A DNA stretch of 64,000 nt from Vulgatibacter incomptus (GTDB taxonomy: Bacteria; Myxococcota; Myxococcia; Myxococcales; Vulgatibacteraceae), in contig NZ_CP012332.1 in assembly GCF_001263175.1 (NCBI RefSeq), positions 1,857,501 through 1,921,500 on the forward strand, read 5' to 3'. Positions 1-64,000 of the stretch are shown in pieces. How positions within the stretch are numbered: the first letter of the stretch is position 1; every line of letters starts with the position of its first letter. The translations under genes and the position numbers were made by a program. The notes below the pieces were generated by a model. It had not been told where the DNA came from. It saw only the letters and a list, made by a program, of their open reading frames with translations, and did no database searches.

Positions 1-59
1 AGGTGCACCGGGCGTGCGGCGCCAAATACGCTGGATCAGAGCCACCCGGCCAAATGGCC

Positions 60-1210
60 TTACACAGCGAGCCGAAACTCCTCGAGTCGCTGCCGTACCA
101 CGTTTTCAGCCGGCTCTCCGGCATCCTTCGCTTCGAGCATTGCCTTCAGGTCCTCATCCGTGAGGACCAAAATCAATTTCCCCTCCAAGAACCATCTCTC
201 TCGAATCGTGTAAACGCACGCCTTGTCTGCTCCTTTGCGGCAAACAATAATACCAAACAGTCCTACGCCCTCTTCCTTTAGATAGTTGGAAACCTGAAGA
301 GCGTGAGCCTTGGCGATCATCCCACTGTGGTTCTTTGCATCAACCACGACATAATCCGCACAGTACCTTTCGCGCAAGAAACGCCAGAATCCACCTTCCG
401 CATAGTTTGCCATGATGATATCACGTCGGTTGTGACGCGAGGAATCGGAATGCTCACTTCTTGGTGGGCCTAGAGCCGGGCAAAAGAGGTGCTCCAGAAT
501 CCGCTCGACCACTTTCTGGTAGATGGCCGCATCAGCTTTCCCTGGATTGCAATTATTCAAATCCGACAACAGAGCCTGACCACGAGGATATCCAGCTGCG
601 CCAGAGAGCGCGAAGAACATCGCCTTGAGCCACAACGGCTCAATCTTGTGCAACTGCGATGCAAACTGACTAACGATCCAATGAATATCCCACAGCTCAA
701 TTGCCCCAAAGGCTTTCGAGCTTCGGTGCTAACAGTCCCTGCGACAGCTAGGATTACCCTCTGCTTCTGCCTTCCCCGACTTCGAACTTTGGCGAGTCTC
801 TCGGTCATCAAACCAACAATAACGTCAGCCCTCGGTTCGGTATGAATACCGGATGCCTTGCATTCTATCCATAGATTCTCCCACTCACCATCTGGCCCTT
901 GGCGCTCGGCGGCAATGTCGAACGCCAAATCCCTCAGATTGACGTCATTCGACATTCCTGCGACTCGCACATTCCGATAGCGGGAGTCCGACTGGAGCAA
1001 TTCGGCAAGAGCCACTTCGAATTCAAACGATCGGATAGGATTCCGCTCTGAAAGCTCTCTAGAGCAGCGCTCGCAAACGTCCGACCGAACACCCAGTCGC
1101 GGATCATGGTAGGTAAGTACGCGTTCGGTCTCGAGGCCGCAAAGCGGACATTCAAGGTTCCTTCTTTTCCCGGATTTTGCCGTCGACACTGATACCTCTT
1201 GAGACCGCAA
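60..1210 (-). pseudogene. Zinc-finger protein with two restriction-nuclease-like domains, frameshifted
   Basis: Two overlapping minus-strand frames read as one protein of about 383 residues if one base is restored. The N-terminal frame (from ATG at 1210) has a treble-clef-like pair CPLC...CERC, then a PD-(D/E)XK-like core: an Asp in 'LAFDIAAER' followed by 'LWIECKA'. The second frame (to the stop at 60) holds another nuclease-like core, 'RRDIIM' followed by 'DYVVVDAKN' and a Gln-Tyr-Leu helix. The frames meet at an AAA run at 714-716: one extra A would join '...EARK' to 'AFGAIELWDIHW' without a break. Residues beyond that point in the upper frame look non-coding. Two such cores in one chain, with a zinc finger, suggest a DNA-targeting nuclease of a restriction or defence type, but the substrate is unknown. 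It may be a real pseudogene, a sequencing error, or less likely programmed frameshifting. Confidence 0.6.
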
Positions 1211-1499
1211 TCTTGACGGTCAATGCGTTAGGAATTCGCCTGTGGCCGACTATTGGCCAACCCAGAGAACAGGACCATCGGAAGCATGAGCCTCCGCTGT
1301 CGGTAGGAGGACGCACCAGCGAGCGAACTTCCTTCAGGAAAATGACCTTGCATCGGAGAAGGGCGTGACGGCGAGCTTCCCGAGGAAGAGGGCAAAGCCA
1401 TGGCGAGCGGGAGAACGTGCAGACGAGAAGCCCGGTGAGACGGGGGAGATGGCGGCAGCGTCCCGTCGGCCGTCGGCTACTCGAGTCTTCGGCCAAGAC

Positions 1500-2324
1500 T
1501 CAGAACGGCGTGAGCTGACCGTGGGTCGTGTAGGCGGTTATCAGGCCGCGCGACGCCCCCTCGACGACGCACCTCGGTGTCCCTCCGCCCGGAAGCTCGA
1601 TGGCACCATGGTTCTCGACGAACCAACCGCCGGCCCACGCCCGGACGCCAGGCCCCACGACCACCGGCGCCGGCGGGGAAGAGAGGGGAGCGAAACCGCC
1701 TACGACCGCGAAGAGACGTCCCCATCCCGGTCCCCGGCAGTCGTCGGGCGACTCCTCGGGAAAGGGGAAGTGGCATTGGATGGCCAGCAGGACCTCGGAG
1801 AGCTCTCCAGGGATTGCCCCGAATCTCCCGCCGAAACTGTAGTCCTTGCGCAGTACGGCCAGAGTTCCAGCCTCGGTCGCGATCATCTGCCAGTCGCCCA
1901 TCAAGTTGATTCGAGCCTCGCTCCCGACGGACACCTCGACGGGGAGCTCTCGAGGCCAGGTGAACCAAGCCTCGTAGCCCGAGGCGTCACGAACCCGGAG
2001 CCGCTTGTCCTCGACGACCGTCACGGTGACGGTGGCGGGCCAGCCGGAGAACCGACGGGAATCCAGACCAGCCGTCGCGGGGGCCTCTTCCAGAACCCGC
2101 AGCGCAGTCGCCACATGGTCCGGTGTACAGCGAGGCTCTGGGATGCGCGCTTCTGGATCCTCTTCGCCTCCCGCCGCTCCGACCGGAACTTCGCCTGGCC
2201 ACCCGCCTCCACCGTCACGCGTCCCACCCGAGCCTCCCACATCGTTCGCGCGAAGCGGATCCGCTGCCGTGCAGGCAAAGAGAGATGAGGCGAGAAGAAC
2301 CGAGAGGATCGTTGTCCGAACCAT
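1500..2324 (-). CDS. Putative secreted lipoprotein, function unknown
   Basis: A 274-residue protein. The start was set at ATG 2324 because it gives a clean lipoprotein signal peptide (Val-Arg-Thr-Thr, a hydrophobic stretch, then the lipobox 'SLFAC') and has GAGG shortly upstream. The open frame continues 26 codons further but without a signal-like N-terminus. After the lipidated Cys there is a Gly-rich, low-complexity linker ('GGSGG...DGGGG') typical of myxobacterial surface lipoproteins. The folded part follows, with several Trp and three Cys residues. No family is recognised. About 250-290 bp of apparently empty sequence lies on either side, so it is probably transcribed alone. Confidence 0.65.
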   Translation of the reverse strand: MVRTTILSVLLASSLFACTAADPLRANDVGGSGGTRDGGGGWPGEVPVGAAGGEEDPEARIPEPRCTPDHVATALRVLEEAPATAGLDSRRFSGWPATVTVTVVEDKRLRVRDASGYEAWFTWPRELPVEVSVGSEARINLMGDWQMIATEAGTLAVLRKDYSFGGRFGAIPGELSEVLLAIQCHFPFPEESPDDCRGPGWGRLFAVVGGFAPLSSPPAPVVVGPGVRAWAGGWFVENHGAIELPGGGTPRCVVEGASRGLITAYTTHGQLTPF

Positions 2325-2570
2325 CCTGCACCTCACGTCTCGAATCGATGAATGAACTTGGGAGCGGAACCGCGGTCCCAACTGCGATGCCGATAAGGCC
2401 ATCCCTTCCCCCGCAGCACGCCGTCGACTCTAGATGGTCGGGTCGGCCAGGCTCACGCCCAGGCTATTTCGAGCGCGCTCCCTGGTCAAACCCGGGGCTC
2501 GTCCCACCGAATCGTTTGGCAATTGGCCAACCCGCGAAGTTTCCATGGGCGTCGGGAAGTCCGAGCTCAC

Positions 2571-3194
2571 TCACTTCCCGAAGGCGTGCGCGAGTTGCCC
2601 GACGAGCTTGGCCCAGTCCATGTCGATCGCATCGTAGACATCAGCGGCTTCGGGCCGGGTGTTGTCCTTCATGACCTCCATCATCAAGGTCGCGTAATCG
2701 GAGACGATCACCCCTGCCTGCATCAATCGCGCAATCCCGAGCTGGCGCTTGGTGTCGCTGTAAGTCCCGCAGGCGTCGACGGCGACGTAGGCATCGAGAC
2801 CGTTGCTGATCGCCGTGAGCGCCGGGAAGGCGGCGCATACCTCGACCGAGAGGCCGGCGAAGATCAGCTTCGTGCGACCCATCGCCTCGATCGCCTGCGC
2901 CGTTCGCTCGTCGTCGAAGATGTTGACCGAGCCCCGGTCGAGGATCTCCGTTCCAGGCAGCGCTTCGACCAACTCCGGGAACGTTGGCCCCCACAAGGTA
3001 TCGCGCGCCGTCGTGGTGACGACGATCGGCAGCTTGAGCACCCTGGCCGCTTTTGCGAGACCGACGACGTTGTGCTTCAGATCGCTGGGGAACATGTCGC
3101 GCACGCCCGTCATGAGGCCGAGCTGGTGATCGACGAGGACGAGCCCGGCGTTCTCGGAGGTCAGAGGCTCATAAGGGCGATCCCGATCGAACAC
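2571..3194 (-). CDS. Isochorismatase-family (YcaC-like) hydrolase
   Basis: Cysteine-hydrolase fold protein of 207 residues, the usual length of YcaC. Visible family features are the early Asp in 'LVLVDHQLGLM', a Lys-rich central strand region, and the nucleophile-bearing segment 'FAGLSVEVCAAFPAL' with its Cys. These match the Asp-Lys-Cys triad of the family. The GTG start at 3194 is preferred because GAGGAGGAGGG lies about five bases upstream. The frame stays open to 3293, but that extension has no homologous character. Members hydrolyse amide or ester-like small molecules; the substrate cannot be told. It lies alone on the minus strand downstream of the AAC(3)-like gene. Confidence 0.82.
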   Translation of the reverse strand: MFDRDRPYEPLTSENAGLVLVDHQLGLMTGVRDMFPSDLKHNVVGLAKAARVLKLPIVVTTTARDTLWGPTFPELVEALPGTEILDRGSVNIFDDERTAQAIEAMGRTKLIFAGLSVEVCAAFPALTAISNGLDAYVAVDACGTYSDTKRQLGIARLMQAGVIVSDYATLMMEVMKDNTRPEAADVYDAIDMDWAKLVGQLAHAFGK

Positions 3195-3320
3195 GACACC
3201 CTCCTCCTCATGGGACGCTTGCCCGTTGGACGATGGGAACGCTGTTGCCGAATCGCACGGAACGACCGAAGCGAGCGCAGGATCGATTGGCAAGCAGGCG
3301 ATGCCCTGCGCGAGGCCCAG

Positions 3321-4151
3321 CTAACCTTCCGAGGGGTACGAGTAGGGCCGGAGCTCTCGCTCCATCCACGCTCGCCCGAAGCGGTGAAGTTGGTTTGCAT
3401 CCATGAGGACCGAGTCGGCAAACCCGACCTTCGCGCGGCGACCGAAACCCGCTTCGAGAAAGTCTCGCACAAGGATGCCGAAGTAGTCCCCGCCTGGCCA
3501 TTTGACGATGCCGTCGGAGGAATCCAATTCCTCAATGTCGACCCATTCTCGCAAGCCGCCTGCGAGCACCGGGGCCCGATAGACCACGGCGCGCTTGTAG
3601 GGCAGATCGGCGGCGTATTCCGTATGGTGCAACATGGTCACGGCATCCAGCAGGGCGCCAAGCAACAGCACCTTTCCACCGGCTTGGAGCAACCGCTCGA
3701 GGGCGAACCGGGGCCGTATCCGTGCTGGAGCGGGTGCTCCGCCGTCAGCCATTCGGCGGCGTGACCGACGGCCGCGAACGACGCCTCGGGATGGCTGCTG
3801 CGGAAGGCTCCCGGCCTCGTGCGAAGGTACTCGCACAAGATCCCCCACTCTCTGCACGCTCGCGTGGTCCGGGCCGAAAAAGCGGGACACTCCTCGAGGT
3901 AGTCCCGCTTCACCTGGTCCGGCCAGGCGCCCATTTTCGTAGGTGCCGTCTTCGGAGCCGATCAGCTTCATCACGGTCCCCGTGGGACCGACGACGTCCA
4001 GCACGGCATCGAGAACGGCATCCGGTCCGCCCACCACCCACCCGATCGCCCGGACGGATTCGTGCAGCATCACGACCTGGCCGGTCTCGAGCCCAAGTCG
4101 TCGAAGATCCGAAACCAGTCTCGACCGAGTCACGACGCGGTTCGATTCCAT
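3321..4151 (-). pseudogene. Aminoglycoside N(3)-acetyltransferase-like gene with two compensating frameshifts
   Basis: Full-length AAC(3)/YokD-superfamily homologue in which three segments lie in two frames. The N-terminal part (from ATG 4151) has 'LHESVRAIGWVVGG' and runs to 'SEDGTYE'. The middle part (3934 to about 3703) is one frame over and contains 'REWGILCEYLRT', 'SSHPEASFAAVG' and 'HGYGPGSP', all diagnostic of the family. The C-terminal part returns to the first frame with 'AGGKVLLLGALLD', 'HHTEYAA' and 'KVGFADS'. The breaks sit in homopolymers: an extra A in the run at 3934-3937 and a missing C in the run at 3701-3703. With both corrected the protein is about 276 residues, normal for AAC(3). 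As read, about 78 central residues are scrambled, so the product would be inactive. Either two decay events or two sequencing errors explain this. Family members acetylate aminoglycosides from acetyl-CoA. Confidence 0.8.
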
Positions 4152-4228
4152 CGCTCCAGTCTACCCCTTCGCGGGCTCCTGGTCGGACAAACGCTGCGTA
4201 CGAGGCCGGCAGCGCTCACCGTCCCTTC

Positions 4229-4594
4229 TCAACCTTTGGCGGCCTCCCCTCCCCCGTCCTCCATGAGCGCCTGGAGCTCGGGAGCGATCGGCATCTGCTG
4301 GAACATGCTGACGTTGCTCCCGCCAGTGTTGCCCATGGGCACCAGGCCCATCGCCGAGCCGGCCGCTCCCAGGGCAATGCGCACCACCTGGCCCAACGCC
4401 GCTATCGGCGCGCGGCGTGCCAGCTCCACGCGCATCATCAGCCAGTGGCTCACGACGTGCGGCCACACGAAGCGCTGTCCCAGCACGTGCGCCCTCTCGA
4501 GCTGCGCGAACGCCTCGTCCCAGCACGCCTTGCGCATCCGTGCGCGCGCCGTGTAGATGGCGAGTTCGAAGGCCTCCTTCTGCTTCCCATTCAT
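4229..4594 (-). CDS. DUF3703 family protein
   Basis: A small (121-residue) protein matching the DUF3703 pattern: an N-terminal helix with 'AFAQLERAHVLGQ', the His-rich 'HVVSHWLMMRVELARR', then 'GQVVRIALG' and a C-terminal 'VPMGNTGGSNVS'. Function of the family is unknown; it often sits near metal-resistance genes, but no such neighbour is visible here. Start ATG 4594 is chosen because TAGGAG lies just upstream and the length then equals the family norm. The same frame stays open for 51 more codons to a GTG at 4747, directly after a TAG, with GC-rich third positions like real coding DNA. That extension could be a remnant of another gene or a true N-terminal addition. Confidence 0.78.
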   Translation of the reverse strand: MNGKQKEAFELAIYTARARMRKACWDEAFAQLERAHVLGQRFVWPHVVSHWLMMRVELARRAPIAALGQVVRIALGAAGSAMGLVPMGNTGGSNVSMFQQMPIAPELQALMEDGGGEAAKG

Positions 4595-5036
4595 GGCGTC
4601 TCCTATCTTGCGAGTCGGGCAAGCGACCAGGTCGGCCGCCGCCTTGGCGCACAGCACCTGGACGACCTGCGCCTGGGTGAGCTGCTCCGGCGTCACGGTG
4701 TCGCCCAGCGTGGCCTCCTCTTCACCTAAAATCTTCGCGATGTACACCTATGGCACGGGGCCCGGCGGGCGCAGCCAGCGCGCCTCGGTCGCGAGGGGAG
4801 AGGAGAGCGCGCGAAGGACCCCGCTGCAGCGCCGCTCCACCCGCGGCCTGGGGGACTCGAGCCTGCAGAACGAGCTTCTCAACGGCGAGGTCTTCCCGCT
4901 GGCGAGCGAAGCCCCGTCCAGAGGGGCTAGGCGATTAGCGGCCGCCGCGTGCCCTTCCCCTTGGGGAGTAGGTATCGCGGTCTGGTATTTCCGACATGGG
5001 CGGCCGGATTCCAGGTCGTCAGAGTAGAGTCGAGTC
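4595..5036. other. Non-coding interval or gene remnant
   Basis: No convincing complete gene is seen. The part from 4595 to 4747 stays open in the DUF3703 frame and has coding-like codon use, so it may be a gene remnant. The rest (4748-5036) is a divergent region between the DUF3703 gene and the MepA-like gene and should hold both promoters, but no clear -35/-10 pair was found. Confidence 0.4.
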
Positions 5037-5822
5037 ATGCGAAAGCGACGACTTGCGGCGATGTCGGTCCTCCTGGCTGTAGCTCTCTGCGCTCCACTTG
5101 GCGTGGCGTGGATGCGTGTCCTCGTCGACGGTGACGGTGTGACGCGGAGCCATGGAACGGTGGCAGCCGGCAGCGTCGAGAACGGGCACGCGATCCCTCC
5201 GTGGGGACCGGGGTTCCGGACCTACTCGTTCCTGGGCTCCGCGCTCGGGCGGCAATATGTGGATGGCCGTGTCCGGGAGACGCTCATGGCTGCCTTCGCC
5301 GCGAGGTCGCTCGCCGAGGTCGGACGAGTATTCGTGATCGGCGAGACGGGCTGGCCCGGAGGGGGACGAATACGGCCTCACCGCACCCACCAGAACGGAC
5401 GAAGCGTGGACATCTTCATGCCTCTGATGCCGCGACGCTCATCTATCCCCTTGGTGAACACTTGGCCTTGGACCAAGTTCGGCTACGGGCTGGAGTTCGA
5501 CCAGGAGGGAGCGCTGGGCGGCGATCGCATCAGCTTCGAGAGCCTCGCGGCTCTTCTGCTGGAGCTCGATTCCCACGCGAGATTTCGCGGGCTACGTTTG
5601 GAGAAGATCATCATCACCCCCGAGTACGTTCCGCTGTTGCTCGATACGCCATCCGGTCGGCATCTCGGGCTACTCGCTGATCTACTTACCCGAAGGCCCG
5701 CATGGGTTCGCCATGACGAGCACATACACGTCGACTTCGGAGTGGACGAGCCGAGCAGAAACCAACCAACACCTTCGACAAAAGTCGACTTCCTCAAACG
5801 TTCGCCAGCGCCGCACAACTGA
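5037..5822 (+). CDS. MepA-like (peptidase M74) penicillin-insensitive murein endopeptidase
   Basis: A 261-residue exported protein with an N-terminal signal peptide or anchor (residues about 6-26). It carries the zinc-site pattern of LAS-type peptidases of the MepA family: His118 and Asp125 in 'HQNGRSVDIF' and the distal 'RHDEHIHVDFG' with His229-X-His231. The preceding 'WVRHD' also fits the family. MepA enzymes cut the D-Ala-mDAP cross-link of peptidoglycan in the periplasm and resist penicillin. The sequence is otherwise divergent (a long N-terminal part and a Pro/Ser-rich tail), so substrate preference is uncertain. The start was chosen for the signal peptide; the upstream ribosome-binding site is weak. 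It stands alone on the plus strand. Confidence 0.75.
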   Translation: MRKRRLAAMSVLLAVALCAPLGVAWMRVLVDGDGVTRSHGTVAAGSVENGHAIPPWGPGFRTYSFLGSALGRQYVDGRVRETLMAAFAARSLAEVGRVFVIGETGWPGGGRIRPHRTHQNGRSVDIFMPLMPRRSSIPLVNTWPWTKFGYGLEFDQEGALGGDRISFESLAALLLELDSHARFRGLRLEKIIITPEYVPLLLDTPSGRHLGLLADLLTRRPAWVRHDEHIHVDFGVDEPSRNQPTPSTKVDFLKRSPAPHN

Positions 5823-6003
5823 CGAAGACGTCGACTGTCGGACCGCCCAGCCATTCTCGCCGTCCAGAGTCCGCACGGCGCACCCATAGCCCCGACGAGA
5901 GGCATCGGTCTCATGCCGAAGATCCTCACCGCCGGACACCTGCGGGGTCGCCACGGTGCGGTCACGTTGGCTTCCGGTGGCTGGGCACCGTCGCCCCCAA
6001 AGC

Positions 6004-7101
6004 CTACGGACAGCGCAGATCGGCGATATGGCTGCAGAGCCACTCGTGGATATCGCGCCCCACCTCACGGATATGCGAATCCCCCTTGTCGTCCTTCCAT
6101 GAATGGCCGAGCTCCGAATAGCGCTTGTAGGTAAGCCCTGTTTTGCGTTCCGCCTCGAACGCCACCGCGATGGCGTCGGCGGATTCCACGGGAACGGCTT
6201 CGTCCTTTGCTCCATGGGCTACGAAGATCGGCGCACCGACGCGCAGCAAGTGCTCCATGGGTGAGGTCCAGAGGTGCGAGCTCCACCACTGGTAGCTATG
6301 CCCCCTCCACACGGTCAGGGACGAGGGCTCCGCTCGGATACGCTCGAAGGTCGCGCGCAGCTCCGAGATCGCAGCTTCAGTCTGCTCCAGGCCCGCGCCC
6401 GATCTCTCGAGACGGCGTCGCTCCAGGAGCATCAGCTCGTCGGATTGCGGCCACCCGCCACCACCCATGATGATCAGACCAATCGTTCCAGCTTCGTTCG
6501 CCGCGACTTCCGGTGCGATGGCTGCCCCCTCCGATGCGCCCAGGATGACGAGCCGCCCATCCCACGACGGGTACTTCTTCCTCGCTTGCGCCAGCACGGA
6601 ATACGCATCGTCGATCCTCTGCTGCCGGTTGTTCGCCGCCAGGAACTCCGGTGAACACCGACTGCCATCGTCCTCCGGCTGTACGCCGCGGGCTTCGTAG
6701 GCGATCACCGCGATGCCGTTCTCCGCGAATGGCTGCAAGTACGGAAGGCTCTCCGTGACGGACGCACATGCCGAGCCCTGCAGGTAGAGAACCGCTGGGT
6801 AGCGATCGGCCTGCCTGGCTGGCTCCATGAAGAGGAAAGTGATCGAAGATCGATCGTCCCGCGGAATCTCCGATATCTGGGCGCGAACCGACCGCTGGCC
6901 TGCGACACAGCCCGAGACCAGCAGCGCCAGCAGGAGGCAGATCGAAGCACCTGCCGTCGCGGCCCGCGAGAGCCTGGAACCATGGGGCCATGATCTGCGT
7001 CGGCGATCGTTTCCGAAAAACCGCGTCCGCATGCGGGTCAACTTCCAGAGGAGCAATCGATTTGCGACAAGACTGGACATCGACAGCAGAGGTGGCGCCA
7101 T
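6004..7101 (-). CDS. Lipoprotein alpha/beta hydrolase
   Basis: A 365-residue alpha/beta-hydrolase-fold protein with a lipobox 'LLVSGC' (Cys65) after a hydrophobic segment, so it is probably anchored in a membrane outside the cytoplasm. The catalytic triad is visible: Ser190 in 'ILGASEGAA', an Asp in 'AHGAKDEAVPV', and a His in 'ELGHSWKD'. The dienelactone-hydrolase/prolyl-oligopeptidase-like layout suggests an esterase or peptidase on small substrates. ATG 7101 has GAGG close upstream. However, the roughly 45 residues before the hydrophobic core are long for a signal peptide, so ATG 7032 is an alternative. It is separated from the patatin gene upstream by about 60 bp and could be cotranscribed with it. 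Confidence 0.75.
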   Translation of the reverse strand: MAPPLLSMSSLVANRLLLWKLTRMRTRFFGNDRRRRSWPHGSRLSRAATAGASICLLLALLVSGCVAGQRSVRAQISEIPRDDRSSITFLFMEPARQADRYPAVLYLQGSACASVTESLPYLQPFAENGIAVIAYEARGVQPEDDGSRCSPEFLAANNRQQRIDDAYSVLAQARKKYPSWDGRLVILGASEGAAIAPEVAANEAGTIGLIIMGGGGWPQSDELMLLERRRLERSGAGLEQTEAAISELRATFERIRAEPSSLTVWRGHSYQWWSSHLWTSPMEHLLRVGAPIFVAHGAKDEAVPVESADAIAVAFEAERKTGLTYKRYSELGHSWKDDKGDSHIREVGRDIHEWLCSHIADLRCP

Positions 7102-7163
7102 TCCTCGAATCCTCTCGACAACGGTCTCCGCACCGACTCCGGGACCGGGCCGACCCGGCGCTC

Positions 7164-9068
7164 CTATCCGCTCATCGGGCGCGTCTTGAGCTGCGCCCGT
7201 GGCTTCGGCGCCCGATGGGCCAGGGAAGGGCCCGAGCCCAGTGCGGCGGCCAGTTCGACGAGATGTTTGTTGATCTGGTTCACGGCTTTTCGCTGCGAAG
7301 AGGTGAGCCGGTAGCTTGGCGGCTCGGCGAGCAGCCCCTTCAGGGCTTCATTCGCTCCATCGTCCAGCTGCGCGAAAGCGGTAGCCTCTTGCGTGAGGGT
7401 GGCGAGGAGCACCCGGTACCGCACCCAGAAGTGGTTGTCCCACCCGCGGCGTCCCGTAGCAGGATCGAACTTGTCGCGCAGCACTTCGCCGGCCGCTGCG
7501 CCCCGCGCAGCCAGCCGCTCGATGACCACCGCAGGCATGTCGAGGTTGAGCCCGCCCTCCTCCTCCGTGTGGAAGATGTGAACGACACGATCCCGATACC
7601 CTGGGTACTTGGAGGTCAGCTGATCGTTCCAGCTCTGTGCCGTGTCGAGGAGCGCCCAAAGGAAGCGCGCCGCCGGAACGGCTCCTCCCTCGAAGCGGTT
7701 CCAGCGCTCGGCTGCGCCTGCTCCATTGCTGGTCGGCAGCCATACGTTGTTTCGCTCCGACTGCCCCAGGCCGAACGGCGGCACGCGCACGGGATGGTCC
7801 TCGTGCGCTTCGCGCAGATCGAGCGCGAAGGTCGGCCGCGTCGGCAGCAGCGCGTCGAAGAAATGGAGCGGCAGGTTCGAGCAGAGGCCGCCGTCGGAGA
7901 ACCAGCACCTCTCGAATCGGACTCCGTCGCTCTTGCGATTCGAGCTCAAGGTCCAGTCGACCGCATAGAGCGGCACCGCCTGGACGAGGACGGGAAAGCT
8001 CAGCGACATGCGGGCGGCGACGACGAGCGGAAGGTCCGCATCCCCAGGAAAGGGGAAGTAGTCGGGCGTCTCGGCTCCCTCGTTTGCCTGGTCGAAGAGC
8101 CGCCGCAGCTTCTTTCGCTTCGGCACGTCGAGCTGCTTCAGCGCCCGCTCGACCATGAAGTCCACGACGCGCTTGGGGAACAGCCGCTCGAAGTCGCCAC
8201 GGCGGAAGAACCAGTCGGCGCCCTTTTCGAACGGGAGCCGGTAGGGACGCCCGTGGGTGACGCTGGCCGTCATCGCAAGGAAGTCGATCCCTTGCGCTTC
8301 GAGGTCCCCCATGGAGAGGGGCGCGCCGCCCGGCGTCTGCCCCGCGAGCTCGTCGAAGAGATCGGCGAGCCATCGAGTCAGGCCGGGCGTGTCGCTTCGT
8401 TCGTCCACGTTGAAGCCGGGACAGAGGCCGTACCCGTTCTCCGGCCCGAGCGCCCGGTTGGCGCGCAACGCGAAGACGAAGGCAGCGACGGCCCCGAGCA
8501 AGGCCAGGAGCGTCACGACGGCGATGGCCACGCCAAACCATGCGAGCAGGTGATCGGCACGGGTCCCGATCCAGACGAGGAGCGCCGTCAGCAGGAGCGC
8601 CAAGACGAACGTCGCGGGCGCGACGTCGCCTACGGCCCGCAATATCCCGAGGCCCTTGGAAATCCGAGACGTTCGACCGAGCATGGCAAGCGCCAGATCG
8701 AAGACCGGCTTTCCCGCTTCCGTCGGCTGAAAGAGGGATTGCAACTGCGAGAGGCCGACCGATGATCTCGGCGCTCCCATCTTGGCCGGCAGAGCCTCCA
8801 GGCCTTCGAACGACGAACCAGCGGGAAGAATGGGCTCGGAAAGGCCTTGGCTCGCGGCCTCTCGCACCCGCTCGAGGTGGCGCTGCCGCCCGCACTCCGC
8901 GGCCGCCGCAGCAGCCGCCGCGATGGCGCCCGCCGATGCTCCGCCGATGCTGCGGAGACGGTAGCGCTCGGCGAGCCTGCAGATGGCGAGCGGGTAGATG
9001 ACGCCGGAGGTGATCCCGCCCTTCATCACCAGATCGCATTCGAGGTTCGGATCGGCGTACCGGCTCAT
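7164..9068 (-). CDS. Patatin-like phospholipase with internal membrane segment
   Basis: A 634-residue patatin-family lipid acyl hydrolase. The oxyanion loop 'KGGITSG' (residues 16-22), the nucleophile elbow 'GGASAG' with Ser45, and the catalytic Asp392 in 'FSDGGLCSNLP' are all present, forming the Ser-Asp dyad. Between them, residues about 150-202 form two strongly hydrophobic segments, which would tie the enzyme to a membrane; most soluble patatins lack this. The C-terminal 200 residues are of unknown fold. Patatins deacylate phospholipids; in other bacteria they serve in toxicity, lipid turnover or defence, and none of these can be inferred here. CAGGAG lies about seven bases before the ATG. 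The lipoprotein hydrolase gene follows on the same strand. Confidence 0.85.
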   Translation of the reverse strand: MSRYADPNLECDLVMKGGITSGVIYPLAICRLAERYRLRSIGGASAGAIAAAAAAAAECGRQRHLERVREAASQGLSEPILPAGSSFEGLEALPAKMGAPRSSVGLSQLQSLFQPTEAGKPVFDLALAMLGRTSRISKGLGILRAVGDVAPATFVLALLLTALLVWIGTRADHLLAWFGVAIAVVTLLALLGAVAAFVFALRANRALGPENGYGLCPGFNVDERSDTPGLTRWLADLFDELAGQTPGGAPLSMGDLEAQGIDFLAMTASVTHGRPYRLPFEKGADWFFRRGDFERLFPKRVVDFMVERALKQLDVPKRKKLRRLFDQANEGAETPDYFPFPGDADLPLVVAARMSLSFPVLVQAVPLYAVDWTLSSNRKSDGVRFERCWFSDGGLCSNLPLHFFDALLPTRPTFALDLREAHEDHPVRVPPFGLGQSERNNVWLPTSNGAGAAERWNRFEGGAVPAARFLWALLDTAQSWNDQLTSKYPGYRDRVVHIFHTEEEGGLNLDMPAVVIERLAARGAAAGEVLRDKFDPATGRRGWDNHFWVRYRVLLATLTQEATAFAQLDDGANEALKGLLAEPPSYRLTSSQRKAVNQINKHLVELAAALGSGPSLAHRAPKPRAQLKTRPMSG

Positions 9069-9332
9069 GTGCGCGCTCCTGGGCTTCGCCCGTCCGGATG
9101 ATCCGGGAACGAGGCGTTCGCGGGGCTCTGCGACAGGAGGATGCTATCGGACGGCTTCTAGGGGTTCAAACGACCTTTACAGCCTGTGCGCACCTCAGTC
9201 GAATCTTCGTCGTCACCTCCCAGCCGGCTGCGCGCAGCCGTTTCGCCGGTTTCGAACGGTTCGGCGGCCGGCTTGACGATCAGGCCAGCACCGGTAGTAT
9301 ATTTATCAATCTCATCGAGTACGGAGTTTCGC

Positions 9333-10790
9333 ATGCGCATCCTTGCCTGCTGCATGGCGTTCGCGGTCGTTCTGACCGCCTGCTCCGGCCGTCCGCCGGC
9401 CAACCACACGAATCTGCCCGGAGACGAGGGACCCTGTGCGGGGCTCCCGTTGCGCCACGAGGCATTGGCGCAGAACGGCGCCAGCCTGGCAGGGGCGACG
9501 AAGGGAAAGACCCAAGTCGTCGGGCCGAGCTGGATCGAGCACGGAATGGGGGCGGCGACGATTCCCTTCGAGGGATATGTCGACGGCTTGGAAGGGCTCC
9601 TGCTCATACAGGATCGTGCCGCCCTCGACGCCGTCGAAGGATGGGAGCGGATCGCCGAGAACGTGGAGGTCGACTGGGACCACCAGACCCTCGCGTTGGC
9701 GCTCGGATTTCCTCCCGAGCACGAGCTCCGGCTCGTGCGGGACGGCGACCGCCTCGAGCTCCACGTGAGCCGTCCCATCGCCTGCATCGGCGGGGAGGAT
9801 GTGTCGACTCCGGACTTCTTCTCCGTCCAGGTCCAAGCCTACGTCGTTCCGAAGGTGTCGACCGCGACCGTGGTGTTCCACGACGGGCGCTACCGCGTCC
9901 CGACCTTCCAGGAGGACGGCACCTGCCGGCGCGATCCGGATGCCCCGGTTCTCGGAGGCGGCGGCCGAGTCTCGGTCCTGAAGGAAGGAGACGCCTTCCG
10001 CATGTGGTACGAGGGTTATAGCGCCAACACCGGAAACGTCTTCGACACGCGCTCGCTCGACGGCCTTGCCTGGACCCCGGGGGGGTGGGACTTCGACCAC
10101 CTCAACCACTTCGGGGACCGTGGCCCCTACGCGGAGGTGTACGGTCCCATGGTGCTGCCCCGTCCCGACGGCTACTGGATGTTCTTCACTGCCTCCGGCT
10201 TCGGTGTAAACCCGGCTCGAGGGGTCCGGCGGGTCTCGTCGGTCGACGGTCTCCAGTGGACCGACGAGGTGCCCGTGATCGAGCTCGAGCCCTTCGACGA
10301 CACCAAGCGGAGCGCCCTGCGGACTCCCTTCGTCCTCGAGCACGATGGTCGTTTCTGGCTCTGGTACGCGTCCCTCGAAGGCGACGAACGCAGCGCCATC
10401 GCGCTCGCCGTCTCCGACGACGGGGATTCCTGGACTCCCGCAGGCGACGGCCCCGTCCTGCTGCCGGGGGCACCGGGCTCCTTCGACGAGGCCGGCGTCT
10501 TCTCGCCCGCCGTGACCTTCCACGATGGCCGGTTCGTGATGTGGTACCAGGGCGCCTACGGGGGCCACCCGACTTCCCCCTTCTATTCGGCCCTCGGCGT
10601 CGCCACCTCGCCCGACGGCATCCACTGGACCCGCAAGGAGCAACCGATCCTCGTCGCCCGAGGCGGGTTCGAAGGCGGCAAGCTGACCGGCCCGCGGCCC
10701 CTGCTCGACGAAGGCGGCTACCGCCTCTGGTACACCGGGATCAGCGACCGGCACGAGCCATCCATTGCCCACGCACGCTGCCGCTGGTAG
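9333..10790 (+). CDS. Lipoprotein with five-bladed glycosidase-like beta-propeller
   Basis: A 485-residue lipoprotein beginning with a short signal peptide and lipobox 'VLTAC'. ATG 9333 was chosen over upstream in-frame starts because of this and a GGAG eight to ten bases before it. The C-terminal 300 residues repeat the blade signature of GH43/GH32/GH68-type propellers: 'FRMWYEG', 'YWMFFTASG', 'FWLWYASLEG', 'FVMWYQGAYGG' and 'YRLWYTGISD', with recurrent 'DG..WT' turns. Such folds bind or cut carbohydrates, but the acidic catalytic residues cannot be assigned by eye, so it may only bind sugars. The N-terminal 200 residues are unrecognised. It is alone on the plus strand, transcribed away from the patatin gene. 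Confidence 0.72.
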   Translation: MRILACCMAFAVVLTACSGRPPANHTNLPGDEGPCAGLPLRHEALAQNGASLAGATKGKTQVVGPSWIEHGMGAATIPFEGYVDGLEGLLLIQDRAALDAVEGWERIAENVEVDWDHQTLALALGFPPEHELRLVRDGDRLELHVSRPIACIGGEDVSTPDFFSVQVQAYVVPKVSTATVVFHDGRYRVPTFQEDGTCRRDPDAPVLGGGGRVSVLKEGDAFRMWYEGYSANTGNVFDTRSLDGLAWTPGGWDFDHLNHFGDRGPYAEVYGPMVLPRPDGYWMFFTASGFGVNPARGVRRVSSVDGLQWTDEVPVIELEPFDDTKRSALRTPFVLEHDGRFWLWYASLEGDERSAIALAVSDDGDSWTPAGDGPVLLPGAPGSFDEAGVFSPAVTFHDGRFVMWYQGAYGGHPTSPFYSALGVATSPDGIHWTRKEQPILVARGGFEGGKLTGPRPLLDEGGYRLWYTGISDRHEPSIAHARCRW

Positions 10791-10896
10791 GCGAGAAGAG
10801 CCCGAGCCATCAGTCTGACTTGGCGTGTTTGGTCCTTTCCGGAGTTGGCCGAACGGCTTCCTCCCTCGCCCGGCACGGTCGTGAGGCCGAGGACTC

Positions 10897-13800
10897 TCAA
10901 AGCCCCGCCGCAGCGAACTTTTCGCCACGGATCTCGTCGTAGATCCGCTTCACGAGCAGGCGGAACGCGAGGTCTTGGAACTGGGAATCGTTGAGGTACC
11001 GGGTCACGATCTCCTGGTTCTGATCCATGCGATCGACCATCAGCCCTTCGACCTTGCCCTTCATCGCCAGAGCGAAATTGTCGAGCGGGTTGGCCTTCGC
11101 GCGCTGGACGACCTCGTCGTCGAGCTTCGCGGCGGCGACGAACTGGTCGAATAGGATCTGGTCGGCCTGGTCGAACTCGGTGCCGAAGCGATCGTTCAGC
11201 ACGCCGATGATCTCCGAGAGCTGCGCCTCGTCGTCCTTGGCCTTCCTGGTACCGACCTCGGTCGCGCCGAATACGACGCCGGGCTCGGCGGCACGCAGGG
11301 CGATGGCGCCCTCGCTCAGCTTGTCGAGGCGGTAGTACTCGAGCGCCACGTCGCCATCGAGCGATAGCGGACCCTTCTTCGGATCCTGCGGCAGCTTCGT
11401 CTCGAAGTAGCGCGCGAACGTGTAGAGCTTCTCGAGGTCGGGATCCGAGAACGGCATGATCTGCGAGAGGAAGGCGTAGAGGCGCACGAATGCCCCGAGC
11501 GCGTTCTTGAACTCCTCCCGCGTCGCCTCCTCGAGCGCCTTGAACCGGTCGACGCCCGGATTCAGGTGACGGTTCATCTCGGCCTGGTCTTGGACCGACT
11601 GCTTCTCGCGCGGCGAGAAGAACACCTTGCAGAAGGCCTCGACCTCGGAGAGCCAGAAGACCTGCGCACCCTCGAGCCGATGCGCGAGGTCGTAGAGCTG
11701 CTGCGGCTCGGCGCTCTCCGCGACGGTCGTCGCCTCGTAGTAGGGCTGGAAGCTCTGCTGGATTTCCTCGGTGTCGTTGACGAAGTCGAGGACGAAGGTG
11801 TCCTGCTTGCCGGGCGCTGTGCGATTCAGGCGCGAGAGGGTCTGCACGGCCTGCACGCCGGAGAGCCTCTTGTCGACGTACATCGTGTGAAGCAGCGGCT
11901 GGTCGAAGCCGGTCTGGTACTTGTTTGCAACCAGGAGGATCTGGAAGTCGTCGCCGTCGAACGCGCCGGGCAGGCCGGCCTCGGAGATGTGCTTGCCGAC
12001 CTTGTCGACGTTCATCCCTGGCTCGGTGAATTCGAGGTCGGAGGCGGGATCCTTCACGATGCCGGAGAACGCGACGAGCACGCCGATGTCGCCGTAGCCC
12101 TTCTCCTTCAGGTAGGCGTCGAAGGCCTGCTTGTAGCGGACGGCGTGGAGGCGCGAGCTGGTGACGAGCATCGCCTTGGCGCGACCGCCTAGCTTGTGCC
12201 GCACCTTCGTGCGGAAGTGCTCGACCATCACCTCGGTCTTCTGTGCGACGTTGTGCGGGTGCAGGCTCATGAAGCGCGCGAGCTGCCGCGTCGCCTCCTC
12301 CTTCGGCACGCGAGGGTCGTTCTCGGTCGCCTTCACGAGCCGATAGAACGCCTTGTACGTCGTGTAGCTCTTCAGCACGTCGAGGATGAAGCCCTCCTCG
12401 ATGGCCTGGCGCATCGAGTAGAGGTGGAACGGGCGTGGCTTCCCCTCGGCGTCGCGATGGCCGAAGATCTCGAGCGTCTTCGCCTTGGGGGTAGCGGTGA
12501 ACGCGAAGTACGACAGGTTCCTCTGCCGGCCGCGCGAGGCCATCACCGCCGCCAGCACCTTCTCCTCCGAGTCGTCTTCGTCGCCCGCTGCGTCGAGCCC
12601 TTCCGCCTCCTCGAGCGAGGTCGCCGCGAGCACCTGCTTCATCTTGCGCGCCGACTCACCGGTCTGCGAGCTGTGCGCCTCGTCGACGACGAGGGCGTAG
12701 CGCCTGCCCTTCAACCCACCGATCCGTTCGAGGATGACCGGGAACTTCTGGAGCGTCGTGATGATGATGGGCGTGCCGCCCTCGAGTGCCTTGGCGAGCT
12801 GGTCCGAGTGTTCGTCGATCTTGGCGACGACGCCCTGCTTGTGCTCGAACTGGTAGATGTTGTCCTGGAGCTGCTTGTCGAGCACGCGGCGGTCTGTGAT
12901 GACGACGACCGAGTCGAAGACCCGCGCGTCCTTCGCGTCGTGGAGGCTCGCGAGGCGATGCGCGAGCCACGCGATGCTGTTCGACTTGCCGGAGCCGGCC
13001 GAGTGCTGGATGAGGTAGCTGTTTCCCGGTCCATCGATGCGCGCGGCCGCCTCGAGCCTGCGCACGGCGTCGAGCTGGTGGTAGCGCGGGAAGACAATTT
13101 TCTCCTCCTCGACCTTCTTTCCAGCGCGCAGCTTCTCCTCCTTCGCCAGGTGGAGGAAGCGCCCAACGATGTCGAGGAACGAGTCGCGCTGCCAGACCTC
13201 CTCCCAGAGGTAGGCCGTGCGGTAGCCGCTCGGGTGCTCGGGGTTGCCGGCCCCGCCGTGCGCGCCCCGGTTGAACGGCAGGAACGTCGTGCCCTCGCCG
13301 GCGAGGCGCGTCGTCATGAACGCGTGATCGGGATCGACGGCGAAGTGGACGAGCGCGCGGAGCTTGAACTGAAGCAGCCGATGACGCGGATCACGGGCGC
13401 GGTACTGCGCGATCGCGTGCTGAACCGTCTGCTGCGTGAGCGGGTTCTTCAGCTCCACCGTCGCGATCGGCAAGCCGTTCAACGACAGCATGAGGTCGAT
13501 CGACTGATCTTCGTCCTTGTGCCCGCTGGGCGCGAAGCGGACCTGGCGCGTGACGGCGAGCCGGTTCTCGGCGTAGGTCGCGACTACGTCCGGGTTCAGG
13601 CCGTGCGCAGGCTTGAAAGTCGCGCAGTCGAGCTTCTTCCCGAAGAACTTGAGCCCATGCCGGAGCACGTCGAGCGTGCCCCGGCTGTCCAGCGCCTTGC
13701 ACAGCGTGTCGAGCACGGCGGCTTCGAGCCCGGCGCCGTGCTGCGCACGCAGCTCGGCCCAGAGCGCGGTCTGGGTGGCCTCGAAGAAGGCGAAGAGCTC

Positions 13801-13923
13801 GGCCGGGAGCAGCGCCCGATCGCGGTCGAAGGCAGCAGGAGGCACCTTCCGCCAACCGCCCGCGGTGACGAGGTGATGCTCGATGGCCTCCTCGAAGGCC
13901 TGCTCCGTGTGCTTTGCGGTCAT
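10897..13923 (-). CDS. hsdR: Type I restriction enzyme, R (motor/nuclease) subunit
   Basis: HsdR cuts unmodified DNA after ATP-driven translocation, acting in an R2M2S complex with HsdM and HsdS. This copy has 1008 residues, a normal length. The nuclease core is at about residues 143-160 ('SIDLMLSLNGL', then 'VELKN', the D...ExK pattern). The SF2 helicase Walker A is 'SAGSGKSNS' (about 307-314) and the DEAH box is 'VVDEAHSSQ' (about 414-417). Later helicase motifs include 'YFAFTATPK' and 'QTGFDQPLL'. ATG 13923 is preferred because GGGGGAGG lies just upstream. A GTG at 13965 would overlap the previous stop but has no such site. It is the last gene of the hsd operon, after the AlbA_2-type gene. 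No frameshift is seen. Confidence 0.95.
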   Translation of the reverse strand: MTAKHTEQAFEEAIEHHLVTAGGWRKVPPAAFDRDRALLPAELFAFFEATQTALWAELRAQHGAGLEAAVLDTLCKALDSRGTLDVLRHGLKFFGKKLDCATFKPAHGLNPDVVATYAENRLAVTRQVRFAPSGHKDEDQSIDLMLSLNGLPIATVELKNPLTQQTVQHAIAQYRARDPRHRLLQFKLRALVHFAVDPDHAFMTTRLAGEGTTFLPFNRGAHGGAGNPEHPSGYRTAYLWEEVWQRDSFLDIVGRFLHLAKEEKLRAGKKVEEEKIVFPRYHQLDAVRRLEAAARIDGPGNSYLIQHSAGSGKSNSIAWLAHRLASLHDAKDARVFDSVVVITDRRVLDKQLQDNIYQFEHKQGVVAKIDEHSDQLAKALEGGTPIIITTLQKFPVILERIGGLKGRRYALVVDEAHSSQTGESARKMKQVLAATSLEEAEGLDAAGDEDDSEEKVLAAVMASRGRQRNLSYFAFTATPKAKTLEIFGHRDAEGKPRPFHLYSMRQAIEEGFILDVLKSYTTYKAFYRLVKATENDPRVPKEEATRQLARFMSLHPHNVAQKTEVMVEHFRTKVRHKLGGRAKAMLVTSSRLHAVRYKQAFDAYLKEKGYGDIGVLVAFSGIVKDPASDLEFTEPGMNVDKVGKHISEAGLPGAFDGDDFQILLVANKYQTGFDQPLLHTMYVDKRLSGVQAVQTLSRLNRTAPGKQDTFVLDFVNDTEEIQQSFQPYYEATTVAESAEPQQLYDLAHRLEGAQVFWLSEVEAFCKVFFSPREKQSVQDQAEMNRHLNPGVDRFKALEEATREEFKNALGAFVRLYAFLSQIMPFSDPDLEKLYTFARYFETKLPQDPKKGPLSLDGDVALEYYRLDKLSEGAIALRAAEPGVVFGATEVGTRKAKDDEAQLSEIIGVLNDRFGTEFDQADQILFDQFVAAAKLDDEVVQRAKANPLDNFALAMKGKVEGLMVDRMDQNQEIVTRYLNDSQFQDLAFRLLVKRIYDEIRGEKFAAAGL

Positions 13924-13961
13924 TCCGCCTCCCCCCTCTTCCCCTGTGACAGGCCGAGCCG

Positions 13962-15419
13962 TCACGAATTCTGTCGAACGAGCGCGAGCCCTGCGGCCGT
14001 CGTCCGGTATTGCTGCCTGGAGCTCGTGGGCTTGTCCGGGATCGTCAGCTCCAGCAGGCCGGACTCGATGAGTGGCGCCAGGACCTGGTGCCGGAACCTG
14101 GTCCTGTTCGTATGGCCGGCTGAGGCCATGAGATCAGCGAGCGAGCTTGGATCCGAAGCGATTTCCAGCACTTGAACTTGGGACAGACTTAGGACCGACT
14201 TGGGACGAACTTGGGACAGTCTGGGTCCCTGCGCCGCTTCCGGAAACACCGCCGCCTTGAACGTCACGGTGACGACGCCCGCCACTTCGGTGAACTCTGG
14301 CGCCGCGATTCCGTAGGCCCGGCACGCCTCGATTACCCGGTTGGTGCCACGGCCCCAGACCTCCACCGCCCCGGTCCGGTGGAAAGCTCCGGCCATGAGC
14401 GGGTTGCGCAGAATCGAGGGATGTTCCCCGGAGAGCAGCTCCGCGCGGATGCCCGAGGGGAATTCGCCCACGCTGCGCACCTCGATGCGATCGTCGAAGA
14501 CCGCGATCGCGACGTAGGAGCTGGCGCGGCTGACGTCACGATGGATGACCGCGTTGACGATCACCTCGCGCAGCGCGTCGGCGGGCACCGGAAGGCGGTC
14601 CTCGCGGAGGATGTTGCCCTTGGGGAACCGCGCCGAGAGCGGAAGCGTCCGGTCGAGCCACGCGATCGCCTCGCGGACCATCGCGAAGGCGTGCATGTGC
14701 TCCTGCTTGTTGTCGAGGATGTCGCCGGTGATCGTCGTCCCCCGGAAGCGGCCGAGCTTGAGGAGCGCCTGCGGGTAGTCGGGCAGGAACCTCGTCCCGT
14801 AGAGCATCTGCGCGGCATGCGTGATCTGGCCATCGACGCGCAGACCCAGCCGATCGAGGATGTCTCCAACGTCCATGCTCGTGCCCGCCGATAATCGCCG
14901 CTGCTCGATCGCGGTCTGCCGGGTGCGCAGAATCTCCTCGTGGTCGAGGTCTTGGAGACGAACACCGACGGCGGGCCGGAGCTCCCAGCGATGGCGGCTG
15001 TGGTTCCGGTCGAGCAGAAGCCGCGCGTACTCCTCCTGCGACATCGTCGCGGTAGTCGAGCCGACCCGCCGGTACGCCTTCCCCTCGAAGGCGAAGGGGG
15101 CGTACTCCCTCGCCGAGGGAGCCGTCAGCACGATCACGGTGCGGCCACCATCGACGTCGACGCGCTCCAGATCGATCCGGGCCGAAGGCTCGAAGCGGCC
15201 GAGCATCGCGGCGATGTCGCGTAGCGTGACGTCAGCGACCTGCTGGCCGATGAGCTTTCCATCCGGGGCTACGCCGATCAACACCTGGCCGCCTTCCCCG
15301 TTGAGGAAGGCGCAAAGCGTCTCGCCCGCGCGTCGCAGCTCGGCGGTCGAGCGCTTGAACTCCAGCGTCTCGGACTCGCCCCGGGCGGCGGTCAACTCGA
15401 GCGAGGCGAGCGAATTCAT
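13962..15419 (-). CDS. AlbA_2/Schlafen-type ATP-binding protein inside the hsd operon
   Basis: A 485-residue protein with an N-terminal AlbA_2 (Schlafen-like, 'divergent AAA-4') domain: 'ESETLEFKRS', 'CAFLNGEGGQVLIGV' and 'YRRVGSTTATMS'. A central region contains 'ALREVIVNAVIHRD' and 'GRGTNRVIEAC', as in the HATPase_c_4 domain often paired with AlbA_2. A C-terminal winged-helix-like part follows. Members are annotated as putative transcriptional regulators or RNA/DNA-binding nucleases; several occur in defence islands. Its ATG overlaps the hsdS stop by four bases (ATGA), and hsdR follows about 40 bp later, so it is translated with the restriction system. That arrangement suggests a regulatory or accessory defence role. 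The role is inferred; the domain call is solid. Confidence 0.85.
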   Translation of the reverse strand: MNSLASLELTAARGESETLEFKRSTAELRRAGETLCAFLNGEGGQVLIGVAPDGKLIGQQVADVTLRDIAAMLGRFEPSARIDLERVDVDGGRTVIVLTAPSAREYAPFAFEGKAYRRVGSTTATMSQEEYARLLLDRNHSRHRWELRPAVGVRLQDLDHEEILRTRQTAIEQRRLSAGTSMDVGDILDRLGLRVDGQITHAAQMLYGTRFLPDYPQALLKLGRFRGTTITGDILDNKQEHMHAFAMVREAIAWLDRTLPLSARFPKGNILREDRLPVPADALREVIVNAVIHRDVSRASSYVAIAVFDDRIEVRSVGEFPSGIRAELLSGEHPSILRNPLMAGAFHRTGAVEVWGRGTNRVIEACRAYGIAAPEFTEVAGVVTVTFKAAVFPEAAQGPRLSQVRPKSVLSLSQVQVLEIASDPSSLADLMASAGHTNRTRFRHQVLAPLIESGLLELTIPDKPTSSRQQYRTTAAGLALVRQNS

Positions 15420-15885
15420 GCGACCCGGGCCTCCTCGCCGCTCAGGAGAGCGGTGTCTGCCGATGCCGGGTCGATCTTGCCGGTGACAGCCGCCGTGATG
15501 AGTGCCTGCCGGTACTCTTGGAGTTTCGAGACAGATTTAGTCGTTACGTTAGCCAGTTCATCGAGGTGACGGAGCTCGCGATTCACAGAGTCGACAATTT
15601 GGTCCTGCTCGTCCAGCGGCGGGCCGGCGACACGCAGGGAACGAAGCTTCTCCTGGCTGATATTGGGCTGACCGCCGCCAACGCCGAGCTCGACGATGTG
15701 CTGGCGCATTGCCTGGAGCCACAAAATAAAAAACCTTGGACGCATACCGACAGGCGAAGCAAAGGCACAGCACGCCTGATTCATTACTGCAGGGGTGCCG
15801 AGTATTCCTGTGCGTCCAATCGTCGCGCCGTACATTGCTATGAGCACCGATTCCACCGGAAACAGCTTAAGAGCCGAGTGTTGCT

Positions 15886-15889
15886 CTAG
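15886..15889. repeat. Target-site duplication CTAG, left copy
   Basis: This CTAG directly abuts the left inverted repeat of the IS; the matching copy is at 17256-17259. Removing one copy with the IS restores hsdS. Confidence 0.88.
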
Positions 15890-15909
15890 CAGGTTGCTGA
15901 AGAACTCTG
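15890..15909 (+). repeat. IS terminal inverted repeat, left
   Basis: Begins CAGGTTGCTGAAGAACTCTG. The right end read inward differs at two positions (G to A and T to C). Confidence 0.88.
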
Positions 15910-16076
15910 TTTTTGGGCGCGAGTCGCTGCCTGGGCCCGTGGTGGTGCCTGGGTAACGAGAGGTCGAGCGCATGGATTTCGCCGTCCCGCACGCTCGTAA
16001 ATCGGTCCGAGCCTCGCGCCGTACGAATGCGATGCCTCCACGGCGGCGCTCATTGGCGCGCAGCACGGATCGGCGC

Positions 16077-17162
16077 TCACGCCGCGCTCCCGAGCAGCCG
16101 CGAGAGACGCAGCAGGTTGTACGCTGCGCCTGTGAAGTAGGCGCAGAGCTGGGTTCGTTCGACGCCTCGGTAGCGGGTCTTCCTCAGCCCACCTACGGTC
16201 TTCATCCAGCCGAAGATCTCCTCGACCTTCTTCCTGCATCTCTGACTGTGGCGGTACCCAATCTGGCGCGCTTGCCGCGCGTCGACGTTCGAGTGCTTTC
16301 GCTTTCGGGCGACGTGCGGAACGACACCTTCGACAAAGACGTCGTGCACGAAGTCGGCGGTGTCGTAGCCCTTGTCGGCGCCCAGCGTAGCTGGCGAGAA
16401 GCCTTTTCTCTTCTGACGCTGCAGCATGCGCAGCGCCTCGCGGCGTTCGGCAGTTCCGTCAGCGTGCGAGATCGAGATGTCGATGCAGAGGCCGTTCCGG
16501 TTCTCCATCAGCACGTGGCCCGACAGCGCCAGCTTCGCCTCCTTGCCTGCGCCCTTCCGGGCAAGCCGCGCATCCGGGTCGGTAGACGATTCGTGCGTGG
16601 CGTTGGCGCGCTTCTCGCCGTGGAAATCGATGGTTGGGTTCCCCGGATCGTCTGGCGGCTCGTTATCCTTCGCGCCCTTCTTCTTGAAGCTCTTCATCGA
16701 CGCCCACGCCTCGATCAGCGTGCCGTCGACCGTGAAGTGCTCGGCCGAGATCAGCTTCGCCTCCTTAGCCTGGCGGACCACGCCCTCAAAGAAGAGGCGC
16801 GCGACATCCGCCCTGATCAGCCGCTCCTTGTTCTTCGAGAAGGTCGAGGCATCGAAGCTTTCCTCGGTCATGCCCATGTCCAGGAAGAAGCGGAACATCA
16901 GGTCGTAGTCGAGGCGCTCGCAGAACTGCCGCTCGCTCCGGATGCTGAAGAGCGCGATGAGGAGGCAGGCCTTCAGGATGATCTCGGGCGGGATCGAGGG
17001 GCGGCCGGTGCCGCTGTACATCGACTCGAAGACGGGCGAGAGGCGCTGGAGCTCACGGTCGGCGAGCAGCTTGATCCGGCGGATCGGGTGGTCCCTGGGC
17101 ACCCGCTGTTCCGGTCCGATCAGGGTGAGCATCGACGCCTGCCGCTCGAGTTTGCCGCGCAT
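16077..17162 (-). CDS. IS5-family DDE transposase
   Basis: A 361-residue transposase that would cut and rejoin the element's ends. The N-terminal DUF772-like region ('RVPRDHPIRRIK', 'IPPEIILKACLLIALFSIRS') is followed by an RNase H-like core. The likely catalytic acids are Asp146 in 'FTVDGTLIEA', Asp263 in 'GADKGYDTADF' and Glu around 314-315 in 'KVEEIFGWMKT'. It reads without interruption, so it is probably functional. The start lies about 93 bp inside one end and the stop about 187 bp inside the other. Its direction matches hsdS, so hsd transcription could read through it. Confidence 0.92.
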   Translation of the reverse strand: MRGKLERQASMLTLIGPEQRVPRDHPIRRIKLLADRELQRLSPVFESMYSGTGRPSIPPEIILKACLLIALFSIRSERQFCERLDYDLMFRFFLDMGMTEESFDASTFSKNKERLIRADVARLFFEGVVRQAKEAKLISAEHFTVDGTLIEAWASMKSFKKKGAKDNEPPDDPGNPTIDFHGEKRANATHESSTDPDARLARKGAGKEAKLALSGHVLMENRNGLCIDISISHADGTAERREALRMLQRQKRKGFSPATLGADKGYDTADFVHDVFVEGVVPHVARKRKHSNVDARQARQIGYRHSQRCRKKVEEIFGWMKTVGGLRKTRYRGVERTQLCAYFTGAAYNLLRLSRLLGSAA

Positions 17163-17235
17163 CGCTTCCTCCGCAAGAGCGCGCGATTCTACGGTAGCGA
17201 TCCTATCGGGTCGATCCCTGCGGTGCGGGGGACCG

Positions 17236-17255
17236 CAGGGTTTTTCAGCAACCTG
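17236..17255 (-). repeat. IS terminal inverted repeat, right
   Basis: Read inward on the minus strand it is CAGGTTGCTGAAAAACCCTG, matching the left end at 18 of 20 bases. Confidence 0.88.
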
Positions 17256-17259
17256 CTAG
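17256..17259. repeat. Target-site duplication CTAG, right copy
   Basis: This CTAG directly abuts the right inverted repeat of the IS and pairs with the copy at 15886-15889. Confidence 0.88.
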
Positions 17260-18137
17260 CGCTACCGTCGTGACGCTCTTCTGAGTAGTCTCAATCTCTC
17301 GCTCGCGAAGTTCGGACGTCGTCACCCAAGGGACCGATCCATCAAGATAAAACTCGGAGTTCTGCGAATCGGGGGTGGTCCCACTTCCAATCTTGCCGAA
17401 CCAGCGCGCCACCTTCTTCACTTGCCAATGTGCGGGCAACAGATCGGTCCAGTTCACACCCGAGTCGTTCATTGGTGCGCTCGGATCGAGCCCCTTGGTC
17501 ACCGCCCGCGTGATGAGTTCCTGCCGATTTTCGGCGAGGAGCGCGACGAGCTTCTCCTTCTTTGCGATTAGCGCGTCGATGGCGGCGGTCTTCCGGTCGA
17601 GGAAGTCGGCGATGCGGCGCTGGTCATCGAGCGGCGGAATCGCGAGAGGAAGCTTTTTCCACTGCTCTGTACGAAGCGCCTTTGTTCCGTGGGCGGCCTC
17701 TTCGACGCGAGCCAAGAGCGCGGGGTTTAGACCCACAAGTAGCCACGCGAGAAAAGCCCCACGCACGACCCTCCGGGGAACCAGGGCCTTCATGTCCTGA
17801 TTGATGGTCAGCGGGCGCATCGCGAGGGAAATCGGTACCGTGTGGTCGAGGATCATACCGCGGGTGACCATCAACACGCTGCCCTCGGCGATCCATCGCA
17901 AAGCGCTATGCGCGAGCGCGGCCTCCGAGACGTGGTCCTCCGAGTCGGCGATACGCAGGACCTTCATGTCCTTCGGAGATACCCACGGAATTTCGCCATC
18001 CCAAAATGACGGTTCGTCCTTGCTAGGGGTGGCTCCGCTTCGGACCTCCACGAGATGGCCTAGAAAAGTGCGCTGCCATGATGCCGGCGCGGACTGCGTC
18101 CACGGCGCTTCGACCAATCCACTCGCAGTCGCCTTTT

Positions 18138-20261
18138 TCACGCAAGCACCTCGCCGAGCAGCCCCTGGATCTCCTTCTCCAACGCGTGGATCTCGCTCTC
18201 GATCTCCGCGAGAGGGCGCAGCGGTTTGTACTGGTAGAAGTGTCGCGAGAACGGGATCTCGTAGCCGACCTTCACCTTGCTCTCGTCGACTACGACGGCC
18301 TCGCCGCCTCGCAGCTCGACACCCGCAATCCAGGCGTCCGGCACGTGCGGCTTCACGTCGCGTGCGAAGTATGCCGCAACGTTTTCCTTGAGCGGAACGT
18401 TCTCGGTGTCGCGCAAATCGACGTCGGGCTCGGGCCGACCTCTGCTATCGGTGCAAACCTCCGCGCTTTCGTCGCGCTCGCCGAGGGCCGAGAGGATCGC
18501 CTTCTTCACCGGCGCAGGCACGCTGAGGCCCGCGCAGGAGAGCGCTCCGGCGAGCTCTTCTTCGAATCGATCGCGGCTCTTGTAGACCTTCTTTGCCTCC
18601 AGCGGGTCCAGCGCGGTCAGGATGGACTCCTGAAGCGCCCTCCCCTCGTCGATCTCCTTTTCACCCGCGGCGCCCTTCTTCTTCGACAAGGCGAGGGCCG
18701 CGAACGCTCTCTCCTCGCGCAGCCGTTCGAGCCGCTCTGGCGAAGCCTGGAACGACAGGCGCAGCGGCCGCTCGATGGTGATTCGGCGGTAGCCGAAGTC
18801 CTCGTTGTCGAAGATCTTGCTGATTGCGCTCTCGCGGAATTCGCCGAAGGTCCTGGCGATGGTCGCGATGTGCTCGGTCGAGAGCTCGTTGCGCTTGTTG
18901 CCGAGCGACTTGCGCATCTTCTGGAAGAGCTCGACCGCGTGGATGAGCTGCACCTTCCCGCGGCGATGCTTGGGCTTCTTGTTCGTCAGCACCCAGACAT
19001 AGGTCGCGATGCCGGTGTTGTAGAAGAGCTGGTCCGGCAGGGCGACGATCGCCTCGAGCCAGTCGTTCTCGAGGACCCATCGGCGGATCTCGCTCTCGCC
19101 CGAGCCGGCGTCGCCGGTGAAAAGCGGCGAGCCGTTGAAGACGATGGCGATGCGGCTGCCGCCCTCGCCGGTCTTGCTGTCGACCGGCTTCATCTTGGCG
19201 ACCATGTGCTGCAGGAAGAGGAGCGCACCGTCGTTGATACGTGGCGTTCCTGCGCCGAACCGCCCAGCGAAGCCCTGGCCGTCCCGCTCGGCCTCGACGG
19301 TCTTCTGTACGTTCTTCCAGTCGACCCCGAAGGGGGGGTTCGACAGCATGTAGTCGAAGCGCCGACCCGCGTGCCCATCCTGGTCGAAGGAGTTTCCGCG
19401 CGCGATGTTCTCGGGGTTCTGCCCCTTGATGATCATGTCGCTCTTGCAGATCCCGTAGGACTCCGGGTTCAACTCTTGGCCGAAGACCTCGAGCCGCGCG
19501 TCGGGATTCAGCTCGCGCAGGTACTCCTCGGCGACGCTGAGCATGCCGCCGGTGCCGCAGGCGGGATCGAAGAGAGTGCGCACGATCCCCGCGCGCCGGA
19601 GCGCCGCGTCGTCCTCGACGAAGAGCAGATCGACCATCAGCCGGATGATCTCGCGCGGCGTGTAGTGGTCACCGGCCTCCTCGTTCTTCTTCTCGTTGAA
19701 GCGCCGGATCAGCTCCTCGAAGACGCTGCCCATGATGTGGTTGGGCACCACGTCGGGGTGGAGGTCGACCTCTGCGAAGAGGCCCACCACCTGATAGAGA
19801 AGGTTCGCGTCGTCGAGCCGCGTGATCTGCTCGTCGAATTTGAACTGCTCGAGGATGTCGCGCGCGTTCGCGGAGAAGGCCTTGAGGTATCCGCGGAGGT
19901 TCTGCGCGATGTGGTTCGGATCGCCCTTGAGCCGCCCGAAGTCGAGCTTCGAGGTGTTGTAGAAGGGCACGCCGGTGAGCTTGCGGAGCGCGACGTCGAC
20001 GGCCGGATCGGTTGCCTTCAAGCCCTTGCCCTTCAGCGCCTCGAGGCGGACGAGGACCTTGTCCTTGGAGGGCTCGAGCACGCAATCGAGCCGCCGGGCG
20101 ACGAGCAGGGGCAGGATGACCTTATCGTACTCGTTGGGCTTGTAGGCCCCGCGCATCCGCTCGGCGTTCTGCCAGAGGAAGTCGGCGATCTCGCGGAAAC
20201 TCGTGAACCGCTTTGCCTGGGGGTCCTCGGCGCTCGTTGCGCCGTGGGTGATCTTCAACAT
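18138..20261 (-). CDS. hsdM: Type I restriction-modification methyltransferase subunit
   Basis: HsdM transfers a methyl group from S-adenosylmethionine to adenine N6 in the sequence chosen by HsdS. The protein has 707 residues with the N-terminal HsdM helical domain (about 20-170), then the methyltransferase core: motif I 'FDPACGTGGM' (231-240) binding AdoMet and the catalytic motif 'NPPF' (308-311). 'HYTPREI' before the core is also typical. ATG 20261 was chosen because it gives the usual N-terminus and has AGGGAAGAG upstream; the frame is open 47 codons further without family-like sequence. It is the first hsd gene, and its stop overlaps the hsdS GTG start. The C-terminal extension is long compared with classic EcoKI-type HsdM. 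Confidence 0.95.
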   Translation of the reverse strand: MLKITHGATSAEDPQAKRFTSFREIADFLWQNAERMRGAYKPNEYDKVILPLLVARRLDCVLEPSKDKVLVRLEALKGKGLKATDPAVDVALRKLTGVPFYNTSKLDFGRLKGDPNHIAQNLRGYLKAFSANARDILEQFKFDEQITRLDDANLLYQVVGLFAEVDLHPDVVPNHIMGSVFEELIRRFNEKKNEEAGDHYTPREIIRLMVDLLFVEDDAALRRAGIVRTLFDPACGTGGMLSVAEEYLRELNPDARLEVFGQELNPESYGICKSDMIIKGQNPENIARGNSFDQDGHAGRRFDYMLSNPPFGVDWKNVQKTVEAERDGQGFAGRFGAGTPRINDGALLFLQHMVAKMKPVDSKTGEGGSRIAIVFNGSPLFTGDAGSGESEIRRWVLENDWLEAIVALPDQLFYNTGIATYVWVLTNKKPKHRRGKVQLIHAVELFQKMRKSLGNKRNELSTEHIATIARTFGEFRESAISKIFDNEDFGYRRITIERPLRLSFQASPERLERLREERAFAALALSKKKGAAGEKEIDEGRALQESILTALDPLEAKKVYKSRDRFEEELAGALSCAGLSVPAPVKKAILSALGERDESAEVCTDSRGRPEPDVDLRDTENVPLKENVAAYFARDVKPHVPDAWIAGVELRGGEAVVVDESKVKVGYEIPFSRHFYQYKPLRPLAEIESEIHALEKEIQGLLGEVLA

Positions 20262-20423
20262 CCACTCTTCCCTGTCGCCCTCGTGCCCGGGCTTCGATCG
20301 GCGCGTCGCGCGCCCAGGACCTCTGCATGGTCCGGTCCTGCACACCCGAGCAGAGTGCCCCAGGCATTCCCTCCCTACAAGGTCGGAGGAGTGTCGGGTC
20401 ATCGAGCGGCGGAGGCGCTCCGA

Positions 20424-22289
20424 TCAGCCGGCCTTCATCGAAGCCAGTTCCTGACGTCGGTGCCATCGAACGCGGAGAGCGAGCGAGAGAGCGAGGAGCA
20501 GGAGGGCCGTCGGGCTCGAACCGCTTGCACCGCTCGAGTTGCATCCATCGGTGCGGCGCGAGCGGGTGGGCTCGTGCGGGTCGGAGTCGGTTCCGCCATC
20601 GCCGCCTGGCCCCATGCCAGCCTCCCCGCCCATTCCTCCACCGCGGCCACCGCGGCCACCGCCGCCACCGCCGCCACCGCCGCCACCGCCGCCACCGCTG
20701 CCACCAGTTCCATCCGATCCTCCCGTCCCTCCCGTCCCTCCGGTGCCGCCGGTGCCGCCGGTGCCGCCCGTGCCCGGCTCCTCCGGCGTGTCGATCGCGT
20801 AGAGCACCCAGCGACCGTCGCTGGAATCGATGTTCGTGGGCAGGTAGGCGCGGCTGCCGTCGCCAGTCAGGCGGATCCGGCTGGAGGGTCTCGGATGCGA
20901 CCCGTCGACGGGAGGCAGATCGACTCGCCACCCCAACGTGCCGCCGGAACGGACCGACATCAGCGCGGTCCCCTCCTGGGTAATCGAGGCGACGACCAGT
21001 TCCCCGTCGGGATGCAGGACGGGACCGAACTCGATGTAACCGGGCAACTCCCGCATCCATCTCCTCGAGCCGCGCTGGCTCACTGAGTAAAGGAATCGAC
21101 CGTTGGTCACGAAATACGCGCCGCTGTCGGAACCAGCTTCCGGCTCGGTGATGAGGTTGGTCGGACCCTCGGGCTCGAAGGACCAGACCTTCTCACCGGA
21201 GGTGTCGAACGCATGTAGGGCGAGAGGCGCTCCCGGCCCCCGCCATCCCGTCATGAACACGTTCCCATTGGGCGCGACGGCCGGGTACCCGTACCTCTGC
21301 CCGCCAACGGGCGTGATGTGATTGCACGCGTTCACCGACCACACGAGGTCGCCCCCGAGCCGGTGGGCCTGCAGGCTCCCCCACGAGAACTGGTCGTCTC
21401 GAGGCACGTTGCTCACGAGGTAGACCCGGTCGACGGGACCCGAGCCGGAGCTGGGGCCGAAGGTGATCTCGGCGCCGCGAATGTTCGTGCCCACCGCGGG
21501 GGAGTGCTCCGACTCGGAGCCGACGAGGACGCCTTCGGGACTGAGAATCCGCAGCCCCCCGCCGCCAGGCATCCGGATCGAGAAGTAGAGGTTACCGTCC
21601 GGGCCGACCGAGAGCCCGTGTGAAAGGAGCCCCTCCTCCGTGTGGATCCACTTGAGGCTTCCGTCCCGACGATATGCGTGGATTTGCAGGTCGGGCCCGA
21701 TCAGGTTCACCGCCGCGTAGAGGGTGCCGTCCGCGCCCACCGCCAACGTTCCCTCGTCGGCCTCGCCCGAAAAGAAGGCGTCGTGACCTCCGACGCTTGG
21801 CCCGTGACGGATCCAATTCAGCAGGCCGCTACCGCCGAGGGAATAGATGAACCCGCGCTCGTCCCCGACGTAGACCGAGCCGTCGGGTCCAACCGCCGGC
21901 CGGTGCAAGCTGAACGTACCGTCGGCGACGAACCGCCACGCGACAGGGCCGTCCCCAGCAGGCAACGGCCGCACCTCGAACGAAAGGGACCCGCTCGCGC
22001 CCTCGGGTGTGACGACGCGGAGCGGGCTCGCGCCGATGGAGACACCTTCGCTCACGTAGGCCACGATCCGACCATCTGTCCAGGTCGCGGTCGCCGCTTC
22101 GACCCCGCCGATTTCGACCCTCGATCCGGTGGCGAGGGGTCGTTCCCCGAATCCGGTGCCGAGGATCTCGAACCGCCCGCTCTGCGGGACGGCGACGGAC
22201 GAAACCTCGGTGATCACGGGAGGAGCGGCCTGCGCCGCTGTCGCGGCGAAGAGAACAGCGAACGACTGCATGAAGAATGCGAGACGCAT
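20424..22289 (-). CDS. Secreted PQQ-like beta-propeller protein with IPT/TIG domain and MYXO-CTERM-like tail
   Basis: A 621-residue exported protein. After the signal peptide ('MRLAFFMQS...AAQA') comes an IPT/TIG-like Ig fold (about 24-115: 'PVITEVSSVAVPQSG', 'EILGTGFGE'). A PQQ-like propeller follows (about 120-500) with repeats of 'VGPDGSVYVG', 'VGADGTLYAA', 'VGPDGNLYFS' and 'VAPNGNVFM'. Then comes a Gly/Thr linker ending in 14 consecutive Gly. The C-terminus has a Cys, a Ser/Gly stretch, a hydrophobic helix and an Arg-rich end, the layout of MYXO-CTERM surface-sorting signals. It is therefore probably displayed on the outer surface, with a binding rather than enzymatic role. Start ATG 22289 was picked for the signal peptide. 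It lies 59 bp downstream of the next lipoprotein gene and may be cotranscribed with it. Confidence 0.78.
   Translation of the reverse strand: MRLAFFMQSFAVLFAATAAQAAPPVITEVSSVAVPQSGRFEILGTGFGERPLATGSRVEIGGVEAATATWTDGRIVAYVSEGVSIGASPLRVVTPEGASGSLSFEVRPLPAGDGPVAWRFVADGTFSLHRPAVGPDGSVYVGDERGFIYSLGGSGLLNWIRHGPSVGGHDAFFSGEADEGTLAVGADGTLYAAVNLIGPDLQIHAYRRDGSLKWIHTEEGLLSHGLSVGPDGNLYFSIRMPGGGGLRILSPEGVLVGSESEHSPAVGTNIRGAEITFGPSSGSGPVDRVYLVSNVPRDDQFSWGSLQAHRLGGDLVWSVNACNHITPVGGQRYGYPAVAPNGNVFMTGWRGPGAPLALHAFDTSGEKVWSFEPEGPTNLITEPEAGSDSGAYFVTNGRFLYSVSQRGSRRWMRELPGYIEFGPVLHPDGELVVASITQEGTALMSVRSGGTLGWRVDLPPVDGSHPRPSSRIRLTGDGSRAYLPTNIDSSDGRWVLYAIDTPEEPGTGGTGGTGGTGGTGGTGGSDGTGGSGGGGGGGGGGGGGGRGGRGGGMGGEAGMGPGGDGGTDSDPHEPTRSRRTDGCNSSGASGSSPTALLLLALSLALRVRWHRRQELASMKAG
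20638..20705. repeat. 9-bp tandem repeat encoding poly-Gly
   Basis: Tandem copies of ACCGCCGCC (with ACCGCGGCC variants) encode the poly-Gly run of the propeller protein. The unit is a multiple of three, so slippage would change linker length without changing frame. A second, degenerate Pro/Gly-coding repeat continues to about 20776. Confidence 0.8.
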
Positions 22290-22348
22290 TGGGTTCCCCG
22301 AGCGCGGGCAGCCATCCGGCGCCCGCGAAGATCTGTGATAGGCGGGCG

Positions 22349-23911
22349 CTACGGATTCGTGAGGACGCCGTCGATTCGGACGCGCACCGTGACATCGAAG
22401 AGCGATTCGTCGACCGGATGGGTGAGGCCGCTCACGTACGTGTAATGGCGCATGACGAACCTGGCGAGATCGTCGGTGCGGGAGACGAACTGCGTCGTGA
22501 CCCGGCCGTTCTGATGGAGGGCGGCGGTCATCCAGTCGAAGTCCTCGATACATCCGCCGAGCGCGGTCGGGATGGAGGCGGCCTTATCGGCGACCATCAC
22601 GTGGAACCAGCGATAGGGAGGCTGGGACGGATCCGTGGACCACTCGGGGATGTCGAAGACGAGCGATCCCACCACCCCCTTCGCCTCCGGGATCCCGGTC
22701 TCGAATCGCACGTCCTGATCCGTCACGGTGACGACGGGATCGAACTCGAGGGGCACGTCGAGCGGGCGATACACGAGCCCCGCCCTGGGAGACAGCCAGC
22801 CCACGGCGTCGACCCAGGGCTCGGGCCCCAGCTCCCATGGGTTGATGGCCTCGGAGCTCGCGCGCAGCTCGATCTCCTGCGCGGCGCTCGCGCCGGTCGC
22901 GAAGAAGCTCGTCCAGGTCCATGGGAAGTGCGCGTCGGTCGGGGTGCTCACCCAGCGCGAGAGCGTGTTCACGTCGTCGCCCTCTCCGGCAGGGCCCATG
23001 TGGAAGGTGATGGGAGCGTCGCGCCACTCGTGGGGGCCGAGGTGGACGGCGCCGAACATTCCGGTCGCACCCTCGCCTCCCCGAACCACCGGAACCCAAT
23101 GCACCGACTCCAGCTTCGGCCACACGTTCCGGAAGCCGCACTGCGCGTCGTTGGGGTTCGCGGAGAACCAACGCTCCGGCCTGTCGAGGAGGTGGACGTA
23201 CTGGCCGCCGTCGGGCTCGGGCACGAGCGCGGCGCTCATCTCCACGAGCACGTCGGCGCTCGCCCGGCCGGAGACCTCGACCGTGAAGGCGCGGTCGTCG
23301 CCGACCATGGTGATGAAGCCGTGGGTATTCGAATGCAGGGGGCCGACCGTGAGGATCGGGCCGGGAGCTCCGCCGGAGGGCTGCACGCGGACGTCGAAAG
23401 TGTCGGTCGACGCAGTACGGACGGTGACGGAGCCGATGACTCCAGCCGCCATTGGCGCAGCTCCATCGAGGGAACAGTCGTCCAGATCGACGACGAGCCG
23501 CCGCTTGTCGCCCTCGATCCGATCGAAGGCGCCGCAGCGGCTGGCCTGCGGATCGGCGGTGTCAACGAGGACCAGGCGGGAGGTGGGCCGAATCAGCATG
23601 GCCCGGCCTGGCCGCGGGGGCGTCACGCCGCCGGTGCCTCCCGTGCCATCGTCTCCACCGGTGCCTCCCGCGCCATCGTCTCCGCCCGTTTCGCCCGTTC
23701 CACCGGTGCCGCCCGTGCTCTCGTCCCGTCCGGCCGTGCCGCCGGCAGCGCTTCGCTCGGCGTCATCCGACGGACGGCAGGCCACGGAGGAAAAGACGAA
23801 TGCAGCGATCACCATCACACTCGAGCACCGGAAGGCCCTGATGAGCCCTCGCGGGTGAGGTCGGGCGGCAAGCAGTGCCGCTGGTGAGACACCGAAGGTA
23901 CGGCGACGCAT
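22349..23911 (-). CDS. Secreted lipoprotein with Gly-Thr-Gly-Gly linker, function unknown
   Basis: A protein of up to 520 residues. A hydrophobic segment ends in the lipobox 'FSSVAC', giving a lipid-anchored mature protein. A linker of repeated TGG/GDDG units follows, as is common in myxobacterial surface lipoproteins. The remaining 400 residues are unrecognised, rich in Trp, Asp and beta-type sequence ('FPWTWTSFFATG', 'PYRWFHVMVAD'), with scattered Cys residues. The first ATG (23911) leaves a long basic stretch before the hydrophobic core; the Met at residue 33 (about 23815) would give a typical short lipoprotein signal and is a good alternative. The propeller gene follows on the same strand. 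Confidence 0.65.
   Translation of the reverse strand: MRRRTFGVSPAALLAARPHPRGLIRAFRCSSVMVIAAFVFSSVACRPSDDAERSAAGGTAGRDESTGGTGGTGETGGDDGAGGTGGDDGTGGTGGVTPPRPGRAMLIRPTSRLVLVDTADPQASRCGAFDRIEGDKRRLVVDLDDCSLDGAAPMAAGVIGSVTVRTASTDTFDVRVQPSGGAPGPILTVGPLHSNTHGFITMVGDDRAFTVEVSGRASADVLVEMSAALVPEPDGGQYVHLLDRPERWFSANPNDAQCGFRNVWPKLESVHWVPVVRGGEGATGMFGAVHLGPHEWRDAPITFHMGPAGEGDDVNTLSRWVSTPTDAHFPWTWTSFFATGASAAQEIELRASSEAINPWELGPEPWVDAVGWLSPRAGLVYRPLDVPLEFDPVVTVTDQDVRFETGIPEAKGVVGSLVFDIPEWSTDPSQPPYRWFHVMVADKAASIPTALGGCIEDFDWMTAALHQNGRVTTQFVSRTDDLARFVMRHYTYVSGLTHPVDESLFDVTVRVRIDGVLTNP
23633..23686. repeat. 27-bp direct repeat, two copies
   Basis: Two adjacent 27-bp copies (23633-23659 and 23660-23686), nearly identical, encode the Gly/Asp linker of the lipoprotein. 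The unit is in frame, so copy-number change would only alter linker length. Confidence 0.75.
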
Positions 23912-24126
23912 CGAGGCTCCTGGAGGGCTGGCGCCCTCTCGAATCGGTTGGAATGTCGGAGGCGCAGCATCGCCCCCTTCATTCGGTCCCCGGAGCCACG
24001 ACTTTCATCGGAAAAAAACCGAGTCGACCTCGACCCGTCGGCCAGGCGACCGTCCGTTGGTCGCGCCCACGCCCGATCGCCCATGCAGACCTGCGCCGTG
24101 GGTGAAGACACCACGTTCGAGGGCGA

Positions 24127-25359
24127 TCATCGCGGGGCGTCTTCGGTCCGTCGCGTGGCCCGCGCCGCCTCGAGCCCCTTTTCTGCACTCGCCCGGACCG
24201 CTTCGACCGGATCGGCCACCGCGGCACGGAATCGCGCCTCGGCGGCGTCGATCTCGCGCCTTTCGAGCAAGATCCACCCCAGCATCACCGACGCCTCGCC
24301 GGCTCGATGCGAGGTGGGATGGGCGTCGATGAACGCCGCGAGCGCTCGGGACGCCTCCTGCGTTCGCTTTGCCCGCGCGAGCGAGACGCCGCGCCAGAAG
24401 GCCGCGTCCTCCGCGAGCGGGTCCGACGGATGCTTCGCGAGGGCCTCCTCGAAGGTCTGCGCGGCCTCCCGGGGGCGCCCCGATCGAAGCTGGGTCCAGC
24501 CGCGGTCGAAGAGCTCGGCCATGGGGCTCCTGGGCGGCGGCTCGTCCGGCACCGGATCCGAAACCGCCGTGGTCTCGGATTCGACGGGCGGCGGGGCGCG
24601 TCCTCGGCGTTCCTTCGCGGAGGGAGACTCGACGCGGATCGGGACCGCTCCCGACCCCGCCGCTCCCTCCGACTTCGCGTCCCACCGCTGGCCGTCGAGC
24701 AGAACCACCGTGGGCCGGCTGCCCGGGTTCACGTCGACGACACCGTGTTCCACCTTCACGGATGAGAGCGCGTCGCCCACGGCCTCGACGTCGAACGAGG
24801 TCCCTCGCACCTCCACCTGCCCGTCTCCTACGACGACCCGGAATCGCTCGCCCGCGCGCAACGGCTCGACGTCCACGGAGATGGTCCCCTCGTAGAGTCT
24901 GACCACCTCGTCGGGGGCGCTCGACACACGAACGAAGCGCGCGCCGTCGTGAGGGCGGACGGTTCCCCTGTACACGGTCGCGATCACGGGAGGCTCCGCC
25001 GGCGGAGGATCCGAGCGTCCGACGAGGACGATCGCTACGGCCGCGGCGACCGCCGCGCCGGCGAGGGCTCCCCAGAGCCAGAGCGGCCGCTCTCTCTCGA
25101 CGGAAGCGCGGGAGACGCTCGCCGATGGCTCCGCGGTCGTGGCGAGGATCGCGTCCAGCACCATCGCGCGGCGCTCGCTCGACACCGGAAGCACCGTTCG
25201 CTGCCTCGCCAGCACGTCGACGCGGCCCCAGTCCGACCACGTTGCGGCGCAGCTCGCGCAGCTGCTCAGGTGCTCCTCGAGCTTCCGGTCGGCACCTTCG
25301 CTGAGCGCCCGGGAGAGCTCGACCGGCGAAGGGTGTCTGTTCGGTCGCGGGAACCTCAT
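24127..25359 (-). CDS. Membrane anti-sigma factor with zinc-finger, FecR and TPR domains
   Basis: A 410-residue regulator. The N-terminus holds a zf-HC2 anti-sigma zinc site (His30, Cys34, Cys37 in 'LEEHLSSCASC') that would grip the sigma factor in the cytoplasm. One membrane helix spans about 93-114. A periplasmic FecR-like domain follows (about 127-220: 'GTVRPHDGARFV', 'VEVRGTSFDVEAV'), then a Pro-rich linker, then TPR-like helices (about 285-400: 'FEEALAKHPSDPLAEDAAFWRG', shortened here to its key pattern of helix pairs). FecR domains receive envelope signals, and the TPR part may bind another protein. The start overlaps the sigma gene stop by four bases, as usual for sigma/anti-sigma pairs. 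Confidence 0.85.
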   Translation of the reverse strand: MRFPRPNRHPSPVELSRALSEGADRKLEEHLSSCASCAATWSDWGRVDVLARQRTVLPVSSERRAMVLDAILATTAEPSASVSRASVERERPLWLWGALAGAAVAAAVAIVLVGRSDPPPAEPPVIATVYRGTVRPHDGARFVRVSSAPDEVVRLYEGTISVDVEPLRAGERFRVVVGDGQVEVRGTSFDVEAVGDALSSVKVEHGVVDVNPGSRPTVVLLDGQRWDAKSEGAAGSGAVPIRVESPSAKERRGRAPPPVESETTAVSDPVPDEPPPRSPMAELFDRGWTQLRSGRPREAAQTFEEALAKHPSDPLAEDAAFWRGVSLARAKRTQEASRALAAFIDAHPTSHRAGEASVMLGWILLERREIDAAEARFRAAVADPVEAVRASAEKGLEAARATRRTEDAPR

Positions 25360-25952
25360 GGGCGCATCCCATCCACGGCCCGTCGCAGCGCCGTTCGCGC
25401 CTCGTGCAGGCGCCTCCAGAGTGTCCCCTCCCGGATTCCGAGGGCCCGAGCGGCTTCCTTGCCCGAGGCTCCCTCTATCACGCAGAGCGTGAACACGGCC
25501 TTCAGGTCATGCGGGAGCTCGGCGAGGGCCGCGTCGATCCGGGCCAACGCCTGCCGATGCTCCGCCTCGGCGTCCGGCCGGATGGGCTCGGGGACGGGGA
25601 GCTCCTCGACCTTGTTCCGCACGTTGCGGCCGTGGACCTCGCCCCGAACGTGCTTCCTGACCAGGTTGGCGGCGATCCCGAAGATCCAGGTCCTCACCGA
25701 GGACGAACCTTCGAAGCGCGTCGCCGAACGGTGCACCGCGACGAACGTGGCCTGCACGAGGTCGTCCAGGTCCCGATCATCCACGCCCGGGAACCGGGAC
25801 AGGAATCCGTACAGGGCGGCGCTGTGCCGGTGAAAGAGGTCGGCAAGCGCCGTGCGATCGCCGCCGGCGCAGGCCGCGAGGAGCGCCTCGTCGGATGGCT
25901 CCTCCGCTCCGTTCGCCGCCGGGCGGCGCGAGTTCGGCAGGATTCCTCTCAA
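25356..25952 (-). CDS. ECF-type RNA polymerase sigma factor
   Basis: A sigma-70 family ECF factor of 198 residues. Region 2 is visible as 'LFHRHSAALYGFLSRF', 'DLDDLVQATFVAVHR' and 'VRTWIFGIAANLVRKHVR'. Region 4 is 'LAELPHDLKAVFTLCVIEGASGKEAARALGI' in pattern, with the helix-turn-helix 'EGTLWRRLHEART'. The frame is open far upstream, but that part overlaps the preceding secreted-protein gene. TTG at 25952, overlapping that gene's TGA, is the most economical start; it is not proven. It would direct RNA polymerase to a regulon answering to the anti-sigma encoded next. A promoter-like pair typical of ECF factors lies before the operon, consistent with self-activation. Confidence 0.85.
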   Translation of the reverse strand: MRGILPNSRRPAANGAEEPSDEALLAACAGGDRTALADLFHRHSAALYGFLSRFPGVDDRDLDDLVQATFVAVHRSATRFEGSSSVRTWIFGIAANLVRKHVRGEVHGRNVRNKVEELPVPEPIRPDAEAEHRQALARIDAALAELPHDLKAVFTLCVIEGASGKEAARALGIREGTLWRRLHEARTALRRAVDGMRP

Positions 25953-26896
25953 GGAAGCCCCACACGGACGCCCGCCCCGACGCGGAGAAAGAAGGTCGGA
26001 TCCTCGGAGGGGTGGACGGAATCGTCGCCGACCTCCCGCTGCGCCGCCCCGGCCGGCGAGGCCTCTGCCGCCGCTGCCGCGTCGAGCGACACCGGACCCA
26101 CCAGGGGGAAGGATAGTCGGATCCTCCCTTCGCCCCTCGGCCTCCAGCTGCCCAGCCGGTCTTCGCCATGGCCCGAGTCGTCGAAGCTGGACGACACGGC
26201 TCCGCCGAGCGCGATCCCTGGCGACACGAGCAACGGTCCGAACCGAAGCGGGAGATCGACGCTGGCGAGCGCAGCGAGCTCGGTGCGCCCGGAGTCCTGG
26301 GCCCTGCGAAAACGGCCCGCTCCACCGGCGCACACAGGTCCCAATCGGACGCATGCGTCCAGCGAGGTTCCCAGCCAGAGCGAGTTGGACTCGTCCAGCG
26401 ACAGGTCGCCGTTCACGACGACCGAGGCGGGATCCCGCCGGCGTGCCCGTGCTTCCATGGGAGCGGGCGCATGCGGTGCCTCGACCACGGCCGCGTCGCC
26501 CACGGTCCAGCCAGCCATCAGCTCGGCGTTGAGCTCGGATTGCGCCCACGACTCGACCACGCTCGCGGCCTCTTCGACGAGGGCGACCCTCCTCGCGACC
26601 TCCCTCCCTACCGGATCCCTGCGGCTCACGACGATGAGCCCCCCTTCTCGCCGCAGCGACGCTTCCAACGCTGGGCACGCGTCGGTCCCCTCGGCCCCGA
26701 CCCCACGGCGTCCGAGGGCGGACGAGACCTCCGACGCGAGCTCCACGTCCCCCGAGACCACTACCGCCGGGCGGCACGCCGGGTCGGCGAGCGCCGCCGG
26801 ATGCGGCCACCCGATCAAGAGAGAGAGCAGGCCGATTCCCGCTGCAGCCCATCTCGCTTGATATGGCGTCGTCTGAGCTGCCTCGGGCGGCGGCAT
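25949..26896 (-). CDS. Secreted protein ahead of the sigma/anti-sigma pair
   Basis: A 315-residue protein with a signal peptide (hydrophobic residues about 18-37, cleavage near 'AALADP'). The mature part begins with a short alpha/beta region ('AVVVSGDVELASEVSSALGRRG') and continues with amphipathic beta strands ('LAALASVDLPLRFGPLLVSPGIALGG' in pattern). It ends 'VGAGVRVGLP', which resembles an outer-membrane beta-barrel C-terminus. No family is recognised. It is the first gene of the operon; its stop overlaps the likely TTG start of the sigma gene. It may be the envelope component sensed or produced under control of the sigma system. GGAGGG is very close to the ATG. Confidence 0.7.
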   Translation of the reverse strand: MPPPEAAQTTPYQARWAAAGIGLLSLLIGWPHPAALADPACRPAVVVSGDVELASEVSSALGRRGVGAEGTDACPALEASLRREGGLIVVSRRDPVGREVARRVALVEEAASVVESWAQSELNAELMAGWTVGDAAVVEAPHAPAPMEARARRRDPASVVVNGDLSLDESNSLWLGTSLDACVRLGPVCAGGAGRFRRAQDSGRTELAALASVDLPLRFGPLLVSPGIALGGAVSSSFDDSGHGEDRLGSWRPRGEGRIRLSFPLVGPVSLDAAAAAEASPAGAAQREVGDDSVHPSEDPTFFLRVGAGVRVGLP

Positions 26897-26925
26897 GGAC
26901 CCTCCGGTCGGGCACCGACGTACCA

Positions 26926-26951
26926 GACGTGGACCTCATTCAAACCGGTTC
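26926..26951 (-). promoter_or_regulatory. Candidate ECF-sigma promoter of the sigma/anti-sigma operon
   Basis: GAACC (26951-26947) and CGTC (26929-26926) are separated by 17 bases, about 30-50 bp before the first gene of the operon. ECF factors usually recognise an AAC-type -35 and a CGT-type -10 at such spacing and often activate their own operon. This is a match by eye only. Confidence 0.35.
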
Positions 26952-27156
26952 GGAGCAGTTGTATCCCCTGCGGACGAGCAGGCGACCTTACTCGATCCTT
27001 CGTTTCGGACGTAAGCAGGCATTCACGTCGGTCGGGTGCCCCCTCGCCGGGCGCGCCCGCGAGTGGCCGCCGTCCGGCGCCAATTTCGCGGGGCGTTGGC
27101 GGTCCGGAGCCAGATCCTTACGGTGGTGCACCCGCGCGCTCCAGGAGGCCCCGACC

Positions 27157-27456
27157 ATGGAGTATCTCGTCACCATGACCACCCACGTTCCCGCTGGAAC
27201 TTCAGAGACGACCGTGAAGGAGGTCCAAGCCCGAGAGGCGGCACGCTCGCGCGAGCTGGCAGAGCAGGGATATCTGCTTCGACTGTGGCGTCCGCCGCTG
27301 AAACCTGGAGAGTGGCGAACGCTCGGGCTGTTTGCCGCCGACGACGTGGGCCAGCTCCAGGAAGTCCTCGCCTCGATGCCGCTTCACGTGTGGCGCAACG
27401 ACGAGGTGACGCCGCTCTCGCCCCACCCGAACGACCCCGCTCAGCCTCGGAGGTAG
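27157..27456 (+). CDS. Muconolactone-isomerase-like small enzyme
   Basis: A 99-residue alpha+beta-barrel protein of the muconolactone delta-isomerase type. 'MEYLVTMTTHVP' is the first strand, followed by the helix 'EVQAREAARSRELAEQGYLLRLWR', whose Glu and Arg are conserved in the family, then 'LGLFAADDVGQLQEVLASMP' and 'WRNDEVTPLSPHPND', the family's typical ending. Family members isomerise muconolactone in the beta-ketoadipate pathway, but many homologues of this length occur outside it, and no other catechol-pathway gene is near. ATG 27157 was chosen for AGGAGG eight bases upstream; the open frame begins earlier. It precedes the VOC-family gene by about 80 bp and may form an operon with it. 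Confidence 0.78.
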   Translation: MEYLVTMTTHVPAGTSETTVKEVQAREAARSRELAEQGYLLRLWRPPLKPGEWRTLGLFAADDVGQLQEVLASMPLHVWRNDEVTPLSPHPNDPAQPRR

Positions 27457-27534
27457 CCGACGCCCAAACGTGGGGTCGCCGCCACTCGGCGCCGTGCGCA
27501 GCGTCGCCCGACACCGGCCACCGAGGAGGTAGAT

Positions 27535-27987
27535 GTGAAGGAGACTCCGCCCGACTATTTCTGGCCCGAGACGGGGATGGTGCTCGCCCACCTGCTGATC
27601 GTTCGCGACGTGGACCGATCGCGCGAGTTCTACAGCAACGTGCTCGGCGCCCAGGTGCAGCGCGACCGAAACCCGTGCGTGATGCGCTTCCACAACAGCT
27701 ACATCGTGGTGAACGAAGAGGGCGGGCCAACCGACGACAAGCCCAAGGTCGACGCCCGGGCGCCGGCCGACTCGAAGACGCTGAGCAGCGCGCTCCTCGT
27801 CCGGGTCACCGACGTCCACGCCACCTATTCCACCTGGAAGACACGTGGCGCACGGTTTCTCACCGAACCGAAGGACCACGAGCTGGAGATCCGCTGCTAC
27901 CTGCAGGATCCGGACGGCTACCTGATCGAGCTGGGTCAGGCGACCGGGATCCTCGACGAGATGGGGATGGGGGCTCAGGCCCCCTGA
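27535..27987 (+). CDS. VOC-family (glyoxalase/dioxygenase-like) protein
   Basis: A 150-residue vicinal-oxygen-chelate fold protein. The first beta-alpha-beta-beta-beta unit starts 'MVLAHLLIVRDVDRSREFYSNVLG' in pattern, with the metal-site candidate His. The second unit ends with 'CYLQDPDGYLIELGQ', where the Glu is the usual metal ligand. Members bind a divalent metal and act as isomerases, dioxygenases or drug-binding proteins; the substrate cannot be told. The GTG start has GAGGAGG six bases upstream. It lies close behind the muconolactone-isomerase-like gene. Confidence 0.82.
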   Translation: MKETPPDYFWPETGMVLAHLLIVRDVDRSREFYSNVLGAQVQRDRNPCVMRFHNSYIVVNEEGGPTDDKPKVDARAPADSKTLSSALLVRVTDVHATYSTWKTRGARFLTEPKDHELEIRCYLQDPDGYLIELGQATGILDEMGMGAQAP

Positions 27988-28002
27988 TGGGGCACCGCCC
28001 TT

Positions 28003-28021
28003 CACGGGTATGGGATGTGCC
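28003..28021 (+). repeat. Duplicated upstream box of the lipoprotein pair, copy 1
   Basis: CACGGGTATGGGATGTGCC; 16 bases (28006-28021) are identical to 29272-29287. It sits 95 bp before the first lipoprotein ATG. A second shared stretch (GAACCA then a G run) immediately precedes each ATG. Confidence 0.75.
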
Positions 28022-28115
28022 TACCTCTCCGTTGGCTCGACCATCCTCGCCTGGCCAACAACGCCGGCGAATCGCGTCTCATCGAGACGCTTCGAACCAA
28101 TGGGGGGATTTCGAA

Positions 28116-29237
28116 ATGCTCGTGTCTGGCAAGAACAAGAGGATCGTTCGACTCGTCGCGATCGCGATTTGTGCTCACGTGTGGTCTGCCTGTGGCGGAA
28201 ACAGAATCGAGGCCGACTCCGGCCCCGACGTGGGCACGCTACGGATCGTGGCTCAGGCGGAGCACGCGGGCCCCGGTCCTGACCCCGACGAGATTGGCGC
28301 TCTGGACGTCGTTCTGATGCCACGTGGCACCATCGTCGGCGAAAACGGCCAGGTCGTGCCGACCCGGCGTTTCAACCTCGAGCGGGAACCGATCAGCGGA
28401 AAATGGACCTCGCACCTGGATCGGATCTACGTCGGAACGTACGACCTCTACGCCGTGGCGAGCCGTGAGGGGGAGGTCCTCTTTGTCTCGGATTCGCACA
28501 TGGTCACGATCACGAAGGAAGGCCCTACCACGGCGATCATCCTCATGAACCAGAGCACGAATCCCACCCTCGTGATGGCTCCGCTTGTCAGCTACGTGGC
28601 GTACCGCGACTGGGTTCAGCAAGGCGACTCAACCGAGATCCTGGTGGAGGCCTGGTTTGGCGAGGGCCAGCTCACCCTTTCGGGCCACTTTCCTCCGGGA
28701 GTCGAGAACGCCGGCGCCTTCGGGCCGCCCGCGACCATCGAAACGTACCTCGGGGTGATCGAGTGGGTCGCGCCCTACGACATCGGCCTCAAACCTCTAA
28801 TCCTCCGCGTCTCGGACGAGGACGACAACTCCGTCGAGCTCGGTATTTTCATTCGAGTCGGTGAGGCGAACGTCGATCGCGACTTCGAGGCGATTTTCAA
28901 CCATTCCCCGCGCATCGAGATTCACAGCGACCTCGAGATCACCCCTGACGCAACCACGGTGAAACTTCGCACCCAATGGTTCGACAGCGATTCCGCTGGT
29001 CCGATGCGGTACCGGTGGTGGAGCGACTGCGGTGGACGCTTCAGCCAAGGATCCGAATCGGGATGGGTGACCACCACGTCGGTAGGCCAGATCGTCAGCC
29101 TCCCCTTCGTGTACGAGATCGTCCGCCCGGACCACTATCAGTGCCAGTTCGACCTCACGGTCACCGATCCCGAAGGAGCGCAGTCCACCGAAATCCATGG
29201 CGTTTTTCCGATGTGGCCAGGGGAGTACATTCGGTGA
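28116..29237 (+). CDS. Lipoprotein of a tandem paralogous pair, copy 1
   Basis: A 373-residue lipoprotein: a basic N-terminus, a hydrophobic core and the lipobox 'HVWSAC'. The mature part starts 'DSGPDVGTLRIVAQAEHAGPGP' in pattern, with a beta domain ('LDVVLMPRGTIVGENGQ', 'YVGTYDLYAVAS', 'VTITKEGPTTAIILMNQ'), then two Ig-like or cadherin-like regions ('GLKPLILRVSDEDDNSVELG', 'MRYRWWSDCGGRF') and two paired Cys residues near the end. It aligns over its whole length with the next gene, so the two arose by tandem duplication. No enzyme motif is seen; a structural or binding role at the cell surface is likely. The start was placed where the signal peptide begins. The upstream box CACGGGTATGGG is shared with copy 2. 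Confidence 0.75.
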   Translation: MLVSGKNKRIVRLVAIAICAHVWSACGGNRIEADSGPDVGTLRIVAQAEHAGPGPDPDEIGALDVVLMPRGTIVGENGQVVPTRRFNLEREPISGKWTSHLDRIYVGTYDLYAVASREGEVLFVSDSHMVTITKEGPTTAIILMNQSTNPTLVMAPLVSYVAYRDWVQQGDSTEILVEAWFGEGQLTLSGHFPPGVENAGAFGPPATIETYLGVIEWVAPYDIGLKPLILRVSDEDDNSVELGIFIRVGEANVDRDFEAIFNHSPRIEIHSDLEITPDATTVKLRTQWFDSDSAGPMRYRWWSDCGGRFSQGSESGWVTTTSVGQIVSLPFVYEIVRPDHYQCQFDLTVTDPEGAQSTEIHGVFPMWPGEYIR

Positions 29238-29266
29238 GCTCGACACCCGGAAGGGGCCCCTCCCCT

Positions 29267-29287
29267 CACGCGGGTATGGGATGTGCC
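29267..29287 (+). repeat. Duplicated upstream box of the lipoprotein pair, copy 2
   Basis: Matches the box at 28003-28021 with two extra bases near the start. It lies 139 bp before the second lipoprotein ATG, so the duplicated unit included upstream regulatory sequence. Confidence 0.75.
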
Positions 29288-29425
29288 AGTGTGGCCAGCG
29301 GACCGACCTTTCGGCTCCGTCTGCAACCGCTCGATCCATGCATCGCCCGCCGGAATGGCCCAGCGAGGCGGACACTCCGCGTTGGAGAGCAGAGACGGTC
29401 ACTTGAACCATCGGGGGAAGTCGAC

Positions 29426-30544
29426 ATGTTTGCGTTCGGCAGAAAAATCGTTCCGCTCGTCGCCCTCTGGGCGTGTGCCTTCGTCTGGGGAGCCTGCGGC
29501 CGCTTCGGGGTCGTCGAGGAAGACCCGGGTCCCGACTCCGGCACGATCCGGGTCGTGGTCCAGCCGGCCCACGCAGGTCCCGGCCCGCAGCCCGGGGACA
29601 TCACGGGGGTCTTCGTCATCCTCGCGCCGCGCGGCACCATCATCGGTGACAACGGCGAAGTAGTGAACAACATCAACATCGAGCTCGAACGCGATCCGAT
29701 CTCCGGCCGGTGGAGCGCGTCGCGGGATCGGGTCTTCGTCGGGACCTACGCCCTCAGCGCCGAGGCCCAGAGCCCGCAGGGCGTGTTGTTCCGCTCGGAG
29801 CCGCGCGACGTCTCGATCACGAAAGACGCCCACTCGACCGTGGTCATCGTGATGAACCAGGCAAGCCAGCCCGGCGACATCTACGCACCCGTCCTGGGGT
29901 ACCTCGGTTTCCCGACCTACGTGGAGCAGGGAGACACCGCCCAGATCCACGTCGTGGCGAACCAGGGAGAGGGTGCGCTCACCGCCTCGGGATCGTTCCC
30001 GGCTGGAGCGCAATTCACCGGCGAGTTCGGCAACCCGGTCACCGTCGTCAACGGAGAGGCCATCCTCCAGTGGACCGCTCCCCGGAACAACGGGCCGAAG
30101 CCACTCATCATCCGCGTCAGCGACCAGGATGGAAACCGGGTCGAGATGGGCATCGTCATCCAGGTCGGAGTGGACTACGCCGAAGCCCTGCTGGAGGCGA
30201 CGTTCAACCTGGCGCCCCACGTGGAGATCCGGGGAGAGGTGACCCACAGCGCCGCGTCGAGCGAGCTCGCGATCCGTCTCCGATCGGTCGACACCGACTC
30301 GGTAGGCCAGATGCGTTACGAGTGGACGAGCACTTGCGGCGGCACCTTCACCCAGGGCGCGGCGACAGGCACCTTCACCACGACGACGACGGGTGAGATC
30401 GCGGAGGTGCGCTTCACGTACGAGGTCGTCGGCGCCGCCCGGCTGGAGAACTGCGTGCTCGAAGCGACCGTGACGGATCCGGAGCTCGCCTGGGCGTCGG
30501 AGTCCTACAACGTCCGGATGCTGCCGCCGGGCCAGGGCGGATGA
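29426..30544 (+). CDS. Lipoprotein of a tandem paralogous pair, copy 2
   Basis: A 372-residue lipoprotein with lipobox 'FVWGAC'. It is colinear with the previous gene: 'DPGPDSGTIRVVVQPAHAGPGP' in pattern, 'VILAPRGTIIGDNGEV', 'VFVGTYALSAEAQ', 'GPKPLIIRVSDQDGNRVEMG' and 'MRYEWTSTCGGTF'. It is closest in the Asp/Gly-rich strand motifs and more diverged in the signal peptide and tail. The two Cys residues near the end are kept, which suggests a disulfide. It lies 188 bp after copy 1 and has its own upstream box, so it may be separately expressed. A GC-rich inverted repeat follows the stop. Function is unknown. Confidence 0.75.
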   Translation: MFAFGRKIVPLVALWACAFVWGACGRFGVVEEDPGPDSGTIRVVVQPAHAGPGPQPGDITGVFVILAPRGTIIGDNGEVVNNINIELERDPISGRWSASRDRVFVGTYALSAEAQSPQGVLFRSEPRDVSITKDAHSTVVIVMNQASQPGDIYAPVLGYLGFPTYVEQGDTAQIHVVANQGEGALTASGSFPAGAQFTGEFGNPVTVVNGEAILQWTAPRNNGPKPLIIRVSDQDGNRVEMGIVIQVGVDYAEALLEATFNLAPHVEIRGEVTHSAASSELAIRLRSVDTDSVGQMRYEWTSTCGGTFTQGAATGTFTTTTTGEIAEVRFTYEVVGAARLENCVLEATVTDPELAWASESYNVRMLPPGQGG

Positions 30545-30554
30545 CCAAATGAAA

Positions 30555-30577
30555 CGGGCCTGCTCGAGGCAGGCCCG
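30555..30577. terminator. Hairpin terminator after the lipoprotein pair
   Basis: CGGGCCTGC and GCAGGCCCG form a 9-bp perfect stem with a 5-base loop, ten bases after the stop at 30544. The T-rich tail is better on the minus strand (GTTTCATTT), so it may work in both directions. Confidence 0.6.
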
Positions 30578-30607
30578 CTTCCTTGAAAGCCCTGAACCGC
30601 TAGCCGA

Positions 30608-30630
30608 GGCGCCCCAGTTCACGGGGCGCC
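30608..30630. terminator. Hairpin after pdhC
   Basis: GGCGCCCC and GGGGCGCC form an 8-bp stem with a 7-base loop, 15 bases beyond the pdhC stop on the minus strand. No T run follows, so it is a weaker candidate. Confidence 0.4.
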
Positions 30631-30645
30631 CGGTCAGCGACAAAT

Positions 30646-32352
30646 TCAGCCGATCAGCATCCGCATCGGGTTCTCCAGGACCTTCTTCACCGCCTGGAGG
30701 AACTGGGCGCCCACGGCGCCGTCGACGATCCGGTGATCGCCCGAGTAGCCGATCCGCATCCGCTGGCCGATGACGATCTGGCCACCCTGCACCACCGGCT
30801 CCTCGCGGACCTTGCCCACGCTGACGATGGACGCCTGCGGCGGGTTGACGATCGCGTAGAAGTGCTCGATGTCGAACATGCCCAGGTTAGACACGGTGAT
30901 CGTGCCGCCCAGGTAGTCGTCGGGCTTCAGCTTCTTGTCGCGGGCCTTCCCGGCCAGGTCGCGGACCTGACGCCCGAGCTCGCCGAGGGCGAGCTTGTCG
31001 GCGCCCCGGACCACGGGGGTGATCAGCCCCTCCTCGAGAGCAACCGCCACACCGAGGTTCACCGTATCCGGAATGAAGACGGTGTTCTCGTCGCGGAGCT
31101 GACCCTGAACGCGCGGGACCTCCATCGCGGCGACGGCGACGGCCTTGAGAACGAGGTCGTTCACCGAGACCTTGACGTCGGAGGCCTTCGCCCGATCCCG
31201 GAGCTCCAGCGCAGCCGCCATGTCCACGTCGAGCGTGAGGTAGAAGTGCGGCACCTCGCGCTTGGACTGCTGGAGATTGCGCGCGATCGCCTTGCGCATC
31301 TGGGACATCGGGACGGTCTTGCCGCCGGGTGCCGCGGGAGCCGCCGCTGCGGCAGGAGCCGCTGCAGCCACGGCCTTGGGCGCCTCCTCGACGTCGCGGC
31401 GGGTGATCCGCCCGCCGGGGCCGGATCCCGAGACCGTGAGGAGGTCGATCCCGCGCTCGGCCGCGATCTTGCGGGCGAGCGGCGAGGCCAGGACCTTCTC
31501 GCCGTTGGCCTTGCGGGGCGCCACCGGCACGGCCGGCGCGATCCCGTGGCCGAAGCCGAAGGTCAGGCCGACGATCTCGCCGGGCACTTCGCGCTTGGCG
31601 TACTTGACGGGTCCCGAGGGAGCTGCGGCGGGCGCCGCTGCGGCCGGCTTCCAGGTGACCTTCTCGCCCTTTGACGGAGCCTCGGGCGCGGCGGCGGGAG
31701 CCTTCTCGGCAACGGCCGGGGCCTCGCCCCCTGCTGCGGCCTCCCAGCTCGCGCCGGGCTTGCCGATCACCGCGATCACGGAGCCCACCTTCGCGGAGCC
31801 TCCGTCGGCGACCAGGATCTTGAGGACCGTGCCGCCCTCGTAGGCCTCCATCTCGAGGGTGGCCTTGTCCGTCTCCACCTCGGCGATCGGATCGCCGGGC
31901 GAGACCTTCTGCCCTTCCTTCGCGATCCAGCGCTGGATCGTCCCCTCGGTCATGGTGTCCGAGAGCTTGGGCATGAAGACGGGCTTCGCGTCGCCGGACG
32001 GAGCCGGCTTCGCAGCCGCCTTCGGTTCCTCGGCCTTGGGCGCTTCGGCCTTGGGAGCCTCGGCCGTCGGCGCCTCGGGGCCACCAGCGCCGGCGACCTT
32101 CTGCCAGTCCTCGCCCTGCTTGCCGATCACGGCGATGATCGCGCCCACGTTGGCCGTGCCGCCGTCGCCGGTGATGATCTTGAGGATCGTCCCCGCCTCG
32201 TAAGCCTCCATTTCCAAGGTGGCCTTGTCCGTCTCCACCTCGGCGATCGGATCACCGGCGCGGACGGCCTGCCCTTCCTTGACGAGCCACTTCTGGATGG
32301 TGCCCTCGGTCATCGTGTCCGAGAGCTTCGGCATCTGGATCGCGCTTGCCAT
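30646..32352 (-). CDS. pdhC: Pyruvate dehydrogenase E2 (dihydrolipoamide acetyltransferase)
   Basis: E2 forms the core of the pyruvate dehydrogenase complex and passes the acetyl group from E1 to coenzyme A. It has 568 residues in the order lipoyl domain 1 (lipoylated Lys43 in 'ETDKATLEM'), lipoyl domain 2 (Lys163 in the same motif), Ala/Pro-rich linkers, a peripheral-subunit-binding domain (about 287-323: 'ASPLARKIAAERGIDL', 'GPGGRITRRDV'), and the catalytic acetyltransferase domain with the active-site His540 in 'DHRIVDGA'. The duplicated lipoyl domains are nearly identical, suggesting a recent internal duplication. It lies 11 bp after pdhB in the pdhA-pdhB-pdhC operon. No E3 (lipoamide dehydrogenase) gene is in the window. 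Confidence 0.95.
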   Translation of the reverse strand: MASAIQMPKLSDTMTEGTIQKWLVKEGQAVRAGDPIAEVETDKATLEMEAYEAGTILKIITGDGGTANVGAIIAVIGKQGEDWQKVAGAGGPEAPTAEAPKAEAPKAEEPKAAAKPAPSGDAKPVFMPKLSDTMTEGTIQRWIAKEGQKVSPGDPIAEVETDKATLEMEAYEGGTVLKILVADGGSAKVGSVIAVIGKPGASWEAAAGGEAPAVAEKAPAAAPEAPSKGEKVTWKPAAAAPAAAPSGPVKYAKREVPGEIVGLTFGFGHGIAPAVPVAPRKANGEKVLASPLARKIAAERGIDLLTVSGSGPGGRITRRDVEEAPKAVAAAAPAAAAAPAAPGGKTVPMSQMRKAIARNLQQSKREVPHFYLTLDVDMAAALELRDRAKASDVKVSVNDLVLKAVAVAAMEVPRVQGQLRDENTVFIPDTVNLGVAVALEEGLITPVVRGADKLALGELGRQVRDLAGKARDKKLKPDDYLGGTITVSNLGMFDIEHFYAIVNPPQASIVSVGKVREEPVVQGGQIVIGQRMRIGYSGDHRIVDGAVGAQFLQAVKKVLENPMRMLIG

Positions 32353-32362
32353 CGAATGCTCC

Positions 32363-33346
32363 CTACGAACGGACGTTGAGGGCGTTCTTCACGCCGGCGA
32401 CAACGCTGGTGGGGTCCGGGCGTGCCGCGTCCTCGAGCGTACGAGCGTACGGCATCGGGACGTCGGCGCCGGTCACGCGGATCACGGGGCTGTCGAGGAC
32501 GTCGAAGCAGGCTCGCTGAACGATGTCGGAGATCTGGGCGCCCACGTTGTAGTAGGGCCAGCCCTCCTCGAAGACCACGCACGCGCCGGTCTTCCGGACG
32601 CTGTTGACGATGATCTCCTCGTCGAGGGGACGGATCGTCCGCGGGTCGACGACCTCGCAGTTGATCCCATCCTTCGCGAGGAGCTCCGCACCGTCGAGCG
32701 CGATCTTGAGCGCCTTGCCCCACGCCACGATGGTGCAGTCGGTGCCCTCGCGCTTGATGTCGCCCTTGCCGATGGGGATCGTGTACTCGCCCTCCGGCAC
32801 CATGCCCTTCCACGCGTACATGGTCTCGCTCTCCATGAACACGACGGGGTCGGGATCACGGATGGCGGACTTGAGCAGGCCCTTGGCGTCGGCCGGCGTG
32901 CTGGGGACGATCACCTTGATGCCGGGGAAGTAGGCGTACTGCGCCTCGAACCACTGCGAGTGCTGGGCGCCCAGGCTGCGCGCCGCGCCGTTGGGGCCGC
33001 GGAACACGATCGGGCAGCTGAGCTCTCCCGCCGCCATGTAGCGCATCTTCGCCGCGGTGTTGACGATCTGGTCCATCGCGAGGATCGCGAAGTTCCAGGT
33101 CATCACCTCGATGATCGGCTTCAGGCCCATCATCGCGGCGCCGACGCCGAGGCCGCAGAAGCCGAGCTCCGAGATCGGGCTGTCGACCACGCGCTTGGGG
33201 CCGTACTTGTCGAGGAGGCCCTTCGACACCTTGTACGCGCCGTTGTACGCGCCGACCTCCTCCCCCATCAGGAAGGTGTCCGGATCGCGCCCGAGCTCCT
33301 CGTCGAGCGCCTCGTTCAGTGCATCACGGAAAGTGAGCTCACGCAT
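32363..33346 (-). CDS. pdhB: Pyruvate dehydrogenase E1 component, beta subunit
   Basis: Beta subunit of the thiamine-diphosphate-dependent E1, which decarboxylates pyruvate together with PdhA. It has 327 residues. 'FLMGEEVGAYNGAYKVSKGL' carries the Glu that activates thiamine diphosphate. 'RVVDSPISELGFCGLGVGAA' and 'AKMRYMAAGE' are typical of the transketolase pyrimidine-binding domain, and the C-terminal transketolase domain has 'VVDPRTIRPLD'. ATG 33346 was chosen because it overlaps the pdhA stop (TAATG), which implies coupled translation; the open frame upstream lies inside pdhA. Confidence 0.95.
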   Translation of the reverse strand: MRELTFRDALNEALDEELGRDPDTFLMGEEVGAYNGAYKVSKGLLDKYGPKRVVDSPISELGFCGLGVGAAMMGLKPIIEVMTWNFAILAMDQIVNTAAKMRYMAAGELSCPIVFRGPNGAARSLGAQHSQWFEAQYAYFPGIKVIVPSTPADAKGLLKSAIRDPDPVVFMESETMYAWKGMVPEGEYTIPIGKGDIKREGTDCTIVAWGKALKIALDGAELLAKDGINCEVVDPRTIRPLDEEIIVNSVRKTGACVVFEEGWPYYNVGAQISDIVQRACFDVLDSPVIRVTGADVPMPYARTLEDAARPDPTSVVAGVKNALNVRS

Positions 33347-34362
33347 TACTTCATGTCTCCGTGCTGGCGAATGGGGTCGACGTAGATGTCCTCGTAGAGG
33401 TCGGAGACCGGAGGCCACGGCGACTCTTCGGCGAAGCGGATGGACTCCTCGACGTCCTTGTCGATCTGCTCGTCGATGGCGTCGAGCTCCGCCTCCTTCG
33501 CTGCCTTCTTCGAGAGGATCCAGTCCCGCATCTTGGGGATGGGATCGAGCTTCCGCTCCTGGTCGACCTCCTCGCGAGTCCGGTAGACCGCGGGGTCGGA
33601 CATGGAGTGGCCGCGGTAGCGGTAGGTGTCGGCCTCGATGAGGGTCGGACCCTCGCCGGCGCGAGCGCGGTCGGCGGCGGCCTTCACCGCCTCATACATC
33701 GCCAGCGTGTCCTTGCCGTCGGCGTACACGCCGGGCATGTCGTAGGCGCAAGCGCGCTTGTGCACCTGGGTCACCGCCGAGGAGACCTCGATGGGCGTAC
33801 CCATGCCGTAGCGGTTGTTCTCGCAGATGAAGATCGCCGGGACCTTCCAGAGCGCCGCCATGTTGAGCGCCTCGTGGAACGCACCCTGGTTCACGGCCGC
33901 CTCGCCGAAGTAGCAGACGGTGACCTTCCCGTCCTCGCGGTACTTCGAGGAGTAGGCCGCGCCGAGCGCGAGCGGGATCTGGCCGCCGACGATGCCCCAG
34001 CCGCCGTAGAAGTTCCGGGGGATGTCGAAGAGGTGCATCGAGCCGCCCTTGCCCTTGGCGACGCCGGTGACCTTGCCGAAGAGCTCCGCCATCACCGGGC
34101 CGGGAGGCGTCCCGCGCGTGAGGATCTGCCCGTGGTCACGGTAGGCCGTGATCACGTAGTCGTCAGGAGTGATGCCGAACTCGGTGCCGACGGCAACGGC
34201 CTCCTGGCCGATGTACAGGTGACAGAAACCCGCAATCTTCTGCAGCGCGTACTGCTGCGCACAACGCTCCTCGAACTTCCGCAGCAGCACGAGCTGCCGG
34301 TACATGTTCACGAGGGTTGCCTTGTCGAGCTTTTCCGCGAGCCCGTAGGTAGGCTTCGCCAC
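33346..34362 (-). CDS. pdhA: Pyruvate dehydrogenase E1 component, alpha subunit
   Basis: Alpha subunit of E1, binding thiamine diphosphate through 'GKGGSMHLF' and the later 'YFGEAAVNQGAFHEALNMAALWKVPAIFICENN' region (Gly-Glu/Asn pattern). 'TYRYRGHSMSDP' is the conserved phosphorylation-loop-like segment. The protein is 338 residues from the GTG at 34362. That start is preferred because AGGAGG sits five bases upstream and because ATGs at 34419 and 34395 fall within the apparent promoter. It is first in the pdhA-pdhB-pdhC operon and diverges from fabI. Confidence 0.95.
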   Translation of the reverse strand: MAKPTYGLAEKLDKATLVNMYRQLVLLRKFEERCAQQYALQKIAGFCHLYIGQEAVAVGTEFGITPDDYVITAYRDHGQILTRGTPPGPVMAELFGKVTGVAKGKGGSMHLFDIPRNFYGGWGIVGGQIPLALGAAYSSKYREDGKVTVCYFGEAAVNQGAFHEALNMAALWKVPAIFICENNRYGMGTPIEVSSAVTQVHKRACAYDMPGVYADGKDTLAMYEAVKAAADRARAGEGPTLIEADTYRYRGHSMSDPAVYRTREEVDQERKLDPIPKMRDWILSKKAAKEAELDAIDEQIDKDVEESIRFAEESPWPPVSDLYEDIYVDPIRQHGDMK

Positions 34363-34390
34363 ACAGACCTCCTGGTGAAAAACCGCAGGA

Positions 34391-34419
34391 GTCATAGGGT
34401 TTTCAGCAAGGGAGGTCAA
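34391..34419 (-). promoter_or_regulatory. Housekeeping promoter of pdhA-pdhB-pdhC
   Basis: TTGACC (34419-34414) and TATGAC (34396-34391) are 17 bases apart, close to the sigma-70 consensus. Transcription would begin near 34384, leaving a leader of about 20 bases with AGGAGG before the pdhA GTG. Confidence 0.6.
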
Positions 34420-34570
34420 AGGAAAAGGCCCAACGCGGCGCGTCGCCGGACGGTAGCGGAAATGGAGCGCGGATTCGGCGTTCGCCTGCCGCGGCGATTC
34501 TGGTAGAACGGCCGGATTCCACGCTACGACGGTTGCTTCCGGCGACCGTCTCTTGGCTTAGGAGAGATCC

Positions 34571-35389
34571 GTGCTTCTCGCGGGAAAGAAGATCCTGATC
34601 ACCGGCGTGCTCACGCCCCAGTCCATCGCCTACATCGTGGCGGAGCTCGCCCAGCAGCAGGGCGCCGAGATCGTGCTGACCGGCTTCGGGAGGGGCATGT
34701 CCCTCACCGAGCGGAGCGCCAAGCGCCTCGATCCCGCGCCGGAGGTCCTCGAGCTCGACGTCACCAACCCCGAGCACTTCCCGAAGCTGCGCGAGACGCT
34801 GGCCAAGAAGTGGGACCGCCTCGACGGCATCGTCCACGCCATCGGCTTCGCTCCCGAGGACGCCCTCGGTGGAAACTTCCTGAACACGCCGTGGGAGAGC
34901 GTCTCGACGGCGTTCCGCGTCTCGACTTTCTCGCTGAAGGAGATCTCCACGGCTCTCGCTCCTCTGATGCCGCCTGGCTCGGGGATCGTCACCCTGGATT
35001 TCGACAACACCAACAACGCGTGGCCGATCTACGACTGGATGGGCGTCTGCAAGGCGGCGCTGACCTCCACCGTGCGCTACCTCGCCCGGGACCTGGGCCC
35101 GAAGGGGATCCGCGTGAACTCCCTCGCGGCCGGCCCGCTCGTGACCATGGCCGCCAAGGGCATCCCCGGCTTCAAGACCCTCGAGAAGCGCTGGCCCAAG
35201 CAGGCGCCGCTTGGCTGGGACTCGCGCACGCAGCACGGCGCCGTGGCCCGCACCACCGTCGCCCTCCTCTCCGACTGGCTGCCTGCCACCACCGGTGAGA
35301 TGGTCCACGTCGACGGTGGCTACCACGCGGTGGGCGCCGCGCCGATCGATCCCGACCTCGACGAGAACAACGGCCCCTCGGAGGGCTGA
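34571..35389 (+). CDS. fabI: NADH-dependent enoyl-ACP reductase, InhA-like
   Basis: FabI reduces the trans-2-enoyl-ACP double bond in the last step of each fatty-acid elongation cycle. This 272-residue short-chain dehydrogenase has the dinucleotide site 'ITGVLTPQSIAYIVAE', and the catalytic Tyr154-X2-Met157-X3-Lys161 ('YDWMGVCK'), which is the InhA spacing. 'VAAG'-like 'SLAAGPLVTMAAKGIPG' and 'PLGWDSRTQ...ALLSDWLPATTGEMVHVDGG' (pattern) are much closer to mycobacterial InhA than to E. coli FabI. The GTG start has AGGAG about six bases upstream. It is monocistronic, with a strong hairpin after the stop, and diverges from the pdh operon. Confidence 0.88.
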   Translation: MLLAGKKILITGVLTPQSIAYIVAELAQQQGAEIVLTGFGRGMSLTERSAKRLDPAPEVLELDVTNPEHFPKLRETLAKKWDRLDGIVHAIGFAPEDALGGNFLNTPWESVSTAFRVSTFSLKEISTALAPLMPPGSGIVTLDFDNTNNAWPIYDWMGVCKAALTSTVRYLARDLGPKGIRVNSLAAGPLVTMAAKGIPGFKTLEKRWPKQAPLGWDSRTQHGAVARTTVALLSDWLPATTGEMVHVDGGYHAVGAAPIDPDLDENNGPSEG

Positions 35390-35402
35390 GCGCGCCTCAA
35401 GG

Positions 35403-35429
35403 AATCGGCCCCGTCACGCGGGGCCGATT
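35403..35429. terminator. Terminator between fabI and hemD
   Basis: AATCGGCCCCG and CGGGGCCGATT form an 11-bp perfect stem with a 5-base loop, followed by TCGTT on the plus strand. It lies 14 bases after fabI and 13 bases beyond the convergent hemD stop, so it can serve both. Confidence 0.8.
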
Positions 35430-35441
35430 TCGTTCAAACGC

Positions 35442-36224
35442 TCAGAGCGTTCGAAGGGCGTCGACGACCGCGGATGCCATTCCCTCGTCGTCGGCTCGCG
35501 ACGCGACCCACACGTCGTCGATTCCGGCCTTTTCCAGGGCTGCTGCGGTCGTCTCGCCGATCGCTACCGCCCGCGCCCTGCCGAGGCCCGACGAAGCCGC
35601 CGCCAGCACCGCCTCCACGGCGGAGGGGCTTGCGAAGACGACCGCGTCGACAGCACCTGCTCGCAGATTCGCCACCAGGGGCTCGAGCTCCGCCGGCGAC
35701 GCACGCAGCGTCCGATACGCCGCGACGACCTCGACGACGGCCCCTCGGGACTCGAGCCCTCCCCGCAGCTCTTCCCTCCCCTCCTCCGCCCGAGGCTGGA
35801 GGAAGCGCGCCCCGCGGATCCGCTCCCCGAGGAAGCTCCCGACCGCGATCGCCAGCGCCGAGCCGTACTCCGCCCCGGGGACGACGTCGACACAGATGCC
35901 GAGCCGGCCGAGGGCCGCGGCAGTCCCCTGGCCCACGGCGCCGATCACGACCCCGTTGAGCGAGGCGTTCCCGCCGCCCGCTGAGCGGAGGCGGAGCCAG
36001 AAGGGCTCCACCGAAGCGGGCGAAGTGAAGAGCACGCCCGCGTAGCGTCCGGAGAACACGCCGGCGATCCCGCGATCCAGCGGCCCCCACGAAGTGGGCG
36101 GCGCCCGGCGGATCGCCGGCGTGAGGAGCACCAAAGCCCCCATTCCCTCGAGCTTGCGCCGGAGCGAGTCGGTCGACTCCGCTGGACGCGTGAGGGCGAC
36201 GCGCCTCCCGTCCAGCGGCCCCAC
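35442..36224 (-). CDS. hemD: Uroporphyrinogen-III synthase
   Basis: HemD closes and inverts ring D of hydroxymethylbilane to make uroporphyrinogen III, the branch point for haem, sirohaem and cobalamin. The family is poorly conserved, but the two-domain pattern is visible: 'LDGRRVALTRPAE' at the start, 'AGVLFTSPASVEPFW' in the first domain, and 'VDAVVFASPSAVEAVL' and 'AVAIGETTAAALEKAG' in the second. It is 260 residues from a GTG that overlaps the hemC stop (TAGTG). Position directly after hemC supports the call. The frame stays open into hemC, but those upstream codons are a shadow. Confidence 0.88.
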   Translation of the reverse strand: MGPLDGRRVALTRPAESTDSLRRKLEGMGALVLLTPAIRRAPPTSWGPLDRGIAGVFSGRYAGVLFTSPASVEPFWLRLRSAGGGNASLNGVVIGAVGQGTAAALGRLGICVDVVPGAEYGSALAIAVGSFLGERIRGARFLQPRAEEGREELRGGLESRGAVVEVVAAYRTLRASPAELEPLVANLRAGAVDAVVFASPSAVEAVLAAASSGLGRARAVAIGETTAAALEKAGIDDVWVASRADDEGMASAVVDALRTL

Positions 36225-37159
36225 TAGTGGGGCACGCCGACGGTAGCGCCTGCCAGCTCGTCCAGGATCTTCCTGGCGCCCATGGCGAGGAGCACCCCGG
36301 CGACCATCTCGCCGATTTCGGCGGCGTTCGCGGGGTCGCCCCTGCGCTCCGCGTGGAGGAGGCCGGTGCCGTCCGGGCGGCCGACGAGCGCGCGCAGGGT
36401 GAGGACGCCGCCCTCGACGGTGGCGTGGCCGGCGATCGGGACCTGGCAGCCGCCCTCGAGCCTCGCGAGCAGCGCCCGCTCCGCGTCGGTGGCAGCCCGG
36501 GTCGGGGCGTGGTCCAGCTTGGCGACGATGGATCCCAGCTCCGGATCGCCGTCGCGGATCTCGATCGCCAGCGCGCCCTGCCCGATGGCGGGGATCGAGC
36601 GCTTCGCGTCGAGGACCTCTGTGGCGGCGTCCGCCAGCCCGAGCCTGCGCAGGCCGGCGTAGGCCAGGACCACGGCGTCGACCTCGGCGTCCGCCTTTGA
36701 GAGGCGCGTCTGCACGTTGCCGCGGACGTTGACGATCTCGAGGTCGGGACGCACCGCCTTGAGCTGGCACTGCCGCCGAAGGCTGCTCGTGCCGAGGCGG
36801 GCGCCCTTGGGGAGCGCGTCGAGGGTGCGCCACCTGGGCGAGCAGAGGGCGTCGCGGGGATCCTCCCGCTCGGTCACCGCGCCCAGGGCCAGGCCCGGCG
36901 GGAACACCGTGGGCACGTCCTTCAGCGAGTGGACGGCGAGGTCGGCCCTGCCATCCAGCAGCGCCTCCTCGATCTCCTTCACGAAGAGCCCCTTGCCGCC
37001 GACGCGGGCCAGGGGCACGTCGAGGATCCGGTCCCCGGTGGTGACGAGGGGAAGGAGCTCGACCGAACGGCCGGTGAGGGTCTTCAAGCGCTCGGCAATG
37101 TGCTCCGCCTGCCACAAGGCCAGGGCGCTCCGCCGCGTGGCGATCACGAGTGGTTTCAC
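36224..37159 (-). CDS. hemC: Porphobilinogen deaminase (hydroxymethylbilane synthase)
   Basis: HemC condenses four porphobilinogens into hydroxymethylbilane. The 311-residue protein has 'IATRRSALALWQA', the catalytic-Asp region 'HSLKDVPT' (about 77-84), the Arg-rich substrate site 'GTSSLRRQCQL' (about 123-133), 'NVRGNVQTRL', and Cys238 in 'LEGGCQVPIAGHA', which carries the dipyrromethane cofactor. GTG 37159 was chosen because it starts the conserved N-terminus and has a purine-rich GAGCGGGA upstream. It sits between hemA (64 bp gap) and hemD (overlap). Confidence 0.95.
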   Translation of the reverse strand: MKPLVIATRRSALALWQAEHIAERLKTLTGRSVELLPLVTTGDRILDVPLARVGGKGLFVKEIEEALLDGRADLAVHSLKDVPTVFPPGLALGAVTEREDPRDALCSPRWRTLDALPKGARLGTSSLRRQCQLKAVRPDLEIVNVRGNVQTRLSKADAEVDAVVLAYAGLRRLGLADAATEVLDAKRSIPAIGQGALAIEIRDGDPELGSIVAKLDHAPTRAATDAERALLARLEGGCQVPIAGHATVEGGVLTLRALVGRPDGTGLLHAERRGDPANAAEIGEMVAGVLLAMGARKILDELAGATVGVPH

Positions 37160-37223
37160 GATTCCCGCTCCCGATGTGCGCGTTCGCGCAATTGCATGGC
37201 CAGCGAGGCGACGCGGAAAGCCG

Positions 37224-38600
37224 TCACCTGGCGGCTCCCCGTCCCGCGACCCGCGCCGGGCCGTGGGCCTGGCCTTCTGCGTCTTCCGCAGACTCGGCCG
37301 AGGCTCCCTCCACCAGGCGCAGCGCCACCGCCTGGCGACGGGCCTCGTCAAGGCCGAAGAGCTTCACCGCCGCGTCGAGGAGCGCGCCGTCGTCCTCCTC
37401 GCCCGCCGCCCGGATCCGGGTGGTGGGCTCGTGGAGGAGCTTGTTGACGATCGCCCGCGCCAGCGCCTCGAGGCACTTCCGCTGGTTCTCGTCCTGTCCT
37501 ACGCCGAGGCGCGCCAGCGTCCGCTCGACCTCCGCGTGGGCCAGCGCCTCGCTGCGGAGCCGCAGCTCCCGGACGAGCGGCGCTGCCTCGCTCCGCATCG
37601 CGGCCACGAACGCGGCGGCCTCCTCGCCCACGATCGCCTCGGCCCGCACCGCTTCCTCCTGGCGGGCGCGGCGGTTGGCGTCGATCGCCTTGTCGAGATC
37701 GTCGACGTCGTAGACGTAGATCCCGTCGAGGCCGTTGACCTTCGGGTCCACGTCCCGCGGCACGGCGAGGTCGATGAAGAAGAGCGGCCGGTGCTTGCGC
37801 GCCTTGCGGGCGGCCTGAGCGAGCTCGACGGTGATCACGGGCATCGGCGCCGCGGTGGAGCAGACCACCACGTCCGCCTCTGCGAGGCGCTGGGGCAAGG
37901 TCTCCCAGGGATGGGCTTCGCCGCCCACCTCGCGGGCGAGGTGCTCCGCCCGCTCGGGCGAGCGGTTCACCACCATCACCCGGCTGGCCCCGGCCCCCTG
38001 GAGGTGCCGTGCCGCGAGGGCGCTCATCTTGCCGGCTCCCACCAGGAGCACGGCGCGTCCGTGGATCGAGCCGAGGATCCGGGTGGCCAGCGCCACCGCC
38101 GCGAAGCTCATCGAGACCGCGGACTCGCCCACCTTCGTCTCGTTGCGGACGCGCTTGGCCACGGCGAAGGCCTTGCGGCAGGCGCGCGAAAGGACCGCGC
38201 CCACGGCGCCCGCCTCCTCCGCCGTCGCGAACGCGGACTTCACCTGCCCGAGGATCTGGGGCTCGCCGACCACCATCGAGTCGAGGCTCGAGCAGACGCG
38301 GAAGAGGTGCCGGACCGCCTCCTTGCCCTGGCGCTCGTAGAGGTGGGCGTCGACGGCTGCGTCGCGGCTCGAGAGGTAGTCGCGGATCGCGCGGGCGGCC
38401 CTCGAGGCGCTGTCGGTCGTGGCGGCGTAGACCTCCACCCGGTTGCAGGTGGAGACCACGAGGCTCTCCGCCAGCATGGGCTGCGCGCGCAGGTCCCGGA
38501 GGGCGTCGCCGAGGACGGACTCCGCGACGGCGATCTTCTCGCGGACCGCGATCGGCGCGGTGTGGTGGGAGAGGCCCACGAGGACGAGCTCGACGCTCAC
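37224..38600 (-). CDS. hemA: Glutamyl-tRNA reductase
   Basis: HemA reduces glutamyl-tRNA to glutamate-1-semialdehyde, the first committed step of the C5 pathway to haem. This 458-residue protein has 'VGLSHHTAPIAVRE', the nucleophile Cys52 in 'STCNRVEVY', 'SSLDSMVVGEPQILGQVK', the NADPH site 'VLLVGAGKMS', and the C-terminal dimerisation helices. The final 40 residues (Glu/Ala/Gly-rich) extend beyond the usual end. The GTG start overlaps the stop of the CcsA/HemX-type gene (GTGA), implying coupled translation. Confidence 0.95.
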   Translation of the reverse strand: MSVELVLVGLSHHTAPIAVREKIAVAESVLGDALRDLRAQPMLAESLVVSTCNRVEVYAATTDSASRAARAIRDYLSSRDAAVDAHLYERQGKEAVRHLFRVCSSLDSMVVGEPQILGQVKSAFATAEEAGAVGAVLSRACRKAFAVAKRVRNETKVGESAVSMSFAAVALATRILGSIHGRAVLLVGAGKMSALAARHLQGAGASRVMVVNRSPERAEHLAREVGGEAHPWETLPQRLAEADVVVCSTAAPMPVITVELAQAARKARKHRPLFFIDLAVPRDVDPKVNGLDGIYVYDVDDLDKAIDANRRARQEEAVRAEAIVGEEAAAFVAAMRSEAAPLVRELRLRSEALAHAEVERTLARLGVGQDENQRKCLEALARAIVNKLLHEPTTRIRAAGEEDDGALLDAAVKLFGLDEARRQAVALRLVEGASAESAEDAEGQAHGPARVAGRGAAR

Positions 38601-39400
38601 GCCTGCCCCCCAGCGAAGACCCCGGCGAAGGCGAAGGAGAGCAGCACGAAGCCGACCATCGTGCTCCAGGCCACCCGCCGCCCGCGCCAGCCCACCGTCT
38701 GGCGGAGGAGCACCACCAGGGCCGTCAGGGCCCAGGCCACGAGGGCGAAGCCCTGCTTCGAGCGGAGCGCGAAGAAGTCACCCGTCTCGCTCGCCGAGAA
38801 GAAGGCGCCGGTGACGATGGTGACGGAGAGGAGGAGGAAGCCCACGAGCATGAGCTGGTAGTTGAGGCGGTCGAGGAGCTCCAGAGAGGGGAGCCGCCAG
38901 AACATCGCGCCGCCCGCGCGCTTGGCCTTCACCTCTCGTTCCAGAAGCAGATACATCAGGGCGACCACGAAGCCCAGGGCGAAGAGCGCCAGGCCTCCGA
39001 TGGCCACCGCGATGTGAACGGGCAGGAGCACGCCGCCCAGGGGGCTCCCCTGGACGACCGCGCCGGGGATCGCGTGGGCGGGGAGCAGGGTCGCCACCAC
39101 CAGCGGGCCCACGAAGGCGCCGACGGCAGGGGCCTGGATCCAGCGGCTGAGGAGCAGGTAGGCGCCCACCACCAGGAAGGCCAGGAAGGAGAGGCCCTCC
39201 GAGAGGCGGAAGGCCCCGTCGTGCCACAGCTCCACGGCGCGGATCGCCACCGCTCCCCCGTGGAAGACGAAGCCGGCGAAGAGCAAGCCGGTGGCGAGCC
39301 TCGCGCGGCGCTCGGAGGCGCGCACGAGCCAGCCCAGGTAGAGGGCGGCGGCGGGGGCGTAGGCGACGAGCCCGAGATGGAAGAGAATCCCTGGGTTCAC
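38597..39400 (-). CDS. CcsA/HemX-type cytochrome c assembly membrane protein
   Basis: A polytopic membrane protein of 267 residues with about eight hydrophobic helices. It resembles CcsA/HemX: a tryptophan/serine-containing loop ('LWHDGAFRLSEGLSFLAFLV' in pattern) and several His residues in helices or loops that could ligate haem ('LFHLGLVAYAP', 'VFHGGAVAI', 'LLPVHIAVAIGG'). CcsA proteins handle haem for cytochrome c; HemX adjusts HemA level in some bacteria. The location immediately before hemA with a 4-base overlap fits the HemX arrangement. GTG 39400 is the likely start; the frame is open to 39463 but without membrane-protein character. Confidence 0.78.
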   Translation of the reverse strand: MNPGILFHLGLVAYAPAAALYLGWLVRASERRARLATGLLFAGFVFHGGAVAIRAVELWHDGAFRLSEGLSFLAFLVVGAYLLLSRWIQAPAVGAFVGPLVVATLLPAHAIPGAVVQGSPLGGVLLPVHIAVAIGGLALFALGFVVALMYLLLEREVKAKRAGGAMFWRLPSLELLDRLNYQLMLVGFLLLSVTIVTGAFFSASETGDFFALRSKQGFALVAWALTALVVLLRQTVGWRGRRVAWSTMVGFVLLSFAFAGVFAGGQA

Positions 39401-39477
39401 GAGACCACCAGCTTCGAGGAGGCCGACGAAGGAGCAGGCAACCGCACTCCTGGTCGAAGACACCTGGCCGAAAACAC

Positions 39478-39852
39478 CTAGCCGAAAAACGCGGCGAGGC
39501 GGTCCGGCTCATCCTCGCCCCGCGGGAGATCACCCGATTCGATCGACGGCGCGCCGCCCGGAGCAGGCGTGGACGCGACGAAGCCCGGGATCACCGAGTA
39601 GGCCACCTCCCCCAGCAGCACCGAGTCGCCGCAGAGCTCCCCGCCCATCTCCCGGAGCAGGGGCTCGGCCTTCACCTTCCCGAGGAGGCCGGCCGTGTCC
39701 TCGCCGTCGAGGATCTCCACGAAGCGGCAGGCCGACTCCAGCGGGAGGGTCGGACCCCCCGGGATCACGAGGCCGTCCCCGGAGACGTCTACGCGGCCCT
39801 CCGCGAGCCATCCGTCGAGAGTCGCCTGGGGAACGAAAAGGAGGCCGGACAT
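39478..39852 (-). CDS. Conserved-looking hypothetical protein
   Basis: A small acidic protein of 124 residues with no signal peptide or membrane segment. It begins 'MSGLLFVPQATLDGWLAEGRV' in pattern, has one central motif 'DGEDTAGLLGKVKAEPLLREMGGEL' in pattern, and ends with a Pro/Asp-rich tail. No known domain is recognised. Its position just upstream of the hem genes, with a gap of about 75 bp to the CcsA/HemX-type gene, and its high-GC codon use suggest a real gene. Confidence 0.65.
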   Translation of the reverse strand: MSGLLFVPQATLDGWLAEGRVDVSGDGLVIPGGPTLPLESACRFVEILDGEDTAGLLGKVKAEPLLREMGGELCGDSVLLGEVAYSVIPGFVASTPAPGGAPSIESGDLPRGEDEPDRLAAFFG

Positions 39853-39960
39853 GGGCGGGAGACTATCACCGCCGTCCGGCCCCCGCCACGGAGGCGTCGA
39901 CCGGAAGACAAGGCAGGCCGCGCGGATCCGGGGACTTCCCTGCCCCGCCCGGCGATCGAA

Positions 39961-40290
39961 CTAGACCGCCTTGTTGAGGGCGTCGGCCAGCTTGCTCTTG
40001 GGGACGGCGCCGACCACCTGATCGACGACCTTGCCGCCCTTGAAGACGAGGAGGGTCGGGATCGAGCGGATCCCGTACTTCATCGCCACCATCTGGTTCT
40101 CGTCGACGTTGAGCTTCCCGATCTTGGCCTTGCCCTTGTACTCGTTCGCCAGCTCCTCGACCGCCGGCGCGATCGCCCGGCAGGGCCCGCACCACACGGC
40201 CCAGAAATCGACCAGAACGGGCTCCTGGCTCCCCAGGACCTCGCTCTCGAAGTTGGAATCGGTGAAGGTCTTCACGTTCTCATTGGCCAT
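39961..40290 (-). CDS. trxA: Thioredoxin
   Basis: A 109-residue thioredoxin with the redox site Trp33-Cys34-Gly-Pro-Cys37 ('WAVWCGPC'), the buried Asp in 'PVLVDFWAV', and the cis-Pro loop '[13 protein letters not shown]'. It reduces disulfides in the cytoplasm with thioredoxin reductase. ATG 40290 was chosen for the usual N-terminus and GAGGAG about ten bases upstream. It follows rodA by about 120 bp on the same strand, with about 108 bp to the next gene, so it may have its own promoter. Confidence 0.95.
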
Positions 40291-40413
40291 GTTCGACGGC
40301 TCCTCGCCTTGTGGGACTTCCACTTCGTTGGATGCACGAGCGGCGCCCAGGGTTCCGAGAGCGGGCCATGCTCGTGTGCAGCGAAAGACCATGCGTCATG
40401 GCCCGTCGGCCGA

Positions 40414-41550
40414 TCAAGCGAAACCACCTCGGCCCGGGCGCTCGCTCCGAGTGCCCACGTTCGCGAGGAGCCCGATTGAGGTCAGCACCGTCACCGCGGA
40501 CGATCCGCCGTAGCTCATGAGCGGCAGGGTCACGCCCACCACGGGGAGCAGGCCCGAGACCATCCCGATGTTCACGAAGACGTGCCAGAAGAGGAAGGCC
40601 ACGGCGCCGATGGCGAGGAAGGCGCCTTGCCGCTCCCGCGCCTGGGCCGCGATCCGCAGGCCCACCAGGCAGAGGGCGAGATAGAGCCCGAGGAGCACGA
40701 TGGCGCCCCGGAACCCCCACTCCTCCGCGAAGACCGAGAAGACGAAGTCGGTGTGCTGCTCGGGGAGGAACGAGAGCTGGGTCTGCGTGCCCTGGGCCCA
40801 GCCCTTCCCCGCCCACTGTCCCGAGCCCACCGCAATCATGGACTGGTTCGCGTGGTAGCCGGAGCCGAGGACATCGGCCTCGGGATCGAGGAAGGTGAGC
40901 ACCCGCTTCTTCTGGTAGTCGTGGAGCACGAAGAACCACGCCGCCACCGCCACCAGCAGCCCCGTGAGCGCGATGGTCGCCAGCGCCTTCCAGCGGACGC
41001 GGGAGGCGAGCACCATCGTGCCGGCGATCGCGGCCATCATCGACGCGGTCCCGAGGTCCGGCTGGTGGAGGATCAGCACGAAGGGGATCGCGATGATCAC
41101 CGCCGGCTTCCAGAGCTCGAGGAGCGTGTAGCCGCCGGCCTTCTCCCCCTCCTCGTGGTAGAAGCGGGCGAGCACGAAGACGACCGCCAGCTTGGCGAGC
41201 TCGGAGGGTTGGAGCCGCAAAGGGCCCAGCACGAGCCAGCGCTGGGCGCCCATCACCGTCTGCCCGTGCAGCTCCACCGCCACCAGCAGCAGGATCACCA
41301 GGGCGTAGAACGGCCAGGCGACCAGGTGGAGCATCCGGTAGTCCGCCGAGAGCGAGACGAGGGCGACGGACAGGCCGATCCCGAGCCAGGCGATCTGCGA
41401 GATCCACACGGGCGCGTGGGCGACCCGCGACGCGGAGGCGAGGTTCCCGACGCTGATCACGCCGATGGCGAGGGTGATCGCGAAGACCTCCCAGGGGACG
41501 CGGCGGAGGAAGCGGGCGTCGGCCCGTGGCGGAGTTCCGAGGAGGCTCAT
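40414..41550 (-). CDS. rodA: RodA, SEDS peptidoglycan glycosyltransferase
   Basis: RodA polymerises glycan strands during elongation with PBP2. The 378-residue protein has about ten membrane helices and the SEDS motifs 'LGPLRLQPSELAKLA', 'HQPDLGTASM' (with the essential Asp) and 'LPLMSYGGSSAV'. The start overlaps the PBP2 stop by four bases (ATGA), so the polymerase and its partner transpeptidase are translationally coupled. Confidence 0.95.
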   Translation of the reverse strand: MSLLGTPPRADARFLRRVPWEVFAITLAIGVISVGNLASASRVAHAPVWISQIAWLGIGLSVALVSLSADYRMLHLVAWPFYALVILLLVAVELHGQTVMGAQRWLVLGPLRLQPSELAKLAVVFVLARFYHEEGEKAGGYTLLELWKPAVIIAIPFVLILHQPDLGTASMMAAIAGTMVLASRVRWKALATIALTGLLVAVAAWFFVLHDYQKKRVLTFLDPEADVLGSGYHANQSMIAVGSGQWAGKGWAQGTQTQLSFLPEQHTDFVFSVFAEEWGFRGAIVLLGLYLALCLVGLRIAAQARERQGAFLAIGAVAFLFWHVFVNIGMVSGLLPVVGVTLPLMSYGGSSAVTVLTSIGLLANVGTRSERPGRGGFA

Positions 41551-43526
41551 CCCGCAACCCCTTCACCGTTCTCGATCACCGGCAGCTCCGGCGTGCCCGA
41601 CGGCGGCTCGAGGGCGGCGGGCGGCGCCTGCCGGGGGAGCTCGCGGTCGACGCCGCTCCTCGCAGAGGCACGGTCCTCCTCCTTGAGCTCCAGGTACTTC
41701 TCGATGATCTTCATCACGATCGGCGCTGCCTCCGCGCCGCCGTGGCCGCCGTGCTCCACGAGCACCACCACCGCGATCTCCGGATTCTCTGCCGGTGCGT
41801 AGGCCGCGAACCAGGCGTGATCCCGGGAGAACCAGTCCATCTGCTCCTTGCGGAGGCGGATGTTGCCGATCCGCACCACCTGCGCCGTGCCGCTCTTGCC
41901 GGCGACGCGAACGTTGGCGGGGCGGTGACGGAAGCCGGTGCCGCCGGGCTCGTTGACCACCTTGTCCAGGCCGCGGCGGACGATCTCGAGGTTCTCGCGC
42001 TTCACCCCGAGCTTGCGCTTCGCGTCGGGGAGGAAATCCTCCACCACCGAGCCGTCGGGGCGCACGATCTGCCTCACGAGCTGGGGGCGGTAGATCGTCC
42101 CGCCGTTGGCGATCGCCGCGTAGACCACGGCCATCTGCAGCGGGGTCACGTTGCTGTCGCCCTGGCCGATCACCGAGTTCAGCGCGAAGCCCTTGGTGTA
42201 GCCGCCCTTGGTGCGCTTGTCGTGGTACTCGGTCGAGGGGACGATGCCGGGCACCTCGAAGCCCAGGTCGAGGCCCGTGACCTCGCCGAGCCCGAAGCGC
42301 CGCGACATCTCGGCGAAGGGGTCGATGCCGAGCTTGTCCGCCGCCGCGTAGAACCAGGTGTCGCAGGAGACCTTCAGCGCCTCCTCGAGGTTCAGGATCC
42401 CGTGGCCGCTCTCCTTGTGACAGCGCCAGCGCCTCTTGCCCAGGGTGTAGCCGCCGCCGCACTGGATCGGGTGGCCGAAGCCGTGCTCGAGGGCCGCCAG
42501 GCCGGAGACGACCTTCTGCACCGAGCCCGGGTGGTAGTGATTCTGGGTCGCGCGGAGGAGCATCGGCTTGAGCGGATCCTCCATCAGCTCGCGCAGCTCC
42601 GCGCGGGAGATCCGCCCGGTCATCCGGTTCGGATCGAAGCCGGGCTTGGAGACCATGGCCAGGACGTAGCCTGTGTTGACGTCCATCACCACCGCGGACC
42701 CCGCCGGCTTGTCGAAGGCCTCCTCGGCCGCGGCCTGGAGCCTCGCGTCCAGCGAGAGCACGACGTTGGCCCCGGGGCGGCTGGGGACGAAGCGCTCGCC
42801 CGGCGGGATGAGCTCCTCGAGCTCCGGGAGCTTGCGGCCCTTGGCGTCGGCCACGACCCGCTCGACGCCGTCCACTCCCCGGAGCCAGCGCTCGTACCGC
42901 CGCTCGACCCCGATCTTGCCGACGTAGTCGCCGATCCGCAGGCCCCTCCCGTCGTCCCGGGCCTTCTGGATGTCGTCGGGGTTCGCCTCGCCCATGTAGC
43001 CGAGCGCGTGGGCGCCGAGGCTGCCCTTGCGGTAGTTGCGATGGGGCGCGCCGACCACGTCGACGCCGGGCAGGCTATCCTTGTTGGCCTCGAGGACGTC
43101 GAGATCGTCGCGGGTGAGATCGTATTGCACGAGGACCGGGCGGAAGCGCTCGAGCCCTCGGGTGTTCTCCACGGCGGACACCACGCGCCCGAGATCCTCG
43201 TCGTCGAGGCCCAGCTGCCCGGCGAGCCTTCCGATCACCTCGGGGCAGTCCTGGCAGAAGGCCGGGGTCAGGAAGACGTCGTAGCTCGGCCGGTTGTCGG
43301 CGAGGATCTGCCCCTTGCGGTCGAGGATCATCCCTCGATCCGACGCGACCCGCAGCTCCTTCACGAAGTTGCCGGAGCTCTTGGCGAAGTAGTCATCGCC
43401 CTTGAAGATCTCGAGGTACCAGAGCCTCCCGGCGAGCAGGAGGATCCCCAGCGCGACGGCGGCGCCGAGCCAGCCGATGCGCCGCTTCAGCTCCCGCTCC
43501 TCCCTCGCCCGGATCGCCAGCTTCAT
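41547..43526 (-). CDS. mrdA: Penicillin-binding protein 2 (elongation transpeptidase)
   Basis: PBP2 cross-links peptidoglycan in the elongation complex with RodA and MreCD. This 659-residue protein has an N-terminal membrane helix (about 18-36), the pedestal domain with 'DRKGQILADN', and the transpeptidase domain: active-site Ser335-X2-Lys338 ('PGSVQKVV'), 'SCD' at 388-390, and 'KSGTAQ' from residue 544. Two Cys residues at 91 and 94 and another at 369 resemble the zinc or disulfide positions seen in some PBP2s. It lies 85 bp after mreD and overlaps rodA. Confidence 0.95.
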   Translation of the reverse strand: MKLAIRAREERELKRRIGWLGAAVALGILLLAGRLWYLEIFKGDDYFAKSSGNFVKELRVASDRGMILDRKGQILADNRPSYDVFLTPAFCQDCPEVIGRLAGQLGLDDEDLGRVVSAVENTRGLERFRPVLVQYDLTRDDLDVLEANKDSLPGVDVVGAPHRNYRKGSLGAHALGYMGEANPDDIQKARDDGRGLRIGDYVGKIGVERRYERWLRGVDGVERVVADAKGRKLPELEELIPPGERFVPSRPGANVVLSLDARLQAAAEEAFDKPAGSAVVMDVNTGYVLAMVSKPGFDPNRMTGRISRAELRELMEDPLKPMLLRATQNHYHPGSVQKVVSGLAALEHGFGHPIQCGGGYTLGKRRWRCHKESGHGILNLEEALKVSCDTWFYAAADKLGIDPFAEMSRRFGLGEVTGLDLGFEVPGIVPSTEYHDKRTKGGYTKGFALNSVIGQGDSNVTPLQMAVVYAAIANGGTIYRPQLVRQIVRPDGSVVEDFLPDAKRKLGVKRENLEIVRRGLDKVVNEPGGTGFRHRPANVRVAGKSGTAQVVRIGNIRLRKEQMDWFSRDHAWFAAYAPAENPEIAVVVLVEHGGHGGAEAAPIVMKIIEKYLELKEEDRASARSGVDRELPRQAPPAALEPPSGTPELPVIENGEGVAG

Positions 43527-43611
43527 CGCGTTCGGCTTCTACCCCTTCTTTCCGCCCGAGGACAAACCGCAAACGCTCGCCCGCCCTTCCCTGCCACGGA
43601 CGTTCGGTGGG

Positions 43612-44250
43612 TCAAGCCTTCCCGTGCTGGGTCGCCTGGTCCAGCCTGCCGAGGAGCCCGTGAACCGGGAGGGCGAGGAGGCCGGCGATCGCCGCCTGTG
43701 GAACGAGTGAGAGCCAGGCGACCGATCCCGGGCCGGCGCCGGGGGGCGCCACGGCGAGGAGGCCGCCGAGGATCCCGGCCTGGTACACGAAGCTCGCACC
43801 CGTGGTGTAGATCACCACGCCGATCCACGAGAACCGGCCGGAGCGAGGCCAGGCCATCCGGCCTGTGGTCCACACCGCAACGGCCATGAACCGACAGAGG
43901 CCCGGAGGCCCCTGCACGAAGAGGTCGGCAACGTAGCCCACGGCGAAGGCGGCGACCGAGCCCTCGATCGCGCCGAGCCGGAGGGCGAAGAAGGTCACGA
44001 AGAGGACGGCGACGTCCAGGCGGACCAGCTCCGGTCCGAGGCGGGTGAGGAAGCCGGCCTGGATCTGGAACGAGATCAGCGCGAGCCCCGCCCAGACGGC
44101 CACGCGCCAGAGGCGCAAGGCGTCGACGGGCCTCGGCGCGCCGAGCGCGAGGCTCCCGAGGATCTCCCGATGCGCGTAGGAGCGCTCGTACCGCTGGTTG
44201 ACCGGGCGGCCTCGACGGAGCCTCAGTGCCAGGCGGCGGAGGAGCCTCAC
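43612..44250 (-). CDS. mreD: MreD, rod-shape membrane protein
   Basis: A 212-residue polytopic protein with about five hydrophobic helices after a basic N-terminal 45 residues. 'LDVAVLFVTFFALRLGAIEGSVAAFAVGYVADLF' (pattern) is the usual MreD region. MreD links MreC and the elongation enzymes to the inner membrane. The start overlaps the mreC stop (ATGA), and mrdA follows by 85 bp; context is the strongest evidence, as MreD is poorly conserved. Confidence 0.88.
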   Translation of the reverse strand: MRLLRRLALRLRRGRPVNQRYERSYAHREILGSLALGAPRPVDALRLWRVAVWAGLALISFQIQAGFLTRLGPELVRLDVAVLFVTFFALRLGAIEGSVAAFAVGYVADLFVQGPPGLCRFMAVAVWTTGRMAWPRSGRFSWIGVVIYTTGASFVYQAGILGGLLAVAPPGAGPGSVAWLSLVPQAAIAGLLALPVHGLLGRLDQATQHGKA

Positions 44251-45161
44251 GGCAGGCCGGGCAGGACGCCGCCCTTCTCCTCGAACGTCTGGACCGTGGG
44301 GGGCGGCGTGCCGTCCGCCGGCGCCACGAGCACGAGCACCTCCTCCAGGCCGGAGACGTCCACGGCCGGCAGAACGGTGCCCTCCAGGTACATTCCGAAC
44401 GCCTCGCGGCGAACCGGCCCGATCCGCCCGATCACGAGCCCCTTCGGAAAGACGCGGTCGGTGCCCGAGGTGATGAGCACGTCGCCCGCCTCGATGTCGT
44501 CGGTCCGGAGGGCGTTGGCCAGCTGGAGGCTCTTCTCCTCCCCGGTGCCGCGGACCGTCACGCGGGCGCGGCTGCGCTGCACGCGGGCGGCGACCGCCGA
44601 GCTCGAGTCGACCACGAGCTGGACGTCGGCCTCGTGGCCATACGTCGCGATCACCTTTCCCACCACGCCGTTCGCGGTCACGACCGCCATACCGGTCGCG
44701 ATGCCGGAGCCTTCCCCGGCCGAGATGGTGATCACCCGGCGGTGGGTGGGCGAGACGCCGATGACGGGTGCGGCCACGACGCGACCCTTGGACGCCCGGC
44801 TGAAAGAGAGGAGCTCCTGGAGCCGCTCGTTCTCCAGGCCTGCCTCGAGGCGCTCGCTTGCCAGGGCCCGGGCCTCGGCGAGGGCCTCGCGGAGCTGCAG
44901 GTTCTCCTCCCGGACCCCGCGCAGGGCCACGTAGCCCGTCCAGAGGTCGATCGCGCCGCCCACCGCGCCGTCGATCGCCCGGCTGAGCGGGGCGGAGACG
45001 GCGAGGCAGAGCTTGTCGAGCGAGGAAAGGTCTCGGGCCTGTTTGGCGTTTGCCACGTACGTTCCCGCCGGGAGCAGCAGCAGCACTGCCACCAGGAGTA
45101 ACTCGCGGTATCGCAGGATGATGGCGAGCAAGCCAAAAACCTCGGGTTGACCAGCTTGCAT
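44247..45161 (-). CDS. mreC: MreC, rod-shape determining protein
   Basis: A bitopic protein (304 residues): a membrane helix at about 20-38, a coiled coil (about 80-115), and the beta-rich periplasmic domain with 'AAPVIGVSPTHRRVITISAG', 'GMAVVTANGVVGKV' and 'VLITSGTDRVFPKGLVIGRI' (patterns). It activates the PBP2-RodA complex. The annotated ATG lacks a ribosome-binding site and overlaps a promoter-like -10; TTG at 45131 with GAGG upstream is a likely alternative start, leaving the membrane helix intact. mreB is not next to it in this window. Confidence 0.92.
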   Translation of the reverse strand: MQAGQPEVFGLLAIILRYRELLLVAVLLLLPAGTYVANAKQARDLSSLDKLCLAVSAPLSRAIDGAVGGAIDLWTGYVALRGVREENLQLREALAEARALASERLEAGLENERLQELLSFSRASKGRVVAAPVIGVSPTHRRVITISAGEGSGIATGMAVVTANGVVGKVIATYGHEADVQLVVDSSSAVAARVQRSRARVTVRGTGEEKSLQLANALRTDDIEAGDVLITSGTDRVFPKGLVIGRIGPVRREAFGMYLEGTVLPAVDVSGLEEVLVLVAPADGTPPPTVQTFEEKGGVLPGLP

Positions 45162-45189
45162 TACGCCAGGATTTTTCTTAGAGTGTCAA
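45160..45189 (-). promoter_or_regulatory. Candidate promoter of the mre/mrd cluster
   Basis: TTGACA (45189-45184) and CGTAAT (45165-45160) with 18-base spacing. It lies in the 94-bp gap that diverges to ppiD, and its -10 overlaps the first ATG of mreC. Confidence 0.4.
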
Positions 45190-45255
45190 CCATTTCGCTG
45201 ACTTCCAGCCCCTCTCGAGGGGCAAACCCCACCACGTCGGCACAGGCAAGCAGAC

Positions 45256-46824
45256 ATGCTCGATAAGCTGCGGGATAGCTCGCGTTCCTACCTGATGTAC
45301 CTCGTCTTCGGGGCCTTGATCCTCGTCTTCGTCATGTTCTTCGGACCGGGCAGCAGCGGCTGTATGCCGGGCGCCGCCGGCAGCAAGGCCGACACGTTCG
45401 CCGCCAAGGTGAACGGGGAGACCATCGGCTGGAGGGAGTTCGAGACCGCCTACGGGAACATGCTCCGGGCCTATCAGCAGCAGATGGGCGAGCGGTTCGA
45501 CTCGAAGATGGCCGAGCAGATGGGCCTCAAGGCCAACGTCCTCGACGGCCTGATCGAGCGCCGCCTCCTCATCTCCCAGGCCAAGGCCCAGGGCATCGCC
45601 GTCTCGGACGCCGAGGTGGCCGCCAAGCTGCGCGAGATCACGGCGTTCCACAAGGACGGTCACTTCGACTACGGCACCTACCGCCAGGTCATCCAGACCG
45701 CTCTCGGGGTCACGCCCGACAAGTTCGAGGTGCAGGTCCGCGAGGACCTCCTCCGCGAGAAGATGGTCGCCGTCGTCCGCCAGGGCGCCAAGGCCTCGGA
45801 CGACGAGATCCAGGCCGAGTTCGCCAAGGAGAACGACAAGGCCGACCTCGTCTTCGTGCGCTTCCTCCCCGCCCAGGCCGAGGGCGAGGCCAAGCCGACC
45901 GCTGCCGAGATCGACGCCTACCTCGCCACCGAGGACGGCAAGAAGGCCGTCGCCGACGAGTTCGAGGCCAAGTCGTTCCGCTTCAAGAAGCCGAAGCGGG
46001 TCAAGGCCCAGCACATCCTCGTCAAGGTGGCGGAGGATGCGCCCCAGGCCGACGTCGACGCGGCCACGGCGAAGCTGGACGAGGCCAAGAAGAAGATCAT
46101 CGGCGGCACGGACTTCGGCGCGATCGCCCAGGAGCTCTCCGACGATCCCGGCTCCAAGGACAAGGGCGGCGACCTCGGCTTCTTCGGCCCGGGCACCATG
46201 GCCAAGCCCTTCGAGGAGGCCGCCATGGCCCTCCTGCCCGGCCAGCTCTCCGACGTCGTCCGCACCCGGTTCGGCGTCCACCTCATCAAGGTGAACGACG
46301 TCCAGGAGCCGGAGGAGAAGAAGCTCGAGGAGGTCCAGGGCGATCTCGCGGCTGACCTCCTCGTCCAGAAGAAGGCCAAGGATCTCGCGAAGGCCAAGGC
46401 CCAGGCCGCCCTCGCCAAGGCGAAGGCCGGCGAGTCGCTCGAAGCGCTCTTCCCCGCCCCCGACGCCCCCGAGGCCGGCGCGGCGAAGGCCCCGAAGCCG
46501 GTGGCCGAGAAGACCGGCGCGTTCGCGGTCGCCTCCGACTTCGTTCCCCGCCTGGGCATGAGCGCAGACCTCACCAAGGCCGCGTCCGCCGCAGCGAAGG
46601 GCGACGTGCTCCCCGAGGTCTACGAGGTGAACGGTGGTTTCGTGGTCGCGCAGGCGATCGACCGCACCCACCCGGACCCCTCCGTTCTCGAGAAGACGCG
46701 CGACGAGGTGGCCGAGCGGGTCGTCAGCCGGAAGGAAGGCGAGCTCGTGGAGGCCTACACGAAGGAGCTCCGCAAGTCGGCCAAGGTCGAGACCAGCGCG
46801 CAGCTCGGCGACGTCCGCGGCTGA
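45256..46824 (+). CDS. ppiD: PpiD-like peptidyl-prolyl isomerase/periplasmic chaperone
   Basis: A 522-residue membrane-anchored folding helper. The N-terminal helix (about 12-30) anchors it, a SurA_N-like region (about 48-220) binds client proteins, and a parvulin domain is at about 250-350: 'AQHILVKV', 'DFGAIAQELSDDPGSKDKGGDLGFFGPG' in pattern and 'RFGVHLIKV'. The Ala/Lys-rich segment (about 365-410) is low complexity. It acts on proteins leaving the Sec channel. It diverges from mreC and ends at a clear terminator. Confidence 0.88.
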   Translation: MLDKLRDSSRSYLMYLVFGALILVFVMFFGPGSSGCMPGAAGSKADTFAAKVNGETIGWREFETAYGNMLRAYQQQMGERFDSKMAEQMGLKANVLDGLIERRLLISQAKAQGIAVSDAEVAAKLREITAFHKDGHFDYGTYRQVIQTALGVTPDKFEVQVREDLLREKMVAVVRQGAKASDDEIQAEFAKENDKADLVFVRFLPAQAEGEAKPTAAEIDAYLATEDGKKAVADEFEAKSFRFKKPKRVKAQHILVKVAEDAPQADVDAATAKLDEAKKKIIGGTDFGAIAQELSDDPGSKDKGGDLGFFGPGTMAKPFEEAAMALLPGQLSDVVRTRFGVHLIKVNDVQEPEEKKLEEVQGDLAADLLVQKKAKDLAKAKAQAALAKAKAGESLEALFPAPDAPEAGAAKAPKPVAEKTGAFAVASDFVPRLGMSADLTKAASAAAKGDVLPEVYEVNGGFVVAQAIDRTHPDPSVLEKTRDEVAERVVSRKEGELVEAYTKELRKSAKVETSAQLGDVRG

Positions 46825-46848
46825 TCGCGGGAACGTCTCTTGACGTAA

Positions 46849-46893
46849 CGAAGGCGTCGCGGGCTCGAGAGCTCGCGGCGCCTTCGCCGTTTT
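46849..46893 (+). terminator. Rho-independent terminator after ppiD
   Basis: CGAAGGCG and CGCCTTCG flank a GC-rich inner palindrome (GGGCTCGAGAGCTC...), followed by CGTTTT. It lies about 25 bases after the stop, between ppiD and the convergent GGDEF gene. Confidence 0.78.
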
Positions 46894-46911
46894 CGAGTCT
46901 TTCGGGAGGCG

Positions 46912-47952
46912 CTAGCCGACCTGGATCCCGTCGCGGGTGGAGCCCTTCACTCGGTACATCGCGAGGTCCGCCCGGCGGAGGAGCTCGTCCGCGTCGGCGG
47001 CGTGCTCCGGAAATGAGGCCACCCCGAACGAGGCCGTCAGCCGAAGACCGCCGGCCTCGGACTCGAGGAAGGCGCGGGCCTTGAACCGCTCCCGAACGCG
47101 CTCGGCGAAGGCCAACGCCTCCGCGCTCGTGGTCTCGGGCAGCAGGCAGACGAACTCGTCGCCGCCGTAGCGGATCGCGATGTCCGCCGGACGGATCACC
47201 TGGAGCAGCTCCTCCCCGCACTCGCGCAGGATGGCGGAGCCGGCCTGGTGTCCGTGGCGATCGTTGACCTGCTTGAAGCGATCGAGGTCGAAGAAGACCA
47301 GCGAGAGGTCGTGTCCGAAGCGCCGCGCCCGGAGGATCTCGGCGTCCAGCGATCGGAGGAGGTGGCGCGCGTTGTAGAGCCCGGTGTGCTCGTCGATGAT
47401 CGTGAGCTCCTCGACCCGCCGGTAGTTGCGCGCGTTCTCCAGGGCGATGGCGGCGAAGTCGGCGATCGAGCCGAGGACGCGGACGTCCGCCTCGTCGAAG
47501 GGCGGCTGCCCCCTGCCATTCACGAGCTCGATGACGCCCAGGGTCCGGCCCTTGGAGCGCATCGGCACCGCGGCGATGGAGCTCGTGCTGAAGCGGGTCG
47601 CCTCGTCGAAGCGCGAGGCGAAGCGCTCGTCCTGGCTCACGTCCGCGACGAGCAGCGACTCCTTGCGGGACGCGACCCAGCCCGCGATCCCTTCCTCCGC
47701 GCCGATCCGAAGGCCCTGAAGGGACTCCGAACCCGGCCCCACGGCCACCTCGAAGAAGAGCTCGCCGGTGATCTCGTCCACCAGGAGCAGCGACCAGTTG
47801 GTCGGCTGGAGCAGCTCCCCCACCTTCTCCATGATCAGCCGGAGCACCTCGCGGATATCCAGGGTCGACGTCAGCGCCTTCCCGATCTCGTTGTAGGCGT
47901 GGAGCTCGTCCACGTTACGCTTCAGCTCTCTGAGAAGCTCTTCGGCTTCCAT
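46912..47952 (-). CDS. GAF-GGDEF diguanylate cyclase
   Basis: A cytoplasmic 346-residue signalling protein. A GAF sensor domain spans about 20-175, followed by the cyclase domain, with the active-site loop 'RYGGDEF' (263-267) and the inhibitory I-site 'RPAD' (254-257). Both are intact, so it is probably an active cyclic-di-GMP synthase with product feedback. The GAF domain lacks an obvious chromophore Cys; its ligand is unknown. It is convergent with ppiD and divergent from maf. Confidence 0.9.
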   Translation of the reverse strand: MEAEELLRELKRNVDELHAYNEIGKALTSTLDIREVLRLIMEKVGELLQPTNWSLLLVDEITGELFFEVAVGPGSESLQGLRIGAEEGIAGWVASRKESLLVADVSQDERFASRFDEATRFSTSSIAAVPMRSKGRTLGVIELVNGRGQPPFDEADVRVLGSIADFAAIALENARNYRRVEELTIIDEHTGLYNARHLLRSLDAEILRARRFGHDLSLVFFDLDRFKQVNDRHGHQAGSAILRECGEELLQVIRPADIAIRYGGDEFVCLLPETTSAEALAFAERVRERFKARAFLESEAGGLRLTASFGVASFPEHAADADELLRRADLAMYRVKGSTRDGIQVG

Positions 47953-48072
47953 GATCGTCGCGTCGCTCCGGGCGGATCGCAGGGCGTCGAGGCAGGATGG
48001 CTGCTACAACCGGACGCGGCGCCAGCCTACCTTGGGCGCCTTCTCCGCTCAATCTCAGACACGAGACCCACC

Positions 48073-48654
48073 TTGCCCGACCTCTCTCCTCCCTTCCTCC
48101 TCGCCTCGGCGTCTCCCCGCAGGCGCGAGCTCCTGGCGGGCGCCGGCTTCTCCTTCGTCGTGGCGGTTCCCGGGATCCCAGAGGACATCGAGCCGGGAGA
48201 GGCGCCCGACGCCGCCGCGCTCCGTCTCGCGGGAGAGAAGGCGGAAGCGGTCCGTGTCTCCCGGCCGGACGCGGTCGTGCTCGCCGCCGACACGGTCGTG
48301 GTCCTGGACGGCCGGGCCCTGGGCAAGCCACGGGATCCGGACGAGGCCCGCGCCATGCTCCTCTCGCTCTCCGGCCGCACCCACGAGGTGGTGACGGGGG
48401 TCTCGATCCGAGCCCCGACCGCCGTAGAGGAGCTCGTCGCGAGGACCCAGGTGCGCTTCCGCCCTCTCGAGCGGGAGGAGATCGACCGCTACGTCGCGAC
48501 GGGAGAGCCGATGGACAAGGCGGGCGCCTACGGGATCCAGGGCGGCGCCGCGAGCTTCGTCGAGGCCATCTCCGGCTCCTACACGAACGTCGTCGGCCTC
48601 CCCCTGGCGGAGGCCGTGATCTCGCTCCGCAGCCTCGGGGTCCTCCCCGGCTGA
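48073..48654 (+). CDS. maf: Maf-family nucleotide pyrophosphatase
   Basis: Maf proteins hydrolyse non-canonical nucleotides such as m5UTP, dTTP or m7GTP and affect septum formation. The 193-residue protein has the start motif 'LLASASPRRRELL', 'VLAADTVVVL', 'GKPRDPDEA', 'SGRTHEVVTGV' and 'DKAGAYGIQGGA'. TTG 48073 is the only start near the conserved N-terminus; the frame stays open upstream inside the opposite-strand GGDEF gene region. The ribosome-binding site is weak. A strong hairpin follows. Confidence 0.9.
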   Translation: MPDLSPPFLLASASPRRRELLAGAGFSFVVAVPGIPEDIEPGEAPDAAALRLAGEKAEAVRVSRPDAVVLAADTVVVLDGRALGKPRDPDEARAMLLSLSGRTHEVVTGVSIRAPTAVEELVARTQVRFRPLEREEIDRYVATGEPMDKAGAYGIQGGAASFVEAISGSYTNVVGLPLAEAVISLRSLGVLPG

Positions 48655-48670
48655 GCAGCCTGGTGTGCGG

Positions 48671-48694
48671 GGCGCCCGGGATTCCCCGGGCGCC
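48671..48694. terminator. Terminator between maf and the giant Ig-like gene
   Basis: GGCGCCCGGG and CCCGGGCGCC form a 10-bp perfect stem with a 4-base loop, followed by GTTTCC on the plus strand. It lies 16 bases after maf and 13 beyond the convergent stop at 48708. Confidence 0.78.
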
Positions 48695-48707
48695 GTTTCC
48701 ACTTCGT

Positions 48708-51700
48708 CTACCGGTAGTGGAAGTACATCGACTGCCCGGACCGGAACCCATCCTCGTACTCGAACGACTCGAAGCCGCCGATGGCGAAGACCCCTGCCGA
48801 GGCGTCGTCGAAGTACTCGGGTCCGCCGGCGATCTCGTCGTAGGCGAACACGATGTCGCCCCCCTCCCATAGCTGGATCTGGAACGTGAGGGAGCCCTCT
48901 TCGTAGTACCGCTTGAAGCCCGTCCACTGGAGGATGAGCACATCGGAGGGCCCCACGGTCATCACCTCGTACTGGAACTTCGAGCCCGGCTGATCGGTGA
49001 GGTCGGCGTCGTACACGCGGAGGATCCCGCCGTCCCAAGCGGGCCACCACCAGTCGTCCAGGAAGTAGGCCGTGCCATCCGCCTGGACGTAGACCGTGGT
49101 GACCGGATCGCTTCCACCGTAGTAGGGGAAGTGGAACGGGATGCCTCCCGGGATCTCCGCCTGGCCGTAGTCCGAGTTCACGTCCGGGAGCTCGGTCCCG
49201 GTGGCCGAGATGTCGATGAAGGGCTTCGTCGAGTAGAAGTCGACGTCGTACTCAGAGTAACAGTCGACCCCACCCGCTCCGGGCGACCCCAGGTCGCCTC
49301 CTTCGCCGTAGGTCGAGGTCGAGACACACCAGGCGAACGAAGGGGTGAGGTCTCCCGCCTGGCGCTGCGTCTGCCAGGTTCCGTCGAGCGCGAGCGACGC
49401 CCCATGCGGGATCGTCCACCACGAGTTCCACGCGACCTGGCTGATCGGAACGCCGCCGAGTCCGATCGAGAGATCCCCTTCCGTCGAGTCGAGGGTGATG
49501 TCGTCGTAGACGTAGTCGGGCGTGAAGCCCGGCGAGTCGCTGGCGGCGAAGGTGAACCAGGCACCGGACGCGAGGAGGAGCGGACCGCCCGACTCGATCA
49601 CGTGGGATTGGTCGCCCGACCAGATGACCATCCCCTCGAGATCCATGGGCGCCGGCGAGAGGTTCCGAATCTCGAACCACTGGGCGGTGGGGCCACCCGA
49701 GGGATCGATCTGGAGCTCGGTGATCGCGACCAACCCGCGCGGCAGGACCTCGACGACGATCGTCTGGCAGTCGATGTCGCCCGTCGTCTGGGCGCAGATC
49801 ACGATCCGTCCATCGCGCCCCGGGCTCACCTGTGCCGACCCGGTCGCATCACGAGCTCCCTCGAAGCGCCACGCGCGGTTCGAGAGGCCGCCCGCCATCG
49901 CCCGGTTGTAGCTCAAGGTGGAACCAATCTCGCCAGAGGGGTCCTGGTAGCCGACGGTGGCGTTGCCTCCGTCGGCCCGCTCCTGGTCGGGTCCCATCAT
50001 CGCGCCGTAGCGGAACTCGAAGCTCCCATTCGGGAAGAGGATCACCTCGAAGTTCAGATTGGCGCCCGGCGCGGGCCAGTCGTAATACTGAACGCCCTTC
50101 CACTGGATCACGAAGCGATCCTGACCACCGTCGTCGAGGAGCTGCGCGTAGACGTGGCCCGTCTCGTAGGAGTGGAGATCGTCCCAGAACGGCGCGAGAT
50201 GCACGCCGGGGTTCCAACTGGACGGGAGGCGGTCGTGGTACGCCAACGTCCCCTGCTCCGGGTCGAAGCTCAGGAAGCCGTCGGACATCACGCGAACCGC
50301 GGTCCTGTCCTCCCCAGCGAACGGAAACGTGAAGCCGTTCGGGAAGTACACGTCCTCGGCGGCGGAATCCGCGTCGATGAGCCACGTCAGCTCGGTTCCG
50401 GTCGCGCTGATGTCGATGAAGGGCGCCTCGTCCGGATCGAGCTCGTCGAGCGCCGTGCCAAAGATCAGGACCGACACCGGATCGCCCGACGGGGAGCTCG
50501 CGCTCCACGAGACCGTCGTCGATCCACCTACGACGATGCGGGAGTCGCCAGCGCTGGCGGCGTCCAGCTGGACGCGCAGCACACGCACCGAGCGCCGCTG
50601 CGTGAAGCTCCGGCCGTCCTCTCGGGCGATCGTGAGCTCGTAGATCGTGGAGACCTCCGGAGCGGCGACGTAGGTATCGCTCGAGAAGTCGTATCCGGAG
50701 ACATCGAGCGGGAGGCCGTTTGCCGTGAGCGTGAGCGTCTCCGCGCCGTGGGTGAGCCAGGCGAGCGTGGTGGAGCCCCCCGGATCGATCACATCATCGG
50801 CGACCTCGAACGAATCGAGGCCGAACGGCACCCAGACCAGTACCTGGATCGTACGGCTCGCCGTCGAGCCCATGGCGCCGGTCGCCTCGACGGTAATGGT
50901 CTTGGCGCCCTCCGTGGCATCCGGGAAGGTGCAGGTTCCCTCGTCGAGAACCTCACCGGGTCCCGATATGCACACGACTCCCGTCTCGTCGGAAACAGTG
51001 ACCGTAAGAGCGTCGCGCGCGATCCACCGGACTTCGAAGGTGTCGCCCACGTCGACGTCCGCGGGAGCGGAGGCCGAGACGATTACCACGGGCTGCTCGA
51101 CCGTCACCGTCGTGGTCGCTGTGTGTTGGGTTCCGTCGTAGCCGTAGGCGGTCAGGGTGTAGACCTGGGTGGCGCTCGGGCTCACGATCGCGGACCCGTT
51201 GGGTCCGAGCGACGGATACGCGAAGCGGTATCCGGTACCCTCGAGATCCGGAACCTCGGTGCTGTAGGAGATCGTGGTCCCTTCCGAGCCCGAGGTGTTC
51301 TGGTAGCCGATCGTCGCGTTGTCCCCGCGGGCCCGCGAGAGATTCTCGTCGCTCCACATGGAGTCGTATCGGTATTCGAAGCTGCCGTCCTCCCAGAGCA
51401 CGATCTCGAAGTTGAGATCCGCGGGGTTGCCGGAGAGCTGGACGTGGCTCCACTGGACCACGAGGTACTGCCTGCCGTCGTCGCCCACTCCGACGTCGTA
51501 GAGGACGTCGCCGGTATCGACCCTGTCGAGATCGTCCCAGAACGCCGCGAGGTGCACGTAGCCGACGTAGTCGTCAGGGAGCTCGTAGTGGATGAAGTTG
51601 GACCCCGTGCGCTCGAGGTCGAAGCTGATCAATCCGTTCTCGTAGATGCGGGCCCGGGTGCGATCCGCCCCGTCGAACGGGAAGGCGAAGCCATCGGGGA

Positions 51701-54407
51701 AGCTCACGAGGGGGCAGCCCTCGTCGAGCCAGCTCGAATCGCAGTTGTCGAGGGGCGTGGTCCGCGCCGTCGCGCTTCCGCTCACGTCGATGAAGGGCTC
51801 GGTCGTCCTCTCGATGGAGTACCCGCGGGGCACGTTCACGTCGATGTGCGAGACGCCCCGGGTCTCCCACGTGAGCGTCGACGTGGTGCCCGCCAGGATC
51901 TGATCCGGCGTCGCCACGAATGAGACGATCTCCGCCTCCACCATGTCGACGTACGCCGAAGCCGTCACCTGGGCGCCGAGCTCGTTGGTCGCGATGGCAC
52001 GCCAGGCCGAGGCCACCTCCGGGCTGACCTGCAGGCTGCCACTACCGGCGGCGACCTGCGCAGGCGTGGCGACGAAGATCTCCGTGCCCTCGTTCCCGTC
52101 GGGGTCCAGCGCCTCGATTCGCAGCGAGGTCGCGTGAGCCGCGGTCCACGAGAGGGTCATGGGGATTCCCGAGCCCGGATCGTAGGACGGCGTGCTGGCA
52201 GCGAGCGTCACGGTCGGCGCATCGAGGACCTCCACGGACACCGTCGCCGTCGAGGGCGCGTACCCGGGGGTCGAGGCGGTCAGCGTGAACGTGCGGTCGC
52301 CGACGGCAGGGTGCACATCGAGCGATCCCTGGGCCGGCAGGCCTGCGATGGGGTACGCGGTCCCGAGGTCGTCGACGAGGGCGAGCTCTGCCGCGACCCC
52401 GCTCGCGTCGGTGCTCACGTCCCAGCGCAGGCTGACGCTCTGACCGGCGGTGATCCGCGGCGCGCTCCGGGTGAAGGAGGCGATCACGGGGCCGCCCTGG
52501 ACCGAGATGGTGATCGATCGCCGGCCCTCTCCACCCACGCCGTTGGTGACCACGAGCTCGTAGACGAAGTCGCCCGCCGCGGTCGGCGCCGCGACTGCGC
52601 AGGAGCCTCTGGCGACCCCGCCCAGGACCGAGGTCGCGCACGCCGGGATCGGGCCGTCCGGCCCCTCGACCCAGAGCACGATCCCGCCGAGGTTGACCCA
52701 CGAGAAGGTCACGGTCTCACCCATATTGACCGTCGTCTTGTCGGTGTCGAACGAGACGACGATGGGCGCGCCCACCGACACGGCGAGCGCCTGTTCCACG
52801 AGGTCGCCCGCCTCGTTCATTGCGCGGAGCGTGAAGGTGGAGTCCGCGGCGATCTGGGCGACGTACGTCCCTGTCGTGAGATGGGCCTCCACGGACAGCT
52901 TCGCGCCGTCCTGGAGCAGCTCGACTGCGGTCGCGCCGGTCGTCGTCCAGGCCAGCTCGAAGGACTCTCCCGCGCCGACCCGTGCAGGAGTCGCGGTGAA
53001 GGAGTCTACGATCGCCGGGGCCACCACGCGCACCGCCGCCATCGCGGTGGAGTTGCCCGCGGCGTTGGTGGCGGTGAGCACGAAGGCCGTGTCGACCGAA
53101 ACCTCCACCTCGACGGAACCGCTCTCGGCGTCCCCGGCGATCTCGACCACGCCGCCGGGCATCGCCTCGATCGTCGCGTGCGCACCAGGACTCGCGCTCC
53201 AATCGAGACGGACGAGGGCCGGTTCCACCGTCGTCGCGGTCACGAGCGACGGCGTCGCAGTTAGGCTCGCGTGCTCCGGAGGATGTAGCACGGGCACCGG
53301 GAGGAGGGTCGTCACCTCCTCCGAGCCGAGCTTCGCCACGAGGGAGAAGACGCCGCCGGTTCCCACCGGTGCGGCGAACGTGCCCTCGCTCCGAGCGCTC
53401 TCGGGGATATCGGCGATGAAGCCCTCGAGATTGGAGACGGTCAGGCTCTCGGCGCCCCTCGTCGTCCATCTCAACGGCAAGAGGTCTCCGGCGAGGACAT
53501 CCCCGTGGAACTCCGCCTCGAACGACGTGATCACCGGCAGCACACGCACCGTCACAAACGCGTCGACACTTCCGTCCCCGAGCGAGGCGACGAGCGAATA
53601 GGTCGTGGTGCGCGTGGGCGCGACGGTCGCCTCGCCCGCAGGACCGTCGCCTTCTGCCACAGTGGCGCCGAAGCCGTCGCCGATGGTCACGTGGACCGCG
53701 CCGGTCACGTACCAGGAGAGCACGGTCGTCGAGCCGAAATCGATCGCGCCGCTCGCTGCGGCGAATTCCACCCTCGGATCACTTCCCTCGACCTCCACCT
53801 TCACGCTCCGGCTCGCCACCTCCTCGCCTCGCTTCGCCTCGAGGGTGTAGGTCGTGGTCCGATCGGGGTTCACGACGATCGATCCCTCGCCGGGACCGGC
53901 GCTGCCGAGCTCCAGGTCGTGCCCCGCTCCGTCGTGGATCCGAATCGAATCGGCGTTCGTGGTCGTCCACGCGAGGGTGGCAGGCTCGCCCGGCGCCACC
54001 TTCGCGGGGGTGGCGGTGAAGGAGACCACCTGCGGGCCCTGAGCGCTTCGGACGGTCACGGTGACCGAGCCCTTCGCCTCGAGATCGCGGGCTCCAATCG
54101 CGGTCAGCTCGTAGGTCGTGGAGGCGCTCGGGTGGACCTCGACGCGCCCGTCGGCGGCCGGAGCGCCGCCGAGATCGATCTCGTGACCGCTGGCGTCGAC
54201 GAGGAGGAGCCGGAGCGCGTCGCGGGTCTTCCAGGCGATCTCCGAGGTCCCTCCGGCGTCGATCACGGGGGGATCGGCGCGGAGCTCGAGGACCTGCGGC
54301 GGGATTTCCTTGGCGCCCGAGCCTTTCTTGCCACCGCACGCGGCGATCAGCAGGAAAAGTGGCAGAACAAGTGACTTCGCGTGAAACCGGAACCGGAGAC
54401 AGCTCAT
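48708..54407 (-). CDS. Giant surface lipoprotein with about 13 Ig-like modules, nidogen-like repeats and a lamin-tail domain
   Basis: A 1899-residue lipoprotein. The signal peptide ends in the lipobox 'LLIAAC', and the ATG at 54407 has GGGAGG upstream. About ten Ig-like modules (roughly 30-870), each opening with a 'V.SF.ATP..V..GE...L.WTT.GA..' pattern, are followed by a nidogen-like module, three more Ig-like modules (about 1085-1330), and a second nidogen-like module. A lamin-tail domain follows (about 1556-1715: 'ITELQIDPSGG', 'WFEIRNLSP') and a third nidogen-like module ends the protein. Each nidogen-like module is preceded by a 'PFIDISATGTEL'-type tag (about 869, 1329, 1729) and contains 'HLAPFWDDL' and 'LNFEVILF' motifs. 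The layout suggests an adhesin or matrix-binding protein. It diverges from the peptidase/barrel gene. Confidence 0.82.
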   Translation of the reverse strand: MSCLRFRFHAKSLVLPLFLLIAACGGKKGSGAKEIPPQVLELRADPPVIDAGGTSEIAWKTRDALRLLLVDASGHEIDLGGAPAADGRVEVHPSASTTYELTAIGARDLEAKGSVTVTVRSAQGPQVVSFTATPAKVAPGEPATLAWTTTNADSIRIHDGAGHDLELGSAGPGEGSIVVNPDRTTTYTLEAKRGEEVASRSVKVEVEGSDPRVEFAAASGAIDFGSTTVLSWYVTGAVHVTIGDGFGATVAEGDGPAGEATVAPTRTTTYSLVASLGDGSVDAFVTVRVLPVITSFEAEFHGDVLAGDLLPLRWTTRGAESLTVSNLEGFIADIPESARSEGTFAAPVGTGGVFSLVAKLGSEEVTTLLPVPVLHPPEHASLTATPSLVTATTVEPALVRLDWSASPGAHATIEAMPGGVVEIAGDAESGSVEVEVSVDTAFVLTATNAAGNSTAMAAVRVVAPAIVDSFTATPARVGAGESFELAWTTTGATAVELLQDGAKLSVEAHLTTGTYVAQIAADSTFTLRAMNEAGDLVEQALAVSVGAPIVVSFDTDKTTVNMGETVTFSWVNLGGIVLWVEGPDGPIPACATSVLGGVARGSCAVAAPTAAGDFVYELVVTNGVGGEGRRSITISVQGGPVIASFTRSAPRITAGQSVSLRWDVSTDASGVAAELALVDDLGTAYPIAGLPAQGSLDVHPAVGDRTFTLTASTPGYAPSTATVSVEVLDAPTVTLAASTPSYDPGSGIPMTLSWTAAHATSLRIEALDPDGNEGTEIFVATPAQVAAGSGSLQVSPEVASAWRAIATNELGAQVTASAYVDMVEAEIVSFVATPDQILAGTTSTLTWETRGVSHIDVNVPRGYSIERTTEPFIDVSGSATARTTPLDNCDSSWLDEGCPLVSFPDGFAFPFDGADRTRARIYENGLISFDLERTGSNFIHYELPDDYVGYVHLAAFWDDLDRVDTGDVLYDVGVGDDGRQYLVVQWSHVQLSGNPADLNFEIVLWEDGSFEYRYDSMWSDENLSRARGDNATIGYQNTSGSEGTTISYSTEVPDLEGTGYRFAYPSLGPNGSAIVSPSATQVYTLTAYGYDGTQHTATTTVTVEQPVVIVSASAPADVDVGDTFEVRWIARDALTVTVSDETGVVCISGPGEVLDEGTCTFPDATEGAKTITVEATGAMGSTASRTIQVLVWVPFGLDSFEVADDVIDPGGSTTLAWLTHGAETLTLTANGLPLDVSGYDFSSDTYVAAPEVSTIYELTIAREDGRSFTQRRSVRVLRVQLDAASAGDSRIVVGGSTTVSWSASSPSGDPVSVLIFGTALDELDPDEAPFIDISATGTELTWLIDADSAAEDVYFPNGFTFPFAGEDRTAVRVMSDGFLSFDPEQGTLAYHDRLPSSWNPGVHLAPFWDDLHSYETGHVYAQLLDDGGQDRFVIQWKGVQYYDWPAPGANLNFEVILFPNGSFEFRYGAMMGPDQERADGGNATVGYQDPSGEIGSTLSYNRAMAGGLSNRAWRFEGARDATGSAQVSPGRDGRIVICAQTTGDIDCQTIVVEVLPRGLVAITELQIDPSGGPTAQWFEIRNLSPAPMDLEGMVIWSGDQSHVIESGGPLLLASGAWFTFAASDSPGFTPDYVYDDITLDSTEGDLSIGLGGVPISQVAWNSWWTIPHGASLALDGTWQTQRQAGDLTPSFAWCVSTSTYGEGGDLGSPGAGGVDCYSEYDVDFYSTKPFIDISATGTELPDVNSDYGQAEIPGGIPFHFPYYGGSDPVTTVYVQADGTAYFLDDWWWPAWDGGILRVYDADLTDQPGSKFQYEVMTVGPSDVLILQWTGFKRYYEEGSLTFQIQLWEGGDIVFAYDEIAGGPEYFDDASAGVFAIGGFESFEYEDGFRSGQSMYFHYR

Positions 54408-54619
54408 GCAACCTCCCGGATCCACACCTGATTTCAAGACATGAGCCTGAATGGGCCGTATCCCGAACGGGTGGAATCATCCGAACTCGACGAGGAGCTA
54501 GGAAAACTCGGCGCTACTTCCATGTCAAACCGTTGAACCGCCGAGGGGCGGTAGCGCTCGCTCACCGAGGGGGCGGAACCGCATCCGGGAGGCGCCCGGT
54601 CGAGCCGTTGCCGCTCGGG

Positions 54620-57600
54620 ATGGGGCGCCCTACCGTGTCGGCACCGGTCATTCGAAGCCTCGAGTGCCGGATCGCAGGGCCCTTCGTGCGATCAGCCCGA
54701 CTCTTGCCGCTCCTTGCCGTGCTGCTCGGATGGCCTGGCCCTGCCGTTGCTGCCCCCCTTCCGTTCGCGCGGGAGGGCGGCGGTCCCAGGCACCCGGGCC
54801 TCGGTCTCGCGCTCCCGGCGCTCCAGCCTCCCGGGGCGCTGCCGGAGGTCTACGTCGTTCCACGAACCCCCGGCCAGAACCAGGTGCGGTGGTACGGATT
54901 CAAGTTCAAGGAGGTGCTGCTCCCGCAGCTGCCCGGCGCAGGTGTTCGTCTCTTCTACTATCAGTCAGAGACGAAGGCGGCAGAGGTCGCGGCCGGCGTG
55001 ATCCGCGAGCAATACATGCAGCTGGCCCGGGCCTTCGACTACGTCCCGGAGCGAGAGGTCCCCTACGTCCTCTACGCCACCCACCTGGAGTTCCAGGCCA
55101 CCAACCTCTTTCCGATCAGCGAGGGCGTCCTCGGCGTCACGAGCCCCAGCGAGCTCACGCTCACCCTCCCCTTCTTCGGCGATCTGGAGCAATACCGGCA
55201 CACCTCCACCCACGAGCTCACCCACGAGTTCACGATCCAGATCGTGCGCTCGGCCGGTGAAGCGGCGGGGAGGCCCGGCGGCCTCGGAGGCTTTCCGCTC
55301 TGGTTCATCGAGGGACTGGCGGAGTACGCGGCCTACGGCGGCATGGATCCGGACGGCAAGCCGGGGCCGGAGCCCCGAGGCGCTTCGGGCCCTTCGCTTC
55401 CGGGCCTCGATCCCGACACCGAGGCATGGGCGCGGGATCTTCTCTATCGATCCTCGCCCTTCGAGGGCTACCTGATCCCGCCCTTCTACTCCGACTATCC
55501 CATGGGGTACGTCCACACCTACAAGCTGGGCCAGCTCCGGGTTGCCTTCATGGGCGCCACCTTCGGCAGGGAGCTCATCATCTGGCTGCTGAAGAACGCC
55601 AGCACCATGGGCCTCGCCGACGAGCGCGGCGCGGGCGTGAAGTTCCCCGAGCTGGTGAAGATGGGCACCGGCTACGACAAGGAGACGATCGAGAGGCTCT
55701 TCGCCGACTGGATCCAGCGGCGCTACCTGCCCGCCTACGACCAGGCCCGGACGCGGGTTCCCTCCCTCCAACCGATCGACAACGTCCCGGTCGAGGCCGA
55801 GCTGGTCGTGGCCTCGCCGGACGGCAAGACCCTCCTGATGCGCGGCTTCGATCGGGAGCTCGGCGAAGGCTCGCTCTGGCTGCTGGAAGGGGACAATCCC
55901 GGCAAATCGCAGCTCGTGGTCAGGGACTCCCGCCCGGGCCTCGAGTCCCTCCACCTGATCTCCCGGCGGACCTTTGCGCTCGGCAACGAGCGGATCGCCT
56001 GGATCGGCCGCGCCGGCGAGGCTGACGTGCTCACCGTGGCGCGCCTCGAGAAGCCGCCGGAGGGATCGAGCGACCTCTTCCGAATCACCGACCGACGCTC
56101 CTTCGAGCTGGTGAAGCACCACATCCTCGAGGGCGGAGATCCGACCTTCTCTCCGGACGAGCGGCGGATCGCGTTCTCGGGAGTTGACACCAACGGTTTC
56201 AAAGACGTTTACATCATGGACGTGGACGAGGGATTCTCGTCCCTGCGCCGTGTGACCCAGGGGCCCTTCTCCAAGAGCGGCCTGTCCTGGACCGCCGACG
56301 GGATCTACCTCGCCACCGACGCGGCTCCCGACGGCGACGCCAACATCGGGCTCCTGGATCCCGAGACCGGCGCCATTCGGGTCGTGGTCGCGGACCGCTC
56401 GATCAAGGAGTGTCCGGTGCTCACACCGGCCGGGCTCGTCTACGCTTCGAACCTGGGCGGGCGGTGGGATCTCTACCGGATCGAGGATGGGGTCGCCTGG
56501 AGGATCACGGACGTCTCCACGCTGATCCGCTCGCCGGCCGTGGGCGCCAAGGGAAGCCTCTACGGGATCATCGTGCACGGCGGCCACTTCCGCCTGGCGC
56601 GGCTCCCCCCCGTGGAGATCCTCCGGCTCGACGGGAGGCCCCCCATCGCCGCGGACTACGATCCCACGCCTCGCCCTCTCCCGATCCTCCGACTGCCCGA
56701 GGTGGCCCCCGAATACAGGCCCTTCGATCACTTCGGCATCGACATGGGCGGCATCCAGGTGGGGACGCAGACCGTGGCCGTCGGCGGGATCTCGTTCTCG
56801 GACCTGCTTCGCGATCGCCTGCTCGCCGTCCAGCTCGCCGTCTACGGCAGCCTCGACTTCACCGACGCCAGCGCGATCTTCCTCGACCGTTCGCAGCGCA
56901 CCACCTGGCTCGCCGGGATCTTCCATACCTTCCAGCCCAAGCGCGACCGCACCTTCGGCACACCGGCGCTGCCGGACAACCCCGACTTCTTCCTGGAGCG
57001 GGAGTTCGGCGCCATGGGCGGGCTCTCCTACCCTTTCAACCGCTTCGAGCGCATGGACGTGCTGCTCACGGTGGAGGGCGTCCACCGCTCGCGATTCACC
57101 GACCGTCGCGGGACCCGAGACGCAGCGTGGGAGGAGCTCACGGGCGGGAACGACCTGCAGCTCCTGGCCACCGCGGGCTACGGTCTCGACACCCTCCGCT
57201 ACCACCCTTTCGTCGGCCCCATCTCCGGCTCGACCGTGCTGTTCGCGGCGGGCACCTCCATCCTGCCGCAGCGCCTGAACGTCGGGGGGGCTGGGGTGAA
57301 CGGCTGGGCCGAGTTCGACCTCCAGCACTTCTTCTACCTCGGCGCCCGCTCCACCTTCTGGACCCGGGCCGCCGCCGGCTCCGCGTTCGGCGGCCGGTTC
57401 TCGCGCCAGTTCTACCTCTCCAGCGTCGACAACCTGCGGGGCTACCACTGGTCCGACGATCGCCTCCTGGGCACCCACTACTACGTGGCGAACGCCGAGC
57501 TCTCGTTCCCGCTGGACTGGCTGATCCGGATCGCGATCTTCGAGGGTCTGCGCGGCGTCGGGGCGGTCGACTTCGGCGGCGTCACCGACCACTACGAACA

Positions 57601-57757
57601 GCTCCTCGACGCGCGCTCCCTCGACCTCGCGGTGGGCCTGGACTTCCTCGCCGGGCCGCTCGCGATGAGGCTCCACTTCGGCTACCCGATCCAGATCGGC
57701 CCGGTGCTTCCCGCCGACGGCTGGGTGACGAACTTCGCGCTGCGGCTCCGCTACTGA
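54620..57757 (+). CDS. Exported peptidase-MA/beta-propeller/outer-membrane barrel fusion
   Basis: A protein of about 1045 residues. After a signal-like segment (about 25-45) comes a peptidase MA-like domain with the gluzincin zinc site His198-Glu199-X2-His202 ('HELTH') and Glu231 in 'WFIEGLAEY'. A TolB/PD40-like propeller follows (about 380-660: 'PTFSPDERRIAFSG', 'LSWTADGIYLATDA'). The C-terminal third resembles an Omp85/surface-antigen barrel ('RLNVGGAGVNGW', 'NLRGYHW') and ends with the aromatic 'ALRLRY', as expected for BAM-inserted proteins. It would place a metallopeptidase at the outer membrane. ATG 54620 is the best start; GTG 54635 is possible. The 3' end overlaps the convergent 5'-nucleotidase-like gene by seven bases. 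Confidence 0.8.
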   Translation: MGRPTVSAPVIRSLECRIAGPFVRSARLLPLLAVLLGWPGPAVAAPLPFAREGGGPRHPGLGLALPALQPPGALPEVYVVPRTPGQNQVRWYGFKFKEVLLPQLPGAGVRLFYYQSETKAAEVAAGVIREQYMQLARAFDYVPEREVPYVLYATHLEFQATNLFPISEGVLGVTSPSELTLTLPFFGDLEQYRHTSTHELTHEFTIQIVRSAGEAAGRPGGLGGFPLWFIEGLAEYAAYGGMDPDGKPGPEPRGASGPSLPGLDPDTEAWARDLLYRSSPFEGYLIPPFYSDYPMGYVHTYKLGQLRVAFMGATFGRELIIWLLKNASTMGLADERGAGVKFPELVKMGTGYDKETIERLFADWIQRRYLPAYDQARTRVPSLQPIDNVPVEAELVVASPDGKTLLMRGFDRELGEGSLWLLEGDNPGKSQLVVRDSRPGLESLHLISRRTFALGNERIAWIGRAGEADVLTVARLEKPPEGSSDLFRITDRRSFELVKHHILEGGDPTFSPDERRIAFSGVDTNGFKDVYIMDVDEGFSSLRRVTQGPFSKSGLSWTADGIYLATDAAPDGDANIGLLDPETGAIRVVVADRSIKECPVLTPAGLVYASNLGGRWDLYRIEDGVAWRITDVSTLIRSPAVGAKGSLYGIIVHGGHFRLARLPPVEILRLDGRPPIAADYDPTPRPLPILRLPEVAPEYRPFDHFGIDMGGIQVGTQTVAVGGISFSDLLRDRLLAVQLAVYGSLDFTDASAIFLDRSQRTTWLAGIFHTFQPKRDRTFGTPALPDNPDFFLEREFGAMGGLSYPFNRFERMDVLLTVEGVHRSRFTDRRGTRDAAWEELTGGNDLQLLATAGYGLDTLRYHPFVGPISGSTVLFAAGTSILPQRLNVGGAGVNGWAEFDLQHFFYLGARSTFWTRAAAGSAFGGRFSRQFYLSSVDNLRGYHWSDDRLLGTHYYVANAELSFPLDWLIRIAIFEGLRGVGAVDFGGVTDHYEQLLDARSLDLAVGLDFLAGPLAMRLHFGYPIQIGPVLPADGWVTNFALRLRY

Positions 57758-59664
57758 GGACGCTTGAGCGGCCGAATCCGGCCGAAGGTCTCGGGCCGCG
57801 CCGGGTCGGGGTCCGCGTAGCTCTTCCCTCCCTCCCACTCGCCCGCTTCGTCCAGGTGGAGGAGGAAGGCCCGAAGCGCGTGCTGCTCGCGCAGCTGCGC
57901 TGGCACGGTCCGGATCGCGAGGGACTCGGCGGTGGTCGGGAACCACCCGTCCCCGCCGCGCGCCAGGTAGTCCAGCGTCGCGAAGGATATCGTCGCGTCG
58001 GGGTCCAGCAGGATCCCGTCGCGGACGACCTCGATCACCGCCCCGCCGCTATCCACTGAAAGAGTCCGAACACGCGACCCAGGGTGAAGGCCGGCGTCTT
58101 GCCCCTGCTCGGTCCCATCGGGATCGTAGGCCAGGAAGAGCTCGCCGCTCACCTGGGGGAAATGTCCCCGCCCGGTGCCGACGCCCCGCAGCGCCGCCTC
58201 GAACGTCTCCTTCAGCGCGCGGTGGGTCGCGGTGACCACCACGATCGGGTTGTCGAAGCGCAGCGCGGCCTGGACGTCGAGCACCCGGACGAGACCGCCC
58301 CGCCTCTCGAAGGAGTCGTGATCCACCACGCCGATGGAGCTCCGGATGCCGCCGCCGTTGCGCAGGCCGAACGTCACCTCCTCCGCGCCTGCCGCCCTCG
58401 CCGCCCACGCGATCGAATCGGCGCTCAGGTTGCCCAGGTTGGTCTCGCGGTTGCGCACGTTCTCCCGGTCGCCGTCCAGGTAGCGATCGCTCCTCGCCAC
58501 CACCTCGCCCAGGGGCTCGAGGGCGTCGCGCACGCGCGCCTCCAGCGCACCGGCAGGGCTGGCGGGCGCGGCTCCCAGCTCCCGGAGCGAGCGGTCATCG
58601 GAAGGCCAGGGCCGCGAGGCGTCGTCATAGCCCACCAGCACGCCCTGGTCGTCGAAGGAGAGGCCGAGCCGGCCCAGGTACTGGTACTGGCCGTCCGTGG
58701 CGACGATCAGCACTGGCTTGCCGTCGCGCGCGCGACGCACCAGGGGATAGCAGGTCGGCTCGCCTTTGCAGACCGGCGACGGCTCCTGTCCCGGGAGCAG
58801 GCGATGCGTTCTTTCGGCGAGGCGATCGTCGCCGCCGCCGCCCACGATCACGTCCACCCCGGTCAGCCCCGCCTCGACGAGGGCGATTTCGCGCCGGACG
58901 TCCTGGAGGTGGGAGAGGAGGACGACGATGTCCACGCCCTCCGCCCCGAGGGCGTCGACCTGGGCCTGCACCCGCCGGACGATCGAGGGGAAGTCGCTCA
59001 CGCTCCTCGACGCCAGGGCCGTGCTGGCGATCGACGCCAGGGTCTCGGTGGTGGCGCCCACGACTCCCAACGTGATGCCCGAGCACACGGGCGTCTCCCC
59101 CCGCACAACCAGCCTCCCGGCGCAGAGCTTGCCGCGAGGCAGGATCCTGCCGGGGTGGAGCTCGAGCCAGGGGCTGGGCTCGCCCTGCGGGACGCGCACG
59201 GCGAGGGCGGCCATCGGGCCGTCGTCGAAGTCCACGGTGGAGGTGAGGATGGGGTAGCCGGCCTTCGCCACCATCTCGGCGAGGAAGGACTCTCCCCTGT
59301 CGAGCTCGTGGTTCCCGAGGGCGGTGGCCCGGAGACCGATGCGGTTGTTCGCCAGGGCCACCACGTTCTCGCCCTCCAGCTCGAGCTGGAGCGCCGGCGC
59401 CGGCATGAAGAGATCGCCCGCGGCCAGGAAGACGGTGGGCTCGGGCCCAGACGAGAGGGCGCGAGAGAGAGCGGCGAATCGGCCGATGCCGCCGTGGGTG
59501 GCGCCATCGCCGGCGACCAGCTCCGACTCCATGTCCGAGGCGTGGAGCAGCACCAGCCGGCGCTCGGCAGGCCTCGTCGAGAATCCGCCTTCCTCGGGAC
59601 GGACCGCGCTCCGGGCGGCACAGCCGGCGAGCAGGAGGGCCGCAGAGACAAGCAACCACCGCAA
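57751..59664 (-). CDS. 5'-nucleotidase-family lipoprotein with degenerate metal site
   Basis: A 637-residue lipoprotein (lipobox 'LLLAGC') with the two-domain 5'-nucleotidase layout. In the N-terminal metallophosphatase domain, Asp84 ('GDLF'), Asn118-His119 ('GNHE') and His252 ('LSHL') are kept. However, the usual Asp-X-His is Asp44-Met-Glu46, and the usual 'GHxH' motif is replaced by 'GGGGDDR' (about 275-281). The C-terminal substrate domain keeps 'RNGGGIR' and 'RGGDGWF'. Normal members hydrolyse nucleotides in the periplasm; here two metal-binding positions differ, so activity is doubtful or altered. The TTG start has GGGAGC about seven bases upstream. Confidence 0.8.
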   Translation of the reverse strand: MRWLLVSAALLLAGCAARSAVRPEEGGFSTRPAERRLVLLHASDMESELVAGDGATHGGIGRFAALSRALSSGPEPTVFLAAGDLFMPAPALQLELEGENVVALANNRIGLRATALGNHELDRGESFLAEMVAKAGYPILTSTVDFDDGPMAALAVRVPQGEPSPWLELHPGRILPRGKLCAGRLVVRGETPVCSGITLGVVGATTETLASIASTALASRSVSDFPSIVRRVQAQVDALGAEGVDIVVLLSHLQDVRREIALVEAGLTGVDVIVGGGGDDRLAERTHRLLPGQEPSPVCKGEPTCYPLVRRARDGKPVLIVATDGQYQYLGRLGLSFDDQGVLVGYDDASRPWPSDDRSLRELGAAPASPAGALEARVRDALEPLGEVVARSDRYLDGDRENVRNRETNLGNLSADSIAWAARAAGAEEVTFGLRNGGGIRSSIGVVDHDSFERRGGLVRVLDVQAALRFDNPIVVVTATHRALKETFEAALRGVGTGRGHFPQVSGELFLAYDPDGTEQGQDAGLHPGSRVRTLSVDSGGAVIEVVRDGILLDPDATISFATLDYLARGGDGWFPTTAESLAIRTVPAQLREQHALRAFLLHLDEAGEWEGGKSYADPDPARPETFGRIRPLKRPQ

Positions 59665-59668
59665 GGCG

Positions 59669-59869
59669 TCAGCTCCCTCGCAGCTCGAGACGGCCGTCGC
59701 CGTTCACCCGCGCGCGGAGCTCCACGCCGCAGTAGCCGCACTGGACGTACTCCCCGTGGCGGAAGCCGTCCCCGATCGGGTTGTTGGCGTCGCAGTCGGG
59801 GCAGTCGAACTCGAAGAAACGGGAATCGCCGCCGCGCGAGCTCCCCTCGTCGTCGAAGTCGTCGTTCAT
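59669..59869 (-). CDS. Small zinc-ribbon protein
   Basis: A 66-residue acidic protein with two Cys pairs, 'FDCPDCDANN' and 'VQCGYCGVEL', separated by 18 residues, which form a zinc ribbon. The N-terminal 18 residues are Asp/Gly-rich and probably disordered. The stop lies just four bases before the 5'-nucleotidase-like start, so the two are probably cotranscribed. Such small ribbons are often accessory subunits of transcription or translation machinery; no partner is evident. Confidence 0.72.
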   Translation of the reverse strand: MNDDFDDEGSSRGGDSRFFEFDCPDCDANNPIGDGFRHGEYVQCGYCGVELRARVNGDGRLELRGS

Positions 59870-59921
59870 GCCTACAGCAGACCACCGCCAGCGTCCGAAA
59901 TCCAGCGTTACGGTTGGCGGG

Positions 59922-61943
59922 ATGAACGAGCGCCTGCTCGTTGTACTATGGGAACCAACGGTGACTCGATCACCGTCTCAGGGAGCTCCCTTGGACCCCA
60001 TCCGCTTCCGGACTTTACTGAAGGGCATCGGCTACGAAATTCTCGAACGGGAAGACACATGGGCCGAGTGCCTGATCCTCGGCCACGGCGAAGCCTGGCT
60101 GGGCAGCGGGAAGACATCCGAAGCGGCCTTCGAGGCCGCGGTCGCGAAATGCCTTCCCTCTCATCTCTCGCAGCATCTCCTTCGGCTGGCCCTCGCCGAT
60201 GAGATCGCGGCGCCGGCAGACGCTCCGTCCCTGCCGCGTCCCCAGACCCAATCCACGGAGCTCGCTCCCCGCGAGATCCCATCGGCGCCCCCGGTCGAAC
60301 CCGTTGCGTGGCTCGTAACGACGGCGGATCCTCCGGCGCCGGAAGCGCAGCTCCTCGTCGCCCCATTCGGGGACGCCGTCGCTCCCGCGCCCGGCCCGAC
60401 GGTTGGCTTGTCCCTCGTCGTCGCAGAGGAGCACGAGGCGCCGGCGGCCTCATCTCTCGCAGCGGAACTCCGGCATCCGAATCACGACCTGCTCCCGCCT
60501 ACCCCGGAGCGACGCGATCGCGTCATCGCCCTCCCAGCCAGCAGGGAGTCGGTCGCCGACGGGCTCCTCGAGCTCTCGCGAATCTCCGCCGACATCGAAA
60601 CCCGGCGAAGGGGCGTCGCCCTGATGAGCCCTCGGCGTCAGCGGCTGGTGATCCTCGAGTGGCTCGCCTCGGCCCGCAGCGTCCAGGAGCGGATGCCCTT
60701 CAACCTCGAGATCGAGGAGGCCGTCCCCGCTCTCGTCAAGACGCTCCGATGGCTCTCGGAGGCCTGGTGGCCGGGGATGATCGCCGCGTTCCAGCTCAGC
60801 GCCAGGCCGAGGGATGCGGCGCGGGATCTCCGACTCGCTCCTGGCGCCGCCCCGACGACCTGGGCCGAGACCGCACGACGAGCCGCCGAGGCCCTCCGCA
60901 GGTGCCGGGAAGAGGACGCGGCCACCGGCTTCGACGAGCACGGCTGGGCGGACGCCGCTCAGCTCGCCCCGCCCCCGCCGGATCCGGAGCGGCTGCTCCG
61001 CGAAACCATCGCAGCCGTGGAACGGATCGGCGGCTCCCTGGGGAAGCGCCCGGAGAGCGGACAGGAGCGGCCGGACAAGGCCCTCCTCCTCGCGTGGTCC
61101 CAGGACGTCCGCTGGCTCCGGAACGCGGTCGCCGATCCCGAGGGGTGGGCCGCGCTCGCGGGGAGGCTCCGCTTCTGGTGCCAGTACAGCCTGGATCCGG
61201 GCGACGCCGTCGAGGTCCTCGATCCCGCCTACCGCCCCCCTCGGAGCTGGTCGACGGTGCACGAGCGGGCCGGCGCCGCGAGCCGGGACGCCGAGGCCCT
61301 GGCGCGCGTCCTTCGCACCATCCCCGGGCCGTTGGCCCCCAACCAAGCGTGGATCGGCTGGTTGGAGGAAGCCCTGCCGCTGACCTCGACCCACCAGGCG
61401 GCGATCGTCGCGGCGACGTTCGAGCAGCGGGAGCGGATCCTCGCCATCCGCGAGGATGATCTCCGGGAGCCCTCGAAGCAGCTCCGGCGCCGGCTCGCCA
61501 AGTTCCACCAGGCCTTCGTCCGCGCCGCCGAGCCGTCCACGGTTCCCCCTCCGGAGGAAGAGGAGACGCTCGAGGCGAGCGCAGCCGAGCCCCACGCGCT
61601 GCCCGACGAGCGGATCCTCGCGTGCACCCGGGGCAAGAGGGCGCTCTTCGTGGGCAATCGCGCCGACGAGCTCCTCCGCGAGCGCCTGGTGGAGACCTTT
61701 CGCTTCGAGGACCTCGACTGGACCGAGAGCTCGCCCCGCAGGGTCGAGGCGGCGGTGGAGGCGATCGGCTCGGGATCCTACGACCTCGTCCTCGCCGCCA
61801 CGGGCTTCCTGGCCCACAAGGAGGACGGGCGCCTCAGCCAGGCATGCCGCGGCGCCGGCGTCATCTATGTACGCGTGAACAAGGGCCGGCCCAAGGCGGT
61901 GGAGCTCGCCATCGACCGCGAGCTCACGGAGCGGGCGGGCTGA
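59922..61943 (+). CDS. Large protein with C-terminal DUF2325-like domain
   Basis: A 673-residue cytoplasmic protein. The C-terminal ~110 residues resemble DUF2325: 'GKRALFVGNRADELLRERL', 'DLDWTESSPRRVEAAV', 'YDLVLAATGFLAHK' and 'ACRGAGVIYVRVNKGRPK' (patterns), a Rossmann-like fold seen in bacterial regulators and some defence genes. The N-terminal 80 residues form an alpha/beta domain ('FRTLLKGIGYEILE'). A Pro/Ala-rich linker follows (about 95-200), then a long helical region with many conserved Trp residues. The function is unknown. ATG 59922 has GGCGGG upstream and lies in a divergent gap of about 50 bp with the zinc-ribbon gene. Confidence 0.65.
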   Translation: MNERLLVVLWEPTVTRSPSQGAPLDPIRFRTLLKGIGYEILEREDTWAECLILGHGEAWLGSGKTSEAAFEAAVAKCLPSHLSQHLLRLALADEIAAPADAPSLPRPQTQSTELAPREIPSAPPVEPVAWLVTTADPPAPEAQLLVAPFGDAVAPAPGPTVGLSLVVAEEHEAPAASSLAAELRHPNHDLLPPTPERRDRVIALPASRESVADGLLELSRISADIETRRRGVALMSPRRQRLVILEWLASARSVQERMPFNLEIEEAVPALVKTLRWLSEAWWPGMIAAFQLSARPRDAARDLRLAPGAAPTTWAETARRAAEALRRCREEDAATGFDEHGWADAAQLAPPPPDPERLLRETIAAVERIGGSLGKRPESGQERPDKALLLAWSQDVRWLRNAVADPEGWAALAGRLRFWCQYSLDPGDAVEVLDPAYRPPRSWSTVHERAGAASRDAEALARVLRTIPGPLAPNQAWIGWLEEALPLTSTHQAAIVAATFEQRERILAIREDDLREPSKQLRRRLAKFHQAFVRAAEPSTVPPPEEEETLEASAAEPHALPDERILACTRGKRALFVGNRADELLRERLVETFRFEDLDWTESSPRRVEAAVEAIGSGSYDLVLAATGFLAHKEDGRLSQACRGAGVIYVRVNKGRPKAVELAIDRELTERAG

Positions 61944-61955
61944 AATGGTCTGAAG

Positions 61956-64000
61956 TCAGGGCAGCACCCGGAAGCGGGCGGCCACCTCGTCCATCAGCTC
62001 GAAGAAGGACTGCTCGTAGGAGATGGCGTCCTGGTCGCCGCTGCCCGCCGAGTCGACGAAGAAGGTCCCCGATCGGCAGAGGCGGACGAGGTCGGGATCG
62101 TCGGCCGAGGCCTCGCCTCCGGAACCGTACTCGGTGCACACCCTCTCCCCGGTGCGGGAATTCCGGTAGCAGCACCGCCCGGACGGGAAGACCAGGATCA
62201 TCTTGCGGATGCGACCGCTGGCCATCTGCCCGTCGAAGAGCATCACCTGCTGGTAGAAGCCGCCGGGCCCCGTGGCCCTCATCCCGTAGCCGTGGAGGAG
62301 AAAGAGCACGGGGTAGCGCACGTTGGCGTTGGCGGGGTCGTCGTACCCCGGGGGCAGGACGATCCCGTAGTCCCGATCCACGCCGCCGAGCGCCGCCGAG
62401 CGGAACACCCGGGCCGAGGCGCGCGAAGCGAACGACGACTTGTCCCCAGGCGGATCCGGCCGCTCGCTCCAGCGATCCGAGAGCCATCGGAAGACCAGCA
62501 GGAGCCGGTCGAGTGCCTGTACGATCGTGCCGGCGTGGTCGCCATCCCCTTGCGCGATCTCGGCCTCCGTCGCGCCCTGGTTCCCGTAGAGGAAGAGCAT
62601 GTTCCGCGGGAGCGCGTTCGCCGGGATCGTGAGAGGCGCGAAGGTCCAGTCCGAGCTCGGCGCGCCGGGGAGCTCTCGCAGCCGGAGGAAGGCGCGAGAC
62701 GCGGAGGGCCTGTGCGACGCCACCTCACCCCAGGTGATGGCCGCCGAGAGGTCGAAGCCGAAGAGGTCCCGGATCCCGCCGTCGGCGTAGTACGAGAGCC
62801 GGTCGCGCGTGGCGTCGCTCCATCCGCGGATCCGGCCGCGGCCATCCGCCGAGCGCCAGCGGGCGCGGGCCGGGAGCTCCGTGAAGACGCCGTCGCCCTC
62901 GCCGTAGTCGCCGGTCCCGGGGACCCCATCCAGACCGTAGTCCTCGAAGGGCTCGCCCCGATCGTAGACGCCGTTGCCCTCCGTGCCGAGGGGATTGTCC
63001 CGCCAGTGGTAGTCGTCGCCGTTGGGATCCCTGACGCCGCGGGCGTGGGGGCTCAGGGCCGGATCGCGCACGCAGCCGCCCTTCCCGTCCTCCAGCTCGT
63101 TCGGGCAGCCGTCGACGCCCACGTCTGCGAAGCGCTCGTGGGCGTTCACCAGGATCGGCTCGCCGAAGTCGCGCTTCCCGTTGCCGTTCAGGTCGACGGC
63201 GAGGGCGAAGGTCACCGGGCGCGAATGGGAGGTGCATGGGTCGTACACCCCTGCACGCTCGCGGAAGAGCGCGGGTTGATCGGAGGGGCTCGCGAAGCCC
63301 ACGCCCCCGTCGCCCGCGCAGGCCGCGGCCGGATCGGGCTCCCTGCAGAGGTCCACCGCACGCCCGCTCCCGGTGCAAAAGGGAACGGGCTCCTCGCCGT
63401 CGCAGAAGGAGACCACGGGGTAGCGGCCGTCCGGGTTGTACTCCTTGTTGTAGACGCCGTGGAGCACCACCGGCTGGTCGCAGATCGACGCGCCCCTCGC
63501 GGCCAGCGCCTCGCCGATCCCGGGTGGGTAGAGCGGCGACGAGGGATTGGAGACGAGAGGGTTGCCGAACGCCCGGGAGAGGTCCTCGAAGAGGTCGAGG
63601 TAGGAGTCGCGGTCGAACGAGCCGCCGTTCGAGGTGTAGAGCCAACGGTTGAACTGCTGCGAGCGCTCGGGGAGCACCGTGGCCATCCGCGCCGGTGAAG
63701 GGCCCATACACGGCAGCATGGCCGGATCGTTCAACACCTCAGGGTGTCCCGGGTGATCCGCGAGGATCCGCTCGAGCTCCGGGAGCGTGCAGAAGCCCCC
63801 CAGGTACCGGCTCTCGAGGGAGTCGAGGAAATGGCCCACGTCCAGCGGACCGCCCAGCGACGCGATGGCGTCGAAGCGATCCGGATGGGCCGCGCCGAGG
63901 AAGGTCGCGCCCATGGCTCCCATCGAGATCCCGGCGATCGCACGCCAGGTCGGCTGCTTCGGCGACTCGATGGGCCCGCGGTCCGCCGAAGTCTTGCTGC
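61956..64000 (-). CDS. Esterase-like (alpha/beta hydrolase) secreted protein, N-terminus beyond the window
   Basis: At least 681 residues; the frame remains open to the right edge, so the start is not seen. Near the edge is the nucleophile elbow 'AIAGISMGAMG' followed by 'AHPDRFDAIASLGGPLD', a typical esterase-D core. Then come calcium-binding-like Asp/Asn/Gly segments ('DLNGNGKRDFGEP', 'EGNGVYDRGEPFEDYG') and about 150 residues of unknown type. Near the C-terminus there is a second esterase-like start: 'YGIVLPPGYDDP', 'YPVLFLLHGYGM', 'RKMILVFPSGRCC'. The protein stops right where the second nucleophile elbow would be expected. Many Cys suggest an exported protein. It ends 12 bp beyond the convergent DUF2325 gene stop. 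Confidence 0.7.
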   Translation of the reverse strand, partial: SKTSADRGPIESPKQPTWRAIAGISMGAMGATFLGAAHPDRFDAIASLGGPLDVGHFLDSLESRYLGGFCTLPELERILADHPGHPEVLNDPAMLPCMGPSPARMATVLPERSQQFNRWLYTSNGGSFDRDSYLDLFEDLSRAFGNPLVSNPSSPLYPPGIGEALAARGASICDQPVVLHGVYNKEYNPDGRYPVVSFCDGEEPVPFCTGSGRAVDLCREPDPAAACAGDGGVGFASPSDQPALFRERAGVYDPCTSHSRPVTFALAVDLNGNGKRDFGEPILVNAHERFADVGVDGCPNELEDGKGGCVRDPALSPHARGVRDPNGDDYHWRDNPLGTEGNGVYDRGEPFEDYGLDGVPGTGDYGEGDGVFTELPARARWRSADGRGRIRGWSDATRDRLSYYADGGIRDLFGFDLSAAITWGEVASHRPSASRAFLRLRELPGAPSSDWTFAPLTIPANALPRNMLFLYGNQGATEAEIAQGDGDHAGTIVQALDRLLLVFRWLSDRWSERPDPPGDKSSFASRASARVFRSAALGGVDRDYGIVLPPGYDDPANANVRYPVLFLLHGYGMRATGPGGFYQQVMLFDGQMASGRIRKMILVFPSGRCCYRNSRTGERVCTEYGSGGEASADDPDLVRLCRSGTFFVDSAGSGDQDAISYEQSFFELMDEVAARFRVLP

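Follow-up and report, generated by a model that had tools for sequence, protein, structure and literature searches.

The window, by which is meant the whole 64,000-nucleotide stretch of Vulgatibacter incomptus DNA analysed here, carries on its minus strand an open frame (gene F) that runs from an ATG at position 54407 to a stop at 48708 and encodes a protein composed of Ig-like domains, nidogen-like modules and a lamin-tail-like domain (Table 1). The N-terminus, MSCLRFRFHAKSLVLPLFLLIAACGG, resembles a lipoprotein signal by eye. The preliminary description had presented F as a 1899-residue lipoprotein; the frame and its length stand as described, and the lipoprotein start is lipobox-like as judged by visual inspection. 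Besides residues 3 and 24, F contains ten cysteines that fall into five near pairs (590/603, 889/898, 1146/1159, 1538/1547 and 1694/1716), which suits an exported, disulphide-bonded protein. Pfam reported six families in F at E ≤ 1, with no RTX repeat family among them, and a scan with NCBIfam returned 0 families.

Table 1. Features of gene F and its tandem paralogues. Positions are those of the window unless a locus is named; aa, residues of the protein.
Feature	Residues	Position	Strand	Basis
Gene F, Ig/nidogen-like, lipoprotein-like	1899 aa	48708..54407	minus	open frame
Signal and lipobox-like LLIAAC	aa 19-24 (LLIAAC), Cys24, Gly at +2	54336..54407	minus	by eye; paralogue starts similar
Nine uninterrupted Ig-like domains, stalk	aa 39-820	51948..54293	minus	Ig profile
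Split Ig 1, N-half	aa 826-860 (profile positions 1-35)	51828..51932	minus	Ig profile
Nidogen-like module 1, within split Ig 1	aa 870-1063	51219..51800	minus	
Tag copy 1, PFIDVSGSATAR	aa 871-882	51762..51797	minus	
Split Ig 1, C-half	aa 1069-1103 (profile positions 48-82)	51099..51203	minus	Ig profile
Two uninterrupted Ig-like domains	aa 1112-1276	50580..51074	minus	Ig profile
Split Ig 2, N-half	aa 1277-1327 (profile match 1286-1314, alone weak, E 0.087)	50427..50579	minus	profile and model
Tag copy 2, PFIDISATGTEL	aa 1329-1340	50388..50423	minus	
Nidogen-like module 2, within split Ig 2	aa 1328-1516	49860..50426	minus	profile and model
Split Ig 2, C-half, with Cys1538/Cys1547	aa 1517-1555 (match 1515-1554, alone weak, E 0.75)	49743..49859	minus	profile and model
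Lamin-tail-like domain	aa 1558-1626	49530..49736	minus	Pfam LTD below cut-off; fold comparison; relatives
Tag copy 3, PFIDISATGTEL	aa 1729-1740	49188..49223	minus	
Nidogen-like module 3, C-terminal, not nested	aa 1728-1899	48711..49226	minus	
Three tandem paralogues	~2700 aa each	L009:2135-10354, L009:10558-18726, L010:1086-9173		

Downstream of F, a gene for a Maf-family nucleotide pyrophosphatase (window 48094-48654, plus strand; the match is the C-terminal part of a frame at 47248-48654) is convergent with F, its stop lying 53 bases from the stop end of F. On the other side, a frame at 54359-57757, divergent to F, matches a beta-propeller repeat (PD40/TolB-like), and its C-terminus is weakly BamA-like. 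A search of 54250-54900 for a promoter-like site found none.

The modules were compared with the Pfam NIDO family (PF06119, cut-off 25 bits). Module 1 lies over the curated cut-off, with 30.9 bits within the whole protein and 26.3 bits alone; module 2 alone reaches 20.1 bits, below the cut-off, and module 3 gives no match, while 13 of the 18 own-genome modules match NIDO at E ≤ 0.1. Only about 50 of the 186 NIDO positions are matched by modules 1 and 2, from ‘NG.ISF’ to the ‘FWDD’ motif, and the match sets in some 45-50 residues past the start of a conserved tag; the tag is thus upstream of the part that Pfam scores, and the Pfam model covers only the core of the bacterial module. The FWDDL and LNFE-type motifs, which the preliminary description regarded as common to the modules, are confined to modules 1 and 2; module 3 instead reads VYDADL and LTFQ. 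Module 1 shares 43% identity with module 2 and 25% with module 3, and the latter two share 30-34%, depending on the alignment used. A six-frame search with PF06119 found a match in one of 40 relatives and none in the window’s own genome, though hmmscan finds NIDO in F. When the module profile was compared with the PDB at E ≤ 1, the sole match was to residues 40-192 of 8gl6 chain D, named RemA (E 3.6e-15). RemA is called a gliding motility adhesin in the title of a publication, and by its name we take this chain to be that adhesin of Bacteroidota. The match starts at profile position 11, so that the tag is barely covered, and the host protein differs from F. A phmmer search of the PDB with one paralogue module gave nothing up to E 10, and profile A3 had no PDB match at 0.01.

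The lamin-tail-like domain, situated between split Ig 2 and module 3, scores 25.6 bits against Pfam LTD (PF00932), below the cut-off of 34.3. At the equivalent place in relatives the scores were 49.9 (L101), 36.1 (L105) and 24.7 bits (L035), two of the five relatives scanned being above the cut-off, and fold comparison of a model of this domain with module 3 listed lamin A/C at Z 5-5.5. The lamin-tail domain reported earlier is here termed lamin-tail-like. The domain that follows it varies, being nidogen-like in F, P_proprotein in L073:2-4300 (where the lamin-tail-like stretch was recognized by eye and has no Pfam match) and choice_anch_J in L101:349-6063. From these sequences, the place after the lamin-tail-like domain is seemingly that of a variable cap.

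Interrupted Ig-like domains and their modules

An Ig profile made from nine seeds and refined from 35 full-length matches in F and its three paralogues identified 11 intact and two interrupted Ig-like domains in F, in agreement with the earlier count of about 13. The two halves that flank module 1 match with E values of 9e-8 and 2.5e-6, respectively, and those that flank module 2, which cover profile positions 7-33 and 42-82, are each weak alone. All 14 internal modules of F and the three paralogues lie within the same Ig-like loop. When the half-domains of these 14 sites were excised and scored apart, 28 of 28 matched the expected part of the profile, some of them weakly (E up to 0.17). Once joined, the hand-cut halves scored 16.2-61.3 bits at all 14 sites, in each case above the swapped order, a mild control in that it leaves each half intact; the highest scores among 700 shuffles and 700 joined module pieces were 10.1 and 4.0 bits, respectively. 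In an unaided scan of the whole proteins, both halves were flagged at two of the 14 own-genome sites and neither at four.

The same arrangement was found in G163 and G164, two genomes of family f10 in the same class, where both halves were flagged at nine of nine internal sites, the N-half ending at profile positions 27-42 (one runs to 56, into the module) and the C-half starting at 41-49 (one with E 0.7). In L073, which is perhaps from the same genome as G164, both halves were flagged at two of two sites. Where a module is C-terminal, as in F, the three paralogues, L035 and one L101 protein, no N-half was flagged ahead of it. In a third family (L105 and L106; G112 and G114), none of the 17 modules, which are spread over nine open frames containing Ig arrays, had a split Ig flagged beside it by this profile, indicating that the module does not need nesting. 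At orthologous positions, no insert-free Ig-like domain was found.

An AlphaFold2 model of split Ig 2 together with module 2, computed from 11 sequences, had a pLDDT of 87.7 and a pTM of 0.87. Solved Ig domains aligned to this model over 71-79 residues in total, the aligned part beginning near residue 1 and ending near residue 279 of the model; the best alignment was to MAG (Z 8.2, 2.8 Å, 77 residues). Since the two ends align together and the residue count is about that of both halves, the model fits a single Ig fold assembled from both ends of the chain; the packing is read here from aligned ranges and counts, Z scores of 7-8 being common background for this aligner. Foldseek gave no E value below 0.001 for either model, the rows for the nested unit being mostly antibody chains with an rmsd over 20 and those for the lamin-tail-like domain with module 3 being weak. 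For module 3, the VIA rows showed a resemblance to segments of amine oxidases and of beta-galactosidase (Z 5-6); as these scores are within background, no fold name is drawn from them. No solved NIDO structure appeared in the Foldseek and VIA lists, which is uninformative. Together, the profile matches and the predicted model make it very probable that modules 1 and 2 are inserted in one loop of an Ig-like domain. The preliminary description was right to call the surface architecture distinctive and missed its main feature, which is this nesting.

Relatives of F and a possible role for the modules

The window’s genome is a single contig of 4.35 Mb, in which three tandem paralogues of F are found at 1.012-1.037 Mb; they have five modules each, against three in F, and show 38-39% identity to F over aligned columns. 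A profile of 18 modules, those of F included, was searched against 195 genomes of the phylum and matched in 82 of them at E ≤ 1e-6. When the whole of F was compared with 30 relatives, six matched at E ≤ 1e-10, and only the sister genome G001 aligned beyond short Ig stretches, over many domains. In G163, three F-like genes with two or three modules each are found in a row (L101). In the third family, seven of the nine frames have a start that is lipobox-like by eye, and in the one frame compared with Pfam a lamin-tail domain separates two modules. A scan of genome collections gave ten loci, five from two Deltaproteobacteria/Proteobacteria MAGs and five from Bacteroidales MAGs, in which the match was limited to the middle of the unit. 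In viral contigs, 26 stretches fitted a pattern and none was confirmed. Two adjacent proteins (L011:6392-9172 and 9351-12101) have a module-like N-terminus and a C-terminus with a cysteine, a hydrophobic stretch and arginine, which resembles a surface sorting signal; they had no NCBIfam match. A literature search found no paper combining ‘NIDO domain’ with ‘Myxococc’ and, judged from the search listings, no description of an F-type protein family.

It is likely that F is displayed on the cell surface. By sequence and model, the chain begins an Ig fold, exits to build the nidogen-like module and re-enters to complete the Ig fold; module 3 ends the protein after the lamin-tail-like domain. The nested module would project laterally from the stalk and leave its far side exposed, as in RTX split domains. 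The far side may bind a ligand, which could be a glycan, a matrix polymer or another cell. By analogy, a role of the nidogen-like modules as ligand-binding heads appears slightly favoured. Nidogen itself is a matrix linker, and it is conceivable, at a clearly lower probability, that the modules instead have a structural or mechanical part in the stalk, as spacers or in branching, stiffening or the self-association of neighbouring stalks. The many modules per protein, three in F and five in each member of a paralogue set within one genome, would suit a coat or matrix layer. However, the use of the same Ig loop at all 14 own-genome sites fits the presentation of heads better, and the 38-39% identity of the paralogues to F suits different ligands as much as drift.

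The tag at the start of each module

A repeated tag opens each of the three modules, at residues 871, 1329 and 1729, with two copies nearly identical, as was seen in the preliminary description. Copies 2 and 3 are in fact identical in protein sequence (12/12), their DNA agreeing at 30 of 36 bases with six differences that are all synonymous, and copy 1 is identical to each of them at six of 12 positions. In module 1, the cysteine pair 889/898 (window 51714-51743) comes directly after the tag; a like-placed pair occurs in other first-position modules, namely B1 and the L026/L032 protein of the window’s own genome, and L035 and L074 of G001.

The occurrence of the tag among homologues was assessed with a tag-less module profile run on the fetched loci, which gave 129 matches, of which 79 unique ones were kept (those starting within the first 12 profile positions and preceded by 30 or more residues). 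The motif [FYW]-x-D-[ILVM] was found directly upstream in 18/21 own-genome modules, 10/12 sister-genome modules and 29/46 other modules, the last being those outside the two family-f1 genomes, where rates are biased upward since these loci were sampled with a tag-containing profile; the corresponding means after shuffling were 1.0, 0.8 and 2.7. A different motif, [FYVIWLE]-D-[IVLM]-[ST], was found in 15/21, 8/12 and 17/46, respectively (shuffled 1.0, 0.6 and 1.8). The tie between tag and module was tested more strongly by a degenerate DNA pattern for F-x-D-I-[S or codon like it]-[AST]-T-G-T, which occurs at 18 places in 12 of 193 genomes, the reversed pattern having 0 matches in the 193 genomes. 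A module core lies 21-36 residues past the pattern at 17 of the 18 places, the two in F included, the exception being L087 in G137.

Of the 79 modules, 57 bear the motif, and the residues seen most often in these along the tag are, in order, P, F, V, D, I, S, T, T, G, T, A and L. Copies 2 and 3 carry the commonest residue of the family at nine of 12 positions. At the remaining three both have I, A and E, against V, T and A, respectively, as the usual family residues; I and A are frequent at these positions and E is found in three of 57 modules. As E is this rare, the consensus does not account for all of the identity between copies 2 and 3, the shared I, A and E going beyond it.

The tag corresponds to residues 53-64 of the model of split Ig 2 with module 2, in blocks with a mean pLDDT of 95 (51-60) and 77 (61-70). 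It forms an extended segment of the module, for which DSSP gives mainly coil and a bridge of two residues, T-E, and the tag of module 3 is alike in a poor model (pLDDT 61.4). The models accordingly do not show the tag as a regular beta-strand, the residues being coil except for T-E in both, and the earlier alternative that it is just the first strand of the fold proved nearly right. The earlier suggestion that the tag may mark the module boundary is borne out, in that it sits at this boundary and recurs in many, not all, homologues in the phylum (29/46 with the broad motif outside the f1 genomes); it can therefore not be said to be absent in homologues. Taken as a separate element, by contrast, it dissolves into the first conserved segment of a module family whose profile is found in 82 of 195 genomes. 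We conclude that the tag is almost certainly part of the module, as its conserved N-terminal segment. It would lie at the point where the chain exits the split Ig and would serve the fold rather than binding; a role as a binding site, also raised in the preliminary description, is unsupported and, under the split-domain reading, unlikely because the tag is placed at the Ig junction, opposite to the expected ligand face.

That the tag could be a separate signal, i.e. a binding, docking or processing motif common to the copies, is accordingly improbable. Such a signal would account for copies 2 and 3 being identical at 12/12 positions though the modules are otherwise 30-34% alike, and for their shared departure from the commonest residues at I, A and E, with E in 3/57; against it, nine of the 12 positions hold the commonest family residue, the 17 of 18 pattern places are tied to a module at a near-fixed distance, and many modules vary the tag, which sits at an Ig junction. 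A recent duplication or gene conversion would likewise yield identical protein words, including the three positions off the commonest residue, and is very improbable, since six synonymous differences in 36 bases indicate no recent DNA copy and a tree built without the tag places module 2 with the nested modules and module 3 with the C-terminal ones (support 100/99; F3 is on a long branch, its exact place being unsure).

Comparison with RTX split-domain adhesins

In RTX adhesins, Ig-like split domains project ligand-binding domains, as described for AhLap, FrhA and MpIBP (PMC12077191, PMC10865825). The order in AhLap is a split Ig, two plain Igs and a second split Ig (PMC10865825). Since F shares this type of order as well as the split Ig, it is proposed that it is a lipid-anchored Ig stalk bearing nidogen-like modules as heads, which, of the explanations considered, is the best overall and is regarded as reasonably probable. 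A wider reading is a good deal more speculative, according to which F would belong to a widespread, unnamed family of lipid-anchored stalks in this phylum, the split Ig domains would be sockets for exchangeable nidogen-like heads, and the tandem paralogues a surface recognition repertoire for kin, prey or matrix, as the lipoprotein counterpart of the split-domain heads of RTX adhesins.

The tag is ordinary, and the nested architecture is a variant of a known split-domain arrangement. Its description provides a testable anatomy for surface proteins that are only partly named by the family libraries used and, should the split-domain rule of RTX adhesins apply here as well, the nidogen-like modules are the parts to screen for ligands. 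F is similar to the split-domain RTX adhesins in its tandem Ig-like stalk (11 intact domains) and in the domain that emerges from a split Ig-like domain, and to AhLap in the two plain Ig-like domains between two split ones. It differs from RTX adhesins in the lipobox-like N-terminus at the anchor end, in having no RTX repeats by Pfam and in the nature of the insert, which is nidogen-like in F, whereas the inserts described for RTX adhesins are PA14, carbohydrate-binding, peptide-binding or RTX domains (PMC12077191, PMC10865825).

Follow-up and report, generated by a model that had tools for sequence, protein, structure and literature searches.

A single gene of the window, the 64,000-nucleotide stretch of DNA that was analysed, encodes an intact zinc-peptidase, a TolB-like beta-propeller and an Omp85 barrel in one chain of 1045 aa. 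The gene spans positions 54620-57757 on the + strand and was defined by its open reading frame, profile matches, AlphaFold2 models and codon-position GC. Its peptidase-propeller-barrel order, already proposed in the first-pass annotation, was confirmed. The domains, the invariant zinc site, the POTRA-less Omp85 fold and the wide conservation are computed results. The protein is probably an outer-membrane-anchored zinc endopeptidase that acts on the periplasmic side, in envelope processing or quality control.

Gene and domain architecture

The host genome consists of a single contig of 4,350,553 bases and is placed in Myxococcales by its relatives. The reading frame of the fusion gene is open from 54359, upstream of the ATG at 54620, and its stop codon ends at 57757; the codon-position GC of the ORF 54620-57757 (0.69/0.48/0.90) is like that of a real high-GC gene. 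A probable signal peptide region at 54620-54751 (+) contains the hydrophobic stretch LLPLLAVLLGW and a putative AVA/A cleavage site, as judged from the sequence and the start contexts. A GTG at 54686 is preceded by AGGG and gives the clean signal peptide MRSARLLPLLAVLLGWPGPAVA/A; because this is cleaner than the one obtained from the ATG at 54620, the GTG may be the true start. The closest relative found for the 1045-aa protein is 63% identical and is encoded in MAG ZC4RG40.

The gene stands alone. A divergent ORF starting about 180 bases upstream (48708-54437, - strand) encodes a 1909-aa protein with Ig-like repeats, matches to NIDO and lamin-tail domains and a lipoprotein-like N-terminus (LLIAACGG). 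This protein has no counterpart at the matching position of the sister genome (L031) and was therefore gained here or lost there. On the other side, a 5'-nucleotidase-type gene (57751-59664, - strand) converges on the fusion gene with a 7-base overlap and is kept in the sister genome. Neighbourhood clustering of 43 loci found no adjoining gene conserved outside close lineages, so that the loci offer no operon-based clue and indicate no partner. In Myxococcales the fusion gene is a conserved single-gene unit.

The full-length AlphaFold2 model, built from a 28-sequence alignment (pLDDT 81.4, pTM 0.83), shows three clear domains. The gluzincin (clan MA) zinc-peptidase domain covers residues about 86-385 (54875-55774, +) and was identified from the full model, the domain modeled alone (pLDDT 87.7) and fold and profile matches. 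In the full model, residues 96-385 form a mixed alpha/beta domain with HELTH in helix 189-216. The domain alone matched the peptidase domains of clostridial M9 collagenases and the M1 aminopeptidases, the fit to these nearest solved folds being moderate (TMq about 0.5), and the peptidase profile search gave M9 collagenases at 0.028. Peptidase_MA_2 scored 0.097 and 12.9 bits on the single protein, below the cut-off of 32.4; L143 and L203, distant relatives that both come from another genome, passed that cut-off, and other family members match MA_2, M61 or M9 with varying significance. Across 28 homologues, profile matches were obtained to PD40 in 27, M61 in 19, Omp85 in 11 and Peptidase_MA_2 in nine. 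For the single protein the MA_2, M61 and M9 scores are sub-threshold; membership of M61 or M9 was weighed, and the protein was not assigned to any one of these families.

Next, at 55775-56719 (+), come a six-bladed propeller of TolB type (about 24 strands, residues 392-673) and the linker to the barrel, as indicated by AlphaFold2, Foldseek and profiles, with a PD40 match at residues 506-531. TolB propellers were retrieved from the PDB by Foldseek at 1.6e-9, the whole-protein profile search returned TolB at 2.4e-24 and BamA at 0.0016, and PD40 matched the single protein at 1e-6. A Foldseek search of viral models gave mostly propellers and fibres.

The C-terminal Omp85-type outer-membrane barrel, residues 706-1045 (56735-57754, +), was likewise recognized by AlphaFold2, Foldseek and profiles. 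Structure prediction had been suggested beforehand as a check of the barrel topology; it gave a barrel of 16 strands across residues 706-1043. In the PDB, Foldseek matched it to the TamA barrel (8us4, TMt 0.72), SAM50 and BamA, and the Omp85 profile scored 1.7e-4 on the single protein (21.7 bits, just below the 24-bit cut-off). The L6 motif of (V/I)RG(F/Y) type is represented by LRGY (residues 939-942; 57434-57445, +), placed between strands 11 and 12 by the model and the alignments; its Arg is kept in 24 of the 28 sequences of alignment A1 and in 20/20 of the wider set A2. Both features of the Omp85 superfamily, a C-terminal 16-stranded barrel and the L6 motif, are present, and the chain ends in ...NFALRLRY, the 'LRLRY' end pointed out at first pass. 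A POTRA domain is absent from the model, as only about 33 residues join the propeller to the first barrel strand. Hydrophobicity alternation was tried as evidence for the barrel and rejected: it is above shuffles in the barrel strands (p about 0.007), but the propeller strands alternate as much, so that it does not argue for a barrel.

Zinc site, conservation and distribution

The HELTH zinc-binding and catalytic motif (residues 198-202; 55211-55225, +) has H198, E199 and H202 invariant in alignments A1 and A3. The WFIEGLAE motif (residues 228-235; 55301-55324, +; WFIEGLAEY at 228-236) has invariant W, E, G and E and aligns with the W-x-EG-AE of M9 collagenases; within it, E231 probably serves as the third zinc ligand. 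The gluzincin signature, HExxH with a downstream Glu as third zinc ligand, is accordingly both present and conserved. Tyr301 (55520-55522, +) is also invariant and, by comparison with clan MA, is a candidate transition-state-stabilising residue.

In the whole-protein search H198, E199, H202, W228, E231, G232 and E235 were invariant in 31/31 full-length homologues, whose identity to the query is mostly 31-43%. The earlier reading of HELTH...EGLAEY as an N-terminal zinc-peptidase site is borne out at the level of sequence. The zinc motif was also found in all of 15 further homologues, and neither set of hits had been picked by it. A contig scan seeded with zinc motifs was left out as evidence of conservation because its patterns are those motifs, and the search was redone with a peptidase-less query. 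This propeller-barrel query was alignment A2, whose rows came from the zinc-seeded scan but which contains no peptidase column. The sample comprised 146 genomes of Myxococcota (the host phylum), 118 of the phylum of the Ignavibacteria locus, 78 of a Bdellovibrionales phylum and eight outside genomes. Every propeller-barrel locus with its N-terminus covered carried the zinc motif (43/43; 38 strong, three divergent and two from further checks), as did 52/52 N-terminus-covered sequences (48 from the propeller-barrel query and four from the paralogue family). HExxH followed by an aromatic/hydrophobic-x-EG segment is common to all N-terminus-covered sequences, the divergent subfamily included; the residues before EG vary among relatives, with WFM, WMN and HWFL (among 14 sequences) and WYIEG (three sequences). 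Conservation is strongest in the peptidase, with a mean pairwise identity of 0.49 and 31 invariant columns, as compared with 0.40 and 10 for the propeller and 0.42 and 17 for the barrel. In these alignments the conservation of the zinc site is far beyond chance.

Strong matches were found in most Myxococcales genomes sampled, in 54 of the 118 genomes of the Ignavibacteria-containing (Ignavibacteria/Bacteroidetes) phylum and in only 2 of the 78 genomes of the Bdellovibrionales phylum (Bdellovibrionota), with lone members in Zixibacteria and Krumholzibacteria MAGs. Seven Omp85-domain proteins are encoded in the host genome, one of which is a second, distant tripartite protein of 993 aa (genome positions 1064050-1067028, - strand; locus L209:1551-4529) with HEYVH...FLTEGLATY, PD40 and Omp85; the family to which it belongs is distributed across Myxococcota. 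The tripartite architecture is a widespread orphan family, recurrent in many bacteria. The idea of a rare arrangement finds no support, in view of this spread, the second copy in the same genome and the overlap with the published WD40-Omp85 class.

Several variants were observed. Proteins of about 1035-1135 aa that combine the same peptidase, propeller and barrel (L203-L205 and L244-L263; e.g. HELVHA...PLWMNEGFAEY) form a divergent subfamily, which is common in the Ignavibacteria-containing phylum and often co-occurs there with the shorter form. Orthologues of a Myxococcaceae-like group, f4 (L043, L044, L049, L050 and L053-L056), are extended at the N-terminus by long Asp/Gly-rich stretches and carry a short tail past the final barrel strand, which leaves the chain without the usual terminal aromatic residue. 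One orthologue (L208, G148:C77) is split into two frames of 860 and 687 aa by a frameshift or an assembly error.

Orientation in the envelope and possible roles

The predicted barrel superposes on that of TamA (8us4) in sequence order, and the TamA N-terminus is periplasmic. Inter-strand gaps average 12.3 residues on the would-be extracellular side and 5.1 on the would-be periplasmic side, and LRGY takes the L6 position that the motif has in other Omp85 proteins. PlpD, an enzyme-Omp85 fusion once called secreted, has had its enzyme shown to be periplasmic (PMC11116518). This barrel orientation, together with the case of PlpD, makes the periplasm the most likely location of the peptidase. The first-pass annotation had allowed for the cell surface or the periplasm; the same evidence favours the latter and speaks against the former.

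As an outer-membrane-anchored endopeptidase, the chain would be exported by Sec, and the C-terminal Omp85-type barrel would insert in the outer membrane with both barrel termini on the periplasmic side. Directly under the barrel, where BamA has its POTRA domains, the TolB-like propeller would hang, presenting the N-terminal gluzincin peptidase and serving as a docking platform. The peptidase would cut envelope proteins close to the periplasmic surface of the outer membrane, among them outer-membrane proteins that have misfolded or stalled, lipoproteins or exported precursors; the barrel may do no more than anchor the enzyme. The periplasmic side, the endopeptidase activity and the class of substrate are what we infer. 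At BAM, outer-membrane proteins that stall are cleaved by the zinc protease BepA, and the propeller BamB docks on BamA (PMC13067283); by analogy, BepA acting at BAM is the nearest functional counterpart, BamB taking the part of the propeller. It counts against the endopeptidase reading that BepA is an M48 enzyme, another peptidase type than the gluzincin found here. Further points against it are the only moderate match to solved peptidase folds, the unconserved gene neighbourhood and an orientation derived from a predicted model and an analogy.

The genuine Omp85 fold with its L6 RGY motif would also suit an assembly or translocation factor, in which the barrel is an active insertase or gated channel, the peptidase trims or releases passengers, and propeller and peptidase replace the POTRA domains. 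Other well-studied Omp85 proteins assemble or translocate proteins (PMC4104836, PMC11116518). Such a role is nevertheless rather unlikely here, given the lack of POTRA and of a partner gene in the neighbourhood of the 43 loci, and PlpD is a case of an Omp85 barrel serving an enzyme with no demonstrated role in assembly. A single-chain machine, in which an active barrel (gate or insertase) would feed polypeptides past the propeller to the peptidase, thereby fusing BAM-like and BepA-like functions co-inherited across several phyla, is considered unlikely.

Delivery of peptidase and propeller to the cell surface, either through the barrel or past it, for action on outside proteins, would agree with prey digestion by myxobacteria, with the secreted nature of M9 collagenases, the nearest fold, and with the type Vd secretion suggested earlier for PlpD (as cited in PMC11116518). 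The secretion claim for PlpD has been overturned (PMC11116518), however, and by the orientation of the barrel the N-terminal domains lie on the periplasmic side, which argues against type Vd delivery as well. A folded peptidase-propeller of ~600 residues would have to cross a narrow barrel, and the family is wide, including Anaeromyxobacter and MAGs of the Ignavibacteria/Bacteroidetes phylum, with no predation tie seen; a surface protease is therefore quite improbable. The sub-threshold Pfam score of the peptidase in the single protein could point to a non-proteolytic protein, with a zinc site that is structural or for binding only, or a vestigial peptidase. We give this hardly any credence, as the catalytic Glu, the three zinc ligands and the candidate Tyr are conserved across phyla and neither the propeller nor the barrel is as well conserved as the peptidase.

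Comparison with known systems

PF00149 is the calcineurin-like phosphoesterase family and not a peptidase family. In PMC4104836 this family defines the 'Metallo' Omp85 (Omp85-metalloprotease) class, which is therefore probably not a protease class. The same paper describes the WD40, Metallo and noNterm Omp85 classes as being without POTRA. The WD40-Omp85 subfamily was described in 2014 by Heinz and Lithgow, who likened its propeller to TolB and BamB and proposed a BamA-BamB-like assembly platform (PMC4104836). WD40-Omp85 proteins and the fusion share a TolB-like propeller directly before an Omp85 barrel and the lack of POTRA; the available WD40-Omp85 text mentions no peptidase (PMC4104836), whereas a gluzincin was found here in every propeller-barrel relative with its N-terminus covered. 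As far as the sequences and that text indicate, the propeller-barrel was already known, and what appears to be new is the intact zinc-peptidase, an overlooked enzymatic part of the WD40-Omp85-type class. No description of the tripartite architecture was found in the main texts of the openly accessible literature. Propeller-Omp85 proteins have had orphan status since 2014, and with a zinc-peptidase in every propeller-barrel relative checked the question moves from what is assembled to what is cut.

M9 collagenases (ColG/ColH/ColT), Peptidase_MA_2 and Peptidase_M61 share with the fusion an HExxH followed about 25-30 residues on by W-x-x-EGxAE. The fusion differs from M9 collagenases in an identity of about 15%, the lack of collagen-binding modules and the attached outer-membrane barrel. 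As in TolB, the PD40 propeller is six-bladed, with the best sequence and fold match at residues about 480-630; TolB is soluble, periplasmic and has its own N-terminal domain, for which no match was found in the fusion. From the POTRA-bearing Omp85 proteins of BamA, TamA and PlpD type the fusion is set apart in that their periplasmic POTRA domains, at least one in each, have no counterpart found in it. Like BepA with the BAM complex, the fusion brings together a zinc protease, an Omp85 barrel and a propeller (BamB in BAM), the protease acting on the periplasmic side of the outer membrane in BepA and probably also in the fusion; BepA belongs to M48 and is a protein of its own, whereas the fusion holds all parts in one chain with a peptidase of M9/M1/M61/MA_2 type (PMC13067283). 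PlpD likewise joins an N-terminal hydrolase to an Omp85 barrel, but it is a dimeric lipase with one POTRA, in contrast to the zinc-peptidase, propeller and absent POTRA of the fusion (PMC11116518). If the reading as an outer-membrane-anchored endopeptidase is true, a widespread class of outer-membrane-tethered proteases would stand beside the PlpD-type lipases.
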